A stretch of 64,000 bases of DNA from Deltaproteobacteria bacterium (lineage in GTDB: Bacteria > Desulfobacterota > DSM-4660 > Desulfatiglandales > Desulfatiglandaceae). Numbering within the stretch: the first letter of the stretch is position 1; every line of letters starts with the position of its first letter. The notes beneath the pieces were generated by a model. The model searched no databases and had not been told where the DNA came from. It was given only the letters and a program-made list of their open reading frames with translations. The position numbers and the translations under genes are program-made. Shown here piece after piece: positions 1 through 64,000 of the stretch. The stretch lies in the NCBI GenBank assembly GCA_021737785.1, contig JAIPDI010000013.1, positions 1 through 64,000 of the forward strand, read 5' to 3'.

Positions 1-43
1 GCGGGAATGGCGGGGGGTGGGTTTTTTCCTCCTTTCGGGCGAA

Positions 44-56
44 GGCCGGAATCCAG
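44..56. repeat. Fragment of palindromic REP-like element
   Basis: The 13 bases GGCCGGAATCCAG match the inner arm of the palindromic element present in full at 37898-38090 and 61341-61533. Only this arm is visible, so it is either a decayed copy or a copy cut by the window edge. Confidence 0.35.
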
Positions 57-195
57 ACGGGTTACCGCCAGTTATTGAGATGTTACCTAAATTCAAGGTA
101 TCCGTGGCAAGATAGACGTTTTTTCGTTGTCCTGCAATAGATGGGTGGCAAAACAGTGTAAACGACAACAATTTTCAAACGAAAGGTCGGACATT

Positions 196-387
196 ATGGC
201 CAACACTTATAGGGCTGTCACAAAGAAGGATGGCGAATGGTGGATTGGTTGGATTGAAGAGGTTCCCGGTGTGAACTGCCAAGAACGTACTCGTGATGAA
301 CTGCTCAATAGTCTAAAGGTCACTCTGAAGGAGGCCCTTGAGTTCAACAGGCTGGAGGCAATTGCAGCAGCCGAACCCAACTATTGA
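196..387 (+). CDS. hicB: HicB-family antitoxin
   Basis: A 63-residue protein of the HicB antitoxin family, which binds and neutralises the HicA mRNA interferase and usually represses its own operon. The pattern YRAVTKKDGEWWIGWIEE, followed by PGV and a helix rich in LK.ALE, is the partial RNase-H-like HicB fold. The frame is open from 127, but the ATG at 196 gives the normal HicB N-terminus (MANTYRAV) and has a purine-rich stretch about 9 bases upstream, so I chose it. It lacks an obvious C-terminal DNA-binding domain, so it is the short form. hicA follows 15 bases downstream, giving the antitoxin-first order. Confidence 0.85.
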   Translation: MANTYRAVTKKDGEWWIGWIEEVPGVNCQERTRDELLNSLKVTLKEALEFNRLEAIAAAEPNY

Positions 388-402
388 GGAACTGGTGACG
401 GT

Positions 403-585
403 ATGAAGCGTGAGGAACTCATCAAACATATGCGCAGGCATGGCTGTGCGTTTGTGCGTGAGGGTGGCAGTCATTCCTGGTGGGAGAACACAGCAGGAAA
501 TGGTAGGTCCTCCGTGCCGCGTCATAACGAAATCAGGGACAACCTTGTACGCAAAATATGCAAAGACTACGCATTCCGTTTATAA
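403..585 (+). CDS. hicA: HicA-family toxin (mRNA interferase)
   Basis: A 60-residue HicA toxin. It starts MKREELIKHMRRHG and carries the double-stranded-RNA-binding-like core: a Gly-Ser-His motif (GGSHSWW) with the catalytic histidine, then VPRHNEI near the C-terminus. The family cleaves mRNA when freed from HicB. The length is normal for HicA and nothing looks broken. It is the second gene of a two-gene operon with hicB. Family assignment is firm; activity is not proven by sequence. Confidence 0.88.
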   Translation: MKREELIKHMRRHGCAFVREGGSHSWWENTAGNGRSSVPRHNEIRDNLVRKICKDYAFRL

Positions 586-733
586 GATGATGTACCGAAC
601 CATGGGCTCAATCCGGTACACACCGACCATGATACCAACCTCTGAAATGCACGTACTCAGCCAGCATTCCGATGCCAAATCGGCCGAACCATTCACTGGT
701 GCAGCAGCAAGAGACAGCGGAGGTGATTCGGGA

Positions 734-1792
734 ATGAGATATAGCAAGATCAGGGACAAGATGTCCGCCTCGTTGGCGATCTTCCTTGTTTGCTTCTCTG
801 TCTTGGAGTTCAATCATCAGAATGTTTACTCTCAGAACAAGCACGCGCAACCGGGCAGCCACACACTTGCAATCACCGTAAACAACTTGCAGCGGACCTA
901 CATTGTCCATGTTCCCGCCACCTACAGACCGCAAACGCCCTCGCCAATGGTGATCATACTGCATGGTGGCGGGGGTACCGCCAAAGCCGCAATGTGGGAG
1001 ACAGGGTGGGCGGTGAAGGCCGACAAGGAGGGATTCTTGGTCGTCTTTCCCAACGCCATGGCGCGCGACCCTGCACGGCGAAGCAGCTTTGCAAGCAACC
1101 CTCAGCTATGGAACGACGGCTCCGACCGGTTTTATCCCGGCCAGAAAGTTGCAGACGATGTCGGCTTCATCGCTGCTATGCTCGACGATCTTGCCGCTCG
1201 GTTCACACTGGACGAGCGGCGGGTTTTCCTCACTGGCTTCTCCAACGGTGCCTCAATGAGCTTTCGCGTCGGCGCGGAATTGCCGAATCGTATCGCCGCC
1301 ATTGCGCCCGTCGCGGGCGCGCTGTGGTTTGATCCCCCCAAGTTCCGGCATCCGGTCTCCATGTGCTACATCACGGGTACGGCCGATCCACTGAACCTGA
1401 TCGAGGGCGGCGTGCCGAAACTCGCAACCGGCGCCAGCGACAGAGTTCGCGCCAAACCAAAACCGCCCGTGCGCGAGTCGATACTGAAGTGGGCCAAAGC
1501 GCTTGGCTGCGCAATGACACCAGTGAGCATTTCCCACTTCAACGGCGTCCGCACCGAAACCTATGGTTCTTGCAGCAATGATGCAGAGGTGGTTTACATC
1601 GCTGTCGATGGCCTCGGCCACACTTGGGCTGGCGGCAAAAGCCTCTTGCCGGAAAGCATGGTTGGAATGACTTCTGACAGGATCAATGCAACGGACATCA
1701 TCTGGGATTTTTTCCATAAACACCCCGGCTCTGTGGAAGATGATGAAGCTGCCCAGGAATCAGCGGGCCATGTAAACCCCGGGCTCCGGTGA
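734..1792 (+). CDS. Secreted PHB-depolymerase-family esterase
   Basis: A 352-residue alpha/beta hydrolase of the polyhydroxybutyrate-depolymerase/LpqC esterase family. An N-terminal hydrophobic segment (about residues 10-25) looks like a signal peptide, so it probably acts outside the cytoplasm. VIILHGGGG is the oxyanion-hole strand, GFSNGAS carries the nucleophilic serine, TGTADP carries the acid and GLGHTWAGG the catalytic histidine. The open frame reaches back to 410, but the first 108 codons run over hicA in another frame and are not family-like. The ATG at 734 has a strong GGAGGTGA site 7 bases upstream. The true substrate could be any short acyl or feruloyl-type ester. Confidence 0.8.
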   Translation: MRYSKIRDKMSASLAIFLVCFSVLEFNHQNVYSQNKHAQPGSHTLAITVNNLQRTYIVHVPATYRPQTPSPMVIILHGGGGTAKAAMWETGWAVKADKEGFLVVFPNAMARDPARRSSFASNPQLWNDGSDRFYPGQKVADDVGFIAAMLDDLAARFTLDERRVFLTGFSNGASMSFRVGAELPNRIAAIAPVAGALWFDPPKFRHPVSMCYITGTADPLNLIEGGVPKLATGASDRVRAKPKPPVRESILKWAKALGCAMTPVSISHFNGVRTETYGSCSNDAEVVYIAVDGLGHTWAGGKSLLPESMVGMTSDRINATDIIWDFFHKHPGSVEDDEAAQESAGHVNPGLR

Positions 1793-1971
1793 GACGATAC
1801 GACGACTCATTGACCGCCCCCGCCTACAAGCCGGCGACAATCCAGTGTTGAAAGAGGAGGACCGTGATAACCAGAGGCGCCGTCCTAATCAACGACGCCG
1901 CCGCGATTTCCCTTGACTTTCATATTATTTTCAATATGATTCCCCACAACTACCGAATTCCCAGTACCCTT

Positions 1972-2041
1972 GAACCTTAAACTTTGGGCTTTCGGGTTTG
2001 AGCTTTCAGCTTTCAGCTTTCAGCTTTGACCTTTGAGCTTT
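1972..2041. repeat. Heptamer tandem array (10 units)
   Basis: Ten consecutive 7-base units keep perfect register: gaacctt, aaacttt, gggcttt, cgggttt, gagcttt, three of cagcttt, gaccttt, gagcttt. It lies in the 1793-2428 gene-free stretch, where I see no other structured feature. The cagcttt unit is the complement of the aaagctg units in the array at 36994-37210. Confidence 0.9.
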
Positions 2042-2428
2042 CTTCTTATGAATTATCCTCTCAAATATCCCCTACCCACCTCCTAACAGCGTTTCTCCGG
2101 GCTGTTGGGAGCGAAAACCATCAACACAAACTATCCGGAATTTTCAAGAACGGAACCTGAACCTCCACGGTGCCCTGCAGATCTCACAGGCTGACCGGAT
2201 GAACATGCGGCAAGGGTAGAAATGAATGACGTTTCCAAGCCAATGCAGTAGACTCCGGACGACTCTCCCCAGAATGGGGATCGGAACGCACAGCATCGGG
2301 ATTAAACAGAAGCTCTAACCATATCAACTGGTTTTATTAATACAACGTGGTCTTGGTATCCGCACGCTCGAAACTCGACGATATTGAACGGAAACTGTTC
2401 AATAACTTGTTGGCAGGAGAAATGGCCC

Positions 2429-2773
2429 ATGAGCTTCAACGAAGATGAACTACGAAAAATCGAGAGCGCAACATCGGGTTGGCTGAAGAAGAAAGCCCGA
2501 GCCAAAGTCACCCAATCCATACGCTCATGGCGACCAAGAATTGAGAGAGCAAAAACAATGCCAGAAGGGCAGAGGCAGGATGAGCTGAAACGTCTTCTTA
2601 ACGAAGCAACTACTTCACGACACCGAGCCCTCCAGATTGGCGCAAATTCTCATGGACACTCTGAATGGGCCGCCGCTGCTGTGTGTGAAAGTTGGCTTCA
2701 CGAGCTGCTCGGTGGTTCGGCAGAAAGTATTTCTCGGGTCGAAACTCTCATAGATAAACTTGAGCGCAGATAA
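2429..2773 (+). CDS. Hypothetical helical protein
   Basis: A 114-residue protein that I do not recognise. It is rich in Lys, Arg and Glu, looks almost entirely helical, and has no signal peptide or membrane segment. A distinctive patch is the segment GHSEWAAAAVCESW. The ATG at 2429 is preferred over the frame start at 2384 because CAGGAGA lies 8 bases before it. It precedes the GajA/GajB pair in the same direction, about 280 bases upstream, so it could be an accessory gene of that defence locus, but nothing in the sequence proves this. Confidence 0.55.
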   Translation: MSFNEDELRKIESATSGWLKKKARAKVTQSIRSWRPRIERAKTMPEGQRQDELKRLLNEATTSRHRALQIGANSHGHSEWAAAAVCESWLHELLGGSAESISRVETLIDKLERR

Positions 2774-2814
2774 TCATGGTAGATAAAAATTAAAAATAAG
2801 ATTGGTCAGCAATA

Positions 2815-2952
2815 TTGTTTGCGATTGTCGCGCTCCCAATCGCGTTCCCTTTTGGCGTCGTCTGGGTCAGTCTGGAGGTTTTGGTTATAGGAATCGTTGC
2901 GTTGGGCTGGAGTAAAGGACATGAAGGACCATTTCCTACAAACAAAGAGTAA
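2815..2952 (+). CDS. Candidate small single-pass membrane protein
   Basis: A 45-codon reading frame with a TTG start, between the hypothetical gene and gajA. It encodes one long hydrophobic stretch (about residues 2-33, including VALPIAFPFGVVWVSL and VLVIGIVALGW) and a short polar tail GHEGPFPTNKE. The amino-acid pattern is that of a genuine transmembrane hairpin or single helix. There is no good ribosome-binding site, and two stop codons (2791 and 2797) separate it from an ATG at 2776. It is either a very small membrane protein or the tail of a decayed gene. Confidence 0.3.
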   Translation: MFAIVALPIAFPFGVVWVSLEVLVIGIVALGWSKGHEGPFPTNKE

Positions 2953-3057
2953 ATTGCCCAACAAAGGGCTCCAAGGGACATCGGCGCTATCGCACCGCCG
3001 TCCCTGAGCCCAAGCGTTCGCTGATTTGTGGAGTTTGCATTTGGAGGATGTGATTGT

Positions 3058-5166
3058 ATGCATATTACGGAATTGAGAATCCGCCACTTCAGGAGTTTTG
3101 CAAAGGCCAAGTTTTCCTTCCGACAGGGGGTCAACACGCTAATCGGAGAGAATGGCTCCGGCAAGACGAATGCTCTGCATGCTTTGCGCATTCTCCTTGA
3201 TGAGTCTCTCACGCGAAATGCCGTGTACCTTCGTGAGTCAGAATTCTGCCGCAATCTCGGGCAGTGGCGTGGACATTGGATCGTGGTATCTGCAGACTTC
3301 TCGAATCTGGATTCATCGGAAGGGTGCCAGCTTCTTAGACATAACACAGCGCACATGGATGGAACGAACACCGCCACCTATTCGTTCTTCTTTCGACCAA
3401 AAGGCGAGATTCGAAAGAAATTGTACGAGTTGTCAAGCGAAGGCGAGGATCCGGACGAGTATCTATCCAGCCTGACAGTTGACGATTACGAGCCTGTGTG
3501 GACGGGTCGAGCACGTGGAAACTTTCTGGACGATCAGATATACAAAGCATATGTCGGCGATTTCGATACGGGTGAGTTTCCTAATCCCGAGGACGACGAC
3601 CAAGATGTCATAGGTGTCAAAGTGCAACCAATCTATCAGGAAGTCGCCTGCACCTTTGTGCCGGCACTCCGTGATGTTATTGCCGATATGCGTGGCTATC
3701 GCAGCAATCCGCTTCTGACTCTACTGCGGGGTATGGAATCATCTATCATGATCGCGGATTCTGAACGGATTACCGGGAAAATTGCTGACCTTAACAGTGA
3801 TATCTCCTCGTTACAGGAAATTAAAAGATTAGCGAACGGAATCGAGGCTACGCTACACAATGCAGTTGGGCACACGTATGCGCCTGGGATAAGCATTAAA
3901 TCCGCTCTCCCAGATTCAATGGAGAAGCTCCTTCAGCGCCTTAGTGTGCTCGTGGGGGACAGCGCGGTTTCAGACTATCGTGGAGAATTGCACGAGCAGA
4001 GCCTAGGGGGTGCGAACCTCATATACGTGGCTCTAAAGCTACTTGAGTATGAGTTCAAGCTCTCGAGTGACCGAGTAGCTCATTTCCTGTTGATCGAAGA
4101 ACCAGAAGCCCATATCCATACACACATACAGAAGTCCTTGTTTTCCAAACTTCCTTCAAGAAGGACCCAAGTAATTGTCTCCACCCACTCTACGCATATA
4201 TCGTCTGCTGCTCAAATCGCGAGCGTCAACATTCTTGCAAAGAAGGCCGACCATGCGGAGGTTTACCAACCCGCGCGCGGTCTTTCGCCTGAGATAGTGA
4301 CACGTGTAGAGAGATACTTGGATGCCGTTCGTTCAACATTGCTGTTTGCCAAAGGCGTTCTATTGGTTGAAGGGGCCGCAGAGCAGATCATGATCCCTGC
4401 AATGTTACGGGCGGTGTTTGGTGTGAGCCCAGACGAGCTTGGTTTCAGTGTAATAACAATGAGTTCTGCATTTTTCCTTCACATTGCAGTCATCTTCGCC
4501 GATGATCGAATTCAGCGTCCTTGTGCAATTGCTACAGACCGTGACACGTCTCTCATCGACCTCCCTGACGATCCAGAAGACGACACCAAAGACCAGGCAC
4601 ACGCGAGAGCAGCAGAGAAGTCAGGCGAGTCTCGGCACCAGAGTCTCCAGGAACTCGCCGATGGCAATCCATGGCTTCGCGCCTTTTTCACCGATCATAC
4701 TTTTGAAGTGGGATTCATTAGTGCCGGTAACACGTGGGAAGTGGTGCGCACCCTGAACAATATCTACAACAATGCTGGCTTCAAAAAGAGAAGCAAACAG
4801 AGACTGGAATCGGATGATCCCCCAACATACGGCAAGGAGATCCTACGGCTCTCAGGAAAACTAGGAAAGGGTTGGTTCGCTCTTTTGTTGTCCGAGAAAC
4901 TTGTTTCACGAACCAACATTCCTGATTATATTCTTCAAGCGGTTGCCTTTGCCAGTCATGCGAGCATCGATGAGAGCTCGTTGAAACAGATAGGGTTATT
5001 CAGGGCTACGGCTGAAGCTAATTACGAAGACGACACTCTCCGCAAGGTTCTGCCGTCCCTCACGGAATTGGAGCGTATGAGCCCAAGCGATTTTCTTTCG
5101 ACCTTCCGCGAGGCTGTACCCTCTGACCCACTATCGCTTTTCTGCCAATATCTTGAAGAATACTGA
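3058..5166 (+). CDS. gajA: GajA-like OLD-family ATPase-nuclease (Gabija defence)
   Basis: A 702-residue OLD-family protein with an ABC-type ATPase and a C-terminal Toprim nuclease domain. Walker A is GENGSGKTN (residues 30-38), a signature-like SLGGANL and Walker B FLLIEEPEAH follow, and VIVSTHSTH is the H-loop. The Toprim glutamate is in LLVEGAAEQ and its acidic pair in CAIATDRD. In Gabija systems GajA is a nucleotide-sensing endonuclease that cuts phage DNA. The ATG at 3058 is preferred over 3028 because GGAGG precedes it by 10 bases. A UvrD-like helicase starts 5 bases after the stop, the defining partner. The length is slightly above the usual roughly 600 residues. Confidence 0.85.
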   Translation: MHITELRIRHFRSFAKAKFSFRQGVNTLIGENGSGKTNALHALRILLDESLTRNAVYLRESEFCRNLGQWRGHWIVVSADFSNLDSSEGCQLLRHNTAHMDGTNTATYSFFFRPKGEIRKKLYELSSEGEDPDEYLSSLTVDDYEPVWTGRARGNFLDDQIYKAYVGDFDTGEFPNPEDDDQDVIGVKVQPIYQEVACTFVPALRDVIADMRGYRSNPLLTLLRGMESSIMIADSERITGKIADLNSDISSLQEIKRLANGIEATLHNAVGHTYAPGISIKSALPDSMEKLLQRLSVLVGDSAVSDYRGELHEQSLGGANLIYVALKLLEYEFKLSSDRVAHFLLIEEPEAHIHTHIQKSLFSKLPSRRTQVIVSTHSTHISSAAQIASVNILAKKADHAEVYQPARGLSPEIVTRVERYLDAVRSTLLFAKGVLLVEGAAEQIMIPAMLRAVFGVSPDELGFSVITMSSAFFLHIAVIFADDRIQRPCAIATDRDTSLIDLPDDPEDDTKDQAHARAAEKSGESRHQSLQELADGNPWLRAFFTDHTFEVGFISAGNTWEVVRTLNNIYNNAGFKKRSKQRLESDDPPTYGKEILRLSGKLGKGWFALLLSEKLVSRTNIPDYILQAVAFASHASIDESSLKQIGLFRATAEANYEDDTLRKVLPSLTELERMSPSDFLSTFREAVPSDPLSLFCQYLEEY

Positions 5167-5171
5167 GGACA

Positions 5172-6965
5172 ATGATTCGTCTTAATTCAGAGCAGAAAGC
5201 CGCGGTTGAATGTGATGGAAACGTCGCGATTACCGCTTGTCCTGGGAGTGGGAAAACTCGCGTATTGACAGCTCGTGTAATCCGTGGGCTGAACGAACTC
5301 AAATCCGGCAGAGAACGTGTCATTGCCCTCACCTTTACAAACCGAGCGGCAGACGAAATTCAGGCACGTTTGGATCAAGAAAATGTAGCAATGGACTGTC
5401 TTTGGGCAGGAACAATCCATGCATTTGCACTCGAATGGGTTTTACGGCCTTACGCTCCTTACTCTGAGATTACCAGATTCGGGTTCACCGTCGCAGACGA
5501 ATTCTGTACTGAACGGCTCTTGGATGAATTGAAGCGGGACGCGAAGCTTCCTCTCTATATGGAGATCGATACAACACAGACGCGATCCGGGTGCGATCTC
5601 AACGCAGACCATAACAGGCGCATGATATTCGAACGATACAAAGCCCGACTTCGGGACATGAAGCTCATTGACTATGACGACGTGCTCTATCTATCATTCA
5701 GCATCCTCACAAAACACCCCGAAGTAGCGGCAACTCTGGCCTCTATCACTCGTATAGTCTGTGTGGATGAGGTGCAGGATATCCAGGATCTACAGTTTGG
5801 CATCTTGTCCACGATATTTAGGGCCGCTGCCTCACCGGTCAAACTCTTCTTTGTCGGTGATGCGGATCAGTCGATTTACGAGTCGTTGGGAGCTCTCACA
5901 AAGTCACCAGAGGAGATCGCGACCGAATTTGGTCTTGATAATGTTGTTCATTTGGAGTTGAAAGGGAATTATCGATCTACACAGCGCATCATTGACTTTT
6001 ATCGCCGCCTTAGATCGTCTGCCCCAGTCATCGAATCTCGCACAGACTATGCCGGTTCCGCTGGTTTCATAACATTCCAAAATCAAACAATCTTTAAGGA
6101 GGACCTCCCTACAAATATTGCTGCTCTTATTAAGAGCGCATTGGAAGACGGCGTGGCACCGCAGGACATTTGCGTTCTAGCGCCACATTGGTGGCATATT
6201 CGGGCACTTGCTCGGAGGCTGGTCGGCCTGCTTCCCCAAGTTGACTTCGATGCACCCGGGCTATCTCCCCTACATAGCTCGCGGGACAATCTCTGGTTTA
6301 AGATTGGCAGGCTGTTTCTCATGAATCCTTCCCCATCTCGAACGCGGACCCGGATTCGCTGGGCGAAAGAAGTCCTCTCTGATTTAGGCACGCTCGGTAA
6401 CATGTCGCCTCCTGAAATCATTGTGACTCCAAGGCGACTGCTCAGGTTGATTAATGCAATGTCTTCGACTCAAACAGAGGGTATGCCCTATCTGCGAGAT
6501 GTTTTTTCCCAATTCTTGGTGAAGATAGGTCTTGATCTTGCCTCAAGCGATGCACTGCATATCTCATTCAATACGTTCTTCGAAAAAGCTGAGAACCGTA
6601 TTGCGAATGCGGAGGGCGGAATCCCTACCGATATTGCTAGCTTCAGAAAACTATTCAGCCATCCTGCTGGCGTCGTGGTGAGCACGTGCCACGGAGTGAA
6701 AGGGGAGGAATACGACACTGTGATAGCCTTCGGCCTTCTCAAAGGATACGTGCCGCACTGGTCTGTGATAATAAATGGATCCGAACGAGAGGCATCAGAA
6801 CGAGAATCAAAACTACTTTATGTCATTTGCTCCAGGGCCAAGCGTCGTCTTCATCTGATCGCTGAAAGGGGCAGAACCACCCAAAGGGGCAATCCTTATG
6901 AAACTGCCGAATTGCTTAAGCAGGTGCGCTTTGAGTGTGACGAAGTTGAGAATTGCTTCTTATGA
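5172..6965 (+). CDS. gajB: GajB-like UvrD/PcrA-family helicase (Gabija defence)
   Basis: A 597-residue superfamily-1A helicase. Motif I is ACPGSGKTR near residue 25, motif Ia ALTFTNRAADE, motif II VDEVQDIQ, motif III GDADQSIYESLGA, motif IV LKGNYRST, motif V STCHGVKGEEYD and motif VI LLYVICSRAKRR. All catalytic motifs are present. In Gabija, GajB partners GajA and is thought to sense nucleic-acid ends and deplete nucleotides. GAGGACA overlapping the gajA stop provides its ribosome-binding site, so the two are translationally linked. The protein is longer than the usual roughly 500-residue GajB but has no extra recognisable domain. Confidence 0.85.
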   Translation: MIRLNSEQKAAVECDGNVAITACPGSGKTRVLTARVIRGLNELKSGRERVIALTFTNRAADEIQARLDQENVAMDCLWAGTIHAFALEWVLRPYAPYSEITRFGFTVADEFCTERLLDELKRDAKLPLYMEIDTTQTRSGCDLNADHNRRMIFERYKARLRDMKLIDYDDVLYLSFSILTKHPEVAATLASITRIVCVDEVQDIQDLQFGILSTIFRAAASPVKLFFVGDADQSIYESLGALTKSPEEIATEFGLDNVVHLELKGNYRSTQRIIDFYRRLRSSAPVIESRTDYAGSAGFITFQNQTIFKEDLPTNIAALIKSALEDGVAPQDICVLAPHWWHIRALARRLVGLLPQVDFDAPGLSPLHSSRDNLWFKIGRLFLMNPSPSRTRTRIRWAKEVLSDLGTLGNMSPPEIIVTPRRLLRLINAMSSTQTEGMPYLRDVFSQFLVKIGLDLASSDALHISFNTFFEKAENRIANAEGGIPTDIASFRKLFSHPAGVVVSTCHGVKGEEYDTVIAFGLLKGYVPHWSVIINGSEREASERESKLLYVICSRAKRRLHLIAERGRTTQRGNPYETAELLKQVRFECDEVENCFL

Positions 6966-6997
6966 TAGCGAACAACTCCATGCAGAAGAGGGCGCGG

Positions 6998-7211
6998 GCT
7001 TTCGGGACGTCCATAAGAACCTAAATAACGTGACACAAATGCAATGACCGGTAATATTTCGGGCATGTCGAGGACGGCACGATTAGACGCACCCGGCGTA
7101 TTGCACCACAATATGACCCGGGGGATAGAGCGTAAGAAGATTTTCAGAAATATCCAGGACCGGGATGATTTACTTGAACGGATATTCGTCATTTTGCCGG
7201 AAACCCATACC
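6998..7211. repeat. Direct repeat, copy 1 (transposase remnant)
   Basis: This stretch of about 214 bases recurs in the same orientation at 9258-9470 with about 90 percent identity by eye. It starts GCTTTCGGGACGTCCATAAG and ends at aaacccatacc. The repeated unit is the 5' end of a REP-associated transposase gene plus its leader. The two copies bracket the lipoprotein gene at 7498-9252. Confidence 0.85.
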
Positions 7212-7497
7212 TCCTATGTGGCGGCGGTTTGATCAGAAGCCTCGGGGGATGGAAAGAGGTAAAGAAGCTGAGATTGAACCGGCAGGATGGTGTGAAGGGC
7301 GACGAGAGGATACTGCGTGACGTATTCAGGCAGCAGGAAGAAGAGAATATCCGAGGCGAGGCGTCTTTTCTGTTACTGGTGTGTCAGAGAGCTTGGGGGG
7401 CGCATGACAGATATGGCAAAATTACTGGGGCTTGCCCAACCGGCCATCGGTTATGCTGTCGAGCGGGGAGAACTGCTAACAATAAGGAGAAAACAAG
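7065..7497 (+). pseudogene. REP-associated tyrosine transposase (RAYT) remnant
   Basis: The first piece (7065-7230) encodes the typical N-terminus of a Y1/RAYT transposase (MSRTARLDAPGVLHH, then TRGIERKKIF and DDLLERI). It stops before the catalytic HUH and tyrosine region. The rest continues in other frames with the family C-terminus: SLGGWKEVKKLRL and GDERIL from 7229, then ISEARRLFCYW and the helix-turn-helix MAKLLGLAQPAIGYAVERGE from about 7345. So there is an internal deletion plus two frame changes, and the gene is dead. The ribosome-binding site of the next gene lies inside its 3' end. Confidence 0.8.
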
Positions 7498-9252
7498 ATG
7501 ATGATGAGACCAACACGTACGTTACTGCTTCTGCCGCTCGTCGCACTCCTTGCCGCCTGTTCCGGCGGGGACGCCGATACCCCAACCCCTTACGCCAATA
7601 CCATCACCCAGATGACTGCCTCCATCCAGAAACAACTGGCTGACAGCGGGGCAACCGGCGGGATCTCGATCGCCCTGGTGGACGACCAGACGGTGGTCTG
7701 GGCAAAGAGCTTTGGCTACGCCGATGCGGAGGCGCGCACCTTGGCCACTCCCGACACAGTGTACCGAATCTGCTCGGTTACGAAGACCTTCACCGGCACG
7801 ATGATCATGCAGCTATCCGACCAGGGGCTGCTCGATGTCGGCGACCCCCTGACGCGATTCATCCCGACCTTTTCGATCCAGCCGCCTCTCGGCTTTGCTG
7901 AAGGGGGTCCGATCACGATCCGTTCGATCCTGACGCACCATTCCGGCATTCCGGGCGACATCGACAACGGGGTTTATACTGCGGAACCAGACCCTGATTT
8001 CAATACCAAGCTCGTCACCTATCTCCAGGGCGAGTACCTGACCTATCCGACCAATTTCATCTGGGCATATTCCAACAGCGCCATCTCCCTTCTTGCCACC
8101 ATTATCGCCAATGCCTCGGGCCAGAGCTTCCAGGCCTACTCGGACGCACTATTTCAGACCCTCGGCATGGACCACACCTCCGTCTCCATCGACAGCCCGA
8201 AGGTCTCCGCGAATCTGGCAAAAGGCTACCGGGAAGGCCAGGAAGTACCCCAGTTCTACAACAATGGGAGCACAACCGGAGCCATCATCTCGACAATCCA
8301 GGATATGGCAAAATTCATCAAAATGGTCAACGCTGGGGGCGAGGGTGAGCGAGGACAGGTCCTCAAACCGGAAACCCTGGAAAGGATGCTCACCCCTCAA
8401 AACGGCGATATCCCCCTCGATTTCGATAACAGAATCGGTCTGATCTGGTTTCTCGATGACGCCGATCTTGCCTATGCTGGAAGGGTCTGTCATCACAATG
8501 GCGGGAATCCGGGCTTTCGCAGCCACCTCGAAATCCTGAGGGATCATAATCTCGGGGTTGTGGTCCTCGCCAATGACGAGCAGATCCTTTACGAGGAAAT
8601 TGCCAAGCAGGCCCTGAAGCTCGCCCTCCAGGAAAAGACCGGCCTCACTCCTACGCCTTTCCCTGAGCCACCTTACTCACCAGCTGTGGCATGGGATCAG
8701 GCCAGGTTGGATGCCCTCCAGGGCGTCTACGTCTTTTCCAGAACGCTGTATGCTTCTCCCGTTCCCTTCATCAGGGTTCGGAGCGTACCCGGCGCACTCG
8801 AGTGGACAAACCCGGACGACGGCACCACCATCCATGTGGTGCCGAAGGCGAACGGTTGGCTCTCGGCCCCGGGATCTCAGGCCAGGGAGTACGAATTCAG
8901 CGAGATCTCGGGCAGGAATGTGATGATCTGGCACGGCAAAGGGCAAAGCTTGCTCGCTGCCGAATACTACACCCTCCCGGCGATCCCCGCCGCCTGGACA
9001 ACCCGTCTTGGTACATACGAGGCAACGAATTGCCAGAGCGTCTTCTCGTGCGGGACAGGAAGCCTTTTCGTTGCGGAAGGCATGCTCGGTTTCGACACCA
9101 ACGTGCTCGTTCCCGTCTCCGATACCCTCGCTTACATATGCGGTCTCGGCCGCAAGGGCGGAAGTTCGGCCCAGATCCTCTCGGTACCTCCTGATGGGCA
9201 TGAGGAACTGCAACTGCTGGGACTGCGGTACCGGAAATCGGCAAACCCTTAG
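7498..9252 (+). CDS. Class C beta-lactamase-fold serine hydrolase lipoprotein
   Basis: A 584-residue lipoprotein of the beta-lactamase/penicillin-binding-protein-like serine hydrolase family (EstB/AmpC fold). The N-terminus has a hydrophobic stretch and a lipobox LAAC with lipid cysteine 21. The SxxK motif is S93-V-T-K96, the tyrosine motif is Y191-S-N and the third motif is H333-N-G. The C-terminal 190 residues form a separate beta-rich domain common in such lipoproteins. Substrates in the family range from peptidoglycan peptides to esters, so antibiotic resistance should not be assumed. AAGGAGA lies 7 bases before the first of three ATGs. Transposase remnants flank it on both sides, suggesting it arrived as a passenger. 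Confidence 0.85.
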   Translation: MMMRPTRTLLLLPLVALLAACSGGDADTPTPYANTITQMTASIQKQLADSGATGGISIALVDDQTVVWAKSFGYADAEARTLATPDTVYRICSVTKTFTGTMIMQLSDQGLLDVGDPLTRFIPTFSIQPPLGFAEGGPITIRSILTHHSGIPGDIDNGVYTAEPDPDFNTKLVTYLQGEYLTYPTNFIWAYSNSAISLLATIIANASGQSFQAYSDALFQTLGMDHTSVSIDSPKVSANLAKGYREGQEVPQFYNNGSTTGAIISTIQDMAKFIKMVNAGGEGERGQVLKPETLERMLTPQNGDIPLDFDNRIGLIWFLDDADLAYAGRVCHHNGGNPGFRSHLEILRDHNLGVVVLANDEQILYEEIAKQALKLALQEKTGLTPTPFPEPPYSPAVAWDQARLDALQGVYVFSRTLYASPVPFIRVRSVPGALEWTNPDDGTTIHVVPKANGWLSAPGSQAREYEFSEISGRNVMIWHGKGQSLLAAEYYTLPAIPAAWTTRLGTYEATNCQSVFSCGTGSLFVAEGMLGFDTNVLVPVSDTLAYICGLGRKGGSSAQILSVPPDGHEELQLLGLRYRKSANP

Positions 9253-9257
9253 GCATG

Positions 9258-9470
9258 GCTTTCGGGACGTCCATAAGGAACTGAATAACTTTAAAGACAT
9301 GCAATGACCGGTAATATTTCGAGCATGCGAGGACAGGACGATTAGACGCACCCGGCGTATTGCACCACAATATGACCCGGGGGATAGAGCGTCAAAGGAT
9401 TTTCAGAGATATCCAGGAACGGGATGATTTGCTTGAACGGATATCCGTCCTTTTGCCGGAAACCCATACC
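9258..9470 (+). pseudogene. Second RAYT transposase remnant / direct repeat copy 2
   Basis: Second copy of the 6998-7211 repeat. From about 9340 it encodes RLDAPGVLHHNMTRGIER followed by IFRDIQERDDLLERI, the N-terminus of a RAYT transposase. A one-base deletion after the ATG at 9325 puts the start out of frame. Nothing of the catalytic domain or C-terminus follows, so only the 5' quarter of the gene survives. The remainder of the 9253-9575 gap holds no gene. Confidence 0.8.
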
Positions 9471-9575
9471 ACTTTCCGGAACGATTCTGGGGGAACTTGT
9501 TTTCATTGATCCCGCAACAAGTCAACAGTGAGATAACGTCTCCTTCGGCCCGCTTCGGGCCATAAAGGCAATCCT

Positions 9576-10073
9576 ATGGCATACGGTTCAATGCAAAAGC
9601 AACTTCTCGGTTTGGTGGGATGGCTCGCGGTTACCTTTGCGGCCGCTGCGATTGGTGGCTACGCATCCGCAAACGCAGGAGACTTCTATCAACAACTCAG
9701 CCGCCCCACATGGGCTCCTCCTTCATGGCTTTTCGCTCCAGTCTGGACCTTGCTCTATCTCCTCATGGGCGTCGCTGGATGGCTGGTCTGGCGAGAGCGT
9801 GGCTTTCGGCATGCACGAATCGCTCTTTCATTGTTTCTAATGCAGTTGGGTGTAAATTCACTCTGGACATGGCTGTTCTTTGTTTGGCGTCGGGGAGCCC
9901 TGGCGTTCGGTGAGATTCTCATCCTCTGGGCGCTCATTCTCTTCACGGCTGTCACCTTCTGGCGCGTGCGTCCCATTGCGGGAGCTCTACTGATTCCTTA
10001 TATAGCGTGGGTGAGTTTTGCATCTGGGCTTACCTATGCCATTTGGCAACGCAATCCCGCGTTGCTGGGCTAA
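9576..10073 (+). CDS. tspO: TspO/MBR family tryptophan-rich sensory protein
   Basis: A 165-residue integral membrane protein with five predicted transmembrane helices and high tryptophan content, matching the TspO/MBR (peripheral benzodiazepine receptor) family. Diagnostic features are the loop YQQLSRPTWAPPSW after helix 1, FAPVWTLLYLLMGVAGWLVW in helix 2, and the SLWTWLFF and IPYIAWVSFAS segments. Family members bind porphyrins and other tetrapyrroles and take part in stress signalling at the membrane. An alternative ATG lies at 9591. The gene stands alone between a transposase remnant and the MBL gene. Confidence 0.93.
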   Translation: MAYGSMQKQLLGLVGWLAVTFAAAAIGGYASANAGDFYQQLSRPTWAPPSWLFAPVWTLLYLLMGVAGWLVWRERGFRHARIALSLFLMQLGVNSLWTWLFFVWRRGALAFGEILILWALILFTAVTFWRVRPIAGALLIPYIAWVSFASGLTYAIWQRNPALLG

Positions 10074-10313
10074 CCCTTCACCGCACTTGACCACGATTCC
10101 GCCGCGGTTTGGATGGCAACCACACGTGGCGCGGCAAGTGAGTCCAATCGTTGGGCGGATCGATGGGCTGTATGAGAACGGGATGGATGGGAACTATGAC
10201 AACTGCGTTTTAGACTCCAATAAAGTAGAAGATTTGGTAAAAACTTCCGGCTTTGAACGACTGTTCGACAACACCTGATGGAAGCCCAAAGGAACAGCAC
10301 TGGAGTTTGGATC

Positions 10314-11567
10314 ATGAAAATATGCATCCGGCGTGGCGCTAAACAGATCGGCGGCACCTGCATTGAGATCGAGTCGCAGGGAAAACGGCTGGTTCTCGAT
10401 ATCGGTCAGCCGCTGGACAGCCCGGATGCCGAATCGGTTGAGATGCCCCGGGTGAAAGGGCTGAAGACCTCAGATGGCTCGCTCTTGGGCGTGGTGTTGT
10501 CACACCCGCATATCGACCACTATGGACTGGCGTTCCGGGTTCCGCCTTCCACACGCTTCCTCATGGGTACGGCGACTGAGCGGATTTTGGAGGCGTCCGC
10601 GATATTCACGCCATCCGGGGGGACGTTTGAGAACGTAACGCATTTTGAAAACGGTAAACCTCTCCCGCTTGGTCCCTTCAAGATCACGCCGTACCTGATG
10701 GACCATTCGGCCTACGACAGCTATGCCGTGCTTGTCGAAGGTGATGGTAAACGGATTTTCTACACGGGCGACCTGCGCGAACATGGCCGAAAGGGTTCCC
10801 TGTTCACTCGTCTGGTCGCCCGCCCCCCGCCGGGCGTAGATGTTCTCCTGATGGAAGGCACCACCGTTAGCCGGAAGAATAGCGAAAAGGGGTTCCCGAC
10901 CGAAAACAATCTGCAAAAAGATTTCGAGCACATTTTTCGCGCCACCACAGGAATGCCGCTGGTCTGGTGCTCAGGGCAAAACATCGACCGACTCGTGACT
11001 GTTTTCAAAGCGGCAAGACGATGCCGGCGTCAGTTCATCATCGACATGTACACTGCGGAGATCCTCCGGGCTACTGGAAACAGCAAACTACCGCAGGCGG
11101 ATTGGGATGGCATAAGCGTGTTACTGCCGAAATTCCAAAAGAAACGGATCGTGTGCACGGGCAAGGCCTCGGTAGCAATTAAATACCGGCCCTATCGTAT
11201 CTTCCCGGAAGATTTAGCGGCGGCGTCCAAGAACTCCGTGATGTTGTTTCGTCCGACCATGCAGGTTGATGTGGAAAGCGCCGGATGCCTTGACGGAGCG
11301 TGCCTGGTCTATTCGATGTGGGACGGCTATCTTGCGGAGGAGAAAACGAAACGGTTCTTGAAATGGCTCAAGGGGCGGGGGATCCCCATGCACAAATGCC
11401 ACACGTCGGGACATGCGTCGGTCACGGATCTGCAACGTTTGCGCACAGCATTCGCGGGCGCCGTTGTGTGTCCCGTCCACACAACAGACCCCATGGCGTT
11501 CCCGCAACTGTTCGAAAATGTCAAAGTGTTGACCGACGGAGAATACTACGATATCAACCGATCGTGA
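10314..11567 (+). CDS. MBL-fold metallo-hydrolase, RNase J-like
   Basis: A 417-residue metallo-beta-lactamase-fold protein. The metal-binding motif is LSHPHIDHYG (HxHxDH), with later ligands in MDHSAYDSYAV and TGDLREH, and a C-terminal CHTSGHAS and VCPVHTTD. The opening RGAKQIGGTCIEIE resembles RNase J and CPSF-type nucleases. I infer a nuclease or phosphodiesterase acting on nucleic acid or nucleotides. The ATG at 10314, with GGAG 8 bases upstream, is preferred over the frame start at 10278. Sixteen bases downstream begins a predicted PD-(D/E)XK protein, so the two form an operon in what looks like a defence-rich island. Confidence 0.75.
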   Translation: MKICIRRGAKQIGGTCIEIESQGKRLVLDIGQPLDSPDAESVEMPRVKGLKTSDGSLLGVVLSHPHIDHYGLAFRVPPSTRFLMGTATERILEASAIFTPSGGTFENVTHFENGKPLPLGPFKITPYLMDHSAYDSYAVLVEGDGKRIFYTGDLREHGRKGSLFTRLVARPPPGVDVLLMEGTTVSRKNSEKGFPTENNLQKDFEHIFRATTGMPLVWCSGQNIDRLVTVFKAARRCRRQFIIDMYTAEILRATGNSKLPQADWDGISVLLPKFQKKRIVCTGKASVAIKYRPYRIFPEDLAAASKNSVMLFRPTMQVDVESAGCLDGACLVYSMWDGYLAEEKTKRFLKWLKGRGIPMHKCHTSGHASVTDLQRLRTAFAGAVVCPVHTTDPMAFPQLFENVKVLTDGEYYDINRS

Positions 11568-11583
11568 AGGGAGAAGAAACGGT

Positions 11584-12393
11584 ATGAACAGACAGCAAAA
11601 CGTTCTCGACAAAAGCATGAGCCTCCACGACATCAAAGACATGATCCAATTGACCTTCGCAGATCAGCACGCAGATTTCATCGCCGATAATCTTGAGATG
11701 CTGATCGACAATACATATTGTGTCGCGCCGGTGCGCAAAAATGAATATACCCTAGTCCGCAGGGACCGTCACGATCTGACCCCCAGCGTCCCGCCCGCTG
11801 AGAAACACTGGGAGGAGACGATTTTCAGAAAGTGGGAAAAAGTCGAAGATGGCCTTGATCCCGCGATCCCTTTTAGAAAGGTCGTGAGCTACCAGGTGAT
11901 GTTGCGTGATACGAATGAGAATAGTGGCTGGGGTGAACTCGATCTTTTGGGTGCCACGGCAGAGAAAATCCCGGTTGCAATCGAGCTGAAGATCAAACCA
12001 AGCGAATACCTTCTGCGGGCGATCGTAGAAGTCCTGGCATACGGAGTCGCAATCCGAAAGGCATGGAGTGGGGTCGATGGATGTCCACTGTGTTCGCAGT
12101 GGGCCAGCGTCGTTGGCAAGATCGATAACCTTGTTGATCTGCCGCTTGCCGTCGTAGCCCCCGCTTCATATTGGCAGGTTGTTCTCAGCGATAGCCCCAA
12201 GCGGACAGGGTTTCAAACACCACAACCTGTCCGCCGGAGCATCAAGAAACTCCTGGAGAAGATGTACTCCGTTAACTACCCGTTGACCTTCGTCGAAGTC
12301 AACGCAGAACAACAGCTGGCCGAAAGTGGGCTGCCAGTCATTATCAATGCTGCCATAAAAGATATGCCGATTCCAACCGGTTCGAGTAAATAG
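11584..12393 (+). CDS. Predicted PD-(D/E)XK nuclease-like protein
   Basis: A 269-residue protein of no recognised named family. Residues 115-160 contain what looks like a PD-(D/E)XK nuclease core: GWGELDLLG (E118 and D120), then VAIELKIK (E134 and K136) and a helix with E149 in AIVEVLAYG. This is the D-x(n)-E-x-K spacing of restriction-type and Card1/CRISPR-associated nucleases. No DNA-binding domain or signal peptide is visible. It sits 16 bases after an RNase J-like MBL protein. The fold call rests on one motif read by eye. Confidence 0.5.
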   Translation: MNRQQNVLDKSMSLHDIKDMIQLTFADQHADFIADNLEMLIDNTYCVAPVRKNEYTLVRRDRHDLTPSVPPAEKHWEETIFRKWEKVEDGLDPAIPFRKVVSYQVMLRDTNENSGWGELDLLGATAEKIPVAIELKIKPSEYLLRAIVEVLAYGVAIRKAWSGVDGCPLCSQWASVVGKIDNLVDLPLAVVAPASYWQVVLSDSPKRTGFQTPQPVRRSIKKLLEKMYSVNYPLTFVEVNAEQQLAESGLPVIINAAIKDMPIPTGSSK

Positions 12394-12544
12394 ATGGTCA
12401 GTCGTTGGCTGTTGACTGAGAGCAAAAGAGACACTCCATAAAATCATAAAAATATTGCAACAACCGCATCAACACGGACTGGTAATTCCGCTACGCTCCA
12501 TTGCCATCCGGTTATGCGGAGCCTAAATGTTCGAAGGAGTTACC

Positions 12545-13717
12545 ATGGGATACGATAGTAGAATCAATTGCTTACAAAAAGAACTACAGAATGAGGAACT
12601 GTCCGGAGCTCTCCTGTTCTATTCTCGCGACATACTTTATTATACTGGCACGGCACAGCCAGCATATCTTGTGGTTTTGCCGGAAGACTTCTTCCTTTTT
12701 GTTAGAAGCGGTTTTGAATTCGCGCTAAACGATGCATTTATTCCAAGGGACAAAATAAGTGAAGAACGAAAACTAGGAAATGTTTACAAAAGTGTATTTC
12801 AAAATTCAGGGACGAAACAGAGGATAGGAACCGAATTAGATATCCTGACAGTCGATCAATTTTCCAAATACAAGCAGGCTTTCCCCGGCTATGAATTTGT
12901 CAATATATCACCTGTAGTATTTGAACAAAGAAAAAGGAAGGAAGCTTCAGAAATATCGATAATCAAAAAGGCTTGCCAGGCGATTCATATGGGGCACCTT
13001 GCCGTTTTGGAAAGCTTGAAGGAAGGAATCACAGAGCTCGAGCTCGCTGCTGCTGTTGAAAACGCTCACCGACTGGCCGGACATGAAGGAATATTTTTCA
13101 TTAGACAACCTGATTTTTTTATGAGCAGAGGTCCTATTTCCTCCGGCCCCAATCTTTTCAAGATTAGCGGAGTCGTTTATACGATAACCGGGGTGGGTTT
13201 GAGTCCATCAGTCCCGGCCGGACCTTCTAAGCGACCAATTTCAACGGGAGATATAGTCATCGTTGACATCCCGACATTGGTAGACGGATACCATGCAGAC
13301 CAAACGAGAAGCTATGTTTTAGGGAAGGCCGATGACAAAATTAGAACCTTGTATAGCCATTTAAAAGAGATCGCTGATTACCTCATTCAAACTATTAAGC
13401 CAGGATTGAAATGTCGTGAAATCTATCAAATGGCGATAGAAAAATCTAAAGAGCTCAAGGTTACCGATGCTTTCCTAAATTTTGGGAAAGGGCAAAAGAG
13501 CCGTATGATCGGGCATGGCGTTGGATTAGAATTGAATGAGCCGCCCATTCTATCTATGTACGATGATTCTGAGGTTTCTGATGGTTATGTAGTTGCGTTG
13601 GATATGCACATGATGGATAAGAATGTTGGTGTGGTTAAATTGGAAGACTTGATCCTGGTCACTGATAAAGGAAATGACATCTTGACAATAAGTCCAAGGA
13701 ACCTTTTCGAGCTATAG
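12545..13717 (+). CDS. M24 family metallopeptidase (Xaa-Pro aminopeptidase/creatinase-like)
   Basis: A 390-residue pita-bread-fold protein. The metal ligands appear in IVIVDIPT, HADQTRS, IGHGVGLELNE, VVALDMHMM and KLEDLIL. The fourth ligand, normally glutamate in an EP motif, is here aspartate in ALDM, so the site may be altered. The N-terminal creatinase-like domain occupies about residues 1-135. AAGGAG precedes the ATG at 12545 by 4 bases. The gene is distinctly AT-rich compared with its neighbours, a sign of recent transfer. A more typical M24 protein is encoded at 59925-61115. Substrate (proline peptide, creatine-like or other) cannot be told. Confidence 0.8.
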   Translation: MGYDSRINCLQKELQNEELSGALLFYSRDILYYTGTAQPAYLVVLPEDFFLFVRSGFEFALNDAFIPRDKISEERKLGNVYKSVFQNSGTKQRIGTELDILTVDQFSKYKQAFPGYEFVNISPVVFEQRKRKEASEISIIKKACQAIHMGHLAVLESLKEGITELELAAAVENAHRLAGHEGIFFIRQPDFFMSRGPISSGPNLFKISGVVYTITGVGLSPSVPAGPSKRPISTGDIVIVDIPTLVDGYHADQTRSYVLGKADDKIRTLYSHLKEIADYLIQTIKPGLKCREIYQMAIEKSKELKVTDAFLNFGKGQKSRMIGHGVGLELNEPPILSMYDDSEVSDGYVVALDMHMMDKNVGVVKLEDLILVTDKGNDILTISPRNLFEL

Positions 13718-13756
13718 ACAAAATACGCATTGAAGATAGCCTAACCAAAATGCATG

Positions 13757-13793
13757 CACCTGATCGGCGAGAAAAGGCGCTCGCCTCCAGGTG
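13757..13793. terminator. Strong two-part hairpin between convergent genes
   Basis: An outer stem CACCTG/CAGGTG encloses an inner stem GGCGAG/CTCGCC with an 8-base loop. It lies between the M24 gene (plus) and yoeB (minus), the expected place for a bidirectional terminator, although no T-run follows on either strand. Confidence 0.5.
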
Positions 13794-13813
13794 ATGCCCG
13801 CGTTGGTTTGACA

Positions 13814-14068
13814 TTAATAATGATAATGAAGTTGGGCAATTAGGATGGCATCTGAAGAGGCTTTATAGACTACTCTATGCTCATCATTGATTCTTCGGGA
13901 CCCGTAACCTGATAAGGCGTGTTTGAGTGCTTCCGGCTTTCCAATGCCTTCAACTGGATTGCGTTTAATGTCTTTAATGAGGCGATTGATTCTTTGGAGA
14001 ATTTTCCCATCAGTATTCTGCCAATATAGATAATCCTCCCATGCATTGTCAGAAAATATGAGCTTCAT
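13814..14068 (-). CDS. yoeB: YoeB-family toxin (Txe/YoeB mRNA interferase)
   Basis: An 84-residue RelE-fold toxin. It starts MKLIFSDNAWEDYLYWQ, has GIGKPEALKH and the active-site pattern SGYGSRRINDEHRVVY, and ends in HYHY. These carry the glutamate, arginine, histidine and tyrosine expected of YoeB, which cleaves mRNA at the ribosome. Its ATG overlaps the stop of yefM by 4 bases, so the two are translationally coupled. The sequence is intact and the length normal. Confidence 0.93.
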   Translation of the reverse strand: MKLIFSDNAWEDYLYWQNTDGKILQRINRLIKDIKRNPVEGIGKPEALKHALSGYGSRRINDEHRVVYKASSDAILIAQLHYHY

Positions 14069-14316
14069 TCCATAAGCTTTCTTTCTGTTCCTTTTCCATT
14101 TTCAAGTTGGGCAATGGACTCAATAAGTTTTTTTGCATTTTTTGGAGAACGTAAAAGATAAGCTGTTTCCTCAAGGGCTTCATAGTCCTCAAGTGACATG
14201 ATGACCACGGAATCGGTCGTTTTTCGCGTGACAATAACCGGTGCATGATCATTGCATACATTTTCAATGGTCTTAGCAAGATTTTGCCGAGCCGCCGTGT
14301 ATGTAATAGCTTTCAT
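14065..14316 (-). CDS. yefM: YefM-family antitoxin
   Basis: An 83-residue Phd/YefM antitoxin. MKAITYTAARQNLAKTIE is the DNA-binding N-terminus and VIVTRKTTDSVVIMSLEDYE the dimer core. The tail, rich in Lys and Glu, binds YoeB. The frame extends to 14358, but the ATG at 14316 has AGGAGGT 6 bases upstream and gives the canonical start. It represses its own promoter in the family, and the operator at 14328-14351 fits that. Confidence 0.93.
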   Translation of the reverse strand: MKAITYTAARQNLAKTIENVCNDHAPVIVTRKTTDSVVIMSLEDYEALEETAYLLRSPKNAKKLIESIAQLENGKGTERKLME

Positions 14317-14327
14317 GGTAAACCTCC

Positions 14328-14351
14328 TGTACATGTACTGGTTATTGTACA
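14328..14351. promoter_or_regulatory. YefM-YoeB operator with two TGTACA cores
   Basis: Two TGTACA hexamers (14328-14333 and 14346-14351) stand 18 bases apart just upstream of yefM, the first within the palindrome GTACATGTAC. Known YefM-YoeB operators carry palindromes built around TGTACA, so this is a likely autorepression site overlapping the leader. Confidence 0.75.
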
Positions 14352-14451
14352 TATCCATATGATGATGTCAAGGAGAAATTAACCCCCGATGGCATTCATT
14401 CCCATGGAAAAATAGCACACCCGTGTAGAGCGGCGTACCGCAGCAGCTTCT

Positions 14452-16668
14452 TCACCGCCTGCCGCCGCCATGGAATCCGCCCCCTCCAAATCGACCCCCC
14501 AGGCCGCCCTGACGACCCAAGGATGTCTCACGGCCCTCGGCCATGCTGCGTGCGTTCCGGTGTTGTCCGAGATCGCGGGCAACGTCGTTGTTGCCAAGGT
14601 CGCCCCTGCTCCAGCCCCGGCTCCCGCTCCTGTCCCAGCCGCCATCTCCTCCCCGGCGGTAGGCATTTCCATCCTTTCCTGCAAAGACATCGTCGGGCCG
14701 TTTCTCCCCTTGACCCTTCGGAAGCGCCTCATCCCTGCTTGAAAGGCCTTGCGCCCTCCCCCCTGCGCGGGAGTCCCGATCCGCGGCGAACTTGCCCGCG
14801 CCCTGGTCTCCGGGCCGTCGTTGGGCCACACCCTCCCTTGCCTGTTGCCGCTCCTGGGGCGACATGGCATTCCATCGGTCGTGGGCATTGGAAGCAACCT
14901 GGTTGCGGTTCCAGTGGTTATAGGCATTGTTGTGATTGATGTTGATGGTCCTGTTGATATTGATATCACCCCCTCCCCAGCTGCAATGACCCCAGGCCCC
15001 TCCCCAGATGGCGCCCGCGGCAAAGCCGAAGGCGAATCCTGTGGCAGCCCCCCAGGCAAAGCCGGCCCCGAATCCATAGGTCACCGGATAGGGGTACCAG
15101 ACGGCCCCGACATATGGGGGATAGACATACCCCGTGCCATAGACCACCACGCCGGCCGGGGCGACCACCGTTCCATAGTAGCCGGGGGTGTAGCCCACCA
15201 CAACGGTTTCAGCGGTAGCGCCATAGACATACACATAGGTCACATAGTGGAGCGGGGACTCGATGGGAATGGTGTAGATCACTGCAGGGACCGCACCTGC
15301 CACGGCCCAGGGTCCGGTCGGGGGCTGTGAGACGAACCACACGCCGTCCTTCAGGGAATACCAGGCGGTATTGTCCACCCGGATGACGGGAAACGGGGCA
15401 TTCACCACGTATTTCAGCGGCGTTCCCTCAATGCCCTTGAGCTGGGGTTGGCCGTCATAGTTAACCGTCAGAGCCGTTGTCCTACGATCCACCTGGGCGG
15501 TCTGGGGGATGCTGTTGTCAATGATCGCCTCCTTGGCCTGAGGCGTTCCTGCCACCGAGGCAAGGACCGCTCCCTTTGGGTGGTTCTCGGGAATTTTGGC
15601 AAAATCCGGAGGCAACTGGTCGTGGGGAATGTATTCCCAGGGTCCCTTCTCCAGGTTCTTGGTGTGGAACCATCGGCCGGAAAGGAGGGCATAGTACACC
15701 CCCTGTGTCGGGTCCAGAACCACGTTTGCGTCGGTATTTGAGATGTCCAGGAGTCCTGTCCCGTCGATCGGGGCAAGGGACGGCTCTCCTTGGGTCTGGA
15801 TCAATTCAGCCGGCATGGTGCTCACGTACAGCTCCGGGAACCGCCCCTTGGCCGCAGCAGCCTTGAGTGCCTGCCCAGGGTCATCGAGCATGTTGACCTG
15901 CTGGTTTTGAACCAGGGATTGCCGCACCGGTTCCAGCGAGGCCGGCGGTGCAACCGAGAGCGTCCAGGAGCCCTCTATGGCGCCGGCTTCCATCCAGTGT
16001 CCAAGTATCCGGAGATAATACTTCCCTCCGGCCGTGTCAAACAGGATGAGCGCCCAAGTATTGATTACCCTTAGAAGATCGCTTCCTTCGACCTTGCGCA
16101 GGACCGGCGTACCGTCCACCCGCACGAGCATGGCCGGTCTGGTGCTGAAGAAGACGCGGGGAGGATCGTTTTTGACCTCCTGAGGGGTCTGGGGCTTGCT
16201 CTGGGCCTCGGTGACCGCCAGGTTCGTCTGAAATCTGTCCAGAGAAACGGTCATCCCTTCTGAAGGGAGCCTGCCCTTCAGAATCCGGGTGTAAAGATCC
16301 GCCTTTCCGGGTGCACCGGGGAAGCTGACCTTGGCGATCTGAATCTCCTTGAGTGCAACAATCCGGTTTTCCCGGTCCACAGCCGTTTTCGCCGTGAGCC
16401 AGATGACCCCGAAATCCTCCTGGGGCGAGGCCTGATGCGCCACCGCCACCGCGGCCCGGGCCTCCATCCGAACGCCATCCCACTTCTCTATCTGGGGAGA
16501 GTACATGATGAGGGTCTCTTTGCCGCTGGCGATCTGGCGGGGCCACGAGAGACCGCCCGCGCCTGAAGGGGTGTCGGCAAAGGCGGCCGGGGTCGCCAGG
16601 ATAAACATAAACAAGGGTGCAAGGGCGGCGGCAATGATTCGCTTCCAGCTTGTGTTGATCAGAGTCAT
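14452..16668 (-). CDS. Large secreted protein with Gly/Arg-rich tail (carbohydrate-binding V/XII type)
   Basis: About 738 residues. An N-terminal signal peptide (IIAAALAPLFMFILATPAAFA) is followed by several repeated modules of strands that include WPRQI, TRPAMLVRVDG, TMPAELIQTQG and the phrase YYLRILGHWMEAG or YYALLSGRWF. About residues 480-590 are rich in Tyr, Gly and Val, and the last 140 residues are low-complexity Gly, Arg and Asp. It resembles large exported proteins annotated as carbohydrate-binding family V/XII, but that label has little functional content. The second of two ATGs (16668) is chosen because AAGGAG sits 8 bases before it, whereas the first (16674) abuts the site. The dense antisense frames here are shadows of its biased codons. 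Confidence 0.75.
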   Translation of the reverse strand: MTLINTSWKRIIAAALAPLFMFILATPAAFADTPSGAGGLSWPRQIASGKETLIMYSPQIEKWDGVRMEARAAVAVAHQASPQEDFGVIWLTAKTAVDRENRIVALKEIQIAKVSFPGAPGKADLYTRILKGRLPSEGMTVSLDRFQTNLAVTEAQSKPQTPQEVKNDPPRVFFSTRPAMLVRVDGTPVLRKVEGSDLLRVINTWALILFDTAGGKYYLRILGHWMEAGAIEGSWTLSVAPPASLEPVRQSLVQNQQVNMLDDPGQALKAAAAKGRFPELYVSTMPAELIQTQGEPSLAPIDGTGLLDISNTDANVVLDPTQGVYYALLSGRWFHTKNLEKGPWEYIPHDQLPPDFAKIPENHPKGAVLASVAGTPQAKEAIIDNSIPQTAQVDRRTTALTVNYDGQPQLKGIEGTPLKYVVNAPFPVIRVDNTAWYSLKDGVWFVSQPPTGPWAVAGAVPAVIYTIPIESPLHYVTYVYVYGATAETVVVGYTPGYYGTVVAPAGVVVYGTGYVYPPYVGAVWYPYPVTYGFGAGFAWGAATGFAFGFAAGAIWGGAWGHCSWGGGDININRTININHNNAYNHWNRNQVASNAHDRWNAMSPQERQQAREGVAQRRPGDQGAGKFAADRDSRAGGRAQGLSSRDEALPKGQGEKRPDDVFAGKDGNAYRRGGDGGWDRSGSRGWSRGDLGNNDVARDLGQHRNARSMAEGRETSLGRQGGLGGRFGGGGFHGGGRR

Positions 16669-16754
16669 CGACATTCTCCTTTTTCGTTAGGGTAAGGCAG
16701 GCGGATCAAAAGGTCCCTTCATCCCGCTTCTACCAAAACAGAGGACAGGTGCGG

Positions 16755-16958
16755 TTATGTTCTCAAGAAGCCTCCGGATGAAGGAAGGGTAGCGTCGGCA
16801 ATAGCAGAAACGCTTCTTTTCTGCAGTGGCGTATAGGGGAAACCCCCTTGGGTGTCAAGGAAAATGGGAGTGCCCCGGGTTGCGCCGCACCCCGTACCCC
16901 CCATAAGAACAAGAAAAATCAGGCCCCAAAGGGCTGCGTTGGCATATCTGCGTGTCAT
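16755..16958 (-). CDS. Small putative lipoprotein
   Basis: A 67-residue product with a hydrophobic N-terminus (LWGLIFLVLMGGTGC) and a cysteine at about residue 24 that could be lipid-modified, although the lipobox GTGC is imperfect. The mature part has no recognised domain. GAGGAG precedes the ATG by a normal distance. It lies upstream of the large secreted protein in the same direction, with about 86 bases between them, and could be co-transcribed with it. Confidence 0.55.
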   Translation of the reverse strand: MTRRYANAALWGLIFLVLMGGTGCGATRGTPIFLDTQGGFPYTPLQKRSVSAIADATLPSSGGFLRT

Positions 16959-17181
16959 GCCAATCTCCTCACCCTATAAAACGGCCAAATTCCACCCCCT
17001 GTCGGCGATATCGCTTCCATACTTTTCCGAGGCAGATGGGTGGAACAGCAGGGGCAATCTCATGCCTGCTGCCCGGATGGATATGGAGATCATGGAACGG
17101 TTCCGTGTTAAGGTGAGAAAATCGGCATTCCCCTTCCCGACCGATTATACCCTGATCGGGCCTAATCCCGCAATGACACCT

Positions 17182-18708
17182 TCAGGTGCATGACGATCGG
17201 TCCCTCGCGTACCCGTCCTGGACAGCATTTTCCATGCCGGCCAGTTCCTTATCCGTCAGGAACCCGAAATGTGCTTTTCTCTTTCCCGCCGAAAGACGAC
17301 CGTTATTTTGTAGGCAGAGCCGGATAAAGAGATCGACCAGGCGGTCTGGCATGTCCGCGATCTCCTGGATGGCTTGTTTGGTCTTATCGTAATTCTCAAG
17401 AAAATTGAGTTCTTCTACCAACTCCTGTTCGACGGTGAGTTTGACGAAATCATACAACGCCACGGCCTGGGCCGTCATATCGATATAACGGTACAGGCGG
17501 CCGGTCTCGCCCGCCACGGTCATCTGGCCGAGATCGTCCAGGTCGTATTCGACCAGACGCATCAGTGGATTTGAGAACGCCTCCAGGGAATGATCGTAAA
17601 GCGCCGGGTTTTTCAGCATAGCGGCGGAGACCGGAAACATGAGACCTTTCGGGATCGCGCCGCGCAGGGACAGGATGTTGTGGATGAGAAAGCGATGAAT
17701 ACGGCCGTTGCCATCCTCAAAAGGGTGCATGAAGACAAAGCCATAAGAGATGGCGGCCGCATGAATGACGGCGGATACCCCGCCTTCTTTCATGCGCTGG
17801 TGGGCGGCAAGCAGCCCTTCCATCAGTTCGGGAAGATCGTCGGGTTTCGGGCAGACATAATGAACAAGCTGTTTCTGGCGGGAAATAGTCTGCCCGACGT
17901 AATTCTGATTTGGCCGGTAGTCCGCCTCCCGAAAGCGAGGATCGACGATGCGATTCTGCACGTCTAACAGGAGAGGCTTCTCGCAAAAGTCCTTGTGCTC
18001 TGCCATTTCCAGCAGCCCAATAAATTTCTCTGTCCGGGAGGCGCTTGGCTTGATGTGTTCGATCTCGAATGAGGATTTGGTTTCCTTGTTGTAGAGATAG
18101 CTAAGTGCTCGCCGGAGAAGTTCCGGAGGGTAAGAGGTCATGACCTCTTCGCACCGTTTCAGAAGGTCGAATTCCTCCATGGCGGCGAGTTCGTCGATAC
18201 GCCGGATGATAGGACAGAATGATCTCTTGCCAAGCAGATTGTCGACGACCCGCTGACGCTGCACGCGACGGCCGGGAGCTATGGTATAGTATCGATCCGG
18301 CTCCAGAACCTCGACGTAGTTCCCCTTGTTGAGATCCGGCAACGGGAGCTTGCGTCCTGTCAGGAATTCATACAGGAACCACACTCTGCGGGCATATTTT
18401 CCGGTGGGTTTCGAGGTGATGCAGGCCACAATCTCGTCCGCCGCCACGGCGTCGAAAAGGGCCGAAAGGATACCCAGGTTGACGCCGTCGTACTTGAGTG
18501 CGAACTCCAGATGGTCCCCCGTCCTGCCTCCGGGCCAATAGGACTGGGGATAGACGGCTTCGACCTGCCCGTCCTGAATGGTAGAGCGCAGTGTTCCTGT
18601 TGGGCTGACCGAGGACGTATGCCAGTTCGGCAAAACAATTAGCCCGTGCTGCTCAATCAGAAACGCATATCCCGCCAACCGGCTCTGTGTCGAATCCAAG
18701 GTCCTCAC
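17182..18708 (-). CDS. Fic-domain protein (probable AMP-transferase)
   Basis: A 508-residue Fic protein. The catalytic motif HPFEDGNGRIHR spans residues 328-339 with H328 as the base. Upstream, S213-F-E-I-E217-H matches the inhibitory helix pattern [S/T]xxxE[G/N] of class II Fic proteins except for the last residue. Such proteins transfer AMP to a hydroxyl of a target protein and are held inactive by the glutamate. The first 150 residues and the last 100 are family-typical flanking domains; the end resembles a small winged-helix. There is no neighbouring antitoxin gene, consistent with a self-inhibited form. Confidence 0.88.
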   Translation of the reverse strand: MRTLDSTQSRLAGYAFLIEQHGLIVLPNWHTSSVSPTGTLRSTIQDGQVEAVYPQSYWPGGRTGDHLEFALKYDGVNLGILSALFDAVAADEIVACITSKPTGKYARRVWFLYEFLTGRKLPLPDLNKGNYVEVLEPDRYYTIAPGRRVQRQRVVDNLLGKRSFCPIIRRIDELAAMEEFDLLKRCEEVMTSYPPELLRRALSYLYNKETKSSFEIEHIKPSASRTEKFIGLLEMAEHKDFCEKPLLLDVQNRIVDPRFREADYRPNQNYVGQTISRQKQLVHYVCPKPDDLPELMEGLLAAHQRMKEGGVSAVIHAAAISYGFVFMHPFEDGNGRIHRFLIHNILSLRGAIPKGLMFPVSAAMLKNPALYDHSLEAFSNPLMRLVEYDLDDLGQMTVAGETGRLYRYIDMTAQAVALYDFVKLTVEQELVEELNFLENYDKTKQAIQEIADMPDRLVDLFIRLCLQNNGRLSAGKRKAHFGFLTDKELAGMENAVQDGYARDRSSCT

Positions 18709-18710
18709 GC

Positions 18711-18850
18711 CTCAAAAAATCGTTATACCCTCAAAAAAACGATTACCATGGTCTGGTTGCCTAAAAATATAGTTATATTCGCGATTATTTTCAAGAGAAT
18801 TGTTTGACTGGCTGGAGCCCGGTCGACAAAGGGGCTGTTCTCAAAAAACG
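18711..18850. promoter_or_regulatory. Direct repeats upstream of the fic gene
   Basis: CTCAAAAAATCGTTA (18711-18725) and CTCAAAAAAACGATTA (18730-18745) are tandem direct repeats 19 bases apart, immediately 5' of the Fic start. A third CTCAAAAAACG lies at 18840-18850. Spacing and position suggest an operator for the fic gene, possibly autoregulatory through its C-terminal winged-helix-like part. The rest of 18851-19255 is AT-rich, and I see no gene there. Confidence 0.4.
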
Positions 18851-19255
18851 TGTTTCGGTGTTGAAAAATGGATAAAACCCACCATCTTGCTAAGAAAATA
18901 GTTATCGTCATTGTTTTCGGAATATCGGTGAACGGTGCGTAAACCCCGCAGTTGAAAGAGTTTACTACGCCTGTACGGGGGCAAGTCTGCCGTTGACTCT
19001 TGCCTGACTGATCCTACAAGGAAAAAAGATTTCCCGACCTCCTGGGGTCCAATACGCAGATGCAGGGTATCATGTAATAAACCAGGGCATGCGGTTTGAG
19101 GATATTTTTTCGGATCGAAAGATCATGAAACGTTCATGTTTAAGAAGCGTGATAGATATGCTATATTCCAGACTCATTAAGAGAAAAAGTCAGACCCCCT
19201 TTTGACATGAGGGTGATGGAGAGAGAAAGGTAGTCATTCAAATACGGTAGGCAGT

Positions 19256-19357
19256 GTGACAAACGAAGCGTATACGGACTTGAAGTTCCATTTTGGGACA
19301 TCAAGTTGGGGTGAAACGCGTAAGCTCCCGAGGGCTTTCACGGAACAAGGCAAGGCA
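19256..19357 (+). pseudogene. ORF6N-domain gene fragment
   Basis: From the GTG at 19256 the frame encodes YTDLKFHFGTSSWGETRKLP and then RAFTEQG. This is the conserved core of phage-type ORF6N/KilA-N DNA-binding proteins (normally FGTSSWGG..K.PYAFTEQG). The rest of that domain is absent. The frame runs on without a stop into the small lipoprotein at 19364. Confidence 0.55.
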
Positions 19358-19363
19358 TTCGTC

Positions 19364-19621
19364 ATGACCAAACATGCCCAAAAGATGCAACGGCTGAACA
19401 GAAATAGTATTTTCATGCGCATCTGCCTGATGATGGTGGGCATTTTCATGCTTGCCGGGTGCGACAGCGGAGAAAATACAATGGATCACGCTATCGGCAA
19501 CGAGGCCGTCAAGCAGTACCATAAACTGAAAAGGGATATCGGAAAGATCGGTGATCAGCAGGCGGAAAGGTTCAATAACGTTTTGGAGGAGAATAAGAAG
19601 GACGGCGGTGAAAAGCCATGA
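19364..19621 (+). CDS. Small lipoprotein
   Basis: An 85-residue product. The hydrophobic stretch MRICLMMVGIFMLAGC contains a good lipobox (LAGC, lipid cysteine near residue 33), so it should be anchored in a membrane. The mature part is helical and charged, with the run YHKLKRDIGKIGDQQAERFN. No family is recognised. No clear ribosome-binding site precedes any candidate ATG (19364, 19385 or 19415), so the start is uncertain. It is preceded in frame by an ORF6N fragment. Confidence 0.5.
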   Translation: MTKHAQKMQRLNRNSIFMRICLMMVGIFMLAGCDSGENTMDHAIGNEAVKQYHKLKRDIGKIGDQQAERFNNVLEENKKDGGEKP

Positions 19622-19684
19622 TGGATATGGCGCATGTCTTGGTTTTGACACGAGCAAGTTGATATTTGTGAAACATCAATAAGG

Positions 19685-19726
19685 GGCTGGCCAGGCGTAC
19701 TCGGAGTCAAGGGCAGGCCCCTTTTG
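19685..19726 (+). terminator. Hairpin with T-run after the lipoprotein
   Basis: AAGGGGC pairs with GCCCCTT, with an internal GTCAAGGG near CCCCTTTTGAC, and TTTT follows. It is a plausible intrinsic terminator for the lipoprotein gene. Confidence 0.5.
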
Positions 19727-19901
19727 ACTCCTAATTGATATGCTGAAGGTTGTGCGTAACATTTTATGTTAACGCAAAAGGATTTCATTATGCCGATACG
19801 GTAAACAACGAATCGGATAAACTTGGCGCGGAAACGATTTTCTATCATCTGTGCCTTGAGGGGGGAATGGAGAAATGGGGATTAACAAGGAGCGAACAAA
19901 C

Positions 19902-20342
19902 ATGCAAACCCTCCATGGAAAGTTGTGCGTGGCCATTTATGAAAACCTGGGAGATGCGGTGTTGCCTGTGATAAAGGAAATTTATGGTAAGTACGGATTT
20001 GAGGTCGGCACAGGCCTCAAGAAAAAATGGAAACCAGCCGACCTTATTGCGGCCGGGGAGGCATTTGTTGATATGACCAACAAAGCAGGCCTTCCGTCCA
20101 GTATAGAAATGAGAGATGGCATCGCTTACTGGACAGGATATCGCTGTCCTTTTGGCATTGAAAATACCTACAGAGCCGTTTGCGAGGCCCTGATGGAAAT
20201 GGACCGGCAAATTTTTTGTGCACTTCTGGGAGTGGAGAGGGATAGATTGGAGTTCACAATTCAAAAATCCCTCGCAGCCGGCGATGATTGCTGTCAAGGT
20301 ATATTCAGGCTGTTACCCTCTCCCTCGATCCGCTCAATATAG
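19902..20342 (+). CDS. Possible L-2-amino-thiazoline-4-carboxylate hydrolase-like protein
   Basis: A 146-residue soluble protein. The helical N-terminal half is followed by YRCPFGIEN, then CEALMEMD and SLAAGDDCCQGIF. Conserved cysteines followed by GD..C recall the ATC-hydrolase-like and related metal- or corrinoid-associated small families. I treat that as a tentative match and no function is claimed. The ATG at 19902 is chosen over 19875 because AAGGAG lies 8 bases upstream. It stands alone. The next 340 bases (20343-20682) contain no gene or clear structure. Confidence 0.6.
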   Translation: MQTLHGKLCVAIYENLGDAVLPVIKEIYGKYGFEVGTGLKKKWKPADLIAAGEAFVDMTNKAGLPSSIEMRDGIAYWTGYRCPFGIENTYRAVCEALMEMDRQIFCALLGVERDRLEFTIQKSLAAGDDCCQGIFRLLPSPSIRSI

Positions 20343-20682
20343 GCCGCCCCTGTCATGTCGTGACCCGGCGCACCATCCATGACCACAGTGCAGCTGACTG
20401 CGACCGACCAACCACATGCGTCGCCTGAAGCGGTGTCAGAGGCGGTGAGCCTTGGGTGAACTCGCTTTTTGGGGATGGAGTTCAGGTGAAACGGCCTTGG
20501 GGGTTAACAAGAATCTGTCCGCCCCTCCTTGCCAGGTCAAATCAAGGTGAAATTACAGCGCGTTTCCTTTTCACCCCGATAAGAAACAGGGAGCGGAACA
20601 GGGGCACAAACCGGTTGATAAACCTGCGGGTCTAAGGTATGGTTTTACAAATGGATAAACGTCATCAAGGAGGGCATCGGAT

Positions 20683-22140
20683 ATGTGCTTTTTTGACGGC
20701 TCAAAAGAAATCGGACAACGACTCCTTTTTGTCTGTGTGGCCGTAACAGCGGGTTTGTTCTTTTTGTCCGGGTTAACCGTCCGCGCGGAATACTACGATT
20801 ACAGCACTGGCAAGCCCAGCGCCTTTCGGGACTATCAGCAGGTCATGATCTGGGACAGCGAGGTCCTGGAGGCCCTTTCGGGATTCAGGGGCACGCTGAT
20901 GTTTTCCACAGGGAGCTGTTTCTCGGGCGGATTTGTAGACGATCTCACAAAGCTTCCGAATGCCGCAGTGGTGACCGCCAATAACTGGCACGCCCTCGGC
21001 CTTTCCATGTACGACTTTCTGCCGGGCCAGACCGACACCTGGGGATTCCATGACGAGTATATGTACGCCTTTCGGCGGGACGTCGGCAGCGCGCCTCCAA
21101 ACTTTCACGAGGCCTACCTCTCGGCAAAGGATACCATCCGGACCACCGATGGGTACATATGGTACTGGGGCGGGGTGGAATTTCCCCAGTTCGGGGCCAG
21201 CGGCACGGCTGCAACCAGCACCTTGAGCTATCGCCCCGGGGATCGGGCCATCCTCTTCAGCGGCATGTGGGCCGGAAACGAGTATTATATCACCAGCTGG
21301 GACTACACCATTGCCGGGGGCCGCGACCTCCTCATTAACGACTACGGCTGGGAGAGCAGCGCCATCACCACCCTTTTTTCCGACGGCAAGGTCCCTCCCG
21401 AACGTTCCATTTCGTGGACGCTTTCAGGCGCAGGGTCAAAGGAAAACCTCCTGAATGCCCTCAAATCTGCGGCCGTATCCCTTGGGCCCGACAGTATGCT
21501 GGCGGTCTTTTGCATTGCCCACGGACGCAGCAGCGGCATCATGACCAGCCGGCTTCTGGATGACAGATCCACCATCGAATATCTCCTGATCCCCAACGGC
21601 AGGAGCATCCCCATCGAGGGCGACACCTATCCGGCGACGAAATATGGGTGCGCACAGGTTGAGATCACCGGGCTTAGCGATCTTACGGCGTCCCATTACA
21701 CCGTGACCCTTCCGGACTCACTGAGCAGGTGGAGGTGGCGGATCGACGCAGGAAGTCGATCCCTGTTCCTCGAGGCCGATGATCCGTCAGACCAGGACTT
21801 GTGGCTGGTGCCGGGGAACGAATATGTGATCAAACTGGGATACTGGCGGGTCCTGGGAGAAAGCGCGCTGGGCCAGGGCGGATGGACCCTGTGGATGCCG
21901 GAAGGCGGCGGGGGGCCGCCCTTTAAATCCGATTCCGGCTGGTCCGGGGGGGGCGAATGGGGGACCGGCGAGCATGTGCCCGGCGGAGCGGGCAGCCCGG
22001 ACATCGGTTCGCCCGATACATCCTCGTGGGGTCACGGATGGGAGACCGGGGGCGACGGCTTTATCTGGATCCCGGCCCCGGGGGGCGGTTCGTCCGACGA
22101 CGCCTCCTGCTTCATCCGTTCAATCCAGGGGCAGGATTGA
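20683..22140 (+). CDS. Secreted caspase-like protein with permuted catalytic blocks
   Basis: A 485-residue secreted protein. A signal peptide (residues 1-35, ending VRA) precedes a caspase/C13-type cysteine block: IWDSEVLEALSGF then STGSCFSGGFVDDL with C79. The histidine block KENLLNALKSAA...GPDSMLAVFCIAHG, with H280, comes 200 residues later. In the family the histidine precedes the cysteine, so the order is swapped. A C-terminal Gly/Ser/Trp-rich linker ends in SCFIRS, resembling a worn form of the GGGCFIATAAYGS tail seen on exported proteins of related bacteria. AAGGAGG lies 9 bases before the ATG. Proteolytic activity is uncertain. Confidence 0.65.
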   Translation: MCFFDGSKEIGQRLLFVCVAVTAGLFFLSGLTVRAEYYDYSTGKPSAFRDYQQVMIWDSEVLEALSGFRGTLMFSTGSCFSGGFVDDLTKLPNAAVVTANNWHALGLSMYDFLPGQTDTWGFHDEYMYAFRRDVGSAPPNFHEAYLSAKDTIRTTDGYIWYWGGVEFPQFGASGTAATSTLSYRPGDRAILFSGMWAGNEYYITSWDYTIAGGRDLLINDYGWESSAITTLFSDGKVPPERSISWTLSGAGSKENLLNALKSAAVSLGPDSMLAVFCIAHGRSSGIMTSRLLDDRSTIEYLLIPNGRSIPIEGDTYPATKYGCAQVEITGLSDLTASHYTVTLPDSLSRWRWRIDAGSRSLFLEADDPSDQDLWLVPGNEYVIKLGYWRVLGESALGQGGWTLWMPEGGGGPPFKSDSGWSGGGEWGTGEHVPGGAGSPDIGSPDTSSWGHGWETGGDGFIWIPAPGGGSSDDASCFIRSIQGQD

Positions 22141-22205
22141 CAGGGATGAAGGAAGCGCGGAATGAGGGGGACACACCAATATAGCCTGGCAGGAAAGATG
22201 TGACG

Positions 22206-23039
22206 TCACCAGGATTCGTATGCTGTTTTTATCTCAGGCGCGGGCTTATGGCGGTTTACAATCTCACGATAGAGCAGAGGGCGTCTGTTTTGATAGATCG
22301 CCTCTTCCATCCGCCACTGCCGCATCTCAATAAGATCGATCTCCGCCTCAATAACGGCCTCTTCGGGGCCGGCGCTTGTTAATACGTCTCCTTTTGGGCT
22401 AAATACGGCGCTGTGCCCTGAAAAGGCGGTGCCCGGTCGGTTGGCGTAGACAATAAAGACCTGATTATTAATGGCTGCTCCGGCAAATCGACGCCACATA
22501 TAATCAACCGGGAAGGTCACTGGAACCGCCGAAATATTGACGATCAGATCAGCGCCTTTGAGTGAAAGGACCCGCCACACCTCTGAAAAGGCCGCATCAA
22601 AACAGATGGTAATGCCGATCTTTCCAAATGGGGAATCAAAAACCTTCAATTGGTTTCCGGGAACAAAATGCTCGGTCCAGTGCACGTGGGTTTTCGTATA
22701 GTTCTGCACCCCGTCTTTGTCGATGTAGGTGGCCATATTAAAATATCGTTCACCCCATCTCTTCAGCTCCCCTATAATCACCCTGGCATCCAGGTCCCTC
22801 ACAAACTGATGTAAATCCCTGGATATGGCGCTGTACATGATCTTCATTTTTCTGTACAGAAACCCTTCCGGTCTTTCAAAAGACGGATGACCATGCAGGA
22901 TCAGCTCCGGAAAAACGATCAGATCGTATGATTGGTACTCTCTGATAATATTTTTAATCCGTTCCACATGTTTCTCAATGTGTTGCGAATTATAGTTTAT
23001 TTGTGCGATACATACCTTTGCCGTTGTTTGCTGGGTCAT
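22206..23039 (-). CDS. Nitrilase-superfamily amidohydrolase A
   Basis: A 277-residue carbon-nitrogen hydrolase. The catalytic triad is visible: Glu in FPELILHGH, Lys in YTKTHVHW and Cys in ITICFDAAFSE. The family hydrolyses nitriles, amides, carbamoyl groups or acyl amines; the substrate cannot be read from the motifs. It lies about 150 bases downstream of an asparagine-synthetase-like gene in the same direction, and a second nitrilase (29038-29976) lies in the same cluster. I infer that the pair makes and removes an amide on a pathway intermediate. Confidence 0.88.
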   Translation of the reverse strand: MTQQTTAKVCIAQINYNSQHIEKHVERIKNIIREYQSYDLIVFPELILHGHPSFERPEGFLYRKMKIMYSAISRDLHQFVRDLDARVIIGELKRWGERYFNMATYIDKDGVQNYTKTHVHWTEHFVPGNQLKVFDSPFGKIGITICFDAAFSEVWRVLSLKGADLIVNISAVPVTFPVDYMWRRFAGAAINNQVFIVYANRPGTAFSGHSAVFSPKGDVLTSAGPEEAVIEAEIDLIEMRQWRMEEAIYQNRRPLLYREIVNRHKPAPEIKTAYESW

Positions 23040-23189
23040 CTTCTATTGCTATCCTTGCATAAGATGTAAGGGGTTCAGAGGGTCCAGGGGTATGCCGTCC
23101 CAAAAGCGGAATTCGAAGCGCGGGTTCGCAGCTCAGAGGGCACTCGAAACCTGAAACCTGGCCCCTGTATGGGAATCACGAGGCATCAT

Positions 23190-24860
23190 CTAAGCAGCAT
23201 CGCACACCGGGTGTCCATCAGATTCCGGCCGATGCTGATTGGCCAGAAATGGGGGGATATATTTTTTCTGGATCTCTGCTTCTATGGTCTGCAGATAGGA
23301 TCGCGGTCCATCTTCACCATAGATATCGTCGCCGTACCGATACAGGCTCCCCTTATCCCTTCTGAGATTTTCGTTCACAAGATCGGCATCGATCCTGTGA
23401 ACCTGCCTATTGGCGATCTTTTCAATGATCCCGTGGATTCCGGAGCCGGATTGTGCAGGATCTTTTGCCCGAAACCCGAGATAGGGCGGGACGCCCAGTT
23501 CCACCGAGGCCTGTCTGTGGACCCGTTTTCTCAGGGTATCGTGCTCCCCTTCGATTTTCAACCTTGGAGAGATCTTCATGGCGGTTTGAATGACATCTCT
23601 ATCCAGATAGGGCGCCCTCAGTTCAATGGAATGCGCCATGGTAAGCTTGTCCTCCCTTTCGAGGGTATCCGTATACAGAAACGTCAGGTCCTCCCAGAGT
23701 TTTTCATGGAGGCGGAGATACCCTGACTGGCGGACCACGTCATTATACCATGGGTACCCGGCAAAGAGTTCATCCGCCGCCTGCCCGGTGAACATCACCC
23801 GGATCGAATCTTCGGCTGCCAACCGGGCCGCCAGATACATCGGAATCGCGACCTCGACCTGAAGGAGGCCGCTTTCTTCAACGGACCGAATAATTTCCGG
23901 AAGGATTTCCTCCACCATCCCTTCTTCAATGATGGTCGTCTTGAGGTCGAGTCCCATATCCTCGGCTACCGCACGCGCGGCCACCATATCTCCCGAGTCC
24001 CCGGTACCGGTACAGTAGCAGGTAATATTTTTTCCCTCGCGCTGGAGCAGTTTCGCGATGAGCACTGAATCGATACCGCCTGAGAATATTACGCCGATCC
24101 GTGATTCCCTGAGCCCCGTAAGCCTCTTTTTGACGGCCCCGATCAGTACTTCTTTATAAGCCTCTACGGCCTCCCGAAAATCCACGATGTCAATCTGGGG
24201 GAGTTGAAGCGCAAAGCCCTCGTGCTCTTTTACACCACTGCTTTTGATATGCAGGATATTGCCGGGGTTCAATCTCGCGGGTCTATCTTTGCCATTCCAC
24301 AGGGCCTTTTTTTCTGAAGCAAAATAGGTGACGCCCTCGTTTTCAATGTGATAAAGGGGCTTTTTGCCGATGGGGTCTCTGGCCAGGACAACCGAATCGC
24401 CGTCGGTTACGGCAAGGGCATACATCCCATCCAGAATGTTCACCACCTTTTTCATGGCATCCAGGAGATCTCCCTGATAAGTCTCCTCCAAAAGGTGTAC
24501 AATCACCTCGCTATCGCTGCTCGTCTTAAACGTGTGCTGCCTGAGCAAAAGACTTTTCAGCTTCTCATAATTGTAAATCTCTCCATTGTGAATCAAGTTC
24601 AACTTCCCATCGCAGGACGTATATGGCTGGGTCGCCTTTTCCTGCCCCACGATCGTCAATCTTGAATGCCCCAGAGCGATATGGCTTTTATATAAAAGTG
24701 CTTCCTTCAGGTCCTCAACATTCTCTGCCCTGCTTAACCTTTGATCCAAATAAACACCGTGAGAATCAGGTCCCCGATGACTCATCTTTATCAGCATGTC
24801 ATAGATATCCGTTGTCTTTATATTGCCGTCTTTAACAAAATGACCGCATATGGTGCACAT
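23190..24860 (-). CDS. Asparagine synthase-like amidotransferase 1 (N-terminal extension)
   Basis: A 556-residue protein with a class II glutaminase domain (HRGPDSHG, LGHSRLTI, HNGEIYNY, SDSEVIVH) and an ATP-pyrophosphatase synthetase domain (VIFSGGIDSVLI, FTGQAADELFAGYPWY). It should transfer glutamine-derived nitrogen to an adenylated carboxylate. The start is odd: it reads MCTICGHF, so the canonical Cys-Gly is at position 5 behind Met-Cys-Thr-Ile, instead of directly after Met. Cys2 could serve as nucleophile, or the first residues could be removed. The acceptor is unlikely to be plain aspartate, as three divergent paralogues share the region. A nitrilase follows downstream. Confidence 0.85.
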   Translation of the reverse strand: MCTICGHFVKDGNIKTTDIYDMLIKMSHRGPDSHGVYLDQRLSRAENVEDLKEALLYKSHIALGHSRLTIVGQEKATQPYTSCDGKLNLIHNGEIYNYEKLKSLLLRQHTFKTSSDSEVIVHLLEETYQGDLLDAMKKVVNILDGMYALAVTDGDSVVLARDPIGKKPLYHIENEGVTYFASEKKALWNGKDRPARLNPGNILHIKSSGVKEHEGFALQLPQIDIVDFREAVEAYKEVLIGAVKKRLTGLRESRIGVIFSGGIDSVLIAKLLQREGKNITCYCTGTGDSGDMVAARAVAEDMGLDLKTTIIEEGMVEEILPEIIRSVEESGLLQVEVAIPMYLAARLAAEDSIRVMFTGQAADELFAGYPWYNDVVRQSGYLRLHEKLWEDLTFLYTDTLEREDKLTMAHSIELRAPYLDRDVIQTAMKISPRLKIEGEHDTLRKRVHRQASVELGVPPYLGFRAKDPAQSGSGIHGIIEKIANRQVHRIDADLVNENLRRDKGSLYRYGDDIYGEDGPRSYLQTIEAEIQKKYIPPFLANQHRPESDGHPVCDAA

Positions 24861-25133
24861 AGAAATATGTTCTCCTTTTTTTTGGGGTTATTGTTGAATC
24901 GGCAGTCTGAACGCGCCTGAAAATATGCTTACACCGCTATCCATAAGACTACACTGAAAATTGTACCGAAAGTAAATAGGGTGCATCCGGTATCCTTCCG
25001 TAGAAGGCGATATTTTACTTCTCAAAATCCGGCAAAGAGGCCCGGTAGAGGCGCATCAAAAGAAATGCACCCATAAGGGGCCATGACGCTCGACGACCGT
25101 CCCTGTTTCTGAACAAGCGCTGCCAAAAGGCGC

Positions 25134-25163
25134 GACTCACACAAAGTCACGAAGCCACAAAGG
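25134..25163. repeat. Octamer-type repeat, copy 1
   Basis: GACTCACACAAAGTCACGAAG and the following ccacaaaggg are repeated almost exactly at 50334-50363. The units cacaaag(c), cacgaagc and cacaaagg have an 8-base period. Confidence 0.7.
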
Positions 25164-25228
25164 GCTTTTATTTTAGGGCCTTAAAATGAATTATCTTTGT
25201 TTTTCTCTGTGTTCTTTGCCTGCCCCGC

Positions 25229-25352
25229 CTGCCCAGTTAAATCTTTTGTTTTCTTTATTTAACCGGGGTGAAACCTTTTCTGTGTCGTTTCACTCGGGGT
25301 GTCTCCGCCTGCCCTGTGAAACCATTTTTTGCTCTTGTTTCACCGGGGTGTG
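25229..25352. repeat. Tandem hairpin elements (three copies)
   Basis: Three adjacent units each end in ...TTTNACNCGGGGTG, and two begin gcctgccc. In unit A the arms are GTTAAAT/ATTTAAC flanked by CCC/GGG; in unit C they are GTGAAAC/GTTTCAC flanked by CCC/GGG. The arm bases differ but pairing is kept. Related copies are at 37222-37270 and 61229-61275. No gene is seen in 24861-25504. Confidence 0.65.
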
Positions 25353-25504
25353 AATCAATGAAATGGGCATACCGAATTACAAAGAGATTCTCTTGTTTTT
25401 TGTTACAGGGTTAGTGGAAATAAGGTACTGAAGAGATATCATGAAATGAGATGCGCGTTTGATCCGTTGCATTCAGTCGATGTGCCTCCGGCGCGGTATG
25501 CTGC

Positions 25505-27571
25505 TCACTTCTGCCTGCGGACATAATTCAGTACGCCTTTGACGACCTTTTCCGCATCGCGCTGTCGCAACTCCTCAAAACGAAGGGCCCAGGCGTGGTC
25601 GGTATAGGCAAGATTGCGGAGTTCCAACATCACTTTGACATATGCCGGGTTTTTCCGGAGCACCCCGAGATTCTGACCCCTGGCATAGGCCCCGGCGCCT
25701 AAGGATGGAAGAATAGATTGCGCAAATTTCCTGGAAGGAGTGTCTTCGTACCGGCCGGTTCCGCTCCTGTAATATAAGACCAGAGGCGCTTCAGGGGATC
25801 GGTGATCGATATCCGCATGAAAGGATAGAAACATGCGGCGATGTTTGGGCACATTTTTGAAGGCCCTGGCCGCAATATTTACGCGGTATGAGAGGTTTCC
25901 GTTGCGGCCTCCCCTTGGCCAGTTTGCCGTCCGGTTCTGCCGGTTGTATGCTTCGCTGTTGTAGACCTCATTTTTCTCATTGACGAATGTCCGGGTCGGC
26001 GGGTCCGAACGACGGATCAGGTGATTGGGGCTCAGCACGGTCAAGGTAACCGTTGCACCGTGAAGCCGCAGCAATACATAGACCCGGAGGGCGACATCGT
26101 AGACATACTCGTGCTCTACCACATAGACCTTTTCGCCGTTGCCGTCCAGGTTAACCACCACGGCCCCCGGATCGAGCCCCCCGTGACCCGGATCCAGTAC
26201 AATATGCCAGCCCTTCAGGCTGCTGCCCAGGCGTCCGAGCCGATCGATTTCGTGGTCGAATGCACGCAAGAGGCTCCGGGCCTGAAGATACGTTTGCCAG
26301 AGGGAGAGGCAGGGTCCTTCATAGTAACCCGCATGCAACTGTTGCTTTGCCCTGGGGCACTGGCCGTAATAGGGTCCATTCCCATCCGGAATTCTTCTGA
26401 ATTTACTGGAGACCTGAACCAGATTATCCCAATTGATTTCCCGAAGCATGCGCCCATCTCTTTCACTGCGCAGGATCGGGTTCACCTTCAGCTTCTCTCC
26501 GGGATGGATCACATACCCCTGGATGTTGTTCAGGCTCTTCAATTCGGAAATGCTCATCTGGTGCAGGCGTGCAATCCTGCCCAGATAATCCCCCGACTTG
26601 ACCGTGTATACAGCGTAGGGCACCGCCTGTGTGGCGCTCAGCTGCAGTTCCTGTCCGGGATAAATCCGATCCGAGGAGAGCCCGTTCAGTTTCTTGAGTT
26701 CCCCAACCGACATCCCATAGGCTTCGGCAATCTCCCACAACGCATCGCCGCGCTCCACGATGTGAATGCGGGCCGGGGTCTTCTTGAGCCGTAATTCCTG
26801 ACCGACAAAGATCCGGCTCCCCTCAATACCATTGAGAGTGGCCAGCTCGGACACGGTCGTCTTGTACTTGAGTGCAATGGACGATAGCGTATCCCCCGAA
26901 CGAACGATGTGAACGGCCTCATCCAGGGACGAGGGCCGCAGCTGTAACCGCTGCCCGGGAAAAATACGATCCCCCGTCAGACGGTTGAGCTGTCGCAACA
27001 GCCCCACGCCCATATCGAATCGCCGGGCGATGGCGGACAAACTGTCTCCCCTTTTGACCACATACTCAAACGCCTCCTCCGGCGCTGCGCCCTTTTCCGG
27101 GGAAGCGATCAGCTTGAGTTCCTGCCCCGGATAAATCCGGTCGTTATTGATCCGGTTCAACAGGCGAAGGGTAGACAGGGGAATCCGGCATTGCGCGGCG
27201 ATTTCAGAAAGCGTATCGCCGCTTCTGACCACATAGGACGCAGGCGGTGCAGGTGGGCCTACTTGAAGACGCTGCCCGACGAAGATCTTGTCCCCACGAA
27301 GCGCGTTCCATCCCCGCAATTGCTCGACCGACACCTTATGGGCGAGGGCGATCCCGCTCAGGGTCTCCCCCCGCTTTACAACATGGGTGACCGCAGCCCC
27401 GTTTCCCTCTGCGCGGCTGACGGTGGTGAGGCACCCGCATAGAAACAGCGCCACCAGTGCATAAAGAAAAAAGACCCGGGGCGGGCGCGCCAAAACCGGC
27501 AGGCAGGACCGGCGGCCGGAGAGTCTGAAAGACCCTTGCCGTGTGTGACAACACCCTCTATTGACTCCCAT
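25505..27571 (-). CDS. N-acetylmuramoyl-L-alanine amidase with six LysM domains
   Basis: A 688-residue exported cell-wall hydrolase. A hydrophobic segment (about residues 33-52, with a possible lipobox LCGC) is followed by six LysM repeats at about residues 60-350. Each repeat has the pattern VxxGDTLxxIA...LxxLN..xxxxIxxGQxLxL. The C-terminal amidase_3 domain has zinc ligands in VLDPGHGGLDPG, VVEHEYVYD and LSFHADID, and the catalytic-region LRNLAYTDHAW. The family cleaves the amide between muramic acid and the peptide stem, and the LysM repeats hold it on glycan. AAGGA stands about 9 bases before the ATG. Six LysM modules on the N-terminal side is a large number. Confidence 0.93.
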   Translation of the reverse strand: MGVNRGCCHTRQGSFRLSGRRSCLPVLARPPRVFFLYALVALFLCGCLTTVSRAEGNGAAVTHVVKRGETLSGIALAHKVSVEQLRGWNALRGDKIFVGQRLQVGPPAPPASYVVRSGDTLSEIAAQCRIPLSTLRLLNRINNDRIYPGQELKLIASPEKGAAPEEAFEYVVKRGDSLSAIARRFDMGVGLLRQLNRLTGDRIFPGQRLQLRPSSLDEAVHIVRSGDTLSSIALKYKTTVSELATLNGIEGSRIFVGQELRLKKTPARIHIVERGDALWEIAEAYGMSVGELKKLNGLSSDRIYPGQELQLSATQAVPYAVYTVKSGDYLGRIARLHQMSISELKSLNNIQGYVIHPGEKLKVNPILRSERDGRMLREINWDNLVQVSSKFRRIPDGNGPYYGQCPRAKQQLHAGYYEGPCLSLWQTYLQARSLLRAFDHEIDRLGRLGSSLKGWHIVLDPGHGGLDPGAVVVNLDGNGEKVYVVEHEYVYDVALRVYVLLRLHGATVTLTVLSPNHLIRRSDPPTRTFVNEKNEVYNSEAYNRQNRTANWPRGGRNGNLSYRVNIAARAFKNVPKHRRMFLSFHADIDHRSPEAPLVLYYRSGTGRYEDTPSRKFAQSILPSLGAGAYARGQNLGVLRKNPAYVKVMLELRNLAYTDHAWALRFEELRQRDAEKVVKGVLNYVRRQK

Positions 27572-27646
27572 GCAACCAGTCCTTTTCCACCGATTGAGCG
27601 ATTTAAACTCCTAGGAGGGCAAACACTCCAGGCCACCAAAAACATC

Positions 27647-27674
27647 GCAAAAGACCCGGCAGGGGGTCTTTTGC
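27647..27674. terminator. Perfect 11-bp hairpin terminator
   Basis: GCAAAAGACCC pairs perfectly with GGGTCTTTTGC around a 6-base loop, downstream of the cold-shock gene and upstream of the amidase. On the minus strand the arm ends TCTTTTGC and is followed by GATGTTTTTGG, consistent with termination after the cold-shock gene. Confidence 0.75.
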
Positions 27675-27687
27675 AAAACCTCTTCAA

Positions 27688-27909
27688 TCAGTGAAGCGTC
27701 GACTTATCATGGCCGACTTTTCTGATATTTTTGGCCTCAGGGCCCCGGGGGGTCTCAGCAATATCAAAAAGCACCCGATCTCCGCCGTTCAGTCTCCTGT
27801 ATCCCTCCATCATAATGGAAGATCGATAAAAAGACACCTCTTCCCCATCGTCTCGAGTGATAAATCCAAAACCTTTCTGTTCACTATAGCTGTTTACAGT
27901 CCCTTCCAT
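27688..27909 (-). CDS. Cold-shock domain protein
   Basis: A 73-residue CSD protein. MEGTVNSYSEQKGFGFITRDDGEEVSFYRS contains RNP1 (KGFGFI), and a modified RNP2 (VSFYRS, where VFVHFS is usual) follows. LNGGDRVLFDI and GPEAKNI complete the five-strand barrel. It should bind single-stranded RNA or DNA as a chaperone; the altered RNP2 lacks the usual aromatic His-Phe pair, so affinity may differ. AGGAGGT precedes the ATG. A long, highly structured leader region lies upstream (27910-28121). Confidence 0.88.
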   Translation of the reverse strand: MEGTVNSYSEQKGFGFITRDDGEEVSFYRSSIMMEGYRRLNGGDRVLFDIAETPRGPEAKNIRKVGHDKSTLH

Positions 27910-28003
27910 CTGTTAATAAACCTCCTGTTATCTGGAATCTTTGGTTTGCAACTTCTCTGCACCATGCGGAGAAGTTGGTGCCTTATCAGTCAGCGCTCAA
28001 AAA

Positions 28004-28098
28004 CTGCCGGGATTCGCACCCGTACCTTTCTGGTTGCGGCCGTCAGGCCGCCTTGGGATTTGGAATGAATATCCCGGACCGGCCTTCGGTCCCGGCAG
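28004..28098 (-). ncRNA. Candidate structured RNA upstream of the cold-shock gene
   Basis: Read on the minus strand, a 9-bp closing stem (CTGCCGGGA with TCCCGGCAG) encloses about 77 bases containing a perfect hairpin GCGGCC/GGCCGC (28036-28051) and a GGACCG/CGGTCC hairpin. Five U residues follow the closing stem. A further perfect hairpin GGTGTCC/GGACACC lies just upstream (28099-28119). The whole may be the terminator region of the 28122 gene, the 5' leader of the cold-shock mRNA or a stand-alone RNA. The inner GGGTGCGAATCCC is tRNA-like but no full cloverleaf fits. Confidence 0.4.
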
Positions 28099-28121
28099 GG
28101 TGTCCGTTACCGGGACACCAC

Positions 28122-28373
28122 TTAACGGTTCAACTTTCGTATTTCATCCATATATTCCCTGGCCTTTGCCCGAATGTATTTTTTCATGGCGTCTTCGTCT
28201 TCTTTTAATCTTGAGATGGTTTCCATGTCAAGATGAAGCGCTCGAAAATATCCGGTCATAAACGCGGCCTTCATATTCTGAAGCTCACGCTCCCACACTT
28301 TTGCTTCCACCGCCATCGGGATCAGCATCAGAAAACACGATGCCATCGCCAATATGGAGAGCCTCATTTTCAA
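28122..28373 (-). CDS. Small exported helical protein
   Basis: About 83 residues. The N-terminal MKMRLSILAMASCFLMLIPMAVEA is a signal peptide ending in an AxA-like VEA. The mature part is helical and charged, with DEDAMKKYIRAKAREYMDEI. I do not recognise a family. The TTG at 28373 is 6 bases from AAGGAGG, while the ATG at 28367 is 12 bases away, so either could start translation. It follows an STN-domain gene in the same direction, probably as an operon of exported proteins. Confidence 0.6.
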   Translation of the reverse strand: MKMRLSILAMASCFLMLIPMAVEAKVWERELQNMKAAFMTGYFRALHLDMETISRLKEDEDAMKKYIRAKAREYMDEIRKLNR

Positions 28374-28421
28374 CTAAAACCTCCTTACATTCAGGCCGAT
28401 TCATTATTGCGCATCAGCCAA

Positions 28422-28892
28422 CTACCTTCTGCGTCTTCCCTTTAAACCATTTCCGGGAGGACGCCGCAGCCGGGTCACCCCCCTTTTGTCCTTTTTGCTC
28501 ACTATAATTACGCCCACTAGCCCCCCTTCCCTGTCGATGAAAAAACAACAATTGAATGGTTCAAGCATCCTTTCAATCGCATCGCGGATACTCACATCCT
28601 CAAATTCAACAGAATATAGCTCATCTGACAGGTTTTCAGCGCCCTTTACCCATATGTCTTCTTTCTCTGCAATTTTTTCGATGACCGCCTTGAGAGACGA
28701 TTGCTCAATGGTTGCAGAAAGATCATCCTTTCCAAAAGCAACGTCCATTGTCCCGGCCTCTGCCATGGAAAAATGCGTTAAAATAAACAGGGCTATGGTG
28801 GCAAGTGCGATAAAAAACAGGAAACCATCTTGAACATATTTCAGGTGTGTGTAGGTGAATGCCGGCAACATCAAAACTGCTCTTACGATCAA
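28422..28892 (-). CDS. Exported STN (secretin N-terminal)-domain protein
   Basis: About 156 residues. A hydrophobic segment (FLFFIALATIALFILTHFSMAEA) acts as a signal or anchor. The following 90 residues match a secretin/TonB short N-terminal domain: LKAVIEKIAEKEDIW, YSVEFEDVSIRDAIERML and CCFFIDREGGLVGVIIV. Such domains make small protein contacts in the periplasm. No secretin gene is adjacent, so it is a free-standing module. The frame start is a TTG that is close to GGGAGG; the true start may be the ATG at 28871. The basic tail is unusual. Confidence 0.6.
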   Translation of the reverse strand: MIVRAVLMLPAFTYTHLKYVQDGFLFFIALATIALFILTHFSMAEAGTMDVAFGKDDLSATIEQSSLKAVIEKIAEKEDIWVKGAENLSDELYSVEFEDVSIRDAIERMLEPFNCCFFIDREGGLVGVIIVSKKDKRGVTRLRRPPGNGLKGRRRR

Positions 28893-29037
28893 CGCCTCCC
28901 TGATTTATGATTTATGAGTATGCACATCGTTGTCCCATTCCCACTCAAAAGGCGGTGAATGCCTTTTGCATGTTTTATGATAATATTAACTGTCTCCGAG
29001 GTCAACCCATCACAAAAAGAAGACCTGAAGTTCAATG

Positions 29038-29976
29038 TCAAAAAACAGGACCGTCGTTCCCCTTGCCATAAAGAATTCGCTGCAATTCCCGATGGGTAAA
29101 GTAGGGGTCATCCCCCCGCAGATACGGGAGCAAGATCCGCTTCTGTCGCAGGAGGTCTCTCGAGATCTCCCCGGAAATCATATCCTGCTCGTATAGGGCG
29201 GCCTTGGCGATCTGCTGACCAAAGGGGTTGACCATCTCGCTCCCCCCCCAGAAGCTGAAGGTTTCCTTTTGCGGTTGCCTGGCGGCCCTCTCAGCGGCGC
29301 TGAGGCTGGCCGTCTCGACCGCCAGCATGGACACGTTTTCCCTCCACGCCTCTTGGCCTACACGATTGGCGCAGATGTTATAGATTCCGAAAATACGGGA
29401 ATAGAACTTGTTGATCACGCCCCAGCTCTCGATATTGGAAAATTCGGTTCCCATGGAACCCTGTGAAGAATTAAAAATGGTGACAAAAATATCCGCCTTC
29501 TGCACCACCCCCAGATAGGGGAGGGACGGGTGCCAGAGGTCATTGCAGATAAAGACGGCAACAGTGAACCCATGGAGTTTGAACACGGGAACCTGTTTTC
29601 CATGAGAAAAGAATTTGCGTTCCTCAAACACGCCGTAATTGGGAAGGTTGAGCTTCCGATAGGCATAGGAAATCTCACCGTCCACCGCCACCAGGGCGGA
29701 GTTATAGAAATTCATGGACGGGGATTCTTCAATAAAGCCCACTATGGCGGCAGTCCCCTTTGTGGCCGACACCACTTTCTGAATCTCTGTGGAATCCAGT
29801 TTCAGGGCCAGTTCATGATATCGCTGTCCCACGAAATAGCCGGTCAGGGCAAGTTCGGGAAAAACAATCAACTGGGCGCCCTGGTCCTTTCCCTGATGGA
29901 TTTTCCCGATCACATCATCCAGATTGGCCTTCAGATCGAACAGAATCGGATAGGTCTGATAGATCACCGCCTTCAT
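29038..29976 (-). CDS. Nitrilase-superfamily amidohydrolase B
   Basis: A 312-residue carbon-nitrogen hydrolase. The triad residues lie in FPELALTGYF (Glu), YRKLNLPNYG (Lys) and VFICNDLWHPS (Cys). GVFEERKFF is typical of the aliphatic amidase and N-carbamoyl or NAD-synthetase-like branches. It differs clearly from the nitrilase at 22206-23039, so the two are not a recent duplication. The gene ends a run that starts with the PhnP-like MBL gene and an MttB gene; the MttB stop is 19 bases upstream. I infer amide cleavage on a compound related to the MttB substrate. Confidence 0.88.
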   Translation of the reverse strand: MKAVIYQTYPILFDLKANLDDVIGKIHQGKDQGAQLIVFPELALTGYFVGQRYHELALKLDSTEIQKVVSATKGTAAIVGFIEESPSMNFYNSALVAVDGEISYAYRKLNLPNYGVFEERKFFSHGKQVPVFKLHGFTVAVFICNDLWHPSLPYLGVVQKADIFVTIFNSSQGSMGTEFSNIESWGVINKFYSRIFGIYNICANRVGQEAWRENVSMLAVETASLSAAERAARQPQKETFSFWGGSEMVNPFGQQIAKAALYEQDMISGEISRDLLRQKRILLPYLRGDDPYFTHRELQRILYGKGNDGPVF

Positions 29977-29995
29977 TGGTCCGTCCCCCGCAGTC

Positions 29996-31174
29996 TCATG
30001 ACAGAAAGTATTTTCCGGTATTCTTGAGAGTATGATCGTCTCTCATGTAATTCGCCTGGCTCCCGTTGCGCATAATGGCCTCGAAACCTTCAGGATCATA
30101 GGGCACATCTTCAAGATCCGGGACATCCTCAGGGCCGGTTTCCCGGCAGAGTTCCACATGCCTTTCCAGCTTGGCAATGGAAAATGAGATCAGCTCCCTC
30201 AAAAACCCGAAGGAATGCCGCATCTGGTGAAAACCGTATTTTTTCATCAGGCCGAAGCCGTAGGCCGCCTCTTTTTCGGCCTCCTCATTCGGTCGATCCT
30301 GGCTGGTGGTGCAGGCGGTCTGAATCGAAGGGATATCCAGCTGCTGGTTCACCTTTTCCTGAAGCAGGTTGGCGATATTATGAGACTTGAGGCCCAGATC
30401 CACGGCATAATTCTTCTGAATATTGGCGATGGAAGGAAGACCCGCGTGAACCACCACAATCCCGGGATTGACCAGCTGGGCCAGGGTGATGCCGAACAGG
30501 GCCTCGGCATGGGTCAGGGTCACGAGTCCCGACATGGAATAGGGGCCGGACAGCCCCGCCATCGGCATGGTGGAGACATAGATGGGGATCCCTTTCCTGA
30601 TGCATGACAGAAACGGGTCGATCATGCTCTCGATGACATTGAGGGGACTGTTGATAATGGAGAACTGGACCGTGATGTTTCCACGGCCCTCATGGATCTT
30701 CAGTGCCCGGTCGATCCCTTCATCGGTCACCGCGGCCACGTAGATCGGCTTGGTGCAGTTCTCCACAATCGTATCCATGACCTTGACTTCCTCTTTTTTG
30801 ATCAAGACCCCCCTTGCCATGAACCGGATCACGTCCGCCGCTTCCACGATGGCCGCGATGCGGGCCAGGTGATCGAAGGTGGGTTCCACCAGCTCCCCGG
30901 TCTCATCGTCATACAGGAATGGGGCCGTCCCGCCTACCCCAAAGGAATCCTCCGGGATCCAGTACTGATCTCTCTTGGGCGCCGTGGAAAGGGCCTGCTC
31001 AATCAAAGGGGTCAGGACATGGATATGCCCCGCGTCTTCATCAAATGCCGCAAGTCCGGTATCCTCAAAGATCTGCCGCACTTCTTTGGAAACGCACTTG
31101 ACCCCCACCTCCTCCAGGACCCTGAGGGCGTCGGTATGTATTTTTTCAAGAATGCCGTTCATATTAAAATTCAT
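29996..31174 (-). CDS. MttB-family (trimethylamine methyltransferase-like) protein 1
   Basis: A 392-residue TIM-barrel methyltransferase of the MttB superfamily, non-pyrrolysine branch (as in the glycine-betaine enzyme MtgB). Recognisable parts are IHTDALRVLEEVGV, FGVGGTAPFLYDDETG, NCTKPIYVAAVTDEG, STMPMAGLSGPYSMSG and NPGIVVVHAGLPS, with the usual DDHTLKNTG end. The family moves a methyl group from a quaternary or other N-methyl amine to a corrinoid protein. No in-frame amber codon is present. The protein is shorter than the roughly 480 residues of classic MttB. No corrinoid protein or corrinoid:H4folate methyltransferase gene is in the cluster, which is odd. Confidence 0.85.
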   Translation of the reverse strand: MNFNMNGILEKIHTDALRVLEEVGVKCVSKEVRQIFEDTGLAAFDEDAGHIHVLTPLIEQALSTAPKRDQYWIPEDSFGVGGTAPFLYDDETGELVEPTFDHLARIAAIVEAADVIRFMARGVLIKKEEVKVMDTIVENCTKPIYVAAVTDEGIDRALKIHEGRGNITVQFSIINSPLNVIESMIDPFLSCIRKGIPIYVSTMPMAGLSGPYSMSGLVTLTHAEALFGITLAQLVNPGIVVVHAGLPSIANIQKNYAVDLGLKSHNIANLLQEKVNQQLDIPSIQTACTTSQDRPNEEAEKEAAYGFGLMKKYGFHQMRHSFGFLRELISFSIAKLERHVELCRETGPEDVPDLEDVPYDPEGFEAIMRNGSQANYMRDDHTLKNTGKYFLS

Positions 31175-31193
31175 GAATTTTCTATCCTTTCCG

Positions 31194-32042
31194 TCAGACC
31201 CTCACACGCATGCCGTCATAGGCAAACGCCATGTTGTCCAACTCCTTCTCCAGGGCCCGGTAGTCGTCATGGCCCCTGTTCCAGTATTCCTCCATGTGGA
31301 CAAAGATGACCTTTTTCGCCCGGATTCTCCGGGCCAGTGCCGTTGTCTCTTCAAAGGTGTAAAGGGTCTTTCTCGAAATATGATCCCACGGATATGCGAA
31401 GCCGTGTTTGAGGCGGTCTTCAAACATACCGGGTTGGATTACCAGTAGATCGGCCCCCGCAACCTCTCTTCGACCCTCGGGAAACGGTTTGATGTCGCAC
31501 GGTGCGTAAATCATCCTTGTGTCCTGTTTTTCAAAGACATAGATAAATGATGTCTGGGAACCGCGATCCACCGGAATGGCCGTCACCCGGATGTCTCCGA
31601 TTTGCGTGGTCCGATCAAAAACCCTGCATTCCACAAACCCCTGCGCCACGTAAAAATCGATGAGAGGGCCGTATATGGAACGGATATCCCTGATTCTGTC
31701 CATCAAGGTCCGGGGCAGGATAAGCCGGATTTTCTTGCCGTTATAGGCCTTCCAGGTGCGAAAATCGAGGGTGATCTGTTCCACCACCCGGAACCCCTCC
31801 ACATGATCCGGATCGAGATGGGTAAACATGAGATAATCGATGCGATCGATTCCGGCCCTGTTCAACTGAAGGGCGATCTCTGCCGGGGTGTCAATAAGAA
31901 GATGGGCGTCGTGCAGAAAGGCGGAAGGGCCTGTCCTCTCGTAGGGCCTGCCCCTCGACCTCGCCTCTTTGCACACCCGGCATTGGCAGAGGGGTTTGGG
32001 GATCACCATGCATCCCCCTGAACCGAGAATGGTTACGTCCAT
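31194..32042 (-). CDS. PhnP-like MBL-fold hydrolase with altered metal motif
   Basis: A 282-residue MBL-fold protein. Near the start, C19-Q-C21-R-V-C24 matches the structural zinc loop of PhnP-type phosphodiesterases. The active-site motif is THLDPDH (H75, D77, D79, H80), where the canonical second histidine of THxHxDH is aspartate. Later ligands are in MIYAPCDIKPFPEG and FVHMEEY. PhnP cleaves cyclic phosphate esters; here the ligand change suggests a different metal or substrate. The ATG at 32042 is preferred to the TTG at 32054; no strong ribosome-binding site is seen. The MttB 1 gene follows 19 bases downstream, so they are probably co-transcribed. Confidence 0.75.
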   Translation of the reverse strand: MDVTILGSGGCMVIPKPLCQCRVCKEARSRGRPYERTGPSAFLHDAHLLIDTPAEIALQLNRAGIDRIDYLMFTHLDPDHVEGFRVVEQITLDFRTWKAYNGKKIRLILPRTLMDRIRDIRSIYGPLIDFYVAQGFVECRVFDRTTQIGDIRVTAIPVDRGSQTSFIYVFEKQDTRMIYAPCDIKPFPEGRREVAGADLLVIQPGMFEDRLKHGFAYPWDHISRKTLYTFEETTALARRIRAKKVIFVHMEEYWNRGHDDYRALEKELDNMAFAYDGMRVRV

Positions 32043-32162
32043 CACAAAACTCAATCAGGAACCGTCAAGCTCCCAAATCCCTCAATCCCCATCCGATGAA
32101 AACCACGCGTTTCCGGCAGCCCGCTGCGGTTATGGGCTCATTAACCGTCTCATGTTTGTCTT

Positions 32163-32229
32163 TAACCGGTCATTCCGGCGGAGGCCGGAATCCAGTTCCC
32201 GTACTTGCGGGGATCGAGTCCGGCATGAC
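32163..32229. repeat. Degenerate copy of palindromic REP-like element
   Basis: GGTCATTCCGGCGGAGGCCGG and ATCCAG, followed by CCGGCATGACG, preserve the outer arms (TCATTCCGGC/CCGGCATGA) and the inner arm of the element seen at 37898-38090 and 61341-61533. It lies in the 32043-32380 gap, which holds no gene. Confidence 0.65.
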
Positions 32230-32380
32230 GAAGATGTCGGTACTATTTCGAGACAGTTGATACCCTCTCACCTTACCACCTTCTTACCTTCTTCTGGTGT
32301 CGCTTCGGGTCAGGCGATTGTGGGAGATGCGTTCTCAGCGTGAACTTGTAAGAATCAAAAGCCCGATCTCTGATCTTCCA

Positions 32381-33712
32381 TCAGCTCCATGGAAAGGGGC
32401 TGTGAGAGACCGGATGCAACCGCCCTTTTTCGTAGCGATCAAAGTGAAACGGCTCGAGAAGGCGCTGCCTTTCCCCCATCACCTCTTTGGCCACCAGCTT
32501 GCCCACGCCGATCATCTTGTATCCATGATTGGAATCCAGGATCATATAGCAGTTCTGCTTCATGGCATCAAAAATGGGGAAGCAGTCGGGCGTAAAACAG
32601 CCCACGCCCCCGGAGGGCTCATCCTTGTATTTCTGATGGGTGTTCTCATACCGTTTCTGGGCATGGGCCAGGGCCGACGTCCACATGTGAACGAACTCGG
32701 GCGTCACCGTAAAATCAGGAGAATCGATCCCGTACGGATCCACATTCACCTCTCCCTCCACAATGTAGGGCGCCGCTCCCCCCTGAACGCCTCCGAAGCT
32801 GAAGTCGGGTTTGTAATAGATGCCCCACATCTGATCCGTTATCAGAGACCCGTCCTCACTCGAATGAAGCGGGGCCTCCGAATCCAGGTGGATGACCGGG
32901 GGCATCTTTCCCTGGTTGTTCATGGCATATCCGGGATCCACGCCGAGGGTGCCTTCAACCAGGCACCAGTAGGTCCACATCTGATTTCCGGAATGGATAA
33001 CCCCGTCCGGACCCTTGATATCGATCTCATTGGGAAGGTCCAGCATGTCCCAAAAGCCCTTGGCCCAGGGACCGGGTCCCACGACCACCCAGTCGCATTG
33101 AATATCCCCGTCAGAGGTCTCGACAGCCGTCACCGAGTCTTTATCGGTCTTGAACCCGGTGACCGTCACCCCGGTGAGGATGCGGACCCCTTCGGCCTCG
33201 GCCTTGTCCGCCAACCGGTAGAGGGACCGCATCTGATTGGCATAACCACCCATCTTCTCGTGGAGGACAGAGGTGATCTCCCGGGCCTGCCAGTCGTCAA
33301 AGACATTTTTCCGCATATAGTTGAGGCAGTCCTTTTCGCCTTCGATGAATAGGGATTGGTAGCCGATATCCTTCTGCTGCGCATAGATCTCGGCGACATC
33401 GGCGTGCATGGATTCGGGAGATATCTGCATGTAGCCCACCGGATGATAGCCGTAGGCCTCCCCGTCCTCCTCCCACAGGGCAACGCTGTGGGCCATCAGC
33501 TCGCGCATGGCGGGCTGAAAATAGTTGTTGCGGATGACGCCGCAGGCGATGCCGGATGCCCCGGCGCCGATGGATCCCTTGTCAATGACCAGGACATCCT
33601 TGCCCGATCCCCGCTTTCTCTGTTTCAATTCCTTTGCCAGGTGCCAGGCCGTGCTCAGGCCGTGGATCCCGGCGCCGATGATAATGTACTTATATTGTGT
33701 AGGAAATGCCAT
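32381..33712 (-). CDS. DAO-family FAD-dependent oxidoreductase
   Basis: A 443-residue flavoprotein of the D-amino-acid oxidase/sarcosine oxidase family. The FAD-binding GxGxxG is in YIIIGAGIHGLSTAWHL (about residues 9-25), followed by VLVIDKGSIGAGASGIACG. CFTPDCFPIFD and the C-terminal GYKMIGVGKLVA are the second FAD contact. The family oxidises secondary or tertiary amines such as sarcosine, dimethylglycine and N-methyl amino acids. The ATG at 33712 has AAGGAG 7 bases upstream. Sitting among two MttB genes it could act on the product left after the first demethylation. The substrate is unproven. Confidence 0.88.
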   Translation of the reverse strand: MAFPTQYKYIIIGAGIHGLSTAWHLAKELKQRKRGSGKDVLVIDKGSIGAGASGIACGVIRNNYFQPAMRELMAHSVALWEEDGEAYGYHPVGYMQISPESMHADVAEIYAQQKDIGYQSLFIEGEKDCLNYMRKNVFDDWQAREITSVLHEKMGGYANQMRSLYRLADKAEAEGVRILTGVTVTGFKTDKDSVTAVETSDGDIQCDWVVVGPGPWAKGFWDMLDLPNEIDIKGPDGVIHSGNQMWTYWCLVEGTLGVDPGYAMNNQGKMPPVIHLDSEAPLHSSEDGSLITDQMWGIYYKPDFSFGGVQGGAAPYIVEGEVNVDPYGIDSPDFTVTPEFVHMWTSALAHAQKRYENTHQKYKDEPSGGVGCFTPDCFPIFDAMKQNCYMILDSNHGYKMIGVGKLVAKEVMGERQRLLEPFHFDRYEKGRLHPVSHSPFPWS

Positions 33713-33784
33713 TACTAACTCCTTATCTATAATTTTAGGGGTTTGCCCCAATGGGGATATCGGGATAATGGAACGCTGGAACTT

Positions 33785-33816
33785 CTCAATCCCTCAATTC
33801 CCCAATTCCTGAATCC
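33785..33816. repeat. Octamer tandem array
   Basis: Four 8-base units in register: ctcaatcc, ctcaattc, cccaattc, ctgaatcc. A looser relative lies near 32078-32100. Confidence 0.65.
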
Positions 33817-33839
33817 ATGTAAAGCGTTACATGGGCATC

Positions 33840-35324
33840 TTACTTGAATGGGTCCCAGCGAATGGTCTGCTTCTCGTATGAAGGCGGAAAAAGCTTCAAG
33901 AACTCGTCGTAATAGTATAACTCCTTGAATGTGGCAAACGGCAGGCCGTAAGCGGCTTTGGGTCTCTGTTTGATCTCGCCCGGATCGATCTTCCGCGAAA
34001 CCAGCTCATCCATCACATCATCCATGCCCGACCCCATGGCAAACCGCAGTTTTTCCCGATTGGCGATCTTCTCGGGAAGCATATCCCTGCAGGCCTCCCG
34101 CAGGATATATTTTTCCACCTGATTTTCGCCGTAGATCTTCCAGTCCATGGGGATCTTCTTGCTGAAGGCCACCACGCTTGAATCCAGAAAAGGGGCTTTA
34201 TAGGCCACTGAATTGGCCATCCACCCCCGATCCAGTCTTCTCAGGGCCGTGTTATAGGAAATATCCAGCAGTTTCTGGGCCAGACGCTCCCGTTGTTCCG
34301 AACTCTTGACCTTGGGGTTTTTCAGGACCATCCGATAGCCGCCGAACAACTCATCGGCGCCTTCCCCCACCAACACGGCATTGCTGTGAGACTTTACAAT
34401 CTTGGAGGCATAGTAGTTTGAAAGGATTCCCGATATGCAGTCCTCATCAAAGCTTTCCAGATACCATATGGAATCGGAGACGAAATCCACGATATCGGAT
34501 TCCGTGATTTCATAGATGTAGTGTTTCAGCCCCAAGAAATCCGCCATGAGTTTAGCGTTTTCCAGGTCCGGTCCGGGCGCGCTCTGAACCGCCACGGTAA
34601 AAAGCTTCAGGTCGGGGTTGTACTCCTTTGCAATGGCAGCAATAATAGAACTGTCCAGTCCTCCGCTCAAAGATACGGCCTCCACCCCTTCCATCCGCTT
34701 CCGAACGGCCTGTATCATGAGTTCCCTCACTGTCTTTATGGCCTCATGCAGGTGGCCGAGTTGGGGCGTTTCAGGAACAAAGGGGTCATACTCCTTCAAC
34801 CCTTTCTTGGTGCTGTATATCTGCCCGGGGGCAAGCTCCTGAACGTCGAACTGAATATGATCGATGAGCCCTTTCATTTCAGAACAGAAATAAAATACGT
34901 TGTCGTGGTCCCCAAAGAAGAGAGGTCTGGCACCCACCGGGTCCCGTGCAAGGATGACCTCTTCGTCCTTTTCCACCACTGCGCAGACAAAACTCCCATC
35001 CAAACGTGAAAAGCAATTCCGTTCATACTTTTCCCAGTATTCTATGAACAAATCCAGATCGCTTTGACCCTCCGGCCGATCATTGAAGAGTTCCCCGTCA
35101 AACAGGATATAGGGGGGATCGTTATTGATCGACGTGCAGTGGGTGGTCCTGGGGCCCAGGTTGATCTCGCATGCCCCGACGGCCCCGCGATTGTCAGGCA
35201 GCGTTCTGACGTGGACATTATCCGGCCCACGGTGCCGCGTCAGCTTGATCATCTTTCCCAGCGGCTTGGTGCTGTCCTCTTCAATTTTTCCATGCTGCGA
35301 TACGATTCCGCAAATACTTGCCAT
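33840..35324 (-). CDS. Asparagine synthase-like amidotransferase 2 (divergent glutaminase)
   Basis: A 494-residue paralogue. The start is MASICGIV, so Cys-Gly is at position 5; GGAGG stands 9 bases before the ATG, supporting this start. The glutaminase domain has RHRGPDN, but the usual NGE is FDGELFND and the SDxE patch is SDLDLF, so glutamine use may be impaired. The synthetase domain is complete: SLSGGLDSSIIAA, VGEGADELFGGY and YKAPFLDSSV. I infer an ATP-dependent amide or lactam-forming ligase that may take ammonia or another amine in place of glutamine. It lies between the MttB 2 and DAO genes, same direction, with gaps of about 100-125 bases. Confidence 0.85.
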   Translation of the reverse strand: MASICGIVSQHGKIEEDSTKPLGKMIKLTRHRGPDNVHVRTLPDNRGAVGACEINLGPRTTHCTSINNDPPYILFDGELFNDRPEGQSDLDLFIEYWEKYERNCFSRLDGSFVCAVVEKDEEVILARDPVGARPLFFGDHDNVFYFCSEMKGLIDHIQFDVQELAPGQIYSTKKGLKEYDPFVPETPQLGHLHEAIKTVRELMIQAVRKRMEGVEAVSLSGGLDSSIIAAIAKEYNPDLKLFTVAVQSAPGPDLENAKLMADFLGLKHYIYEITESDIVDFVSDSIWYLESFDEDCISGILSNYYASKIVKSHSNAVLVGEGADELFGGYRMVLKNPKVKSSEQRERLAQKLLDISYNTALRRLDRGWMANSVAYKAPFLDSSVVAFSKKIPMDWKIYGENQVEKYILREACRDMLPEKIANREKLRFAMGSGMDDVMDELVSRKIDPGEIKQRPKAAYGLPFATFKELYYYDEFLKLFPPSYEKQTIRWDPFK

Positions 35325-35426
35325 TTGAAAAAACCTCCATATATGATGGTCCCGTAACAGGCGATGAATTCGAGAACTCCAGTGGATTCGCCGGAAATCA
35401 CGAGACAGTTAAAATGACCTATTCTA

Positions 35427-36641
35427 TTATGTGACGAAAATCCTGCCCAGGTTGGCTGTGGTCAGGGGATCTTCCATATACATTCCCAGACCGATATTTC
35501 TGATGGAATCCATACCGCGATCGTCGTACACCGGTATCTCTATTTCCGGTGCATCCTCAGGGGTGACCTCCCGGGCGATCTGGATGGATTTTTCCAGCTT
35601 CTCAAAGGAGAAATCGATCAGGTATCTTAGAAAGGCAAACGGATGGCGGATCATATGGACCCCATATTTCTTGCAGAGTGCCTGGCCCATCCGCGCATCG
35701 GCATAGGCCTTTTCCGTGGGGTCTTCTTCATGGGTGGTTCCGGCGCTCTGAAAGGTCGGGATATCCAGCATAAGGTTCAGGTGGGCCATAAGGATGTTCA
35801 AGAGATTATGGCTGACCAGTCCGTAATTCGGGTTGTATTCAATACTGGGATCCGCAATGGTCGGATAGCCTGCATGGACGCAGGTCGTGCCGGGGTTGAG
35901 CAACTGGGCCGCGCAGATGCCGAAGAGGACCTCGGCATGGGTCATGGAAAGCACCCCGTTATAACAATAAGGTGCACTGATGCCGGCCATCGGCATCGCC
36001 GAGATAAAGACCGGAAGGCCCGCTTTGACTACCTTTACAAAATGGTCGGAAAAGTTTTCATTCACCTCCAGCGGGGGCCGCGTGAGGCAGAAGACGACCA
36101 TGATATCCTTTCGTTCGGCGTAGATCTCCTTGGCCCGCTCCAGCGATTTATCCGAGGTCACCGCAAAATACAGCGGTTTGCTGCAATTCTCGGCCATGAT
36201 ATTCATCTGCATGACCTCGTCTTTCAGTTTAATGCCCCTCCCCATCCCGGCTACAGGCTCACGGGCATCGGCGATCTGTGCAATACGTTTGGCATGTTCA
36301 GGAGTGGGAAATATACCTCCGGTCCCTTTTTCGTCGTCATACACATAGGGGGCCGTTCCCCCGATGAAAAAGCTGTTGCGGGGGACAAAAAAGTCGGATA
36401 CCCCTGGGACCGTTTCAAGGCATCTCTCAACCAGCCCGGATGTCACATATATCCGATTATCATAGACCACGGCCTCACCCTCGGCCGTAAAGGGCTCAAA
36501 CACCTCTTGCATCTCCGGCTGCGTGCAGCCGACGCCCAGATTCTCCAATATCCACAACGCATCCTGATGCGACTTGAGCAGCATTTCGACGGCGTCGTTA
36601 CCTAAGACCGCCTTTGATGCTTCCACCTGTTTCGTATTCAT
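35427..36641 (-). CDS. MttB-family (trimethylamine methyltransferase-like) protein 2
   Basis: A 404-residue paralogue of the protein at 29996-31174, in the non-pyrrolysine MttB branch. Shared landmarks are SHQDALWILENLGV, FIGGTAPYVYDDEKG, NCSKPLYFAVTSD, SAMPMAGISAPYCYNG and NPGTTCVHAGYPT. It is the first gene of the leftward run MttB 2, amidotransferase 2, DAO. A regulatory region with two palindromes lies about 235-265 bases upstream. By eye the two MttB proteins are perhaps 40 percent identical, so they probably act on different substrates or steps. No corrinoid protein partner is nearby. Confidence 0.85.
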   Translation of the reverse strand: MNTKQVEASKAVLGNDAVEMLLKSHQDALWILENLGVGCTQPEMQEVFEPFTAEGEAVVYDNRIYVTSGLVERCLETVPGVSDFFVPRNSFFIGGTAPYVYDDEKGTGGIFPTPEHAKRIAQIADAREPVAGMGRGIKLKDEVMQMNIMAENCSKPLYFAVTSDKSLERAKEIYAERKDIMVVFCLTRPPLEVNENFSDHFVKVVKAGLPVFISAMPMAGISAPYCYNGVLSMTHAEVLFGICAAQLLNPGTTCVHAGYPTIADPSIEYNPNYGLVSHNLLNILMAHLNLMLDIPTFQSAGTTHEEDPTEKAYADARMGQALCKKYGVHMIRHPFAFLRYLIDFSFEKLEKSIQIAREVTPEDAPEIEIPVYDDRGMDSIRNIGLGMYMEDPLTTANLGRIFVT

Positions 36642-36874
36642 TATTCTCTCCTCTTAAAGGTTATCAGAATCCGATCTTGAGCCGGGACATCCGCTCAACC
36701 CGCCCGCCGCCGGATGGCACATAGAAAAATCCGTATCACTTTAGCTCGAAGATAAAGCGGTCATCGGATGTTGGGGCCGGCCTTTTGCCAATTTTTTCAG
36801 AGGCCTACAGGGTTACAAAAACACAACTATTTTTAGGGTTTTTCCTGATTTGATTTGATACCATGCGACAACAT

Positions 36875-36906
36875 ATGATATCATATCATGTTATTTGAGT
36901 TGAAAT
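36875..36906. promoter_or_regulatory. Candidate operators upstream of the MttB 2 operon
   Basis: ATGATATCAT (36875-36884) is a perfect 10-base palindrome inside a longer near-palindrome. ATTTGAGTTGAAAT (36893-36906), read on the minus strand, is ATTTCAACTCAAAT and matches 13 of 14 bases of the site at 45885-45898 upstream of amidotransferase 3. The first could be the MarR site, the second a shared site for the adjacent XRE-cupin regulator. Confidence 0.45.
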
Positions 36907-36993
36907 AATCATACAGCAAACAATATGGCGTGTCAAGGAAATCTTGGATTTTGTTTTAATGTATTTAAATTATTGGGGATAAGTAGTAAGGTG

Positions 36994-37210
36994 GAAGCTG
37001 AAAGCTCAAAGCTCAAAGCTCAAAGGGGAAAGGGGAAAGGGGAGAGGGGAAAGGGGAGAGGGGAAAGGGGAAAGGGGAAAGGGGAAAGGGGAGAGGGGTT
37101 ATCAGTTATCGGTAAATGGAAGCTGAAAGCTTGAAAGCTGAAAGCTCAAAGGTGAAAGGGGAAAGGGGAAAGGGGAAAGGGGAAAGGGGAGAGGGGTTAT
37201 CAGTTATCGG
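36994..37210. repeat. Composite heptamer array, 31 units in perfect register
   Basis: The 217 bases divide exactly into 31 seven-base words: gaagctg, aaagctc x3, then runs of aaagggg and agagggg, then ttatcag, ttatcgg, taaatgg, aagctga, aagcttg, aaagctg, aaagctc, aaaggtg, five aaagggg, agagggg, ttatcag, ttatcgg. Register holds even where the word changes completely. The ttatcggtaaatggaagctg segment recurs inverted at 63972-64000. Confidence 0.95.
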
Positions 37211-37221
37211 GAAGAGAGGAC

Positions 37222-37270
37222 ACCCCGGTGAAACCCCTTCGGGAACTCCTTCGGAGTTGTTTCACGGGGC
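37222..37270. repeat. Hairpin element copy
   Basis: CCCCGGTGAAAC pairs with GTTTCACGGGG, enclosing a second hairpin cttcgggaactccttcggag. It belongs to the same family as 25229-25352 and 61229-61275. Confidence 0.6.
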
Positions 37271-37300
37271 AGGGAGGACGGGAAACAGCGGGGAAGCCCT

Positions 37301-37335
37301 ATGCTCCATGCCCCATGCTCCCTGCTCCATGCTAC
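37301..37335. repeat. Heptamer array (5 units) touching the marR stop
   Basis: atgctcc, atgcccc, atgctcc, ctgctcc and atgctac follow in register, and the last unit contains the marR stop codon (complement of cta at 37332-37334). Confidence 0.8.
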
Positions 37336-37823
37336 GTGACGTCCAGATCCTGCACATCCAGCATGTCGGTGAGCCGTTTCAGGGTCAGTGCAATGTCGTC
37401 GATATCGCTGGGAGAAAGCTTGTTAAGTCCGTCAATAATCTTGTGCTGTATGGGGGGCGGGGCATTTTCAGCGAGTATTTTTCCGCTTCGGGTCAACTCC
37501 ACCGTAATCACCCGGCGGTCATGTGAGATCCGTGATCGTTCAACAAGCCCCTTTTTCTCCAGCCGATCGATAATACCCGTAACCGTGCTGGAATTGACCA
37601 TCACATGTCTCGCAATCTGGGACGGGGAAAGGGGGCCGTTTTCGTGAAGGGCGATCAGACAGTTGATCTGAGCCGCGCTCACATTGTATATCTTGTTCAG
37701 TTCCTTTGTATAATGCTCCCCTGCCTGCATCAATCTGCGGATCGCATAGATGATCTCCTTGGTTCGTATGGTATGGATATCTTCAGGATGATCAGGGGGA
37801 ACACTATTATTTTTTTGAGACAT
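37332..37823 (-). CDS. MarR-family transcriptional regulator
   Basis: A 163-residue winged-helix regulator. The recognition part is LSPSQIARHVMVNSSTVTGII followed by DRLEKKGLVERSRI and the wing SHDRRVITVELT, all typical of MarR. Helices on both sides form the dimer. It lies between the leftward MttB operon and the rightward betaine transporter, and could control either. Family members usually repress and are released by small phenolic or other ligands. A palindrome at 36875-36884 is a possible target. Confidence 0.92.
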   Translation of the reverse strand: MSQKNNSVPPDHPEDIHTIRTKEIIYAIRRLMQAGEHYTKELNKIYNVSAAQINCLIALHENGPLSPSQIARHVMVNSSTVTGIIDRLEKKGLVERSRISHDRRVITVELTRSGKILAENAPPPIQHKIIDGLNKLSPSDIDDIALTLKRLTDMLDVQDLDVT

Positions 37824-37897
37824 GATGGTTCACCTGTGAAAACAAGATTTTTCTGTCTGTTATCATAAAGGAGATTCCCGGGCAATAGAATAATAGC

Positions 37898-38090
37898 ACC
37901 TTATGCCCTGGTCTTCCGTCATGAAAAACAAAAAAAATATGGCCATCCTTCCACTGCACGCTTAGCCTTCCGTCATTCCGGCACGATTCCAGCCGGAATC
38001 CAGAAATACGGGGGGCTGGATTCCGGCTAAGGGCATGCCGGAATGACGGGACAGCACACAGCCTTTTGGTTGCGGTTATCCGCTTTAGAA
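37898..38090. repeat. Palindromic REP-like element, copy 1 (193 bp)
   Basis: A near-identical copy, same orientation, is at 61341-61533. Outer arms CCGTCATTCCGGCA (37970-37983) and TGCCGGAATGACGG (38036-38049) are perfectly complementary over 14 bases; inner arms GCCGGAATCCAG and CTGGATTCCGGC pair over 12. It fills most of the 37824-38128 gap. There is no open frame for a transposase, so it is a non-autonomous element. Confidence 0.9.
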
Positions 38091-38128
38091 CTTCACAATA
38101 ATTGAGAGAAGCACGGGATGAAACGCCG

Positions 38129-38887
38129 ATGATCCGATTGATGCACGTTTCCAAATCATTTGATAACGGCCGTTCCCTTGCGGTAAAGGATCTCTCCCTG
38201 AGAGTGGAACCGGGGGAAACCCTGGTCCTTCTGGGATCGTCCGGGTGCGGAAAGACCACCACCCTCAAGATGATCAACCGGCTCATCGAACCGACCGCAG
38301 GAACCATCGAGGTGGGGGGGGAGGATATCATGACCCAGGACCCGGTCACATTGCGCCGGCGGATCGGGTATGTGTTTCAAGGGATCGGCCTCTTCCCCCA
38401 CATGACCGTGGGCCAGAATGTGGAAGTCGTTCCCCGACTCTTGGGCTGGTCGGTCCAAAAGCGGAAAGCGCGTGCCGACCAGCTACTGCACCTTGTGGGA
38501 CTCCCTTCACCGGAATTCGCCGCCCGGTTCCCGGACGAACTCTCCGGGGGACAGCAGCAGCGGGTGGGCGTGGCCCGGGCCCTGGCCGCCGACCCTGCCT
38601 ATCTCCTCATGGATGAGCCCTTCGGGGCCCTCGATGCCCTGAGCCGTGAATCACTGCAGCAGGAATTGCTCACGCTTAAGAAGGAGCTCAAAAAGACCAT
38701 TGTCTTTGTGACCCATGACATCTTCGAGGCCCTCCTGTTGGGTGACCGGATATTGATCCTCCATCAGGGGAGACTGGAACAGATCGGGACCAAACAGGAG
38801 ATCCTGTCTGCGCCGGCCACCCCCTTTGTTCGGGACCTTTTTGCCAAACCCGCCAGACAATTGGCGGACTTTGAAGGGATGACCTGA
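38129..38887 (+). CDS. OpuCA/ProV-type ABC transporter ATPase (quaternary amine uptake)
   Basis: A 252-residue ABC ATPase. Walker A is GSSGCGKTT, the signature LSGGQQQRVGVARAL, Walker B LLMDEPFGALDALS and the switch VFVTHD. FQGIGLFPHMTVGQN is typical of the glycine betaine/choline importers OpuA and OpuC. No CBS domains follow, so it is the short form. The frame opens at a TTG (38102), but the ATG at 38129 gives the normal MIRLMHVSKSF start. It overlaps the next gene by one base. Direct contact with the MttB cluster suggests import of its substrate. Confidence 0.9.
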   Translation: MIRLMHVSKSFDNGRSLAVKDLSLRVEPGETLVLLGSSGCGKTTTLKMINRLIEPTAGTIEVGGEDIMTQDPVTLRRRIGYVFQGIGLFPHMTVGQNVEVVPRLLGWSVQKRKARADQLLHLVGLPSPEFAARFPDELSGGQQQRVGVARALAADPAYLLMDEPFGALDALSRESLQQELLTLKKELKKTIVFVTHDIFEALLLGDRILILHQGRLEQIGTKQEILSAPATPFVRDLFAKPARQLADFEGMT

Positions 38888-40524
38888 TGGATACGGCGAC
38901 CCTGAGCGCGCTCATCTCCGAACGCCTCCCCGAACTCTGGCTGCGAACGGGTGAACATCTCATGCTCACCGGGTGTTCTTCCGGTGCGGCAATGCTGATC
39001 GGAATACCTCTCGGAATGCTCGTATTCCGAAAGTCCTGGCTGCGGAACCCTGCCATGGCAGTCATCGGCATCCTTCAGACCATCCCCAGCCTGGCCATGC
39101 TCGCCTTTCTCCTGGCCCTGCTCCACAGGATCGGAGCCCTCCCCGCCATCATCGCCCTGACCCTTTATGCCCTCCTTCCCATTGTCCGCAACACCCTCAC
39201 CGGCCTGGAAGGCGTATCCCCTCAGGTAATGGAGGCAGCCAAAGGGATCGGGATGACCCACGGGCAGCAAATGAGCATGGTCCGTATCCCCCTGGCTGCG
39301 CCGGTGATCGTCGCCGGGATCCGAACCGCAGCCGTTGTCGGGGTGGGGATCGCCACCCTTTCCGCATTTATCGGGGCCGGGGGGCTGGGTCAGTTCATCA
39401 ACCGCGGCCTCGCCCTCTCCAACACCCGTCTCATCCTTTTGGGCGCCATCCCCGCCGCCCTCCTCGCCCTTCTGATAGACTTTGCCATCGGCGCATTCGA
39501 ATGGGGGCTGCGGCCTGAAAGAAGACGCGGCAACAGAGGACCAGTTTACGCCGTGATCCGATTGACGGCGAAAATTATTCCCATCCTGCTGGTGCTTGCA
39601 GGCATATTCGTCTATCTCACAGGGCCCTATGCGCACACATGGCTGACATCCTCATCTTCCCGGTCCGAGACCGGGAAGATCGTCATCGGAACAAAGAATT
39701 TTACGGAACAGCTGATATTGGGCGAGCTGATGGCCCAGATCATCGAAGCCGAAACCGGATTGACAGTGGAACGGCGGTTCAACCTCGGCGGCACCATGAT
39801 CTGCCACGGGGCCCTGGTCAACGGCGAAATCGACCTGTATGCCGAGTATACCGGGACAGGACTGGCCGCCATCCTCAACTCGCCCGGCATATCCGACCCG
39901 GAGGATGCCTTAACCCATGTGCGGAAGGCATACCGCAACCGCTTTAATGCCCATTGGCTTCAGCCCTTCGGGTTCAACAACACCTATGCCGTCACCGTCC
40001 GCAAGGAGGACGCCATTCACCATAAGTGGGGCTCGGTTTCTGATCTTGAGAATGCAGCCCCTCAGCTCCGCGCCGGATTCACTGCCGAATTCATGGAGAG
40101 ACCGGACGGCTATCCCGGCCTGAGGAGGGCCTATGACCTCCAATTCCTGGAGGTAAAGGATCTGGACCCCGCCATTATGTATCAGGCCATGGCCAACCGG
40201 GAGGTGGATGTGATCTGCGCCTTTGCCACGGACGGGCGGATTGCCGCCTATTACCTGACGCCGCTGGAGGACGACCGGGGCTTTTTTCCTCCTTATCAGG
40301 CGGCCCCGGTGGTAAGGGCGCAATGTCTCACCGCCTATCCTGAAGTGGAGGAGGCGTTGTCCCTCCTTGGAGGCAGTCTTGACAACGCCGCCATGCAGCG
40401 TCTTAACTTCGAGGTGGATGGAAAAAAGATGCGACCGGCGGATGTCGCCAAAAAATTTCTGAAGACCGGGTTGAAAACAGGAGACCCGGAGCAACCTCGG
40501 TCCCGCGCAAATTCGGATCCCTGA
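38887..40524 (+). CDS. Fused OpuC-type permease and substrate-binding protein
   Basis: A 545-residue fusion. Residues 1-215 form an OpuCB-like permease with six helices and the EAAKGIGMTHGQQM coupling loop; a further helix near 235-250 links to an OpuCC-like binding domain (about 270-510), starting IVIGTKNFTEQLILGE and including DLYAEYTGTG. The binding domain faces outside and selects a quaternary ammonium compound such as betaine or choline. Such fusions are known in several phyla. The tight one-base overlap with the ATPase gene shows they are one unit. The last 30 residues are polar and probably disordered. Confidence 0.92.
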   Translation: MDTATLSALISERLPELWLRTGEHLMLTGCSSGAAMLIGIPLGMLVFRKSWLRNPAMAVIGILQTIPSLAMLAFLLALLHRIGALPAIIALTLYALLPIVRNTLTGLEGVSPQVMEAAKGIGMTHGQQMSMVRIPLAAPVIVAGIRTAAVVGVGIATLSAFIGAGGLGQFINRGLALSNTRLILLGAIPAALLALLIDFAIGAFEWGLRPERRRGNRGPVYAVIRLTAKIIPILLVLAGIFVYLTGPYAHTWLTSSSSRSETGKIVIGTKNFTEQLILGELMAQIIEAETGLTVERRFNLGGTMICHGALVNGEIDLYAEYTGTGLAAILNSPGISDPEDALTHVRKAYRNRFNAHWLQPFGFNNTYAVTVRKEDAIHHKWGSVSDLENAAPQLRAGFTAEFMERPDGYPGLRRAYDLQFLEVKDLDPAIMYQAMANREVDVICAFATDGRIAAYYLTPLEDDRGFFPPYQAAPVVRAQCLTAYPEVEEALSLLGGSLDNAAMQRLNFEVDGKKMRPADVAKKFLKTGLKTGDPEQPRSRANSDP

Positions 40525-40723
40525 AGCGGCGTCAGGCCATTGCGCCTCGCCGTAATCCCCCACGACCCATGCATTTCCCTTGCCCGAAACGTCCGTATCT
40601 TCTATAATTCCCCCACACCACGCCCATTCACCTCACCTTTCATCGTTTCATAGGACCCGGGCGGTCCGCTCCTGAGACCGGTGAGACCCTAAGCCCCTTC
40701 CGCAGGGAAAGGAGGTAGCCGAA

Positions 40724-42745
40724 ATGATCCGCGAGCAAGAAGATCTTCGCTTTACGGCATCCCAGACGGAGAGACTGCAACAAGCGCATGCGGCCATGAA
40801 GGAACGGTTTCAGGAGATGGAGGCCCGGTACCGGGCGCTCTTCGAACGCTCCCTTTACGGTATTTATCTCCATGATCCGGAGGGAAATTTCCTGGATGCC
40901 AATGAGGCGGCCCTTCGGCTCCTCGGGTACACAAAAGAGGAATTTCTATCCCTGAATTTGCAGTCGGTGCTGGGTGCGACCCAGGCCAGGGACGCCTATT
41001 CAAGGATCTCGGAGATCCTGAACCAAGGGGCGGCAAAGGAGACAAGGGAATACAGTCTCAGGACGAAAGATGGAAATACCCTATGGGTCGAGGTGGATGT
41101 TTCTCTCATCTACCGGGAGGGGAGACCCTACGCCATCCAGGGTGTGGCCAAAAACATCACCTTATCAAAGCAGGCAAAACAGGCACTGAGGGAGAGCGAA
41201 CAAAAATATCGAACCCTCTTTGAGCAATCCGTGGATGCGGTTTATATAACCAGCAGGGAAGGAACCTTTCTGGATGCCAACCCTGCCCTGCTGGACCTTT
41301 TTGGGTACACCAGAGAGGAACTGCTCGGCGGTTTCAATGTCCGGCAGCTGTACTGCGACCCAAGAGGCCGGGACGCCTTTCAGGAACAGATCGAAGAAAG
41401 GGGCTTTCTCCGGAACTATCCGGTTACCTTTCGCCGAAAGGACGGCACAGAGATCGATTGCCTTCTGACCTCTTCGGTCCGGCGCTCAGAAGATGGGACC
41501 ATGCAGGGGTACCAGGGAATCATCCGGGATGTGACCGAACAGAAGAAGGCGGAAAAGGCCCTGCAGGACAGGGAGGCCCATTACAGGGCCATGGTCGAGG
41601 CATTTGACGGCCTGATCTATATCTGTTCCAGGGATTACCGGGTGGAGTTCATGAACCAGCGGTTCATCGATCGTACAGGCTATGACGCTACAGGGGAGCT
41701 CTGCTACAAGGCCATTCACAACCTGGATACGGTGTGCCCATGGTGCGTTAATGAACGGATTTTCAAAGGGGAGACCGTCCGGTGGGAGGTCCTCAGTCCC
41801 AAGGACAACCGGTGGCTGTATGTCGTGAATACGCCTATTTTTCATGCGGACGGGACCATGTCCAAGCAGGCCCTGATCCTCGATATCACCGACCGAAAGA
41901 AGATGGAGCAGGACCTGCAGGAGAGCACGGAAAGGCTGAAGTTCTTTGCCTACTCTGTTTCACACGATCTCAAAGGTCCGGCCATCGGGGCCTATGGATT
42001 TGCAAAACGGTTATCCGAACGATACCGGGATTCCCTGGATGAAACCGGCAGGCTTTATTGCGATCAGATCGCGGCCGCCTCGGAGCAGATCGGGGCGCTG
42101 GTGGACCAGATCAACCTTTTTATCGCATCAAAAGAACTCCCGCTTAACATCGAGACCATAGATGTCAAGGAGATCCTCGACAGGGTTCGGGAGGATTTTT
42201 CGCCGCAGCTCCAGGTCCGTCAAATAGACTGGCAGGAACCGGACCGAATACCTCCCCTTAACGCGGACCGACTTGCCCTCTCCAGAATACTCCGAAATCT
42301 GGTGGATAATGCGCTCAAATACGGTGGAACAGCCCTGAGTCACATTTACATCGGGTATTGCGAAGAGGAAGACCGTCACCTCCTTTTTGTAGAGGACAAC
42401 GGCCCCGGAATAAAAGGAGACGACGCACAAAAGATCTTCGGGGTTTTCATGCGCAGAAAGGATTCCAAAGGCGTCCAGGGGACCGGGTTGGGTCTTGCCA
42501 TCGTAAAGGAAATGGCCGAACAGCACGGGGGCCGGGCCTGGGTGGAGCCGGGCGCAAAAGGGGGGAGCACCTTTTATGTCTCCATCTCCAAGGACCTCTC
42601 TCCGGGCCATGGGCAGTGTCCGCCTGATCGAGATGACAAAGGGGAAACCGGACAAGGCCGGCCTGATACTCCCCAAGTCCGTAAACCACCGGTCCGTTCT
42701 TCCCCGCAGGGATCGGGCGAAAATCACTGCGCGAATTCACGCTGA
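40724..42745 (+). CDS. PAS-domain sensor histidine kinase
   Basis: A 673-residue soluble kinase. After a coiled-coil start come three PAS domains: about residues 35-150 (YRALFERSLYGIYLHD), 160-280 (YRTLFEQSVDAVYIT) and 285-400 (YRAMVEAFDGLIYIC, with a CYK...C.WC cysteine patch). The dimerisation box FFAYSVSHDLKGPAI carries the phosphorylated His. The ATPase domain has NLVDNALKYGG, VEDNGPGI and GTGLGLAIVK. No membrane segment is present. The last 45 residues are polar and low complexity. AAAGGAGG lies 8 bases from the ATG. There is no response regulator nearby; the KaiC/XRE/cupin gene begins 27 bases downstream. Confidence 0.92.
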   Translation: MIREQEDLRFTASQTERLQQAHAAMKERFQEMEARYRALFERSLYGIYLHDPEGNFLDANEAALRLLGYTKEEFLSLNLQSVLGATQARDAYSRISEILNQGAAKETREYSLRTKDGNTLWVEVDVSLIYREGRPYAIQGVAKNITLSKQAKQALRESEQKYRTLFEQSVDAVYITSREGTFLDANPALLDLFGYTREELLGGFNVRQLYCDPRGRDAFQEQIEERGFLRNYPVTFRRKDGTEIDCLLTSSVRRSEDGTMQGYQGIIRDVTEQKKAEKALQDREAHYRAMVEAFDGLIYICSRDYRVEFMNQRFIDRTGYDATGELCYKAIHNLDTVCPWCVNERIFKGETVRWEVLSPKDNRWLYVVNTPIFHADGTMSKQALILDITDRKKMEQDLQESTERLKFFAYSVSHDLKGPAIGAYGFAKRLSERYRDSLDETGRLYCDQIAAASEQIGALVDQINLFIASKELPLNIETIDVKEILDRVREDFSPQLQVRQIDWQEPDRIPPLNADRLALSRILRNLVDNALKYGGTALSHIYIGYCEEEDRHLLFVEDNGPGIKGDDAQKIFGVFMRRKDSKGVQGTGLGLAIVKEMAEQHGGRAWVEPGAKGGSTFYVSISKDLSPGHGQCPPDRDDKGETGQGRPDTPQVRKPPVRSSPQGSGENHCANSR

Positions 42746-42772
42746 AAACCATTCCAGGGGCAAAGATCATAT

Positions 42773-44071
42773 ATGGAAATAAAAAGGCACCGGGTATCTT
42801 CAGGGGTGAGCCAGTTGGACCGGCTTCTGGGGGGGCTGTTTATCGGAGACAATGTGGTGTGGTATGACGATGCGGGAAGCCTTGCGTCGCTGTTTTGCCT
42901 CAATTTTATCCAGACCTCTCAGGCACAGGAAAAACCGGTCATCTACGTGAGTTTCGACCGGTCTCCAAGGAATCTTTTGGAAAAACTGGGGACATTGGCG
43001 GACAATAAGAACCTGACGATACTGGATTGTTTTACTTACGGAAAAGGGGCGGGTTCGGATGTTTTTCTCAAATTCTATGATGAAAAAGAGCCTGCGCCGC
43101 CATGCCGGATTGTACAGATGGAAGAACCGCAGGATATGGCAAAATTCAGGGAGACCTTTTACGGGCTGTTTGACACCTTGGAAAACGATATTCGTATCGT
43201 GTTTGAGAGCCTCACCGGTATGCAGGAATTGTGGGGAGGGGAAGCGCATATTGCGGGCTTCTATTCCCACTCGTGCCCCAGGTTGTATGAATTGAACACC
43301 ATTGCCTACTGGGTAATGGAAAAGCAGGCCCATTCGCGCCGGCTAAGGGCAAAAATCAACCAGATCGCCCAGGTCGCCATTGCGCTTTCCGTAAAGCGGG
43401 GGACCACATCGCTGACCATCTTAAAGGCGGAAGAACGACACACGGATCACCTCAACGAGCCGCACTATTACTGGAGTAAGGACCTCAACGTGCAGTTTGA
43501 AACAGACAAACGGACCACCGGCCGAATCGATCTCGGAATTCGCTTAAAAACGCTTCGAAAAAAGAGAGGCCTCTCCCAGACTGATCTGGCCAAGCTGGTG
43601 GGCGTCACATCCAGCACCATATCCCAGGTGGAGAGCAACCTGATCTACCCATCTTTGTCTGCCCTGTTGAAAATGGCGGAAGTGCTTTCCGTGGACGTGA
43701 GTTCATTCTTCCAGAAATCAAGAGAAGTCACCAAACGGACCGTCTTCCAGGCCGGCGATGCCACTGAGGTAAACTTTCCAAACCTGCCCGCGGGGAGTAT
43801 CACCGCCAAACTTCTGACCCCGGAAGATTTTGAAGTCCGGGCCGAGCCGTACCTGGTTGAGATTCCCCCCCAAAAAAGCCTCTCCCATTTTTTTCTCCAT
43901 AAAGGCGAAGAGCTGGGGTATGTGCTTGCAGGGAAGCTTCAGATGAAACTGGCCACGGGTGTTTACACTGCCCGTGCCGGTGACGTGATCTCTCTCACCA
44001 CGGACACGCCGTCCCAGTGGAAAAATCCAGGCCCCCATGTTGCCAAGATGTTCTGGGTAAAGATCAAGTGA
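42773..44071 (+). CDS. KaiC-like/XRE/cupin fusion regulator
   Basis: A 432-residue protein. Residues 1-245 look like a RecA/KaiC-type domain (GVSQLDRLLGGLFIGDNVVWY, IYVSFDRSPRNLLEKL, IVFESLTGM), but the P-loop GxxxxGKT is replaced by YDDAGSLAS, so ATP hydrolysis is unlikely. Residues about 253-312 are an XRE helix-turn-helix (LRKKRGLSQTDLAKLVGV then SSTISQVE). Residues 320-432 are a cupin (FLHKGEELGYVLAG, ARAGDVISL). XRE-cupin regulators often sense small metabolites, and here a dead KaiC domain may take signals from the adjacent histidine kinase. It probably controls the methyltransferase/amidotransferase genes. Confidence 0.82.
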   Translation: MEIKRHRVSSGVSQLDRLLGGLFIGDNVVWYDDAGSLASLFCLNFIQTSQAQEKPVIYVSFDRSPRNLLEKLGTLADNKNLTILDCFTYGKGAGSDVFLKFYDEKEPAPPCRIVQMEEPQDMAKFRETFYGLFDTLENDIRIVFESLTGMQELWGGEAHIAGFYSHSCPRLYELNTIAYWVMEKQAHSRRLRAKINQIAQVAIALSVKRGTTSLTILKAEERHTDHLNEPHYYWSKDLNVQFETDKRTTGRIDLGIRLKTLRKKRGLSQTDLAKLVGVTSSTISQVESNLIYPSLSALLKMAEVLSVDVSSFFQKSREVTKRTVFQAGDATEVNFPNLPAGSITAKLLTPEDFEVRAEPYLVEIPPQKSLSHFFLHKGEELGYVLAGKLQMKLATGVYTARAGDVISLTTDTPSQWKNPGPHVAKMFWVKIK

Positions 44072-44085
44072 TCTTCATTCAAGAC

Positions 44086-44114
44086 CCCCTCTGGAAGGAT
44101 TTCTTCCAAAGGGG
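44086..44114. terminator. Hairpin between convergent genes
   Basis: CCCCT-c-TGGAA pairs with TTCCA-a-AGGGG around a 7-base loop. It lies between the convergent XRE-cupin and amidotransferase 3 genes and probably terminates both; T-runs are weak. Confidence 0.5.
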
Positions 44115-44140
44115 ATCTGCCGAACCTTTCAGCCTTCCCC

Positions 44141-45760
44141 TTAGGCGGCGCGACTCTCTTTGCTCTTTTCCTCTTCCGCATGGTCGTGTTTGAGGTCACC
44201 GTCGATTGTGCCCGTCACATGTTCTCTTTCTTCGGCAAAATCAAACCCCGTCCAGATTCCGATGGAACTCAGGATGGAGTCCTGAGGATGAAACCGGCGG
44301 AAGATCTTAAAATAATAGGCCGCCTCCCTGCTGTTGATGGTGGCCTTGGGATTCTCCGCCTTAATGCGTTCGAATTCCTCCTGGCTCATCTCCTTGTGGG
44401 CCAATTGTTCCCCAAGGCTCTCGCATCCGGCCCCCTGGGTGTACTGCACCTTATATCGCCAAAGGATGTCATCAGGAAGGTAATTCGTGTCTTCAAAGGC
44501 CTTGCGCAGAATCCACTTCTCGATCTTGGCCCCGTCGTGTTCCCGTATCTTCAATTCAGGCGGGATCTTCATGGAGAGATCCACCATGGCTTCATCCAGA
44601 AACGGCACCCGCAATTCGAGGCTGAAATACATGCCCATCCGGTCGGCCCTCTGAAGGTTGATGTTGTGCAGGTTTCCGATGCACCGTCTGCCCTCCAGGT
44701 TGAGTTTGTCAAAAGGGAAATGCTTCATGTAATGGTAACCCGCAAATATCTCGTCCGCGCCCTCGCCGGTCAGGACAACGGTGACGTAATCCGCGGCCAG
44801 TTTGCAGGTGAAATAGCAGGGCACGGCACACCGCACCAGCGACGGATCGTAACTCTCGAGTTCCTTGATAACGATGGGGAGTGCTTCGTAGTACTCCGCT
44901 TCAGTAAAAAGGAGTTCGTGGTGCGTGGATCCGATATGCTTGGCCGCAATTCGGGCCGCCTTCACATCATCGCTCACATCGCCGAAATCATCCTCCATTC
45001 CCACCACAAAGGTATGAAGGTTCGGAATCTCATCGGCGGCGATAGCCGCCACCAGACTGCTGTCCAGGCCTCCGCTGCAAAATGATCCCACCGGCACCTC
45101 GGGATCGGCCAGCAGTCTTTTCTTGACGGCCTTGATAAAGGTCTCCCGAATGATTTCAGAGGTTTCATCGATATCCGTCAGCAGATGGTCCTCGATCTCC
45201 GGGATCCGGTAGTACTGAACAAATCCTTTCTCAGGCGTATAGTAGTGACCTGCAGGAAATTCATGCACCATGTCCAGGCCGGCCAGGCTCATGGCCCCCA
45301 GTTCCGACGAAAAATAGAGTTTTCCGCCTTTATGTCCGTAGTACAGGGGCTTGATCCCGATCGGGTCTCTCGCCATCATTAAACTGCCGCCGTCAAAAAT
45401 GGCAAAGGCAAACATGCCGTCCAGTTCCTTGACGCATTCCGGGCCCTTCTCCTGGTAGAGATGCAGGATCACCTCTGAATCCGACTTGGTCTTGAAGCGG
45501 TGCTGAGGAGACAGCTGCGTTCGAAGTTTACGGAAATTATAGATCTCGCCGTTACAGATAATCCCCTGACTGCCGCCGTTGGCCAGAATCGGTTGATGTC
45601 CCATGGCCACGTCCACAATGGAGAGTCGGGTATGGCCGAACACACCGCCGTCGTGTTCGTGTATGCCCCGATCGTCGGGCCCTCGATGGGGAAGCGCATC
45701 CAACATGCGATTGATGGTTTTTGTGTCCCTTGCGCCGATACAACCGGCAATGCCGCACAT
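44141..45760 (-). CDS. Asparagine synthase-like amidotransferase 3 (canonical N-terminus)
   Basis: A 539-residue class II amidotransferase with the normal start MCGIAGCIG, so Cys2 becomes the N-terminal nucleophile. HRGPDDRGIHE, HTRLSIVD, NGEIYNF and SDSEVILHLYQ complete the glutaminase site. The synthetase half has FCSGGLDSSLVAAI, LTGEGADEIFAGYHY and RVPFLDEAMV. It could be a true asparagine synthetase, but two divergent paralogues and amine genes nearby allow another acceptor. AAAGGAG precedes the ATG by 6 bases. A 14-base site upstream matches one upstream of MttB 2. Confidence 0.88.
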   Translation of the reverse strand: MCGIAGCIGARDTKTINRMLDALPHRGPDDRGIHEHDGGVFGHTRLSIVDVAMGHQPILANGGSQGIICNGEIYNFRKLRTQLSPQHRFKTKSDSEVILHLYQEKGPECVKELDGMFAFAIFDGGSLMMARDPIGIKPLYYGHKGGKLYFSSELGAMSLAGLDMVHEFPAGHYYTPEKGFVQYYRIPEIEDHLLTDIDETSEIIRETFIKAVKKRLLADPEVPVGSFCSGGLDSSLVAAIAADEIPNLHTFVVGMEDDFGDVSDDVKAARIAAKHIGSTHHELLFTEAEYYEALPIVIKELESYDPSLVRCAVPCYFTCKLAADYVTVVLTGEGADEIFAGYHYMKHFPFDKLNLEGRRCIGNLHNINLQRADRMGMYFSLELRVPFLDEAMVDLSMKIPPELKIREHDGAKIEKWILRKAFEDTNYLPDDILWRYKVQYTQGAGCESLGEQLAHKEMSQEEFERIKAENPKATINSREAAYYFKIFRRFHPQDSILSSIGIWTGFDFAEEREHVTGTIDGDLKHDHAEEEKSKESRAA

Positions 45761-45884
45761 AATAAACTCCTTTCCAGTATTGATCCATTAAAGGTGATGG
45801 AACCATTTCTTGGTCCCTTAAAGAACAAGCTCTGATTTTTAGCAGTACTAAAAATCACTGGCAATTATCAGTTGTGCTGAATTT

Positions 45885-45898
45885 ATTTCAACTGAAAT
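45885..45898. promoter_or_regulatory. Candidate operator upstream of amidotransferase 3
   Basis: ATTTCAACTGAAAT is a near palindrome (TTTCA-AC-TGAAA) about 125 bases upstream of the gene, followed by a related TTTCAATCGAA. It matches 13 of 14 bases with 36893-36906 read on the minus strand. The rest of 45761-46187 shows no gene. Confidence 0.45.
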
Positions 45899-46187
45899 CA
45901 TTTCAATCGAATTTACTTTAGTCTTTGGCTCTTGTCAAGGGATTTTTGTAAATTTTCTGTTTGGGCATTTTCAGGACCATGGTGGGGGTGAGGCGCAGTC
46001 CCGGCCCTGACCGGCGTCACAGACGCTGGGGATTCCGTTGAAAGCGACCTGCGGTCTTTTGTCTTGCAGGTCGCATTTTTCGTGGTATGGTGTGGTGTCG
46101 AGCCAGGCATGCTCGTGATGTCATGGGGATCAAAACAAAGATGCGGCAGTTCAGCACAGGAATGGATATCAACCGAGAGGAGGGATC

Positions 46188-46562
46188 ATGAAACTGAACC
46201 ACGTGGCAATGGTCGCCCGTTCACAGGAAAATGCAGACCGGTTCTACGAGGGGATACTGCAACTGACCAAGATCAAGACGTCCATGCTGACCAGCGATCT
46301 CGCAAGGAAGATATTCGGATTGGAGGTGGAGTGTCCGCTGATCCTTTACGGGAATGAGGCGTTCGCCATAGAGATCTTTGTAACGGAACGGATTCCCGTG
46401 AGCCGCTCGCCTTTCGCCCACACCTGCCTGCAGGTGGAAGACCGCGAGGCGTTCATAAAAACGTGCCGGTCGGCCGGGGCGACTGTCAATCTGATTCCCA
46501 GGGGAGAATGGCAACTCTGCTTTGTACGGGACTTTGACGGAAACCTGTTTGAGATCAAATAG
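46188..46562 (+). CDS. VOC-family (glyoxalase/bleomycin-resistance fold) protein
   Basis: A 124-residue single VOC module. MKLNHVAMVARSQENADRFYEG has the first metal ligand His4, and the C-terminal LCFVRDFDGNLFEIK the closing Glu. Two paired babbab repeats are visible. Members include glyoxalases, epimerases and dioxygenases, so the reaction is not predictable. GGAGG stands about 6 bases from the ATG. The gene stands alone. Confidence 0.85.
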   Translation: MKLNHVAMVARSQENADRFYEGILQLTKIKTSMLTSDLARKIFGLEVECPLILYGNEAFAIEIFVTERIPVSRSPFAHTCLQVEDREAFIKTCRSAGATVNLIPRGEWQLCFVRDFDGNLFEIK

Positions 46563-46780
46563 CGGGATCAATGAAAAGACGCTGATTGAACCCCTGCCCC
46601 GGCCGCATTTTTCGCTCTGCTGATTCGGCATGATTCCGCCTCGAGCCACGTGGCCGGCGCATCTCCCATCCCGGCCATAAGATATGGAACCGGGGCATTC
46701 GCTATGATGTGGAGAGGGGATCGCCGCGGCGAGTCAGGGGAGACAGGCGGGCAGTCTTTCTCAGTTCCTGACATGAAAAA

Positions 46781-46815
46781 AAATAAACCCCTGGAAACTG
46801 ATGCGAAACCAGGGG
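46781..46815 (-). terminator. Intrinsic terminator after the GAF gene (minus strand)
   Basis: On the minus strand CCCCTGG, a 14-base loop and CCAGGGG are followed by TTTATTTTTTTT. This is a textbook intrinsic terminator for the leftward GAF gene. The rest of the 46563-46999 gap shows nothing else. Confidence 0.8.
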
Positions 46816-46999
46816 CTTAAAATAGTGCTCACTCTCCTACTCAATCAAAAACAATATAAGTCTTAAATCTTGGAAATCAAGATAACCGCACATCAAAAGA
46901 AGGGCGTCAGGTATGCGGTGGGCTGATCGTAACGCGCGTTCAGAATCTTCAAAAAAATAACGTATAAAGATCGTTCCCCTGAATGACGAGGCGGTGAAC

Positions 47000-47560
47000 C
47001 TACATCCAGCGATTCAATTCCGGAGGAAGGTCTTCCACAGATCTCTTGATCCCTTGAAGACTGTTCAGAAGACGGGTGAACATCATGGCCATCCCGATGT
47101 TCTCGCCCAGGATGAGAAGGGAATCCACATCCTGCTCGGAGATATCCCAGACCTCATGGTGATACAGCCGAAGCACCCCGATTACCTCTTGAAGAAAAAA
47201 GATGGGCATGGACACAATGGCGGCGATCCCTTCTTCCCTGGCGGCATCCGGGTACTGGAGACTGTCGGATCCACGGACATCCCGAATAATGACGGGCTCT
47301 CCCCGCAGGGTGCAGCCCACACTCTTATCGGCGCGGAGGATTCCTTTGCGCTGGTAGGCAGGGCTGAGGCCGAAAGACACAAGAGGCTCCAGTTCCTCCT
47401 TTTCCAGGTCCAGGACGAAGATGGAACACCCTTTGATTTCTAATGCCGCCACAAGCAGTTGCGCCAGATGGTTGAGCATGATGGGGAGATTGTCGGATTC
47501 TGCAACGGCTTTGGCCACCACCTTGAAAATATCGATTGTGATTTTATCCTCTCTGACCAT
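47000..47560 (-). CDS. GAF-domain protein
   Basis: A 186-residue soluble protein made of a single GAF domain (about residues 25-165) with a helical N-terminus. Landmarks are LAQLLVAALEIKGCSIFVLD, GCTLRGEPVIIRDVRGSD, AIVSMPIFFLQEVIGVLRLYHHE and the closing helix. GAF domains bind small ligands or form dimers. No output domain is attached, so it may act through a partner. The ATG at 47560, with AGGAGGAGG just upstream, is preferred to 47608. A Usp gene lies upstream in the same direction. Confidence 0.85.
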   Translation of the reverse strand: MVREDKITIDIFKVVAKAVAESDNLPIMLNHLAQLLVAALEIKGCSIFVLDLEKEELEPLVSFGLSPAYQRKGILRADKSVGCTLRGEPVIIRDVRGSDSLQYPDAAREEGIAAIVSMPIFFLQEVIGVLRLYHHEVWDISEQDVDSLLILGENIGMAMMFTRLLNSLQGIKRSVEDLPPELNRWM

Positions 47561-47673
47561 GGTTCCTCCTCCTGAATCCAGAAATATGGTCCTCCCTTGC
47601 GTTCTCACACCGATTTCTCAGCTCGTAACACACAGCAAGTGGAACCGCCCGGGATGAAAAGAATGGCGTGGTC

Positions 47674-48138
47674 TCAGGTGATGATGACGATTTCCGTATT
47701 ACGCAATTCCGTGATCAGAACATCATGGATCCGTCTGGTAAATGCACGGGTGGCTTTCCTCGGCTTCTGGGAGATCACCACCGTGTTGTATGGACCCTTT
47801 CTGGCTATTTCCACCAGTTCCGAGCCGATATTCTTGCCCCTGGGTTTAAACATGCAATCGACCTGATTTTCCTGAAAGCCGTTGTAAATCAGATCCTCCC
47901 GGACCCGTTTCAGTTCCCGTTCCTTCTCCCTAACCTCGGTCCACATGGATGCCATGGTAGCCTTTAAGCGTCCCAGGCCGTGATGGGAATAGCTGTCCAA
48001 TTCAGGAAGAGGGGTGTAGGCGTGAAACAAGGAGACGTGAACGGCCTTTTGGTCCGCGAATGTGCGGATGACATAGTGGAGAGCCCTTTCATCATAGTCC
48101 GTGAAATTATAAGGCACGAGGATCCATTTACCGGCCAT
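47674..48138 (-). CDS. UspA-type universal stress protein
   Basis: A 154-residue UspA-fold protein. KWILVPYNFTDYDERALHYVI is the first strand and helix, and DCMFKPRGKNIGSELVEIARKG the later part. The ATP-binding loop G-x2-G-x9-G is not clear (VVISQKPRKATRAF), so it may not bind ATP. The ATG at 48138 follows GGGAGCGAGAA, better than the frame start at 48198. It is close upstream of the GAF gene, and both run leftward, suggesting a small stress operon. Confidence 0.82.
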   Translation of the reverse strand: MAGKWILVPYNFTDYDERALHYVIRTFADQKAVHVSLFHAYTPLPELDSYSHHGLGRLKATMASMWTEVREKERELKRVREDLIYNGFQENQVDCMFKPRGKNIGSELVEIARKGPYNTVVISQKPRKATRAFTRRIHDVLITELRNTEIVIIT

Positions 48139-48340
48139 TTCTCGCTCCCTTCTCCTAAAGGTTTTCAACGGATCTTTTTCACTCTCCGTTCTTATCACAA
48201 AGAGAATACTTTGGCAAGAACCCTTTCCCGGCTAAAGAAGCAGAGGTCAGCCAACCGCCATGAGTCAACCCTGAGGTCCTTTGCGTTCTCCGAGCCTTTG
48301 CAATGAAACTATCTCATGGCGGGGACAAGCGTTTCGGCCA

Positions 48341-48784
48341 TCAGCTGTTGCACATCATTTTTCTTCTCATACCGAGATGCTGCAAAGAGATCTGCAGGTT
48401 GATGACCGATTTTTTGAATCGGATCCAATCCTTGAGGAAACGTCGAAGATTCGGCGGCCCAAGGCTTGCCGTTTCCAGGCCCGGCCTGATGCTGTTGAGA
48501 TCGTTGAGCAGATGATGCATGATGTCGAGGGAGCAATGGAGGCTCTTGATCAAAGGCAAGTTGTGTGTCTTCCAGTACTGACGCCCCAGGATGGCGCAAT
48601 CCAGAAGCATGGTCCTGAGGTCAAAATCGAGTTGCACTATCCATGATGCCAGCGGCGTCAGATCTTGTTTCGGCCGGCCCCCGGCGTCGGCCTCCCTCTC
48701 CTGCCCGAGGTCCTCCACATACTTTTGGACTTTAACCGTATCCAGGATGAGTCTCTTAAAGTCCTTTTTCAGTACTGAACTCAT
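48341..48784 (-). CDS. Hypothetical helical protein
   Basis: A 147-residue protein that I do not recognise. It is helical with charged heptad patterns (LKKDFKRLILDTVKVQKYVEDL, LHCSLDIMHHLLNDLNSI) and no signal peptide. GGGAGGG stands 6 bases before the ATG, which supports it as a real gene. It is the downstream member of a leftward pair with the 79-residue gene at 48860-49099. Confidence 0.6.
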   Translation of the reverse strand: MSSVLKKDFKRLILDTVKVQKYVEDLGQEREADAGGRPKQDLTPLASWIVQLDFDLRTMLLDCAILGRQYWKTHNLPLIKSLHCSLDIMHHLLNDLNSIRPGLETASLGPPNLRRFLKDWIRFKKSVINLQISLQHLGMRRKMMCNS

Positions 48785-48859
48785 GGCATCCCTCCCGAAT
48801 GTGTTGTCTCGAATACCCCGGGGATTTCTCTGTAATTATTTCTTGTTCCGCACCCGCTT

Positions 48860-49099
48860 TCAACCTGCGTGACCTTTCGCATAAAGACGCCCCATCGGAC
48901 AGGAACGGCATTTCTCAAGACCCATTTGGCGCGTCATGTCAAACCCGGTTCTCGGACCCGCCGGTTCCATCTTTCTGGAACGAAGATAGCGAAGGGCGCA
49001 GGCATGTCTGGTGAGGCGAAGGTTCCCCGGTTGCCGGGCACAGCGGATAAGCTCCAGGTCCAAGGCGGTTCTGCTCTCTGATGGATGCGGTGTCGGCAT
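48860..49099 (-). CDS. Hypothetical small cysteine-containing protein
   Basis: A 79-residue basic protein with no recognised family. It has a conserved-looking tail EKCRSCPMGRLYAKG (CxxC) and another cysteine pair at CARQ and HACA, so a small metal site is possible. AGGAGGAG lies 4 bases from the ATG. It is 75 bases upstream of the hypothetical gene at 48341 in the same direction. Confidence 0.5.
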   Translation of the reverse strand: MPTPHPSESRTALDLELIRCARQPGNLRLTRHACALRYLRSRKMEPAGPRTGFDMTRQMGLEKCRSCPMGRLYAKGHAG

Positions 49100-49195
49100 T
49101 TACTCCTCCTGTTTGGGCTAACAGTATCCTTTCATTCACATATCTCATCTCACGGGTGCGATGATACCTGCCGAACCTTACGGCAACCCTTCACG

Positions 49196-49217
49196 AACAT
49201 TACAATCGAGTAATGTT
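49196..49217. promoter_or_regulatory. Perfect inverted repeat
   Basis: AACATTAC-aatcga-GTAATGTT has two perfect 8-base arms. It lies between the divergent 79-residue gene and the glycosidase-type gene and may be an operator. Nothing else is seen in 49100-49406. Confidence 0.4.
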
Positions 49218-49406
49218 TCTTGTGTTCCCTTGTGGGGTTCAGGGGTGAGGGATGGGTCTATTGGGGTGGCCATGAATGACGCAACATGGTATATTGGCAC
49301 CCATTCAGGTCCGAAGAACCGGGGTTAACGGCTCCCGAGAGGGACTGTTTCCGTGCCGAGTACACATTCAAAGTGCGCCCGGGGCCTTTTTTGCGAGGTC
49401 GACATC

Positions 49407-50240
49407 ATGCGAAAATCCAAAAGGATCTTATATATATCCGTTGGTTGGCTGACAGGAGCTGTTTTCCTGTTTACCCCGTTAACCCCCCATGCCTGGGAAG
49501 TCCTGGCACCGGGTCTTTTGATAGGAGAGTTTGACCCCGCAGAAAAATCTCCGGTCCCCGGCGATTCCATTGTGGTCCTGAGAATCGATCCGGAAAAATA
49601 TGAATTGAAACTCCTTTCGACGTCGGAACAGGGCGGCAAGCCCCGGACAGCCCGGCAGTGGGCCGAGGACTTTGGCCTGTCGGCTGTGATCAACGCAAGC
49701 ATGTATCAGGAGGACCATAAGACCAGTACCGGGTACATGAAAAATTTCGGCCATATCAATAACGGGCAGATAAATTCCAAATTCGGCGCCTTCCTGGTCT
49801 TTCATCCCCGTAGTCCCGGAATCCCCCCGGTGCAAATTATTGATCGCTACCATCAGGGGTGGAAGGACATCATCCAACAGTATGATACGGTGATTCAGAA
49901 TTACCGGATGATCAGCCTCAAGGGAGACAATGTCTGGGACCCATCCAATGAGATGTACAGCGCCGCCTGCGTGGGGATGGACCAGGAGGGACACGTCCTC
50001 TTTATTCATTCCCGCGCCTCCTTTTCCGTCCATGACCTGAACCGGATCCTCCTTGGACTCCCTATCCATATCAAGAATGCCATGTATGTGGAAGGAGGGA
50101 AGGAAGCGGCCCTTTATGTGAACATGGATGGGAAAGCCCGCGCTTGGGTGGGGAGTTATGAAATCGATGTGACCGAACACACCCCAAGCCGGGGCGGTCC
50201 TGAGATTCCGAACGTGATCGGCATAGTGAAGCGCAAATAG
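49407..50240 (+). CDS. Exported phosphodiester glycosidase-family (NAGPA-like) protein
   Basis: A 277-residue protein with an N-terminal signal or anchor (ILYISVGWLTGAVFLF). The body matches the phosphodiester glycosidase family: SAVINASMYQEDHKTSTGY, GQINSKFGAFLVF, VVGMDQEGHVLFIHSRASFSVHDL-like strands (here ACVGMDQEGHVLF) and MYVEGGKEAALYVN near the C-terminus. Members remove sugars linked through phosphodiesters, or act on exopolysaccharide. The ATG at 49407 has GAGG 8 bases upstream and gives the signal peptide a normal length. It stands alone. Confidence 0.75.
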   Translation: MRKSKRILYISVGWLTGAVFLFTPLTPHAWEVLAPGLLIGEFDPAEKSPVPGDSIVVLRIDPEKYELKLLSTSEQGGKPRTARQWAEDFGLSAVINASMYQEDHKTSTGYMKNFGHINNGQINSKFGAFLVFHPRSPGIPPVQIIDRYHQGWKDIIQQYDTVIQNYRMISLKGDNVWDPSNEMYSAACVGMDQEGHVLFIHSRASFSVHDLNRILLGLPIHIKNAMYVEGGKEAALYVNMDGKARAWVGSYEIDVTEHTPSRGGPEIPNVIGIVKRK

Positions 50241-50333
50241 GGGAGACCATACATAACCTGATATCCGAGCGACCCTACCGGACGCGGTGAACTCATGCGG
50301 AGCGGAATGGCCGCACCCAATCCCGCCAGGCGG

Positions 50334-50363
50334 GACTCACACAAAGCCACGAAGCCACAAAGG
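50334..50363. repeat. Octamer-type repeat, copy 2
   Basis: Nearly identical to 25134-25163, differing at one base (AAAGCC for AAAGTC). Confidence 0.7.
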
Positions 50364-50386
50364 GGTTCTAAATCGGAAGTATCGGC

Positions 50387-51097
50387 TTACGTTGAAGCGG
50401 TCAGCTCTATGATCTTTTTTTGGGCAAAATCCAGGTGGGCCACAATGGCATCGCGGGCCTTTTGCGGGTCCCGCGCCTTGATTGCGTGCAGGATTTGGGA
50501 ATGCTGCTGCAGCAGGCGGCGCTTGTTTTCCTCCTCCATAAACATGGTTTCCCTGATGAGTTTCTGGGATCGCCACAGGAGGTCGAACAGGGTGAACCCG
50601 ATGTGGGACAATATGGTGTTCTGGGCCGCATGAAATATCCCTAAATGGAAGCTTGCGTCCGCATTGACCCCCAACCGATTGTTTTCAAAGTCCGCTTCCA
50701 TTTCCTGGCAGGCCCTTTCCAAAGACGCAATATCGCTGTCCGTGGCCATTTCGCTTGCCTTGGCCACGGCCCACGATTCCAGTATCTTACGGACTTCCAG
50801 GAGCTGAATCACCATCCCCAGGTCGCCCTCTATGGTCTTTGCGATCGGGTCATGAAGGGCCGAGGCGGCAACCGATTTGACAACGATCTTGCTGCGGGGC
50901 TGGATGTCGACAAAACCGAGGGTCTCAAGGATCTTGAGTCCTTCCCGTAACGGCGGGGCGCTCACGCCCAGACTGCCGGCCATCTCCCGTTCAGGGGGGA
51001 GTGCGTCGCCCGGTTTGAGCGTACCGTTCTTGATGAGTTCTATGAATTGGTCGGCGATTTCATCCGACAATCTCTTATGTTGAAGCCGTTTCAGCAT
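50387..51097 (-). CDS. FadR/GntR-family transcriptional regulator
   Basis: A 236-residue regulator. The winged helix has LSDEIADQFIELIKNGTLKPG, PPEREMAGSLGVSAPPLREGL and LGFVDIQPRSKIVV; the C-terminal FCD helical domain (about residues 85-230) carries metal-ligand-type residues in NADASFHLGIF and HSQILHAI. FadR/FCD members sense acyl-CoAs or carboxylic acids. The ATG at 51097 follows a G-rich site and gives the standard start. It is divergent from the acyl-CoA mutase operon, and palindromes between them fit an autoregulated pair. Confidence 0.9.
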   Translation of the reverse strand: MLKRLQHKRLSDEIADQFIELIKNGTLKPGDALPPEREMAGSLGVSAPPLREGLKILETLGFVDIQPRSKIVVKSVAASALHDPIAKTIEGDLGMVIQLLEVRKILESWAVAKASEMATDSDIASLERACQEMEADFENNRLGVNADASFHLGIFHAAQNTILSHIGFTLFDLLWRSQKLIRETMFMEEENKRRLLQQHSQILHAIKARDPQKARDAIVAHLDFAQKKIIELTAST

Positions 51098-51161
51098 GTT
51101 CCGCCCCCGGTGAGGAATTTGACATAGGATAGTATTCCAGCTGTCAAAGATTGTCAATATA

Positions 51162-51176
51162 ATTGATCATATCAAT
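51162..51176. promoter_or_regulatory. Candidate GntR operator
   Basis: ATTGAT-CAT-ATCAAT is a perfect inverted repeat with a 3-base spacer just upstream of the regulator gene. CTGAT-AAT-ATCAG at 51369-51381 has the same form, with a related TATTGATATCATGG near 51270-51283. Confidence 0.55.
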
Positions 51177-51342
51177 TCAATTGATCCAATAGTCATCTGT
51201 TTCTCCGGCCGGATATCGGTCCTCGACGTGTCGTTGCGCCACGCTCTCCTGATGGACAACCAATTCAATATATTGATATCATGGTATTTTATTAAATGGT
51301 TATTTCAGGACTCCTTTGGGATGGATAATGAGCAAAAAAATC

Positions 51343-51381
51343 TTGACAACGTTTATTCTCTGATATACTGATAATATCAGT
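51343..51381 (+). promoter_or_regulatory. Candidate promoter with overlapping operator
   Basis: TTGACA (51343-51348) and TATACT (51364-51369), with a short 15-base spacer, resemble a sigma-70 promoter. The palindrome CTGATAATATCAG (51369-51381) covers the -10 end, a usual place for repression. It would drive the mutase operon. Confidence 0.5.
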
Positions 51382-51385
51382 TATC

Positions 51386-51658
51386 TAACGCGGATACCCG
51401 CAACCAAAGTCGTTATCGAGTGACTGCCTATTATCAAGGGAGTTCGTTGTTTCGCCAGACGTCTGGAATGGTGGAATACTGGAATAATGGAAGGTTGGGA
51501 AAGGAACCTGGATCACCCGGAAAGGTTTTTTTCCTTAAACCCATTATTCCATCATTCCATACTTCCATTATTCCAAATTAAAGACGTCACCCTCTCACAA
51601 TCATCTTCTTGTTTTTTGTGACAGAAAATCTGGCGATAAGGCACTAAAATGCCTTATC
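51386..51658. repeat. Long dispersed element, copy A
   Basis: About 264 bases (51386-51649) recur at 55441-55702 at about 95 percent identity with a 2-base indel. Inside, 8-base words ggaatggt, ggaatact, ggaataat oppose ccattatt, ccatcatt, ccatactt, ccattatt, so the centre folds back. At the right end GATAAGGCA-ctaaaa-TGCCTTATC is a perfect hairpin, complete only in this copy. The element lies between the promoter and the mutase gene. Confidence 0.9.
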
Positions 51659-51723
51659 AAGCCGTTGGCCCGACAATGCACGCGTATGGAAATCAAAGAC
51701 ACGGCCTGCAGGAGTAGACCCCC

Positions 51724-53484
51724 ATGGAAAAACAGATGAAAACGACAAAAGAGATCCTTCATGAAAAGCTGTCAGGGCAACCGCGGTCACCTCTATACAG
51801 CCCCCAGGCCCTCGAGGCCATCCGTCGGACCGTCGGCCAGTGGATGAATTCCACGGTTCGTGAAACAGACCGAAACCACTGGCACAAGACCCCCCATACG
51901 GTGTTGGGGTCTGAGACGCCGAGAGAACTCCTCTATACCCCCCTGTCCCATCCGGATCTGGATTATGAGCAGGACCTGGGGAACTCCGGTCAGGCGCCCT
52001 TTACCCGCGGCATACACGCCAACATGTATCGGGGCAGGGAATTTACCATGCGCCAGCTGACCGGGTTCGGGTCCCCGGAACAGACCAATGAGCGCCTCCG
52101 GTTCATGCTGGATCACGGGGCCACCGGCCTCAACATCCTCTTTGATCTTCCCACCATCCAGATGTACGATTCGGACGATCCCTTTGCCGTGGCCCAGGTG
52201 GGCATGTCGGGCGTTTGCGTGGACTCGGTGGAGGACATGGCACGCCTCTTCAAAGACGTGCCTCTCGACGAGGTCACCATTTCCATCGTAACGCACTACC
52301 CTTCCAATACGGCCATTTTATTTCCCATGTTCCTTGCCCTTGCAGAGGAACGGGGCATACCGTGGGAAAACCTCCGGGGAAGCGTGCAGAATGACATCAC
52401 CCTGGAGGAATTGATTCGAAGCGGCTCGGAATATATACCTCCCAGGGATTGCTTTCGAATCCAGTGCGACAACATTGAATTTATCAGAAAAAACGTACCC
52501 AAGTGGAACTTTATCACCATCAACGGATACAACCTGCGGGAGTTCGGGACCTCCGCCATTACCGAGATGGCGGTTGCGCTTTCAAACGGCATTGAGATCC
52601 TGGACGAACTGGTCAGGAGGGGCTACGATGTGGATTCCACGGCCGACCGGCTGGCCTTTTTCTGGTCCACAGCCAACGATTTTTTTGAAGAGATCGCCCG
52701 CATCCGGGCGGTCCGAAGGCTCTGGTATAAGATTGTGAAGTACCGGTTCAACGCCGCAAACCCCCGCGCCATGCTCATGCGGTGTCATGTCCAGACCTCG
52801 GGCGTGTGTCTGATTCAGGAGGAGCCCCGCAACAACATTATCCGGGCGGCCTATCATGCCCTGGCGGCCGTATTGGGGGGCGCCCAGTCCCTCCATGTGG
52901 ACTCCTATGACGAGGCCTATTCCGTGCCCACCGAGGAGGCGGCCCTCTTATCCCTCAGGACCCAGCAGATCCTCCAGAAGGAGACCGGGGTCACCGACGT
53001 GGTGGATCCTCTGGGCGGATCGTTTTTCCTGGAGGCCCTGACCCATGACATTGAAGGCCGAATCCTGGATGAGATGGAAGAAATCGAGAGACTCGGCGGC
53101 TATGTGAAGGCCATCGAAGGGGGCCAGATCTACAGCAAAGTGGCGTCCTACTTTGCCGAGCAGCAGCGCCTGATTGAAAACGGGGAGATCGCCCTGGTGG
53201 GACAGAACGTGTATAAATCGGAGGTGGAGGGCCCGCCCATCAACGTCTTCAGGTACCCGGAGGGCGTGGAGGCGGAGCAGAAGGCCCGATTGCAGAAACT
53301 GAGACTGAACCGGGACAGTGACAAGGTGCAAAGCAGCCTGAGCGCCCTCAAGGATGCGTGTCTGAAAGGGGAAAATATCCTTCCCTACAGTGTGGCGTGT
53401 GCCCGGGTACGATGTACCGAAGGGGAGCTGTTCAAGGTGTTCAAGGATGCCTTCGGACTGTGGAAGCCGCCCGCGCTCTTTTGA
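51724..53484 (+). CDS. Acyl-CoA mutase large subunit (methylmalonyl-CoA mutase family)
   Basis: A 586-residue B12-dependent mutase catalytic subunit without its own B12 domain, like 2-hydroxyisobutyryl-CoA and isobutyryl-CoA mutase large subunits. Landmarks are FTRGIHANMYRGREFTMRQL then TGFGS, FDLPTIQMYDSDDP, GSVQNDITLEELIRSGSEYI and NPRAMLMRCHVQTSGV. At the position of Tyr89 of methylmalonyl-CoA mutase there is Leu112, and the site aligned with the Asp that marks hydroxyisobutyryl-CoA mutase appears to be Leu139, so neither known substrate is indicated. Its B12 subunit is the next gene. GGAG lies 9 bases from the ATG. Confidence 0.9.
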   Translation: MEKQMKTTKEILHEKLSGQPRSPLYSPQALEAIRRTVGQWMNSTVRETDRNHWHKTPHTVLGSETPRELLYTPLSHPDLDYEQDLGNSGQAPFTRGIHANMYRGREFTMRQLTGFGSPEQTNERLRFMLDHGATGLNILFDLPTIQMYDSDDPFAVAQVGMSGVCVDSVEDMARLFKDVPLDEVTISIVTHYPSNTAILFPMFLALAEERGIPWENLRGSVQNDITLEELIRSGSEYIPPRDCFRIQCDNIEFIRKNVPKWNFITINGYNLREFGTSAITEMAVALSNGIEILDELVRRGYDVDSTADRLAFFWSTANDFFEEIARIRAVRRLWYKIVKYRFNAANPRAMLMRCHVQTSGVCLIQEEPRNNIIRAAYHALAAVLGGAQSLHVDSYDEAYSVPTEEAALLSLRTQQILQKETGVTDVVDPLGGSFFLEALTHDIEGRILDEMEEIERLGGYVKAIEGGQIYSKVASYFAEQQRLIENGEIALVGQNVYKSEVEGPPINVFRYPEGVEAEQKARLQKLRLNRDSDKVQSSLSALKDACLKGENILPYSVACARVRCTEGELFKVFKDAFGLWKPPALF

Positions 53485-53548
53485 TGCCGTCCAAATGATT
53501 CACAAGGGTCACCCCGTTGAAGAAGGGGAGAGAAGGGATACGAAAGAA

Positions 53549-53938
53549 ATGACAAAGAAGATAAAGGTGCTGTTGTCGAAGCTGGGACTGGATGTCCATA
53601 ACAGAGGGATTATTACCGTGGCAAAGATGTTGAGCAACGCGGGCATGGAGGTGGTCTATCTGGGGAATGCGCTTCCCGAGGAGATCGTCAGCGTTGCCAT
53701 TCAGGAGGACGTGGATGTGGTGGGGGTCAGTTCCCTGGGGGGCGCCCATCTCAGCCTTGGATCGCTCCTCCTGAAGGAGGCGGAAGACAAGGGATTGAAG
53801 GACAGGGTGGCCTTTCTGATGGGGGGCGTGTTCGGGCCGTCCGACGGCCAACGTCTGAGGGAGATCGGATTTGACCGTGTCTTTTTACCGGGGTCCACCA
53901 GCGAGCAGATCGTGTCCGGCATCAGGGGTCTGGTGTGA
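53549..53938 (+). CDS. Acyl-CoA mutase B12-binding small subunit
   Basis: A 129-residue cobalamin-binding protein. DVHNRG (D15-x-H17-x2-G20) is the base-off lower-ligand motif with His17 to cobalt; SSLGGAHL and MGGVFGP are the other cofactor loops. It pairs with the preceding large subunit to form a two-protein mutase, as in hydroxyisobutyryl-CoA mutases. The frame reaches back to 53390 inside the large-subunit gene. The ATG at 53549 gives the family start MTKKIKVLLSKLGLD, although its ribosome-binding site is weak (AAGGG, 11 bases). Confidence 0.92.
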   Translation: MTKKIKVLLSKLGLDVHNRGIITVAKMLSNAGMEVVYLGNALPEEIVSVAIQEDVDVVGVSSLGGAHLSLGSLLLKEAEDKGLKDRVAFLMGGVFGPSDGQRLREIGFDRVFLPGSTSEQIVSGIRGLV

Positions 53939-53975
53939 AAGGATCAACCATTCAACTATGCAAAAAGGAGATGTT

Positions 53976-55397
53976 ATGGCAACCAAGACAAATATAACGG
54001 AATGGCCTCCCAAATACGATCGTTCGTCGGTCCCTCCGGAGGACTCGCCCTACTGGAACAGGGAGCTGGAGACCATGGACCCGGTCCGGCGGGAAGAAGA
54101 GGTCATCCTTCCAAAGCTTCAGGGGCAACTGAAATATGCCTATGAACGCTCCCCTTTTTACAGAAAGAAGTGGGACAAGGCAGGGGTCAGGCCCGAAGAT
54201 ATCCGCTCGCTGGAGGATTTTGAACAGATCCCCTTTGTGACAAAGGATGAGATCCGGCAGGATCAGATGGAAAATCCTCCCTTCGGCAGCAATCAATGTG
54301 TCCCGGAGGTGGAGATCGGGAGGGTGCACGGCACCTCCGGCACCACCGGAAAGCCCACGGCCTTTGCCATCAGCAAGGGGGATCTTAAGCGGATCGCCGA
54401 GGCCCATGCCAGGGTCATGTGGAATTTCGGGCTTCGTCCCAAGGATACGGTGTTCATCGGTTCGTTTTTCAGCCTCTACATGGGGAGCTGGGGCGCCCTC
54501 CTGGGGGCGGAACGGCTCGGCGCAACGGCCTTTCCCTTTGGCGCAGGGGTCCCGGGCCAGTCTGACCGGGCCCTGGAATGGATGAAAGAGGTGAGACCCA
54601 CCGCCTTTTACGGTACGCCCTCCTACAGCCTCTACCTGGCCGAGAAGGCCGTGGCAAGGGGCTTCGATCCCCTCAAGGATTTCAACTTCAAGATCCTCTT
54701 CTTTTCAGGCGAGCCGGGGGCCGGGGTCCCTTCCACAAAGAAGCGCATCGAGGAGGCCTACGGCGGAATATGTATTGACTCGGGTTCAACCGCCGAGATG
54801 ACCCCGTGGATGACCAACTGCGAATGCAATCACCGTCAGGGCATGCACCTGTATCAAGACATCGTGTATGCAGAGCTGGTGGATGTGAATACCCGAAAAA
54901 GGCTCCCCTATGGCAAAGAGGGGGCAACCGTATACACCCATCTGGAGCGCACGTCGCAGCCGATGATCCGGTTCTGGGCCGGGGATATTTCCCTGTGGGT
55001 GGATGACCCCTGTCCCTGCGGCCGAACCTATCCGAGGCTGCCCAGGGGGGTGTACGGCCGCGCCGACGACATGTTCACCATACGGGGGGAGAATGTCTAC
55101 CCCAGCGCCATAGAGGACTCCATCCGGGGGATCAAGGGGTTCGGCGACGAGTTCCGGATTGTCATCACCCGGGAAAAGACCATGGATGAACTCATTGTGC
55201 AGGCGGAATATGCCCCTGATGCCCTGCCGGAGGACGTCCCCCGGTTAAAGGCCGAACTGGAGAGGGTGTTGAAGGCGCGGGGGCTCAGGGCCATTGTGCA
55301 GATGGAGGCGCCCAACGCCATCGAGAGGACCCAGTTCAAGGCCAGGCGGATTATCGACAAGCGGGACCTCTACGATCACATCATCAAGGAGACCTAA
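53976..55397 (+). CDS. PaaK-like (phenylacetate-CoA ligase family) acyl-CoA ligase
   Basis: A 473-residue AMP-forming ligase. The AMP-binding loop is GTSGTTGKPT (residues 119-128); DSGSTAEM, RFWAGDISLWV and YGRADDMFTIRGENVYPSAIED are the later motifs, and CECNHRQGMH plus CPCGRTYPR recall the zinc-binding cysteine loop found in many relatives. The family activates aryl or small carboxylic acids to CoA esters with ATP. AAGGAG stands 6 bases from the ATG at 53976. It follows the mutase subunits closely, and I infer that it makes the CoA ester used by the mutase. Confidence 0.88.
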   Translation: MATKTNITEWPPKYDRSSVPPEDSPYWNRELETMDPVRREEEVILPKLQGQLKYAYERSPFYRKKWDKAGVRPEDIRSLEDFEQIPFVTKDEIRQDQMENPPFGSNQCVPEVEIGRVHGTSGTTGKPTAFAISKGDLKRIAEAHARVMWNFGLRPKDTVFIGSFFSLYMGSWGALLGAERLGATAFPFGAGVPGQSDRALEWMKEVRPTAFYGTPSYSLYLAEKAVARGFDPLKDFNFKILFFSGEPGAGVPSTKKRIEEAYGGICIDSGSTAEMTPWMTNCECNHRQGMHLYQDIVYAELVDVNTRKRLPYGKEGATVYTHLERTSQPMIRFWAGDISLWVDDPCPCGRTYPRLPRGVYGRADDMFTIRGENVYPSAIEDSIRGIKGFGDEFRIVITREKTMDELIVQAEYAPDALPEDVPRLKAELERVLKARGLRAIVQMEAPNAIERTQFKARRIIDKRDLYDHIIKET

Positions 55398-55440
55398 GCT
55401 AACCCTCCGGCCACGAGCACGTATGTCCGGCAGGAGATAC

Positions 55441-55702
55441 TAACGCGGATACCCGCAACCAAAGTCGTTATCGAGTGGCTGCCTAATATCAAGGGAGTTC
55501 GATGTTGCCAGACATCTGGAATGGTGGAATACTGGAATAATGGAAGGTTGGGAAAGGAACCTGGATCACCCAGGAAAGGTTTTTTTCTTAAACCCATTAT
55601 TCCATCATTCCATACTTCCATTATTCCAAATTAAAGACGTCACCCTCTCACAATCATCTTCTTGTTTTTTGTGGCAGAAAATCTGGCGATAAGGCACTAA
55701 AA
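55441..55702. repeat. Long dispersed element, copy B
   Basis: Second copy of 51386-51649, same orientation. It ends at gcactaaaa, and GGAGAGG, the ribosome-binding site of the ThDP enzyme, follows at once, so the right arm of the terminal hairpin is missing here. The 55398-55712 gap is almost entirely this element. Confidence 0.9.
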
Positions 55703-55712
55703 GGAGAGGTTC

Positions 55713-57515
55713 ATGGGCGATGTTGCGCACCTGATTGCACGATTTCTGAAAGAACGGTCGGTGGACCGCGTGTTCAGCCTTTGCGGGGGACATATTCTCC
55801 CCATATGGGACCCGGTTCATTGCATGGGGATCCCTATTGTGGATGTGCGCGACGAGCGGGCCGCGGTTCATATGGCCCATGCCCACCGGGAATTGACAGG
55901 GCGTCTCGGCGTGGCCCTGGTCACCGCGGGCCCGGGCCTGACCAACGCGGTCACGGGCATTGCCAATGCCCATGTATCCCGCGTCCCCATTCTGGTGATC
56001 TCCGGGGTCCCGCCCAGGCCGCAGGAAAACATGGGCGCGCTTCAGGCCGTGCCCCAGGCGGAGATGGTCCGCCCCATCACCCGTTACGCGCGCACGGTGT
56101 CGAGGGCCGAACATGTATTGAGAGAACTGGACGAGGCCGTCTCTTGTGCCGAAGGGCATTGCAATGAACCCGGTCCTGCCTTTATCGACTTTCCCACCGA
56201 TCTGCTTCGGGAGGAGATCCCCGAGGCCTTTGTCGATCCTTCCAGATTCCGGGCCAGGGAACCGGTCCGCATCATTCCGTCGGCCGGGACCCTTGGCGCG
56301 GCGGTTAAGATCCTCTGGCAGGCCCAGCGGCCCCTGGTGATCTCCGGGCGGGGGGCGCGAGGCGCGGAACCGGAACTCCTGAAAATCCTGGACGGCCTGG
56401 GATGCGTCTATATGGACACGGCCGAAAGCCGCGGTCTGGTACCGGAAGATCATCCCGCCTACATGCCTGCCATGCGGGCGCGCGCCATGCAGGAGGCGGA
56501 CGCGGTGCTCACCGTGGGTCGCACCCTCGACTTCCAGTTGGGATACGGATCCGAGGCCGTTTTTCCCCATGCCAGTTTTGTCCGCATCGGTATCAGTGCG
56601 TCAGAGCTTCGAGGGAACCGGCGTGCCCATGTGGAATTGTTCGGTTCGGCCCAAGAAACCCTGGAGGCCCTGATGAAGGCCGCAAAGGGAGCGCGGCCGG
56701 CGACGGATCGGTCCTGGATCGAGGAGATGCAGAGCGCAGACCGGGGGCGTCGTCAAGGGCTTGTGCAGAAACTGGCAGACGCCCCTCCGGGAAATGACGG
56801 CGCCATGCACCCCTACCGGCTGCTGGGGCACGTGCGGGACTCCCTGAAGGAGGACGCCATTGTGGTGGCCGACGGCGGGGACTTTCTCTCCTTTGCCCGC
56901 GTTGCCCTATCAGGGGCCGCCTACCTGGATTGCGGGGCCTTCGGGTGCCTGGGCGTGGGCGTGCCCTTCGGCATTGCCTCGGCCCTGGCATTTCCAAATC
57001 GTCAGGTGGTGGTGGTGTCCGGGGACGGGTCATTCGGCTTCAATGCCATCGAGCTGGATACCTGCCGGCGCCACAAGGCGCGGGTCGTCTTTATCGTGGC
57101 CAACAACGGCGGATGGAACATCGAGCGAAACGATCAGAAAGAGGCCTATGGGGGGAGGATCGTGGGCACGGAACTGGAGGGGTGCGATTATGCCATGCTG
57201 GCGCGATCCATGGGCGTTTACGGGGAACGGATCGAGCGGCCCGAAGACCTGCCGGATGCGCTGAAGCGGTCATTTGATGAGGCCCCGGCGCTTTTGGACG
57301 TCATGGTCACCCGGGATGCGGTTTCGCCCGACGCCCTGGCCGGGCTCCCTGGCATTCCGGATCGACAGGCCCTCTCGACCTGGGATGAATGGGAAGGGAG
57401 GCGCAAGGCGCAAGGCGTGAGGCGCAAGGCGCAAGGCGTGAGGTATGAGGAAGAGAGGTCCTCGAACCGGAATCTGATCACTGCTACGGAGAACGGGCGA
57501 TTGCCGAATGAATAA
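55713..57515 (+). CDS. ThDP-dependent enzyme (acetolactate synthase/2-hydroxyacyl-CoA lyase family)
   Basis: A 600-residue protein of the three-domain ThDP family. The catalytic Glu48 lies in VRDERAAVHMAHA; AGPGLTNAVTGIANAH and the FAD or ADP-type middle domain follow; the ThDP motif runs from G437-D-G to N465 (GDGSFGFN, then NNGGW). Relatives are acetolactate synthase, oxalyl-CoA decarboxylase and 2-hydroxyacyl-CoA lyase; beside a CoA ligase and mutase, a hydroxyacyl-CoA lyase role is attractive. From residue 563 the C-terminus is translated heptamer repeat (RRKAQGVRRKAQGV), about 38 residues beyond the usual end. GGAGAGG precedes the ATG. The stop overlaps the next gene by 8 bases. Confidence 0.88.
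   Translation: MGDVAHLIARFLKERSVDRVFSLCGGHILPIWDPVHCMGIPIVDVRDERAAVHMAHAHRELTGRLGVALVTAGPGLTNAVTGIANAHVSRVPILVISGVPPRPQENMGALQAVPQAEMVRPITRYARTVSRAEHVLRELDEAVSCAEGHCNEPGPAFIDFPTDLLREEIPEAFVDPSRFRAREPVRIIPSAGTLGAAVKILWQAQRPLVISGRGARGAEPELLKILDGLGCVYMDTAESRGLVPEDHPAYMPAMRARAMQEADAVLTVGRTLDFQLGYGSEAVFPHASFVRIGISASELRGNRRAHVELFGSAQETLEALMKAAKGARPATDRSWIEEMQSADRGRRQGLVQKLADAPPGNDGAMHPYRLLGHVRDSLKEDAIVVADGGDFLSFARVALSGAAYLDCGAFGCLGVGVPFGIASALAFPNRQVVVVSGDGSFGFNAIELDTCRRHKARVVFIVANNGGWNIERNDQKEAYGGRIVGTELEGCDYAMLARSMGVYGERIERPEDLPDALKRSFDEAPALLDVMVTRDAVSPDALAGLPGIPDRQALSTWDEWEGRRKAQGVRRKAQGVRYEEERSSNRNLITATENGRLPNE
57400..57455. repeat. Heptamer array inside a coding region (8 units)
   Basis: ggcgcaa, ggcgcaa, ggcgtga, ggcgcaa, ggcgcaa, ggcgtga, ggtatga and ggaagag follow in register within the 3' end of the ThDP enzyme gene. 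Translated, three units give a 7-residue repeat. Confidence 0.92.
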
Positions 57516-58728
57516 TCGAGAGATAGCACAGGTCCGGAAGGCCTATACAAGGGGCTATTATGAACGGATTCGAAAGGCCAAGGCCGAAGGCCGTCCCGTG
57601 GCCTACACCACCGCTCTGGGGCCTACCGAGCTCCTCTATGCCATGGGCGTCGAGGTCTGCATGCCTGAGAATTACGTGACCATCTGCTGCGCCAAACAGA
57701 TGGCCAAGGCTTTTTGTGAAGCGGCGGAAAGCCGGTCCATCAGTCCGGACCTCTGTTCCTATGCGCGGTGCGGGCTGGGCATGATGTGGGCCCAGGACGG
57801 GCCCATGGGGGCCCTGCCCGATCCTGATTTTATTGTGGGCGCGGTTTCGGCCTGCGACCCCCATGCCAAGTGGTGGGAGATAACGGCCCGTCACTATCAT
57901 GTCCCCCTCTTCCTGATCGATGCACCCTATACGCTCCATGGGGAGGTGAAGCCCCATGACGAGGCATGGATGATTTCCGAACTGAAGCGCCTTGCCGACT
58001 TTGTGAAGGAACACACCGGCAGACCGTTTGTGGAAGACGATTTCAGGGAGTGCGTCCGTCTTTCCGGCGAGGCCCACGCCACCTTTGCCGAGATCCAGGA
58101 GCTGAGAAAGCATGTTCCCACACCGCGCGGCATGCGGGAGATGGTGGGAGACCTCTTTTATCTCATCACCCAGGCCGGACGGAGGGAGAGCGTCGATTAC
58201 TACCGGATGGTCCTTGATGCGACCCGGCAGCGGGTCGCCCGGGGAGAGGGGGTCGTGGATGAAGAAAGAATGCGACTCTACTTCCATAACATTCCCCTCT
58301 GGTTCAACCTCCAGACCCTCGACTGGCTGGCGGCCCAGGGTGCGGCGGTGGCCATGGACTTTTACACCAACCATGTGTGGCACGGCTTCTTTTTTGACGG
58401 GGGCCGCTTTGATTCGGGAGATCCGTTCAAGGACCTGGCCCGCAAATGGCTTTTCTTTGACAATCACGTGGGGCTCCCTGTCAAACTCTCCCGGAGTCTC
58501 AGGTCGGCCCGGGAATGGGGCTGTCAGGGCGCTATTTTCTTCTCCAACCGGAGCTGCAAGGTCTACTCCATCGGCCAGCCGGAACAGATGAGGGCGCTGA
58601 AAGAGGAGTTGGGCATCCCGAGTTTCACCTTTGAGGCGGAGATGGCCGACCCCCGCTCCTTTTCCATGGATCGCTGGGAGGAACGCGTGAATCTGTTCCT
58701 CGAGATCCTTGCCGACGCAATAAGGTAA
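57508..58728 (+). CDS. 2-hydroxyacyl-CoA dehydratase-family subunit 1
   Basis: A 406-residue protein of the HgdB/FldB/BcrB type family, whose members bind a [4Fe-4S] cluster and act on CoA thioesters by one-electron chemistry. Landmarks are RRPVAYTT-like start (GRPVAYTTALGPTELLYAMGVEV), CYARCGLG (here CSYARCGLGMM), LYFHNIPLWFNLQTLDWL and the C-terminal EWGCQGAIFFSNRSCKVYS and FTFEAEMADPR. Conserved cysteines near residues 70-95 and 355 are likely cluster ligands. It overlaps the ThDP gene by 8 bases and the sister subunit follows 5 bases later. The ATP-dependent activator (HgdC-type) is not in the window. Confidence 0.85.
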   Translation: MNNREIAQVRKAYTRGYYERIRKAKAEGRPVAYTTALGPTELLYAMGVEVCMPENYVTICCAKQMAKAFCEAAESRSISPDLCSYARCGLGMMWAQDGPMGALPDPDFIVGAVSACDPHAKWWEITARHYHVPLFLIDAPYTLHGEVKPHDEAWMISELKRLADFVKEHTGRPFVEDDFRECVRLSGEAHATFAEIQELRKHVPTPRGMREMVGDLFYLITQAGRRESVDYYRMVLDATRQRVARGEGVVDEERMRLYFHNIPLWFNLQTLDWLAAQGAAVAMDFYTNHVWHGFFFDGGRFDSGDPFKDLARKWLFFDNHVGLPVKLSRSLRSAREWGCQGAIFFSNRSCKVYSIGQPEQMRALKEELGIPSFTFEAEMADPRSFSMDRWEERVNLFLEILADAIR

Positions 58729-58733
58729 CCCTT

Positions 58734-59852
58734 ATGCAGATCGATTTTAAGGACATCTTGAAACACAGACACCGGTGGGCCCTGCAGCACAAGGAGACGG
58801 GCGGGCCGGTGATGGGATGCTACTCCGCCCTGCTCCCCGAAGAGCTCATGTGGGCCTGCAATGTGCTGCCTGTACAGTTCCTCATGTCCCCCGGTCCCTA
58901 TGACGAGGCCCTGCCGCATCTTCCCCCCTACGTGTGCGACTGCTCGAGAAGTATATTCGTGGACGATATGAAGGGGACCTACGGCTATCTGGATGGCCTC
59001 ATGGTTTCCCATGTGTGCGAAACCATTCGTGGACTGGCCGGCATCTTGAGCGTCCGCCGGCCGGATCGCTATGTCCGTCTATTTACTGCCCCGGCCGCAA
59101 ACGACCCGGGCGCAAGAAGGCGCGTTAAGGCTGAATTGTTGAGCCTTGCCGAGGAACTGGAGCAATTGGGCGGGGTTCCCTTGAGCGGAGAGCGGCTTGA
59201 AGCGGCCATTTCGGTCTATAACGAGAACAGGGACCTCGTGGAAAAACTTTATCGCCTTCGAGGCCGGAACCCGGGGGCCGTGGAGCCGGAACAGGTTCTC
59301 TGTGCCGTATTGGCAAGCAGCATCATGCCCAAGGATGAACACAACCGGATGATGCGCGAGTTCCTGAAGGCCGTCCCCGAAGCCCCACATACACCCGGAA
59401 TACGGATTATTCTCTCGGGCCTCCTTTTTGAAAATGAGGTCGTGTTGGGGAGTCCTCTGTTTTCCATATTGAAGGCGTGTCATGCCCTGGTGGTCTGGGA
59501 CGATCTGGCATCCGGCATGCGGTACCGGCTGAAACCGGTTGACCATTCCCCGGAAACGGATCCCCTGGATCGCCTGGCAGAGAGCCTTCTGGGACCGCAG
59601 CCCGCGCCGCTAAGGTCTCCTGCCGAACAAAAGGCAGGAGAGATGCTGGAGGCGGCCCGTACCTACGGCGCACAGGGCGTCATCTTTCTTGTTCCGAAAT
59701 ATTGCGATCCGATGCTCTTCGACCTTCCGCCCCTCACCCGGATATTGAAAGAAAAGGGTTTCCCGACCCTCTCCCTTGAAATCTCGGGATCCCTCCTTGA
59801 AGGCGCCCTGCGGACGCGCGTGGAGGCCTTTATGGAAATGCTCTCCGCCTGA
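58734..59852 (+). CDS. 2-hydroxyacyl-CoA dehydratase-family subunit 2
   Basis: A 372-residue sister subunit. MGCYSALLPEELMWACNVLP with YVCDCSRSIFVDD and DGLMVSHVCETIRG carry the expected cysteines, and AQGVIFLVPKYCDPMLFDLPP is the C-terminal part. With the preceding gene it forms a heterodimer of the dehydratase or benzoyl-CoA reductase-like family. Starting 5 bases after the first subunit, it is the last gene of the acyl-CoA operon. The reaction (dehydration of a 2-hydroxyacyl-CoA, or another reduction) is inferred only from the family. Confidence 0.85.
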   Translation: MQIDFKDILKHRHRWALQHKETGGPVMGCYSALLPEELMWACNVLPVQFLMSPGPYDEALPHLPPYVCDCSRSIFVDDMKGTYGYLDGLMVSHVCETIRGLAGILSVRRPDRYVRLFTAPAANDPGARRRVKAELLSLAEELEQLGGVPLSGERLEAAISVYNENRDLVEKLYRLRGRNPGAVEPEQVLCAVLASSIMPKDEHNRMMREFLKAVPEAPHTPGIRIILSGLLFENEVVLGSPLFSILKACHALVVWDDLASGMRYRLKPVDHSPETDPLDRLAESLLGPQPAPLRSPAEQKAGEMLEAARTYGAQGVIFLVPKYCDPMLFDLPPLTRILKEKGFPTLSLEISGSLLEGALRTRVEAFMEMLSA

Positions 59853-59924
59853 GCCAATGATCCGATCCGGGCGTGACGCGCCTCCCCTTGCCTGGGACAT
59901 AGGGGCACTGGCGGGAAACCTGGG

Positions 59925-61115
59925 CTAACAGACCCTGATGGTGTCCGGAAACCGGTTGAGCTTCTTCATGCCGTCCTGGGTGACCACGAAGGTATTCTCA
60001 ATCCCCACCACCCCCTGGCCCGGAAAAACGAACTTGGGTTCCAGGGCGATCACCATTCCCTCGGCCAGGGGCGTATTGATTCCCCGACCGATGATCGGCA
60101 GCTCGTCCAGCTCAAGACCCACGCCATGCCCCACAAACGGCACCGGGTCGGGATAGCCCATAAACCGGTCTGCGAGTCCGGCCGCTTCAGCGATCTCCAG
60201 GGCCAGATCATACAGGGTCTCCGCGGGTACCCCCGGCCGTCCCTCCCCGGAAAGGGCGTCCTGAATCCCCAGTGCCGCCCCATGGGCCCGGACCAGGGTT
60301 TGGTCGAGACTTCCCATTGAAAAGATGCGGGTCTGATCCGCGATATACCCCTGTACATTGGCCGCATAATCGATCAGGATGGGGGCGTGGGGTTCGATCC
60401 GGTCCGTGCTGGTTCCCTGTGAAAAAAAGGGGCCCAAGCCCTTTCCCCCCAAGGGGCCGGCGGAATTGCTCGCCATGGCAGCCCCTTTCCCGGCCATGAT
60501 CTGACCATAGATCGACTCATTGTTGAATCCGCGGGTAGGGACAACGCCCGGATGACCCTGGCGCCTGTAACAGGCTTCAATCCGAGAGGTCAGGTCGATT
60601 TCCCGGTCGGATTCCCTCAAGAACCCGGGCACTTTTTCGTATGTGGCGTCCGCCATGCGGGCCGCCGCGGCGATCAGGGAGATCTCATAGGGAGATTTGA
60701 TCATTCGCGTTTCTCGAATCCATGGGGAGACATCCACGAACTCTGTTTTTGGAAAGAGACGCTGGTAGGTCAGATAGCGATTCACCGGAAGCACGTCCAT
60801 CTCAAGCCCCATGCGACCCGAAGCCCTTGTGCCGGTATTGTCCAAGATGTGCTGGGGGATCTGAGAGAGGCTACTCAGGGGAACGATCTGTTCAGTGGCC
60901 GCATCCGCCACGGCCCGCTCCAGGCTTTTGCGGACCATGAGGAGGGGTTGCCCCACCGCAGGGACCCACAAATGGGCATCCTGATCGGTCCCTGTAAAAT
61001 AATAGAGATCGGTCTTTTGGACGATGAGGGCGCCATCCACCCCGTGAGCGGAGAGTTGATCCTGAAATCGCTTCAATCGTTTTAATATCTCTTCTTCCAT
61101 CCCTGTGACAGCCAT
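59925..61115 (-). CDS. M24 family Xaa-Pro peptidase
   Basis: A 396-residue M24 protein with the full set of metal ligands: ILIDYAANV, YIADQTRIFS, FVGHGVGLELDELP, IALEPKFVFPG and GIENTFVVT. The N-terminal domain (about residues 1-150) binds the peptide end. It should cleave proline-containing di- or oligopeptides or a related amide. The frame starts at 61160, but the ATG at 61115 (MAVTGMEEE) lies 11 bases after GAGGAGG. It converges on the acyl-CoA operon and is not part of it. A divergent relative is at 12545-13717. Confidence 0.88.
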   Translation of the reverse strand: MAVTGMEEEILKRLKRFQDQLSAHGVDGALIVQKTDLYYFTGTDQDAHLWVPAVGQPLLMVRKSLERAVADAATEQIVPLSSLSQIPQHILDNTGTRASGRMGLEMDVLPVNRYLTYQRLFPKTEFVDVSPWIRETRMIKSPYEISLIAAAARMADATYEKVPGFLRESDREIDLTSRIEACYRRQGHPGVVPTRGFNNESIYGQIMAGKGAAMASNSAGPLGGKGLGPFFSQGTSTDRIEPHAPILIDYAANVQGYIADQTRIFSMGSLDQTLVRAHGAALGIQDALSGEGRPGVPAETLYDLALEIAEAAGLADRFMGYPDPVPFVGHGVGLELDELPIIGRGINTPLAEGMVIALEPKFVFPGQGVVGIENTFVVTQDGMKKLNRFPDTIRVC

Positions 61116-61228
61116 ATGTGATTGAACCTCCTCATGCCGGCAGAACGCCTGTATTTTCATGGAGACATTTATTCAGGACCGGAAGGACGAAGTGGGGGGA
61201 GTTTTTTGGCGTTCGGGCGGATTGTTTA

Positions 61229-61275
61229 CCCCGCCTGCCCGGTGAAACCTTCTCGCTCTTGCGTCACCGGGGTAG
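61229..61275. repeat. Hairpin element copy
   Basis: CCCCGCCTGCCCGGTGAAACC pairs through CCCGGTGA with TCACCGGGG. It matches unit C at 25304-25352 in layout (gcctgccc, arm, ctcttg, arm, cggggt). Confidence 0.65.
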
Positions 61276-61340
61276 CTTCGGAATAGGGTGCAGACGTGAG
61301 AAATGTCTCGGTAAAAGGCGCTCTGCAGGGGCTCTTTAAT

Positions 61341-61533
61341 ACCTTATTCCCTGGTCTTCTGTCATGAAAAACAAGAAAATATGGCCATCCTTCCTTTGCA
61401 CGCTTAGCCTTCCGTCATTCCGGCACGATTCCAGCCGGAATCCAGAAATACGGGGGACTGGATTCCGGCTAAGGGCATGCCGGAATGACGGGGCAGTACA
61501 CAGCCGTTTTGGTTGCAGGTATCCGCTTTAGAA
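61341..61533. repeat. Palindromic REP-like element, copy 2 (193 bp)
   Basis: Same orientation and about 93 percent identical by eye to 37898-38090, with the 14-base outer and 12-base inner arms intact. Its last bases (atccgctttagaa) contain the gmk stop codon. With the hairpin element at 61229-61275 it fills the 61116-61527 gap. Confidence 0.9.
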
Positions 61534-62130
61534 ATCAAACATTTCCTTGATTTGAGGCAATTTCCGCCGGGTCCGGCAGCGTTCCGACAGGATGACGGCG
61601 TGTGTCTCATCGATAGCCTTTTCCAGCCTGTCGTTGACAATGATGTAGTCATATGCCCTGCAGTGTTTGATATCGTCCGCGGCCTGGTCCATCCGGCCCC
61701 TGACCACCGCATCATCGTCCGTGTCCCGCTCCCTGAGTCTCTGTTCGAGCACCTCTAAGGAGGGGGGGACCAGGAAGATGAGAACGCTCTCCGGAAACCG
61801 GGACTTGATGTTTCGTCCTCCCTGGACATCCACATCCAGGAGTATGTCGCGTCCCGACGCCGTCAGTCTCCGGATCACCGACAAAGAGGTCCCGTAAAGG
61901 TGGTTGTAGACCCTGGCCCACTCCAGAAAGGCCCCCCCCTCGATCATCTCCCTGAAGGTCCCCTCGTCCACAAAGTGGTAATCCACCCCATCCTGTTCAT
62001 CTCTTCTCGGTTTGCGCGTCGTATGGGAGATGGAATAGTCCAACCCGTCCACCCGCTGCCGGACGGCTGCGGCGATGGTCGACTTACCTCCCCCGGAAGG
62101 GGCTGAAATGACATACAATGTCCCTGACAT
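61528..62130 (-). CDS. gmk: Guanylate kinase
   Basis: A 200-residue guanylate kinase that converts GMP to GDP with ATP. The P-loop is SAPSGGGKST (about residues 9-18); the GMP-binding part has SISHTTRKPRRDEQDGVDYHFVD, EWARVYNHLYGTS and LDVDVQGG, and the lid R..RDTD follows. Length and motifs are normal. It is the last gene of yicC-remA-gmk on the minus strand. The stop codon TAA lies within the last bases of a palindromic repeat. Confidence 0.96.
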   Translation of the reverse strand: MSGTLYVISAPSGGGKSTIAAAVRQRVDGLDYSISHTTRKPRRDEQDGVDYHFVDEGTFREMIEGGAFLEWARVYNHLYGTSLSVIRRLTASGRDILLDVDVQGGRNIKSRFPESVLIFLVPPSLEVLEQRLRERDTDDDAVVRGRMDQAADDIKHCRAYDYIIVNDRLEKAIDETHAVILSERCRTRRKLPQIKEMFDF

Positions 62131-62132
62131 GG

Positions 62133-62405
62133 CTATTCATCGAGTCCGCGCATGCTCAAAACGCCTTCCGGGTTGAATCTCTGGGCCAGGGTTTCGGACT
62201 GTATGGATGACAGGATGACGTGATTGCTGTCGGTGATCAGCACGGAACGGGTGCGCCTCCCCTGGGTGGCATCGATCAGCCGTTTTTCATCCCGGGCCTC
62301 ATCGCGCAGACGCTTTACCGGGGCTGCGTTTGGAGAGATGATGGCGATAACGCGCCTGGACACGACCGAATTCCCGAAACCGATATTGACAAGCCTTGAA
62401 CCCAT
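62133..62405 (-). CDS. remA: RemA/DUF370-family protein
   Basis: A 90-residue protein of the DUF370/RemA family. [40 protein letters not shown] and [23 protein letters not shown] are characteristic. RemA is a DNA-binding, ring-forming regulator in Bacillus; in other phyla the gene sits between yicC and gmk with unknown function, exactly as here. It is 2 bases upstream of gmk. Confidence 0.93.
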
Positions 62406-62420
62406 ACCCCTAAACTCCTT

Positions 62421-63302
62421 TCATTCCACATTCTGAACCTGTTCCCGCAGTTTTTCAAGCTCGGCCTTCATCTCCACGGCAATCTGCGATATGGCCGTAT
62501 CCGAGGACTTTACGCCGAGGGTATTCACCTCTCTGTTGATCTCCTGGAGGAGAAAATCGAGTCTTCTCCCCACCGCGTCATCACTCAGTAGATACTCGCG
62601 GAACTGCTTCAGGTGGCTTCTGGCGCGGACGATCTCTTCTGTGATGTCGGATCGATCCGCCAGAAAGGCCACTTCCTGGGCAAGCCGGACCGGATCCACC
62701 TCTACTCCTTTGAGCAGGCTGCCGATCTTCTCGGTCAGCCGCTTTTGATACACCTCCGGCAGTTCCGGGGCCCGAATATGCACGGCATCGATATAGGCCT
62801 CCAGCCGGTCGAGCCTTTTTTCAAAATCCTGACGGATGGCATCCCCCTCCTTGATCCTCATCTCCTCCAAGGCATCCAGGGCCATGTTCAAGGCCTGGTG
62901 AAAACCTTCCCGGGCCTCCTCCATATCCTCGGTTTCGGGCTTGATAAGAATCACGTCTTTCATCTGAAACAGGGATTCCAGACGCATCTCCTGGTCAAGA
63001 CCTGAATGGTCGACCAATTGCTTGAAGGCCTTCAGATAGGATTCTGCCAGGGGGAGGTTGAGCGCCAGTGCATAAGGGGGCGCCTCACAGCCTGATTCCC
63101 ATTGAAAAGTCGCCTCTATCCGCCCCCGGCTGGTTCTCGAGGATATGACGGCCCTGATCCCCTCTTCGAGCGGTTGCTGGTTCCTGGGAAGACGGAAGAC
63201 AATATCACGGTAACGATGGTTGACCGAGCGGATCTCAACCACATAGCGCCTCTCCCCCCGTTGAAAGGCCCCGCTTCCAAATGCCGTCATGCTTTTAATC
63301 AA
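62421..63302 (-). CDS. yicC: YicC-family endoribonuclease
   Basis: A 293-residue YicC/YloC family protein, recently characterised in E. coli as an endoribonuclease. MIKSMTAFGSG, VVEIRSVNHRYRDIVFRLP, GRIEATFQ and the C-terminal GRRLDFLLQEINREVNTLGVK plus SSDTAISQIAVEMKAELEKLREQVQNVE are diagnostic. The length is typical. It overlaps the end of the DUF4416 gene by 8 bases and precedes remA by 15 bases, so all four belong to one transcript. Confidence 0.95.
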   Translation of the reverse strand: MIKSMTAFGSGAFQRGERRYVVEIRSVNHRYRDIVFRLPRNQQPLEEGIRAVISSRTSRGRIEATFQWESGCEAPPYALALNLPLAESYLKAFKQLVDHSGLDQEMRLESLFQMKDVILIKPETEDMEEAREGFHQALNMALDALEEMRIKEGDAIRQDFEKRLDRLEAYIDAVHIRAPELPEVYQKRLTEKIGSLLKGVEVDPVRLAQEVAFLADRSDITEEIVRARSHLKQFREYLLSDDAVGRRLDFLLQEINREVNTLGVKSSDTAISQIAVEMKAELEKLREQVQNVE

Positions 63303-63834
63303 TGCGTTTTATCTCCCTCAGTTTTTCCATGTAGGCACTCCTCAATTCGTTGAAAACTGTGATCATCTCCGGGGACGAGTAGTCCCTGTAGGTCCATTCC
63401 AGGGGTCTGAAACTCCCCCTCTTGAAAACAAGGGTCAAATCAGCGAAAATGCCCTTACCCAGATAGACCCGGTGGATATAATTTTTTCCCGTGGCTAAAA
63501 TCAGCCTTTCCAGCGAGATATAGCCGGGATCGATATTGATCCGCCGGTTTCCCTGGACGAGATATTCATTCTCAATGTCATTTGTCGCCAGCTTTACCTC
63601 CACCAGGGTCTCGGGGGGTATCAGTTCTTCAAAGGAAACAAAGCGGCGAAAAAGGGGCCATCCCATCTCCTTGGCGTAATACCGGGTACGGTCAAAGAAC
63701 ATCTCGGGGCTGACCCAGTCTATGGGCCCGAAATGTTCCGAGACGCGGTCCATCACTTTGCTTATAATCTCCCTGTCAGGAGAAAAGAGACTTATGATGA
63801 GCCGGACCTTTTCCGGTGGATGCGGGTGACTCAT
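63295..63834 (-). CDS. DUF4416-family protein
   Basis: A 179-residue protein of the DUF4416 family, common in Deltaproteobacteria near gmk and yicC. IDWVSPEMFFDRTRYYAKEMG, EELIPPETLVEVKLATNDIE, RRINIDPGYISLERLILATGK and NYIHRVYLGKGIFADLTL are family hallmarks. No function is known. It begins the yicC-remA-gmk run. Upstream (beyond 63834) lies heptamer repeat. Confidence 0.85.
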   Translation of the reverse strand: MSHPHPPEKVRLIISLFSPDREIISKVMDRVSEHFGPIDWVSPEMFFDRTRYYAKEMGWPLFRRFVSFEELIPPETLVEVKLATNDIENEYLVQGNRRINIDPGYISLERLILATGKNYIHRVYLGKGIFADLTLVFKRGSFRPLEWTYRDYSSPEMITVFNELRSAYMEKLREIKRID

Positions 63835-63847
63835 ATGGCATGGCGCA

Positions 63848-63896
63848 GGGAGCAGGGAGCGGGGAGTGGGGAGCAGGGAGCAGGGAGCAGGGAGTA
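63848..63896. repeat. Heptamer array (7 units)
   Basis: gggagca, gggagcg, gggagtg, three gggagca and gggagta follow in register upstream of the DUF4416 gene. Confidence 0.92.
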
Positions 63897-63957
63897 TGGT
63901 CCCCTCCGTTTCCCGTCCTCCGTTCCTGATAACCGCGCAACTTCTTCTTCCTTATAG

Positions 63958-64000
63958 TTTTCAGCTCTCAGCTTCCATTTACCGATAACCGATAACCGAT
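63958..64000. repeat. Heptamer array running off the window
   Basis: ttttcag, ctctcag, cttccat, ttaccga, taaccga, taaccga, then t at the window end. It is the inverted counterpart of ttatcgg-taaatgg-aagctga in the 36994-37210 array. Confidence 0.85.

Follow-up and report, generated by a model that had tools for sequence, protein, structure and literature searches.

The array at 36994-37210 of the window (the whole 64-kb stretch of DNA analysed here) consists of a single composite, (AAAGCTS)n-(AAAGGGG)n-(TTATCRG)n, present twice in tandem. About a dozen further intergenic sites carry this composite with its words in unchanged order, usually with (TGCTCCM)n after it. With tandem 7-base units beyond chance that lie mostly between genes, the array belongs to the heptameric simple sequence repeats (LSSR). 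A period of seven, composites with shared junctions, a polarity relative to genes and an exchange of words between congeners characterise these arrays. They are read here, with a little more confidence than doubt, as a mosaic of heptameric simple sequence repeats that arises through 7-nt slippage and through the copying of array segments from one site to another; slippage and recombination are the physical steps that we infer.

The array at 37 kb and its surroundings

The window is part of a contig of 101.6 kb, from a draft genome of 5.33 Mb whose closest named relatives are Desulfobacterales and other deltaproteobacterial metagenome genomes. The array occupies a 690-bp spacer between two minus-strand genes, one for a MarR-family regulator (37332-37823; PF01047) and one for an MttB-family methyltransferase (35427-36641; PF06253), beyond which a betaine-transporter-like gene is found. 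Some 55 bp separate its start from a good promoter-like sequence (36936-36908), the predicted sigma-70-like promoter of the methyltransferase gene (36908-36936, minus strand), which by eye is also present in relatives.

The plus-strand array comprises exactly 31 x 7 bases, the count given by the first-pass annotation. Its opening words are GAAGCTG, three AAAGCTC, 11 AAAGGGG/AGAGGGG units, TTATCAG, TTATCGG and TAAATGG, followed by AAGCTGA, AAGCTTG, AAAGCTG, AAAGCTC, AAAGGTG, five AAAGGGG, AGAGGGG, TTATCAG and TTATCGG. Identity at lag 7 is 0.81, compared with a peak of 0.547 at any lag from 4 to 20 in Markov resamples (n = 2000). The annotation had described these words as several unrelated kinds, which is true of TTATCRG, a different word, but not of AAAGCTC, AAAGGTG and AAAGGGG, a mutational series in which AAAG stays constant. 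Its further claim that one register is held through the change of word does not survive: the AAAG core occurs 11 times at phase 0, moves to phase 6 at 37126 and is at phase 0 again from 37134, and strict register was therefore rejected. Six- and eight-base steps at about 37119 and 37134 cancel, the -1 step being offset by the 8-base unit AAAGCTTG, so that 31 words still fit the frame.

The word families are designated A (AAAGCTS), B (AAAGGGG), C (TTATCRG), D (TGCTCCM), E (AGGCGYR), F (AACCAGT and variants) and G (ATCCAGY). The first composite copy (36992-37112, plus strand) consists of TGGAAGCTG, three AAAGCTC (A), 11 AAAGGGG/AGAGGGG (B) and TTATCAG TTATCGG (C), and the second (37117-37210, plus strand) of TGGAAGCTG, the 8-base unit, A, AAAGGTG, six B units and C. 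The two copies thus differ by whole 7-base B units and one 8-base unit. A C-to-A junction, TTATCGGTAAATGGAAGCTGA (37106-37126, plus strand), has an exact second copy at 63968 on the minus strand. Beyond the array lie a GC-rich palindrome, GTGAAACCCCTTCGGGAACTCCTTCGGAGTTGTTTCAC (37219-37266), which may be a terminator; the linker GGAGGACGGGAAAC (37273-37286, plus strand), common to the composite at 63.9 kb; and a TRF-detected D array, (TGCTCCM)n (37296-37333, plus strand), that ends at the MarR stop codon. The other genomic copy of the palindrome (L079:7348-7402) is 82% identical and adjoins another heptamer array.

Further arrays listed by the annotation at 1972-2041, 37301-37335, 57400-57455, 63848-63896 and 63958-64000 are all recovered by TRF, its positions being approximate. 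In addition to the D array, they comprise a lone A array of AAAGCTC/AAAGCTG (1982-2041, minus strand); an E array built of AGGCGCA/AGGCGTG and exactly periodic at 21 bases (57398-57443, plus strand), within the 3' end of an open reading frame (55713-57515) in which three words equal seven codons; and the second full composite of the window (63845-64000, minus strand; TRF and layout), of the form A-B-C-A'-D, which runs on to about 64075 of the contig. Two other repeat types are present in the window. An octamer array pair, CTGGAATA and CCATTATT, occurs twice (51463-51579 and 55516-55628), about 4 kb apart, suggesting a duplicated spacer with 8-base repeats. A dispersed, MITE-like element (37894-38090), about 190 bp long and with an inverted repeat in its interior, has about 20 near-full copies, all intergenic and 82-94% identical, in a 2.25-Mb sample of the genome, and relatives in G103.

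Period and composite order across the genome

The scan for 7-base periodicity that the annotation had proposed was run on this 2.25-Mb sample of the 5.33-Mb genome, which was partly picked for TTATCRG arrays and is therefore biased toward them. Exact runs (at least 12 matches) number 80 at lag 7, 24 at lag 8 and three each at lags 6 and 9, with none at lags 4, 5 and 10 of the same 2.25 Mb. The annotation had allowed that the periodicity might be no higher than in shuffled intergenic DNA; the Markov control yields zero exact runs at lags 4-10. Period 7 is carried by other words of the sample as well (ATCCAGY, AGGCGYR, AACCAGT, TCAAATC and GAATTAA), supporting a genome-wide step size of seven, less often eight, bases that is independent of the word. 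The runs are mostly intergenic, with 8 of 100 period-7 runs falling within genes predicted by a simple codon-model caller built for the analysis. Array starts lie within 10 bp of a stop codon in 29% of cases, versus 17% under random placement; for start codons there is no such excess over random placement.

When array-bearing spacers are read in one orientation, a recurring composite emerges, A-B-C-D or (AAAGCTS)n-(AAAGGGG)n-(TTATCRG)n-(TGCTCCM)n. Counted per spacer on the same strand, D lies to the right of A in 12 and to the left in none, and the corresponding order counts are 11 to 0 for C-D, 8 to 0 for E-G and 7 to 0 for A-G. D and G words face each other in 9 of 9 cases. The left-hand words are A, E and reversed D, and the right-hand words are D, F and G. 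Exact non-repeat junctions are common to the composites at 37.1 and 63.9 kb (the 21-mer TTATCGGTAAATGGAAGCTGA and the 14-mer GGAGGACGGGAAAC), and a 19-mer, AATGGGAGCTCCGTGCTCC, is common to contigs C73 and C75; reversed linker controls gave zero matches. Judged from their sequences, the recurring composites appear to be copies of one another rather than parallel inventions. The C-D composite pattern was found in one of 395 genomes of the phylum, namely the source genome, so the full composite is lineage-specific, with AAAGCTS extending to other families of the order.

These data bear on the explanation in which each site slips independently, its array growing from a local chance seed, with seven favoured by the footprint of DNA polymerase. 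That one step size prevails across many words, that the runs are homogeneous and that the same repeat class is present in other bacteria are all consistent with such a process. Slippage at one site cannot, however, explain how a small set of words comes to recur at distant sites with order and junctions unchanged, and words are also exchanged at orthologous sites, as described below. Independent slippage is considered unlikely.

Orthologous spacers in related genomes

The MarR-MttB gene pair is kept in many relatives, where the spacer is mostly 230-420 bp long and does not contain this array, versus 690 bp here; in the congener G395, about 90 bp separate the match to the promoter region from that to MarR, versus 392 bp here. 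In CSMAG_456, the same spacer (L030:900-1000) carries other heptamers, with GAACRTC to the left and CACTCC/CATTCTG to the right. Three orthologous spacers could be compared with G349, a congener species rather than an isolate of the same one, in which the flanking genes are roughly 66-85% identical at the DNA level. The first reads A-B-C-(GCGCATA)n-F in G349 versus reversed D-A-E-F-G in the source genome; the second has an A array in both genomes, with (GCGCATA)n additional in G349; and the third has F/G arrays that are unlike in words and number. The arrays of the two genomes therefore differ in words as well as in unit number: arrays stay at a site while their words get replaced. Slippage at the site alone is insufficient for such replacement, which copying from other sites can produce. 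Together with the composites shared between distant sites, these differences bear out the annotation's view that the arrays reflect more than slippage of one repeat.

Other words occur elsewhere among the relatives, including GAAACTG in Desulfonema magnum, AAAGCTS in G252 and G208 (another family of the order) and GAGCATG in G349. The sequence GRCTATTGRCTATT, meant as a reversed control, matches 37 times in G396 and 52 times in G405, in which GRCTATT is a further lineage-specific heptamer word.

The absence of this array from the same spacer in relatives also fits a non-autonomous, MITE-like element with a body made of heptamers, which would insert between genes and then slip. The fixed order and shared linkers are compatible with this proposal, as is a 359-bp stretch of G349 (L217:8387-8746) with 7- and 8-base repeats (TTGATGA, GTTCAGG and GAACCTTT) and, by eye, imperfect inverted ends, at the position of which the source genome, G000, has a 15-bp spacer (L094:12600-12615). 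For the A-B-C-D composite itself, however, inspection by eye revealed no terminal inverted repeats, constant ends or target duplications; left and right words are interchangeable modules, and partial composites are numerous. A mobile element of this type is rather improbable. A BLAST search with the array found no matches among plasmid and phage records, a result weakened by the low-complexity filter. Scans of IMG/VR for three-unit words, set against reversed controls, gave at least 120 versus 15 matches for TTATCRG and 80 versus 7 for TGCTCCM, with AAAGCTS only weakly above its control (57 versus 36); the composite order was not found in these scans.

In the favoured mosaic of slippage and segment copying, unit number would shift by seven (less often eight or six) bases via slippage or misaligned recombination, and multi-word segments would be copied between intergenic sites by recombination or template switching among similar arrays. 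Such copying would place ordered A-B-C-D composites and their junctions at many sites and would let a site swap its words. The array in the window would sit in a dispensable stretch, from the MarR stop codon to the promoter of the next gene. Word changes are accounted for by ordinary recombination that copies array segments between sites, and a dedicated seven-base mechanism is not needed. Of the mechanism for adding or copying seven bases that the annotation had proposed, a word-independent step and copying between sites are thus retained, and a dedicated copying enzyme is not. Several points count against this mosaic: slippage and recombination give no reason for seven over five, six or nine; no donor site was found for a given swapped array; and order and polarity hold although the right-hand words vary (D, F and G), whereas random exchange need not preserve either.

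Polarity, published heptamers and alternative mechanisms

In five word families, the purine- or G-rich strand of an array has the nearer gene on its 5' side, regardless of the direction in which that gene is transcribed. Over arrays of any word, 52 of 71 have the nearer gene on the 5' side of their G-rich strand, and this applies to 3' as well as 5' gene ends. With one count per gene edge and a distance of at most 50 bp, the polarity held at 45 of 54 edges (p = 4e-7, a value that assumes independent edges, which copying makes doubtful). By family, it holds in 19/19 cases for D, 27/31 for G, 25/31 for A, 14/18 for F and 20/31 for E; in the A-D composites, it follows from the fixed order. Array-free spacers are without this skew: the fraction of edges with an outward G excess is 0.52 for 3' and 0.35 for 5' edges. 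Beyond the genus, 15 of 26 cases in the sampled relatives follow the rule, which is not significant.

The same nearer-gene-5' rule, whatever the gene direction, was published for the heptamer GGGNATC of Xanthomonas and the related word of Nostoc (Rehm et al. 2015; PMC4692102). Those arrays resemble the present ones in their 7-base unit, intergenic position, variable unit number and polarity, and they differ in length between sister species at the same gene pairs. Unlike those arrays, the words here are neither GGGNATC nor GGGGAYT, several word families are combined in a set order within composites, and one and the same site can hold different words in sister species. TAACTGA direct repeats were described in Beggiatoaceae, Cyanobacteria and Bacteroidetes (MacGregor 2015; PMC4679880, which names no Desulfobacterota), and in Microcystis they are mixed with other heptamers, close strains differing by 7-step indels (PMC4679880). 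The C word TTATCAG is the same word on the opposite strand, but here it is one module of a composite and is not located mainly upstream of start codons. As summarised in PMC4679880, Mrazek et al. (2007) found heptanucleotides to be the commonest of 5-11 nt repeats in most bacterial genomes surveyed, and both PMC4679880 and PMC4692102 report that they tied slippage to the stretch of DNA held by the polymerase; the survey of long simple sequence repeats was by unit length, and these summaries give neither order nor polarity. Constant-size, variable-sequence bacterial tandem repeats of 20-21 and 52 nt (Subirana and Messeguer 2021; PMC8161180) are alike in combining one unit size with many sequences; that search began at 10 nt, placing heptamers outside its scope.

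Earlier publications thus already cover heptameric repeats, 7-base indels between strains, the mixed heptamers of Microcystis and the polarity. New, as far as the literature was searched, are heptamers in Desulfobacterales, ordered multi-word composites, a polarity that several unrelated words of one genome share, and the replacement of words in orthologous spacers. Because one order and one polarity govern several words that are not related, and two congeners differ in the words at the same gene junctions, sequenced isolates would allow a change in length to be told apart from an exchange of words; the old question of why the unit is seven thereby becomes testable.

Polarity toward gene edges and confinement to intergenic DNA could also reflect selection of the arrays as signals, whether as terminator or spacer structures, G-quadruplexes or sites for a protein that steps by seven bases. 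Published work shows that G-rich heptamers form G4 (PMC4692102), and translational regulation by TAACTGA has been proposed in print (PMC4679880). Selection of this kind is nevertheless very improbable: as RNA, the window array does not fold clearly better than shuffles do (z = +1.2 and -1.7), and orthologous spacers lack the array or carry other words. A further proposal, a long shot of similar standing, is that a word-independent process with a step of seven (or eight) would lay purine-rich repeats 5' to 3' outward from both borders of a gap, as though intergenic breaks had their 3' ends extended before being rejoined, with words then spreading genome-wide.

Least probable of all, and barely credible, is an enzyme devoted to writing 7-base units, be it a reverse transcriptase, a RAYT or a specialised polymerase, since the word-independent step size and polarity that speak for it are opposed by a sole reverse transcriptase that is broken and of group II type, by reverse transcriptase presence that does not follow the arrays and by a nearly ubiquitous Y1_Tnp. 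The annotation had suggested testing for a reverse transcriptase, polymerase or RAYT that tracks with the arrays; for reverse transcriptase and RAYT, such an association received no support. RVT_1 has a single match in the genome, to a group II intron maturase that is split between frames, and RVT_1 exceeds the cut-off in 3 of 10 genomes with AAAGCTS arrays versus 41 of 85 genomes of the order overall; repeats written by reverse transcriptase were rejected, there being no intact gene that tracks with arrays in this genome and those 85. Y1_Tnp (RAYT/IS200) is found in 79 of the 85 with or without arrays, which makes it uninformative about a RAYT link, and a REP/RAYT system was rejected on this ground and because the array words are not palindromes. 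The group II intron reverse transcriptase/maturase lies in two frames at L208 (C19:14232-17696), and in a nearby open reading frame TATCCAG-type heptamer-like repeats are translated.
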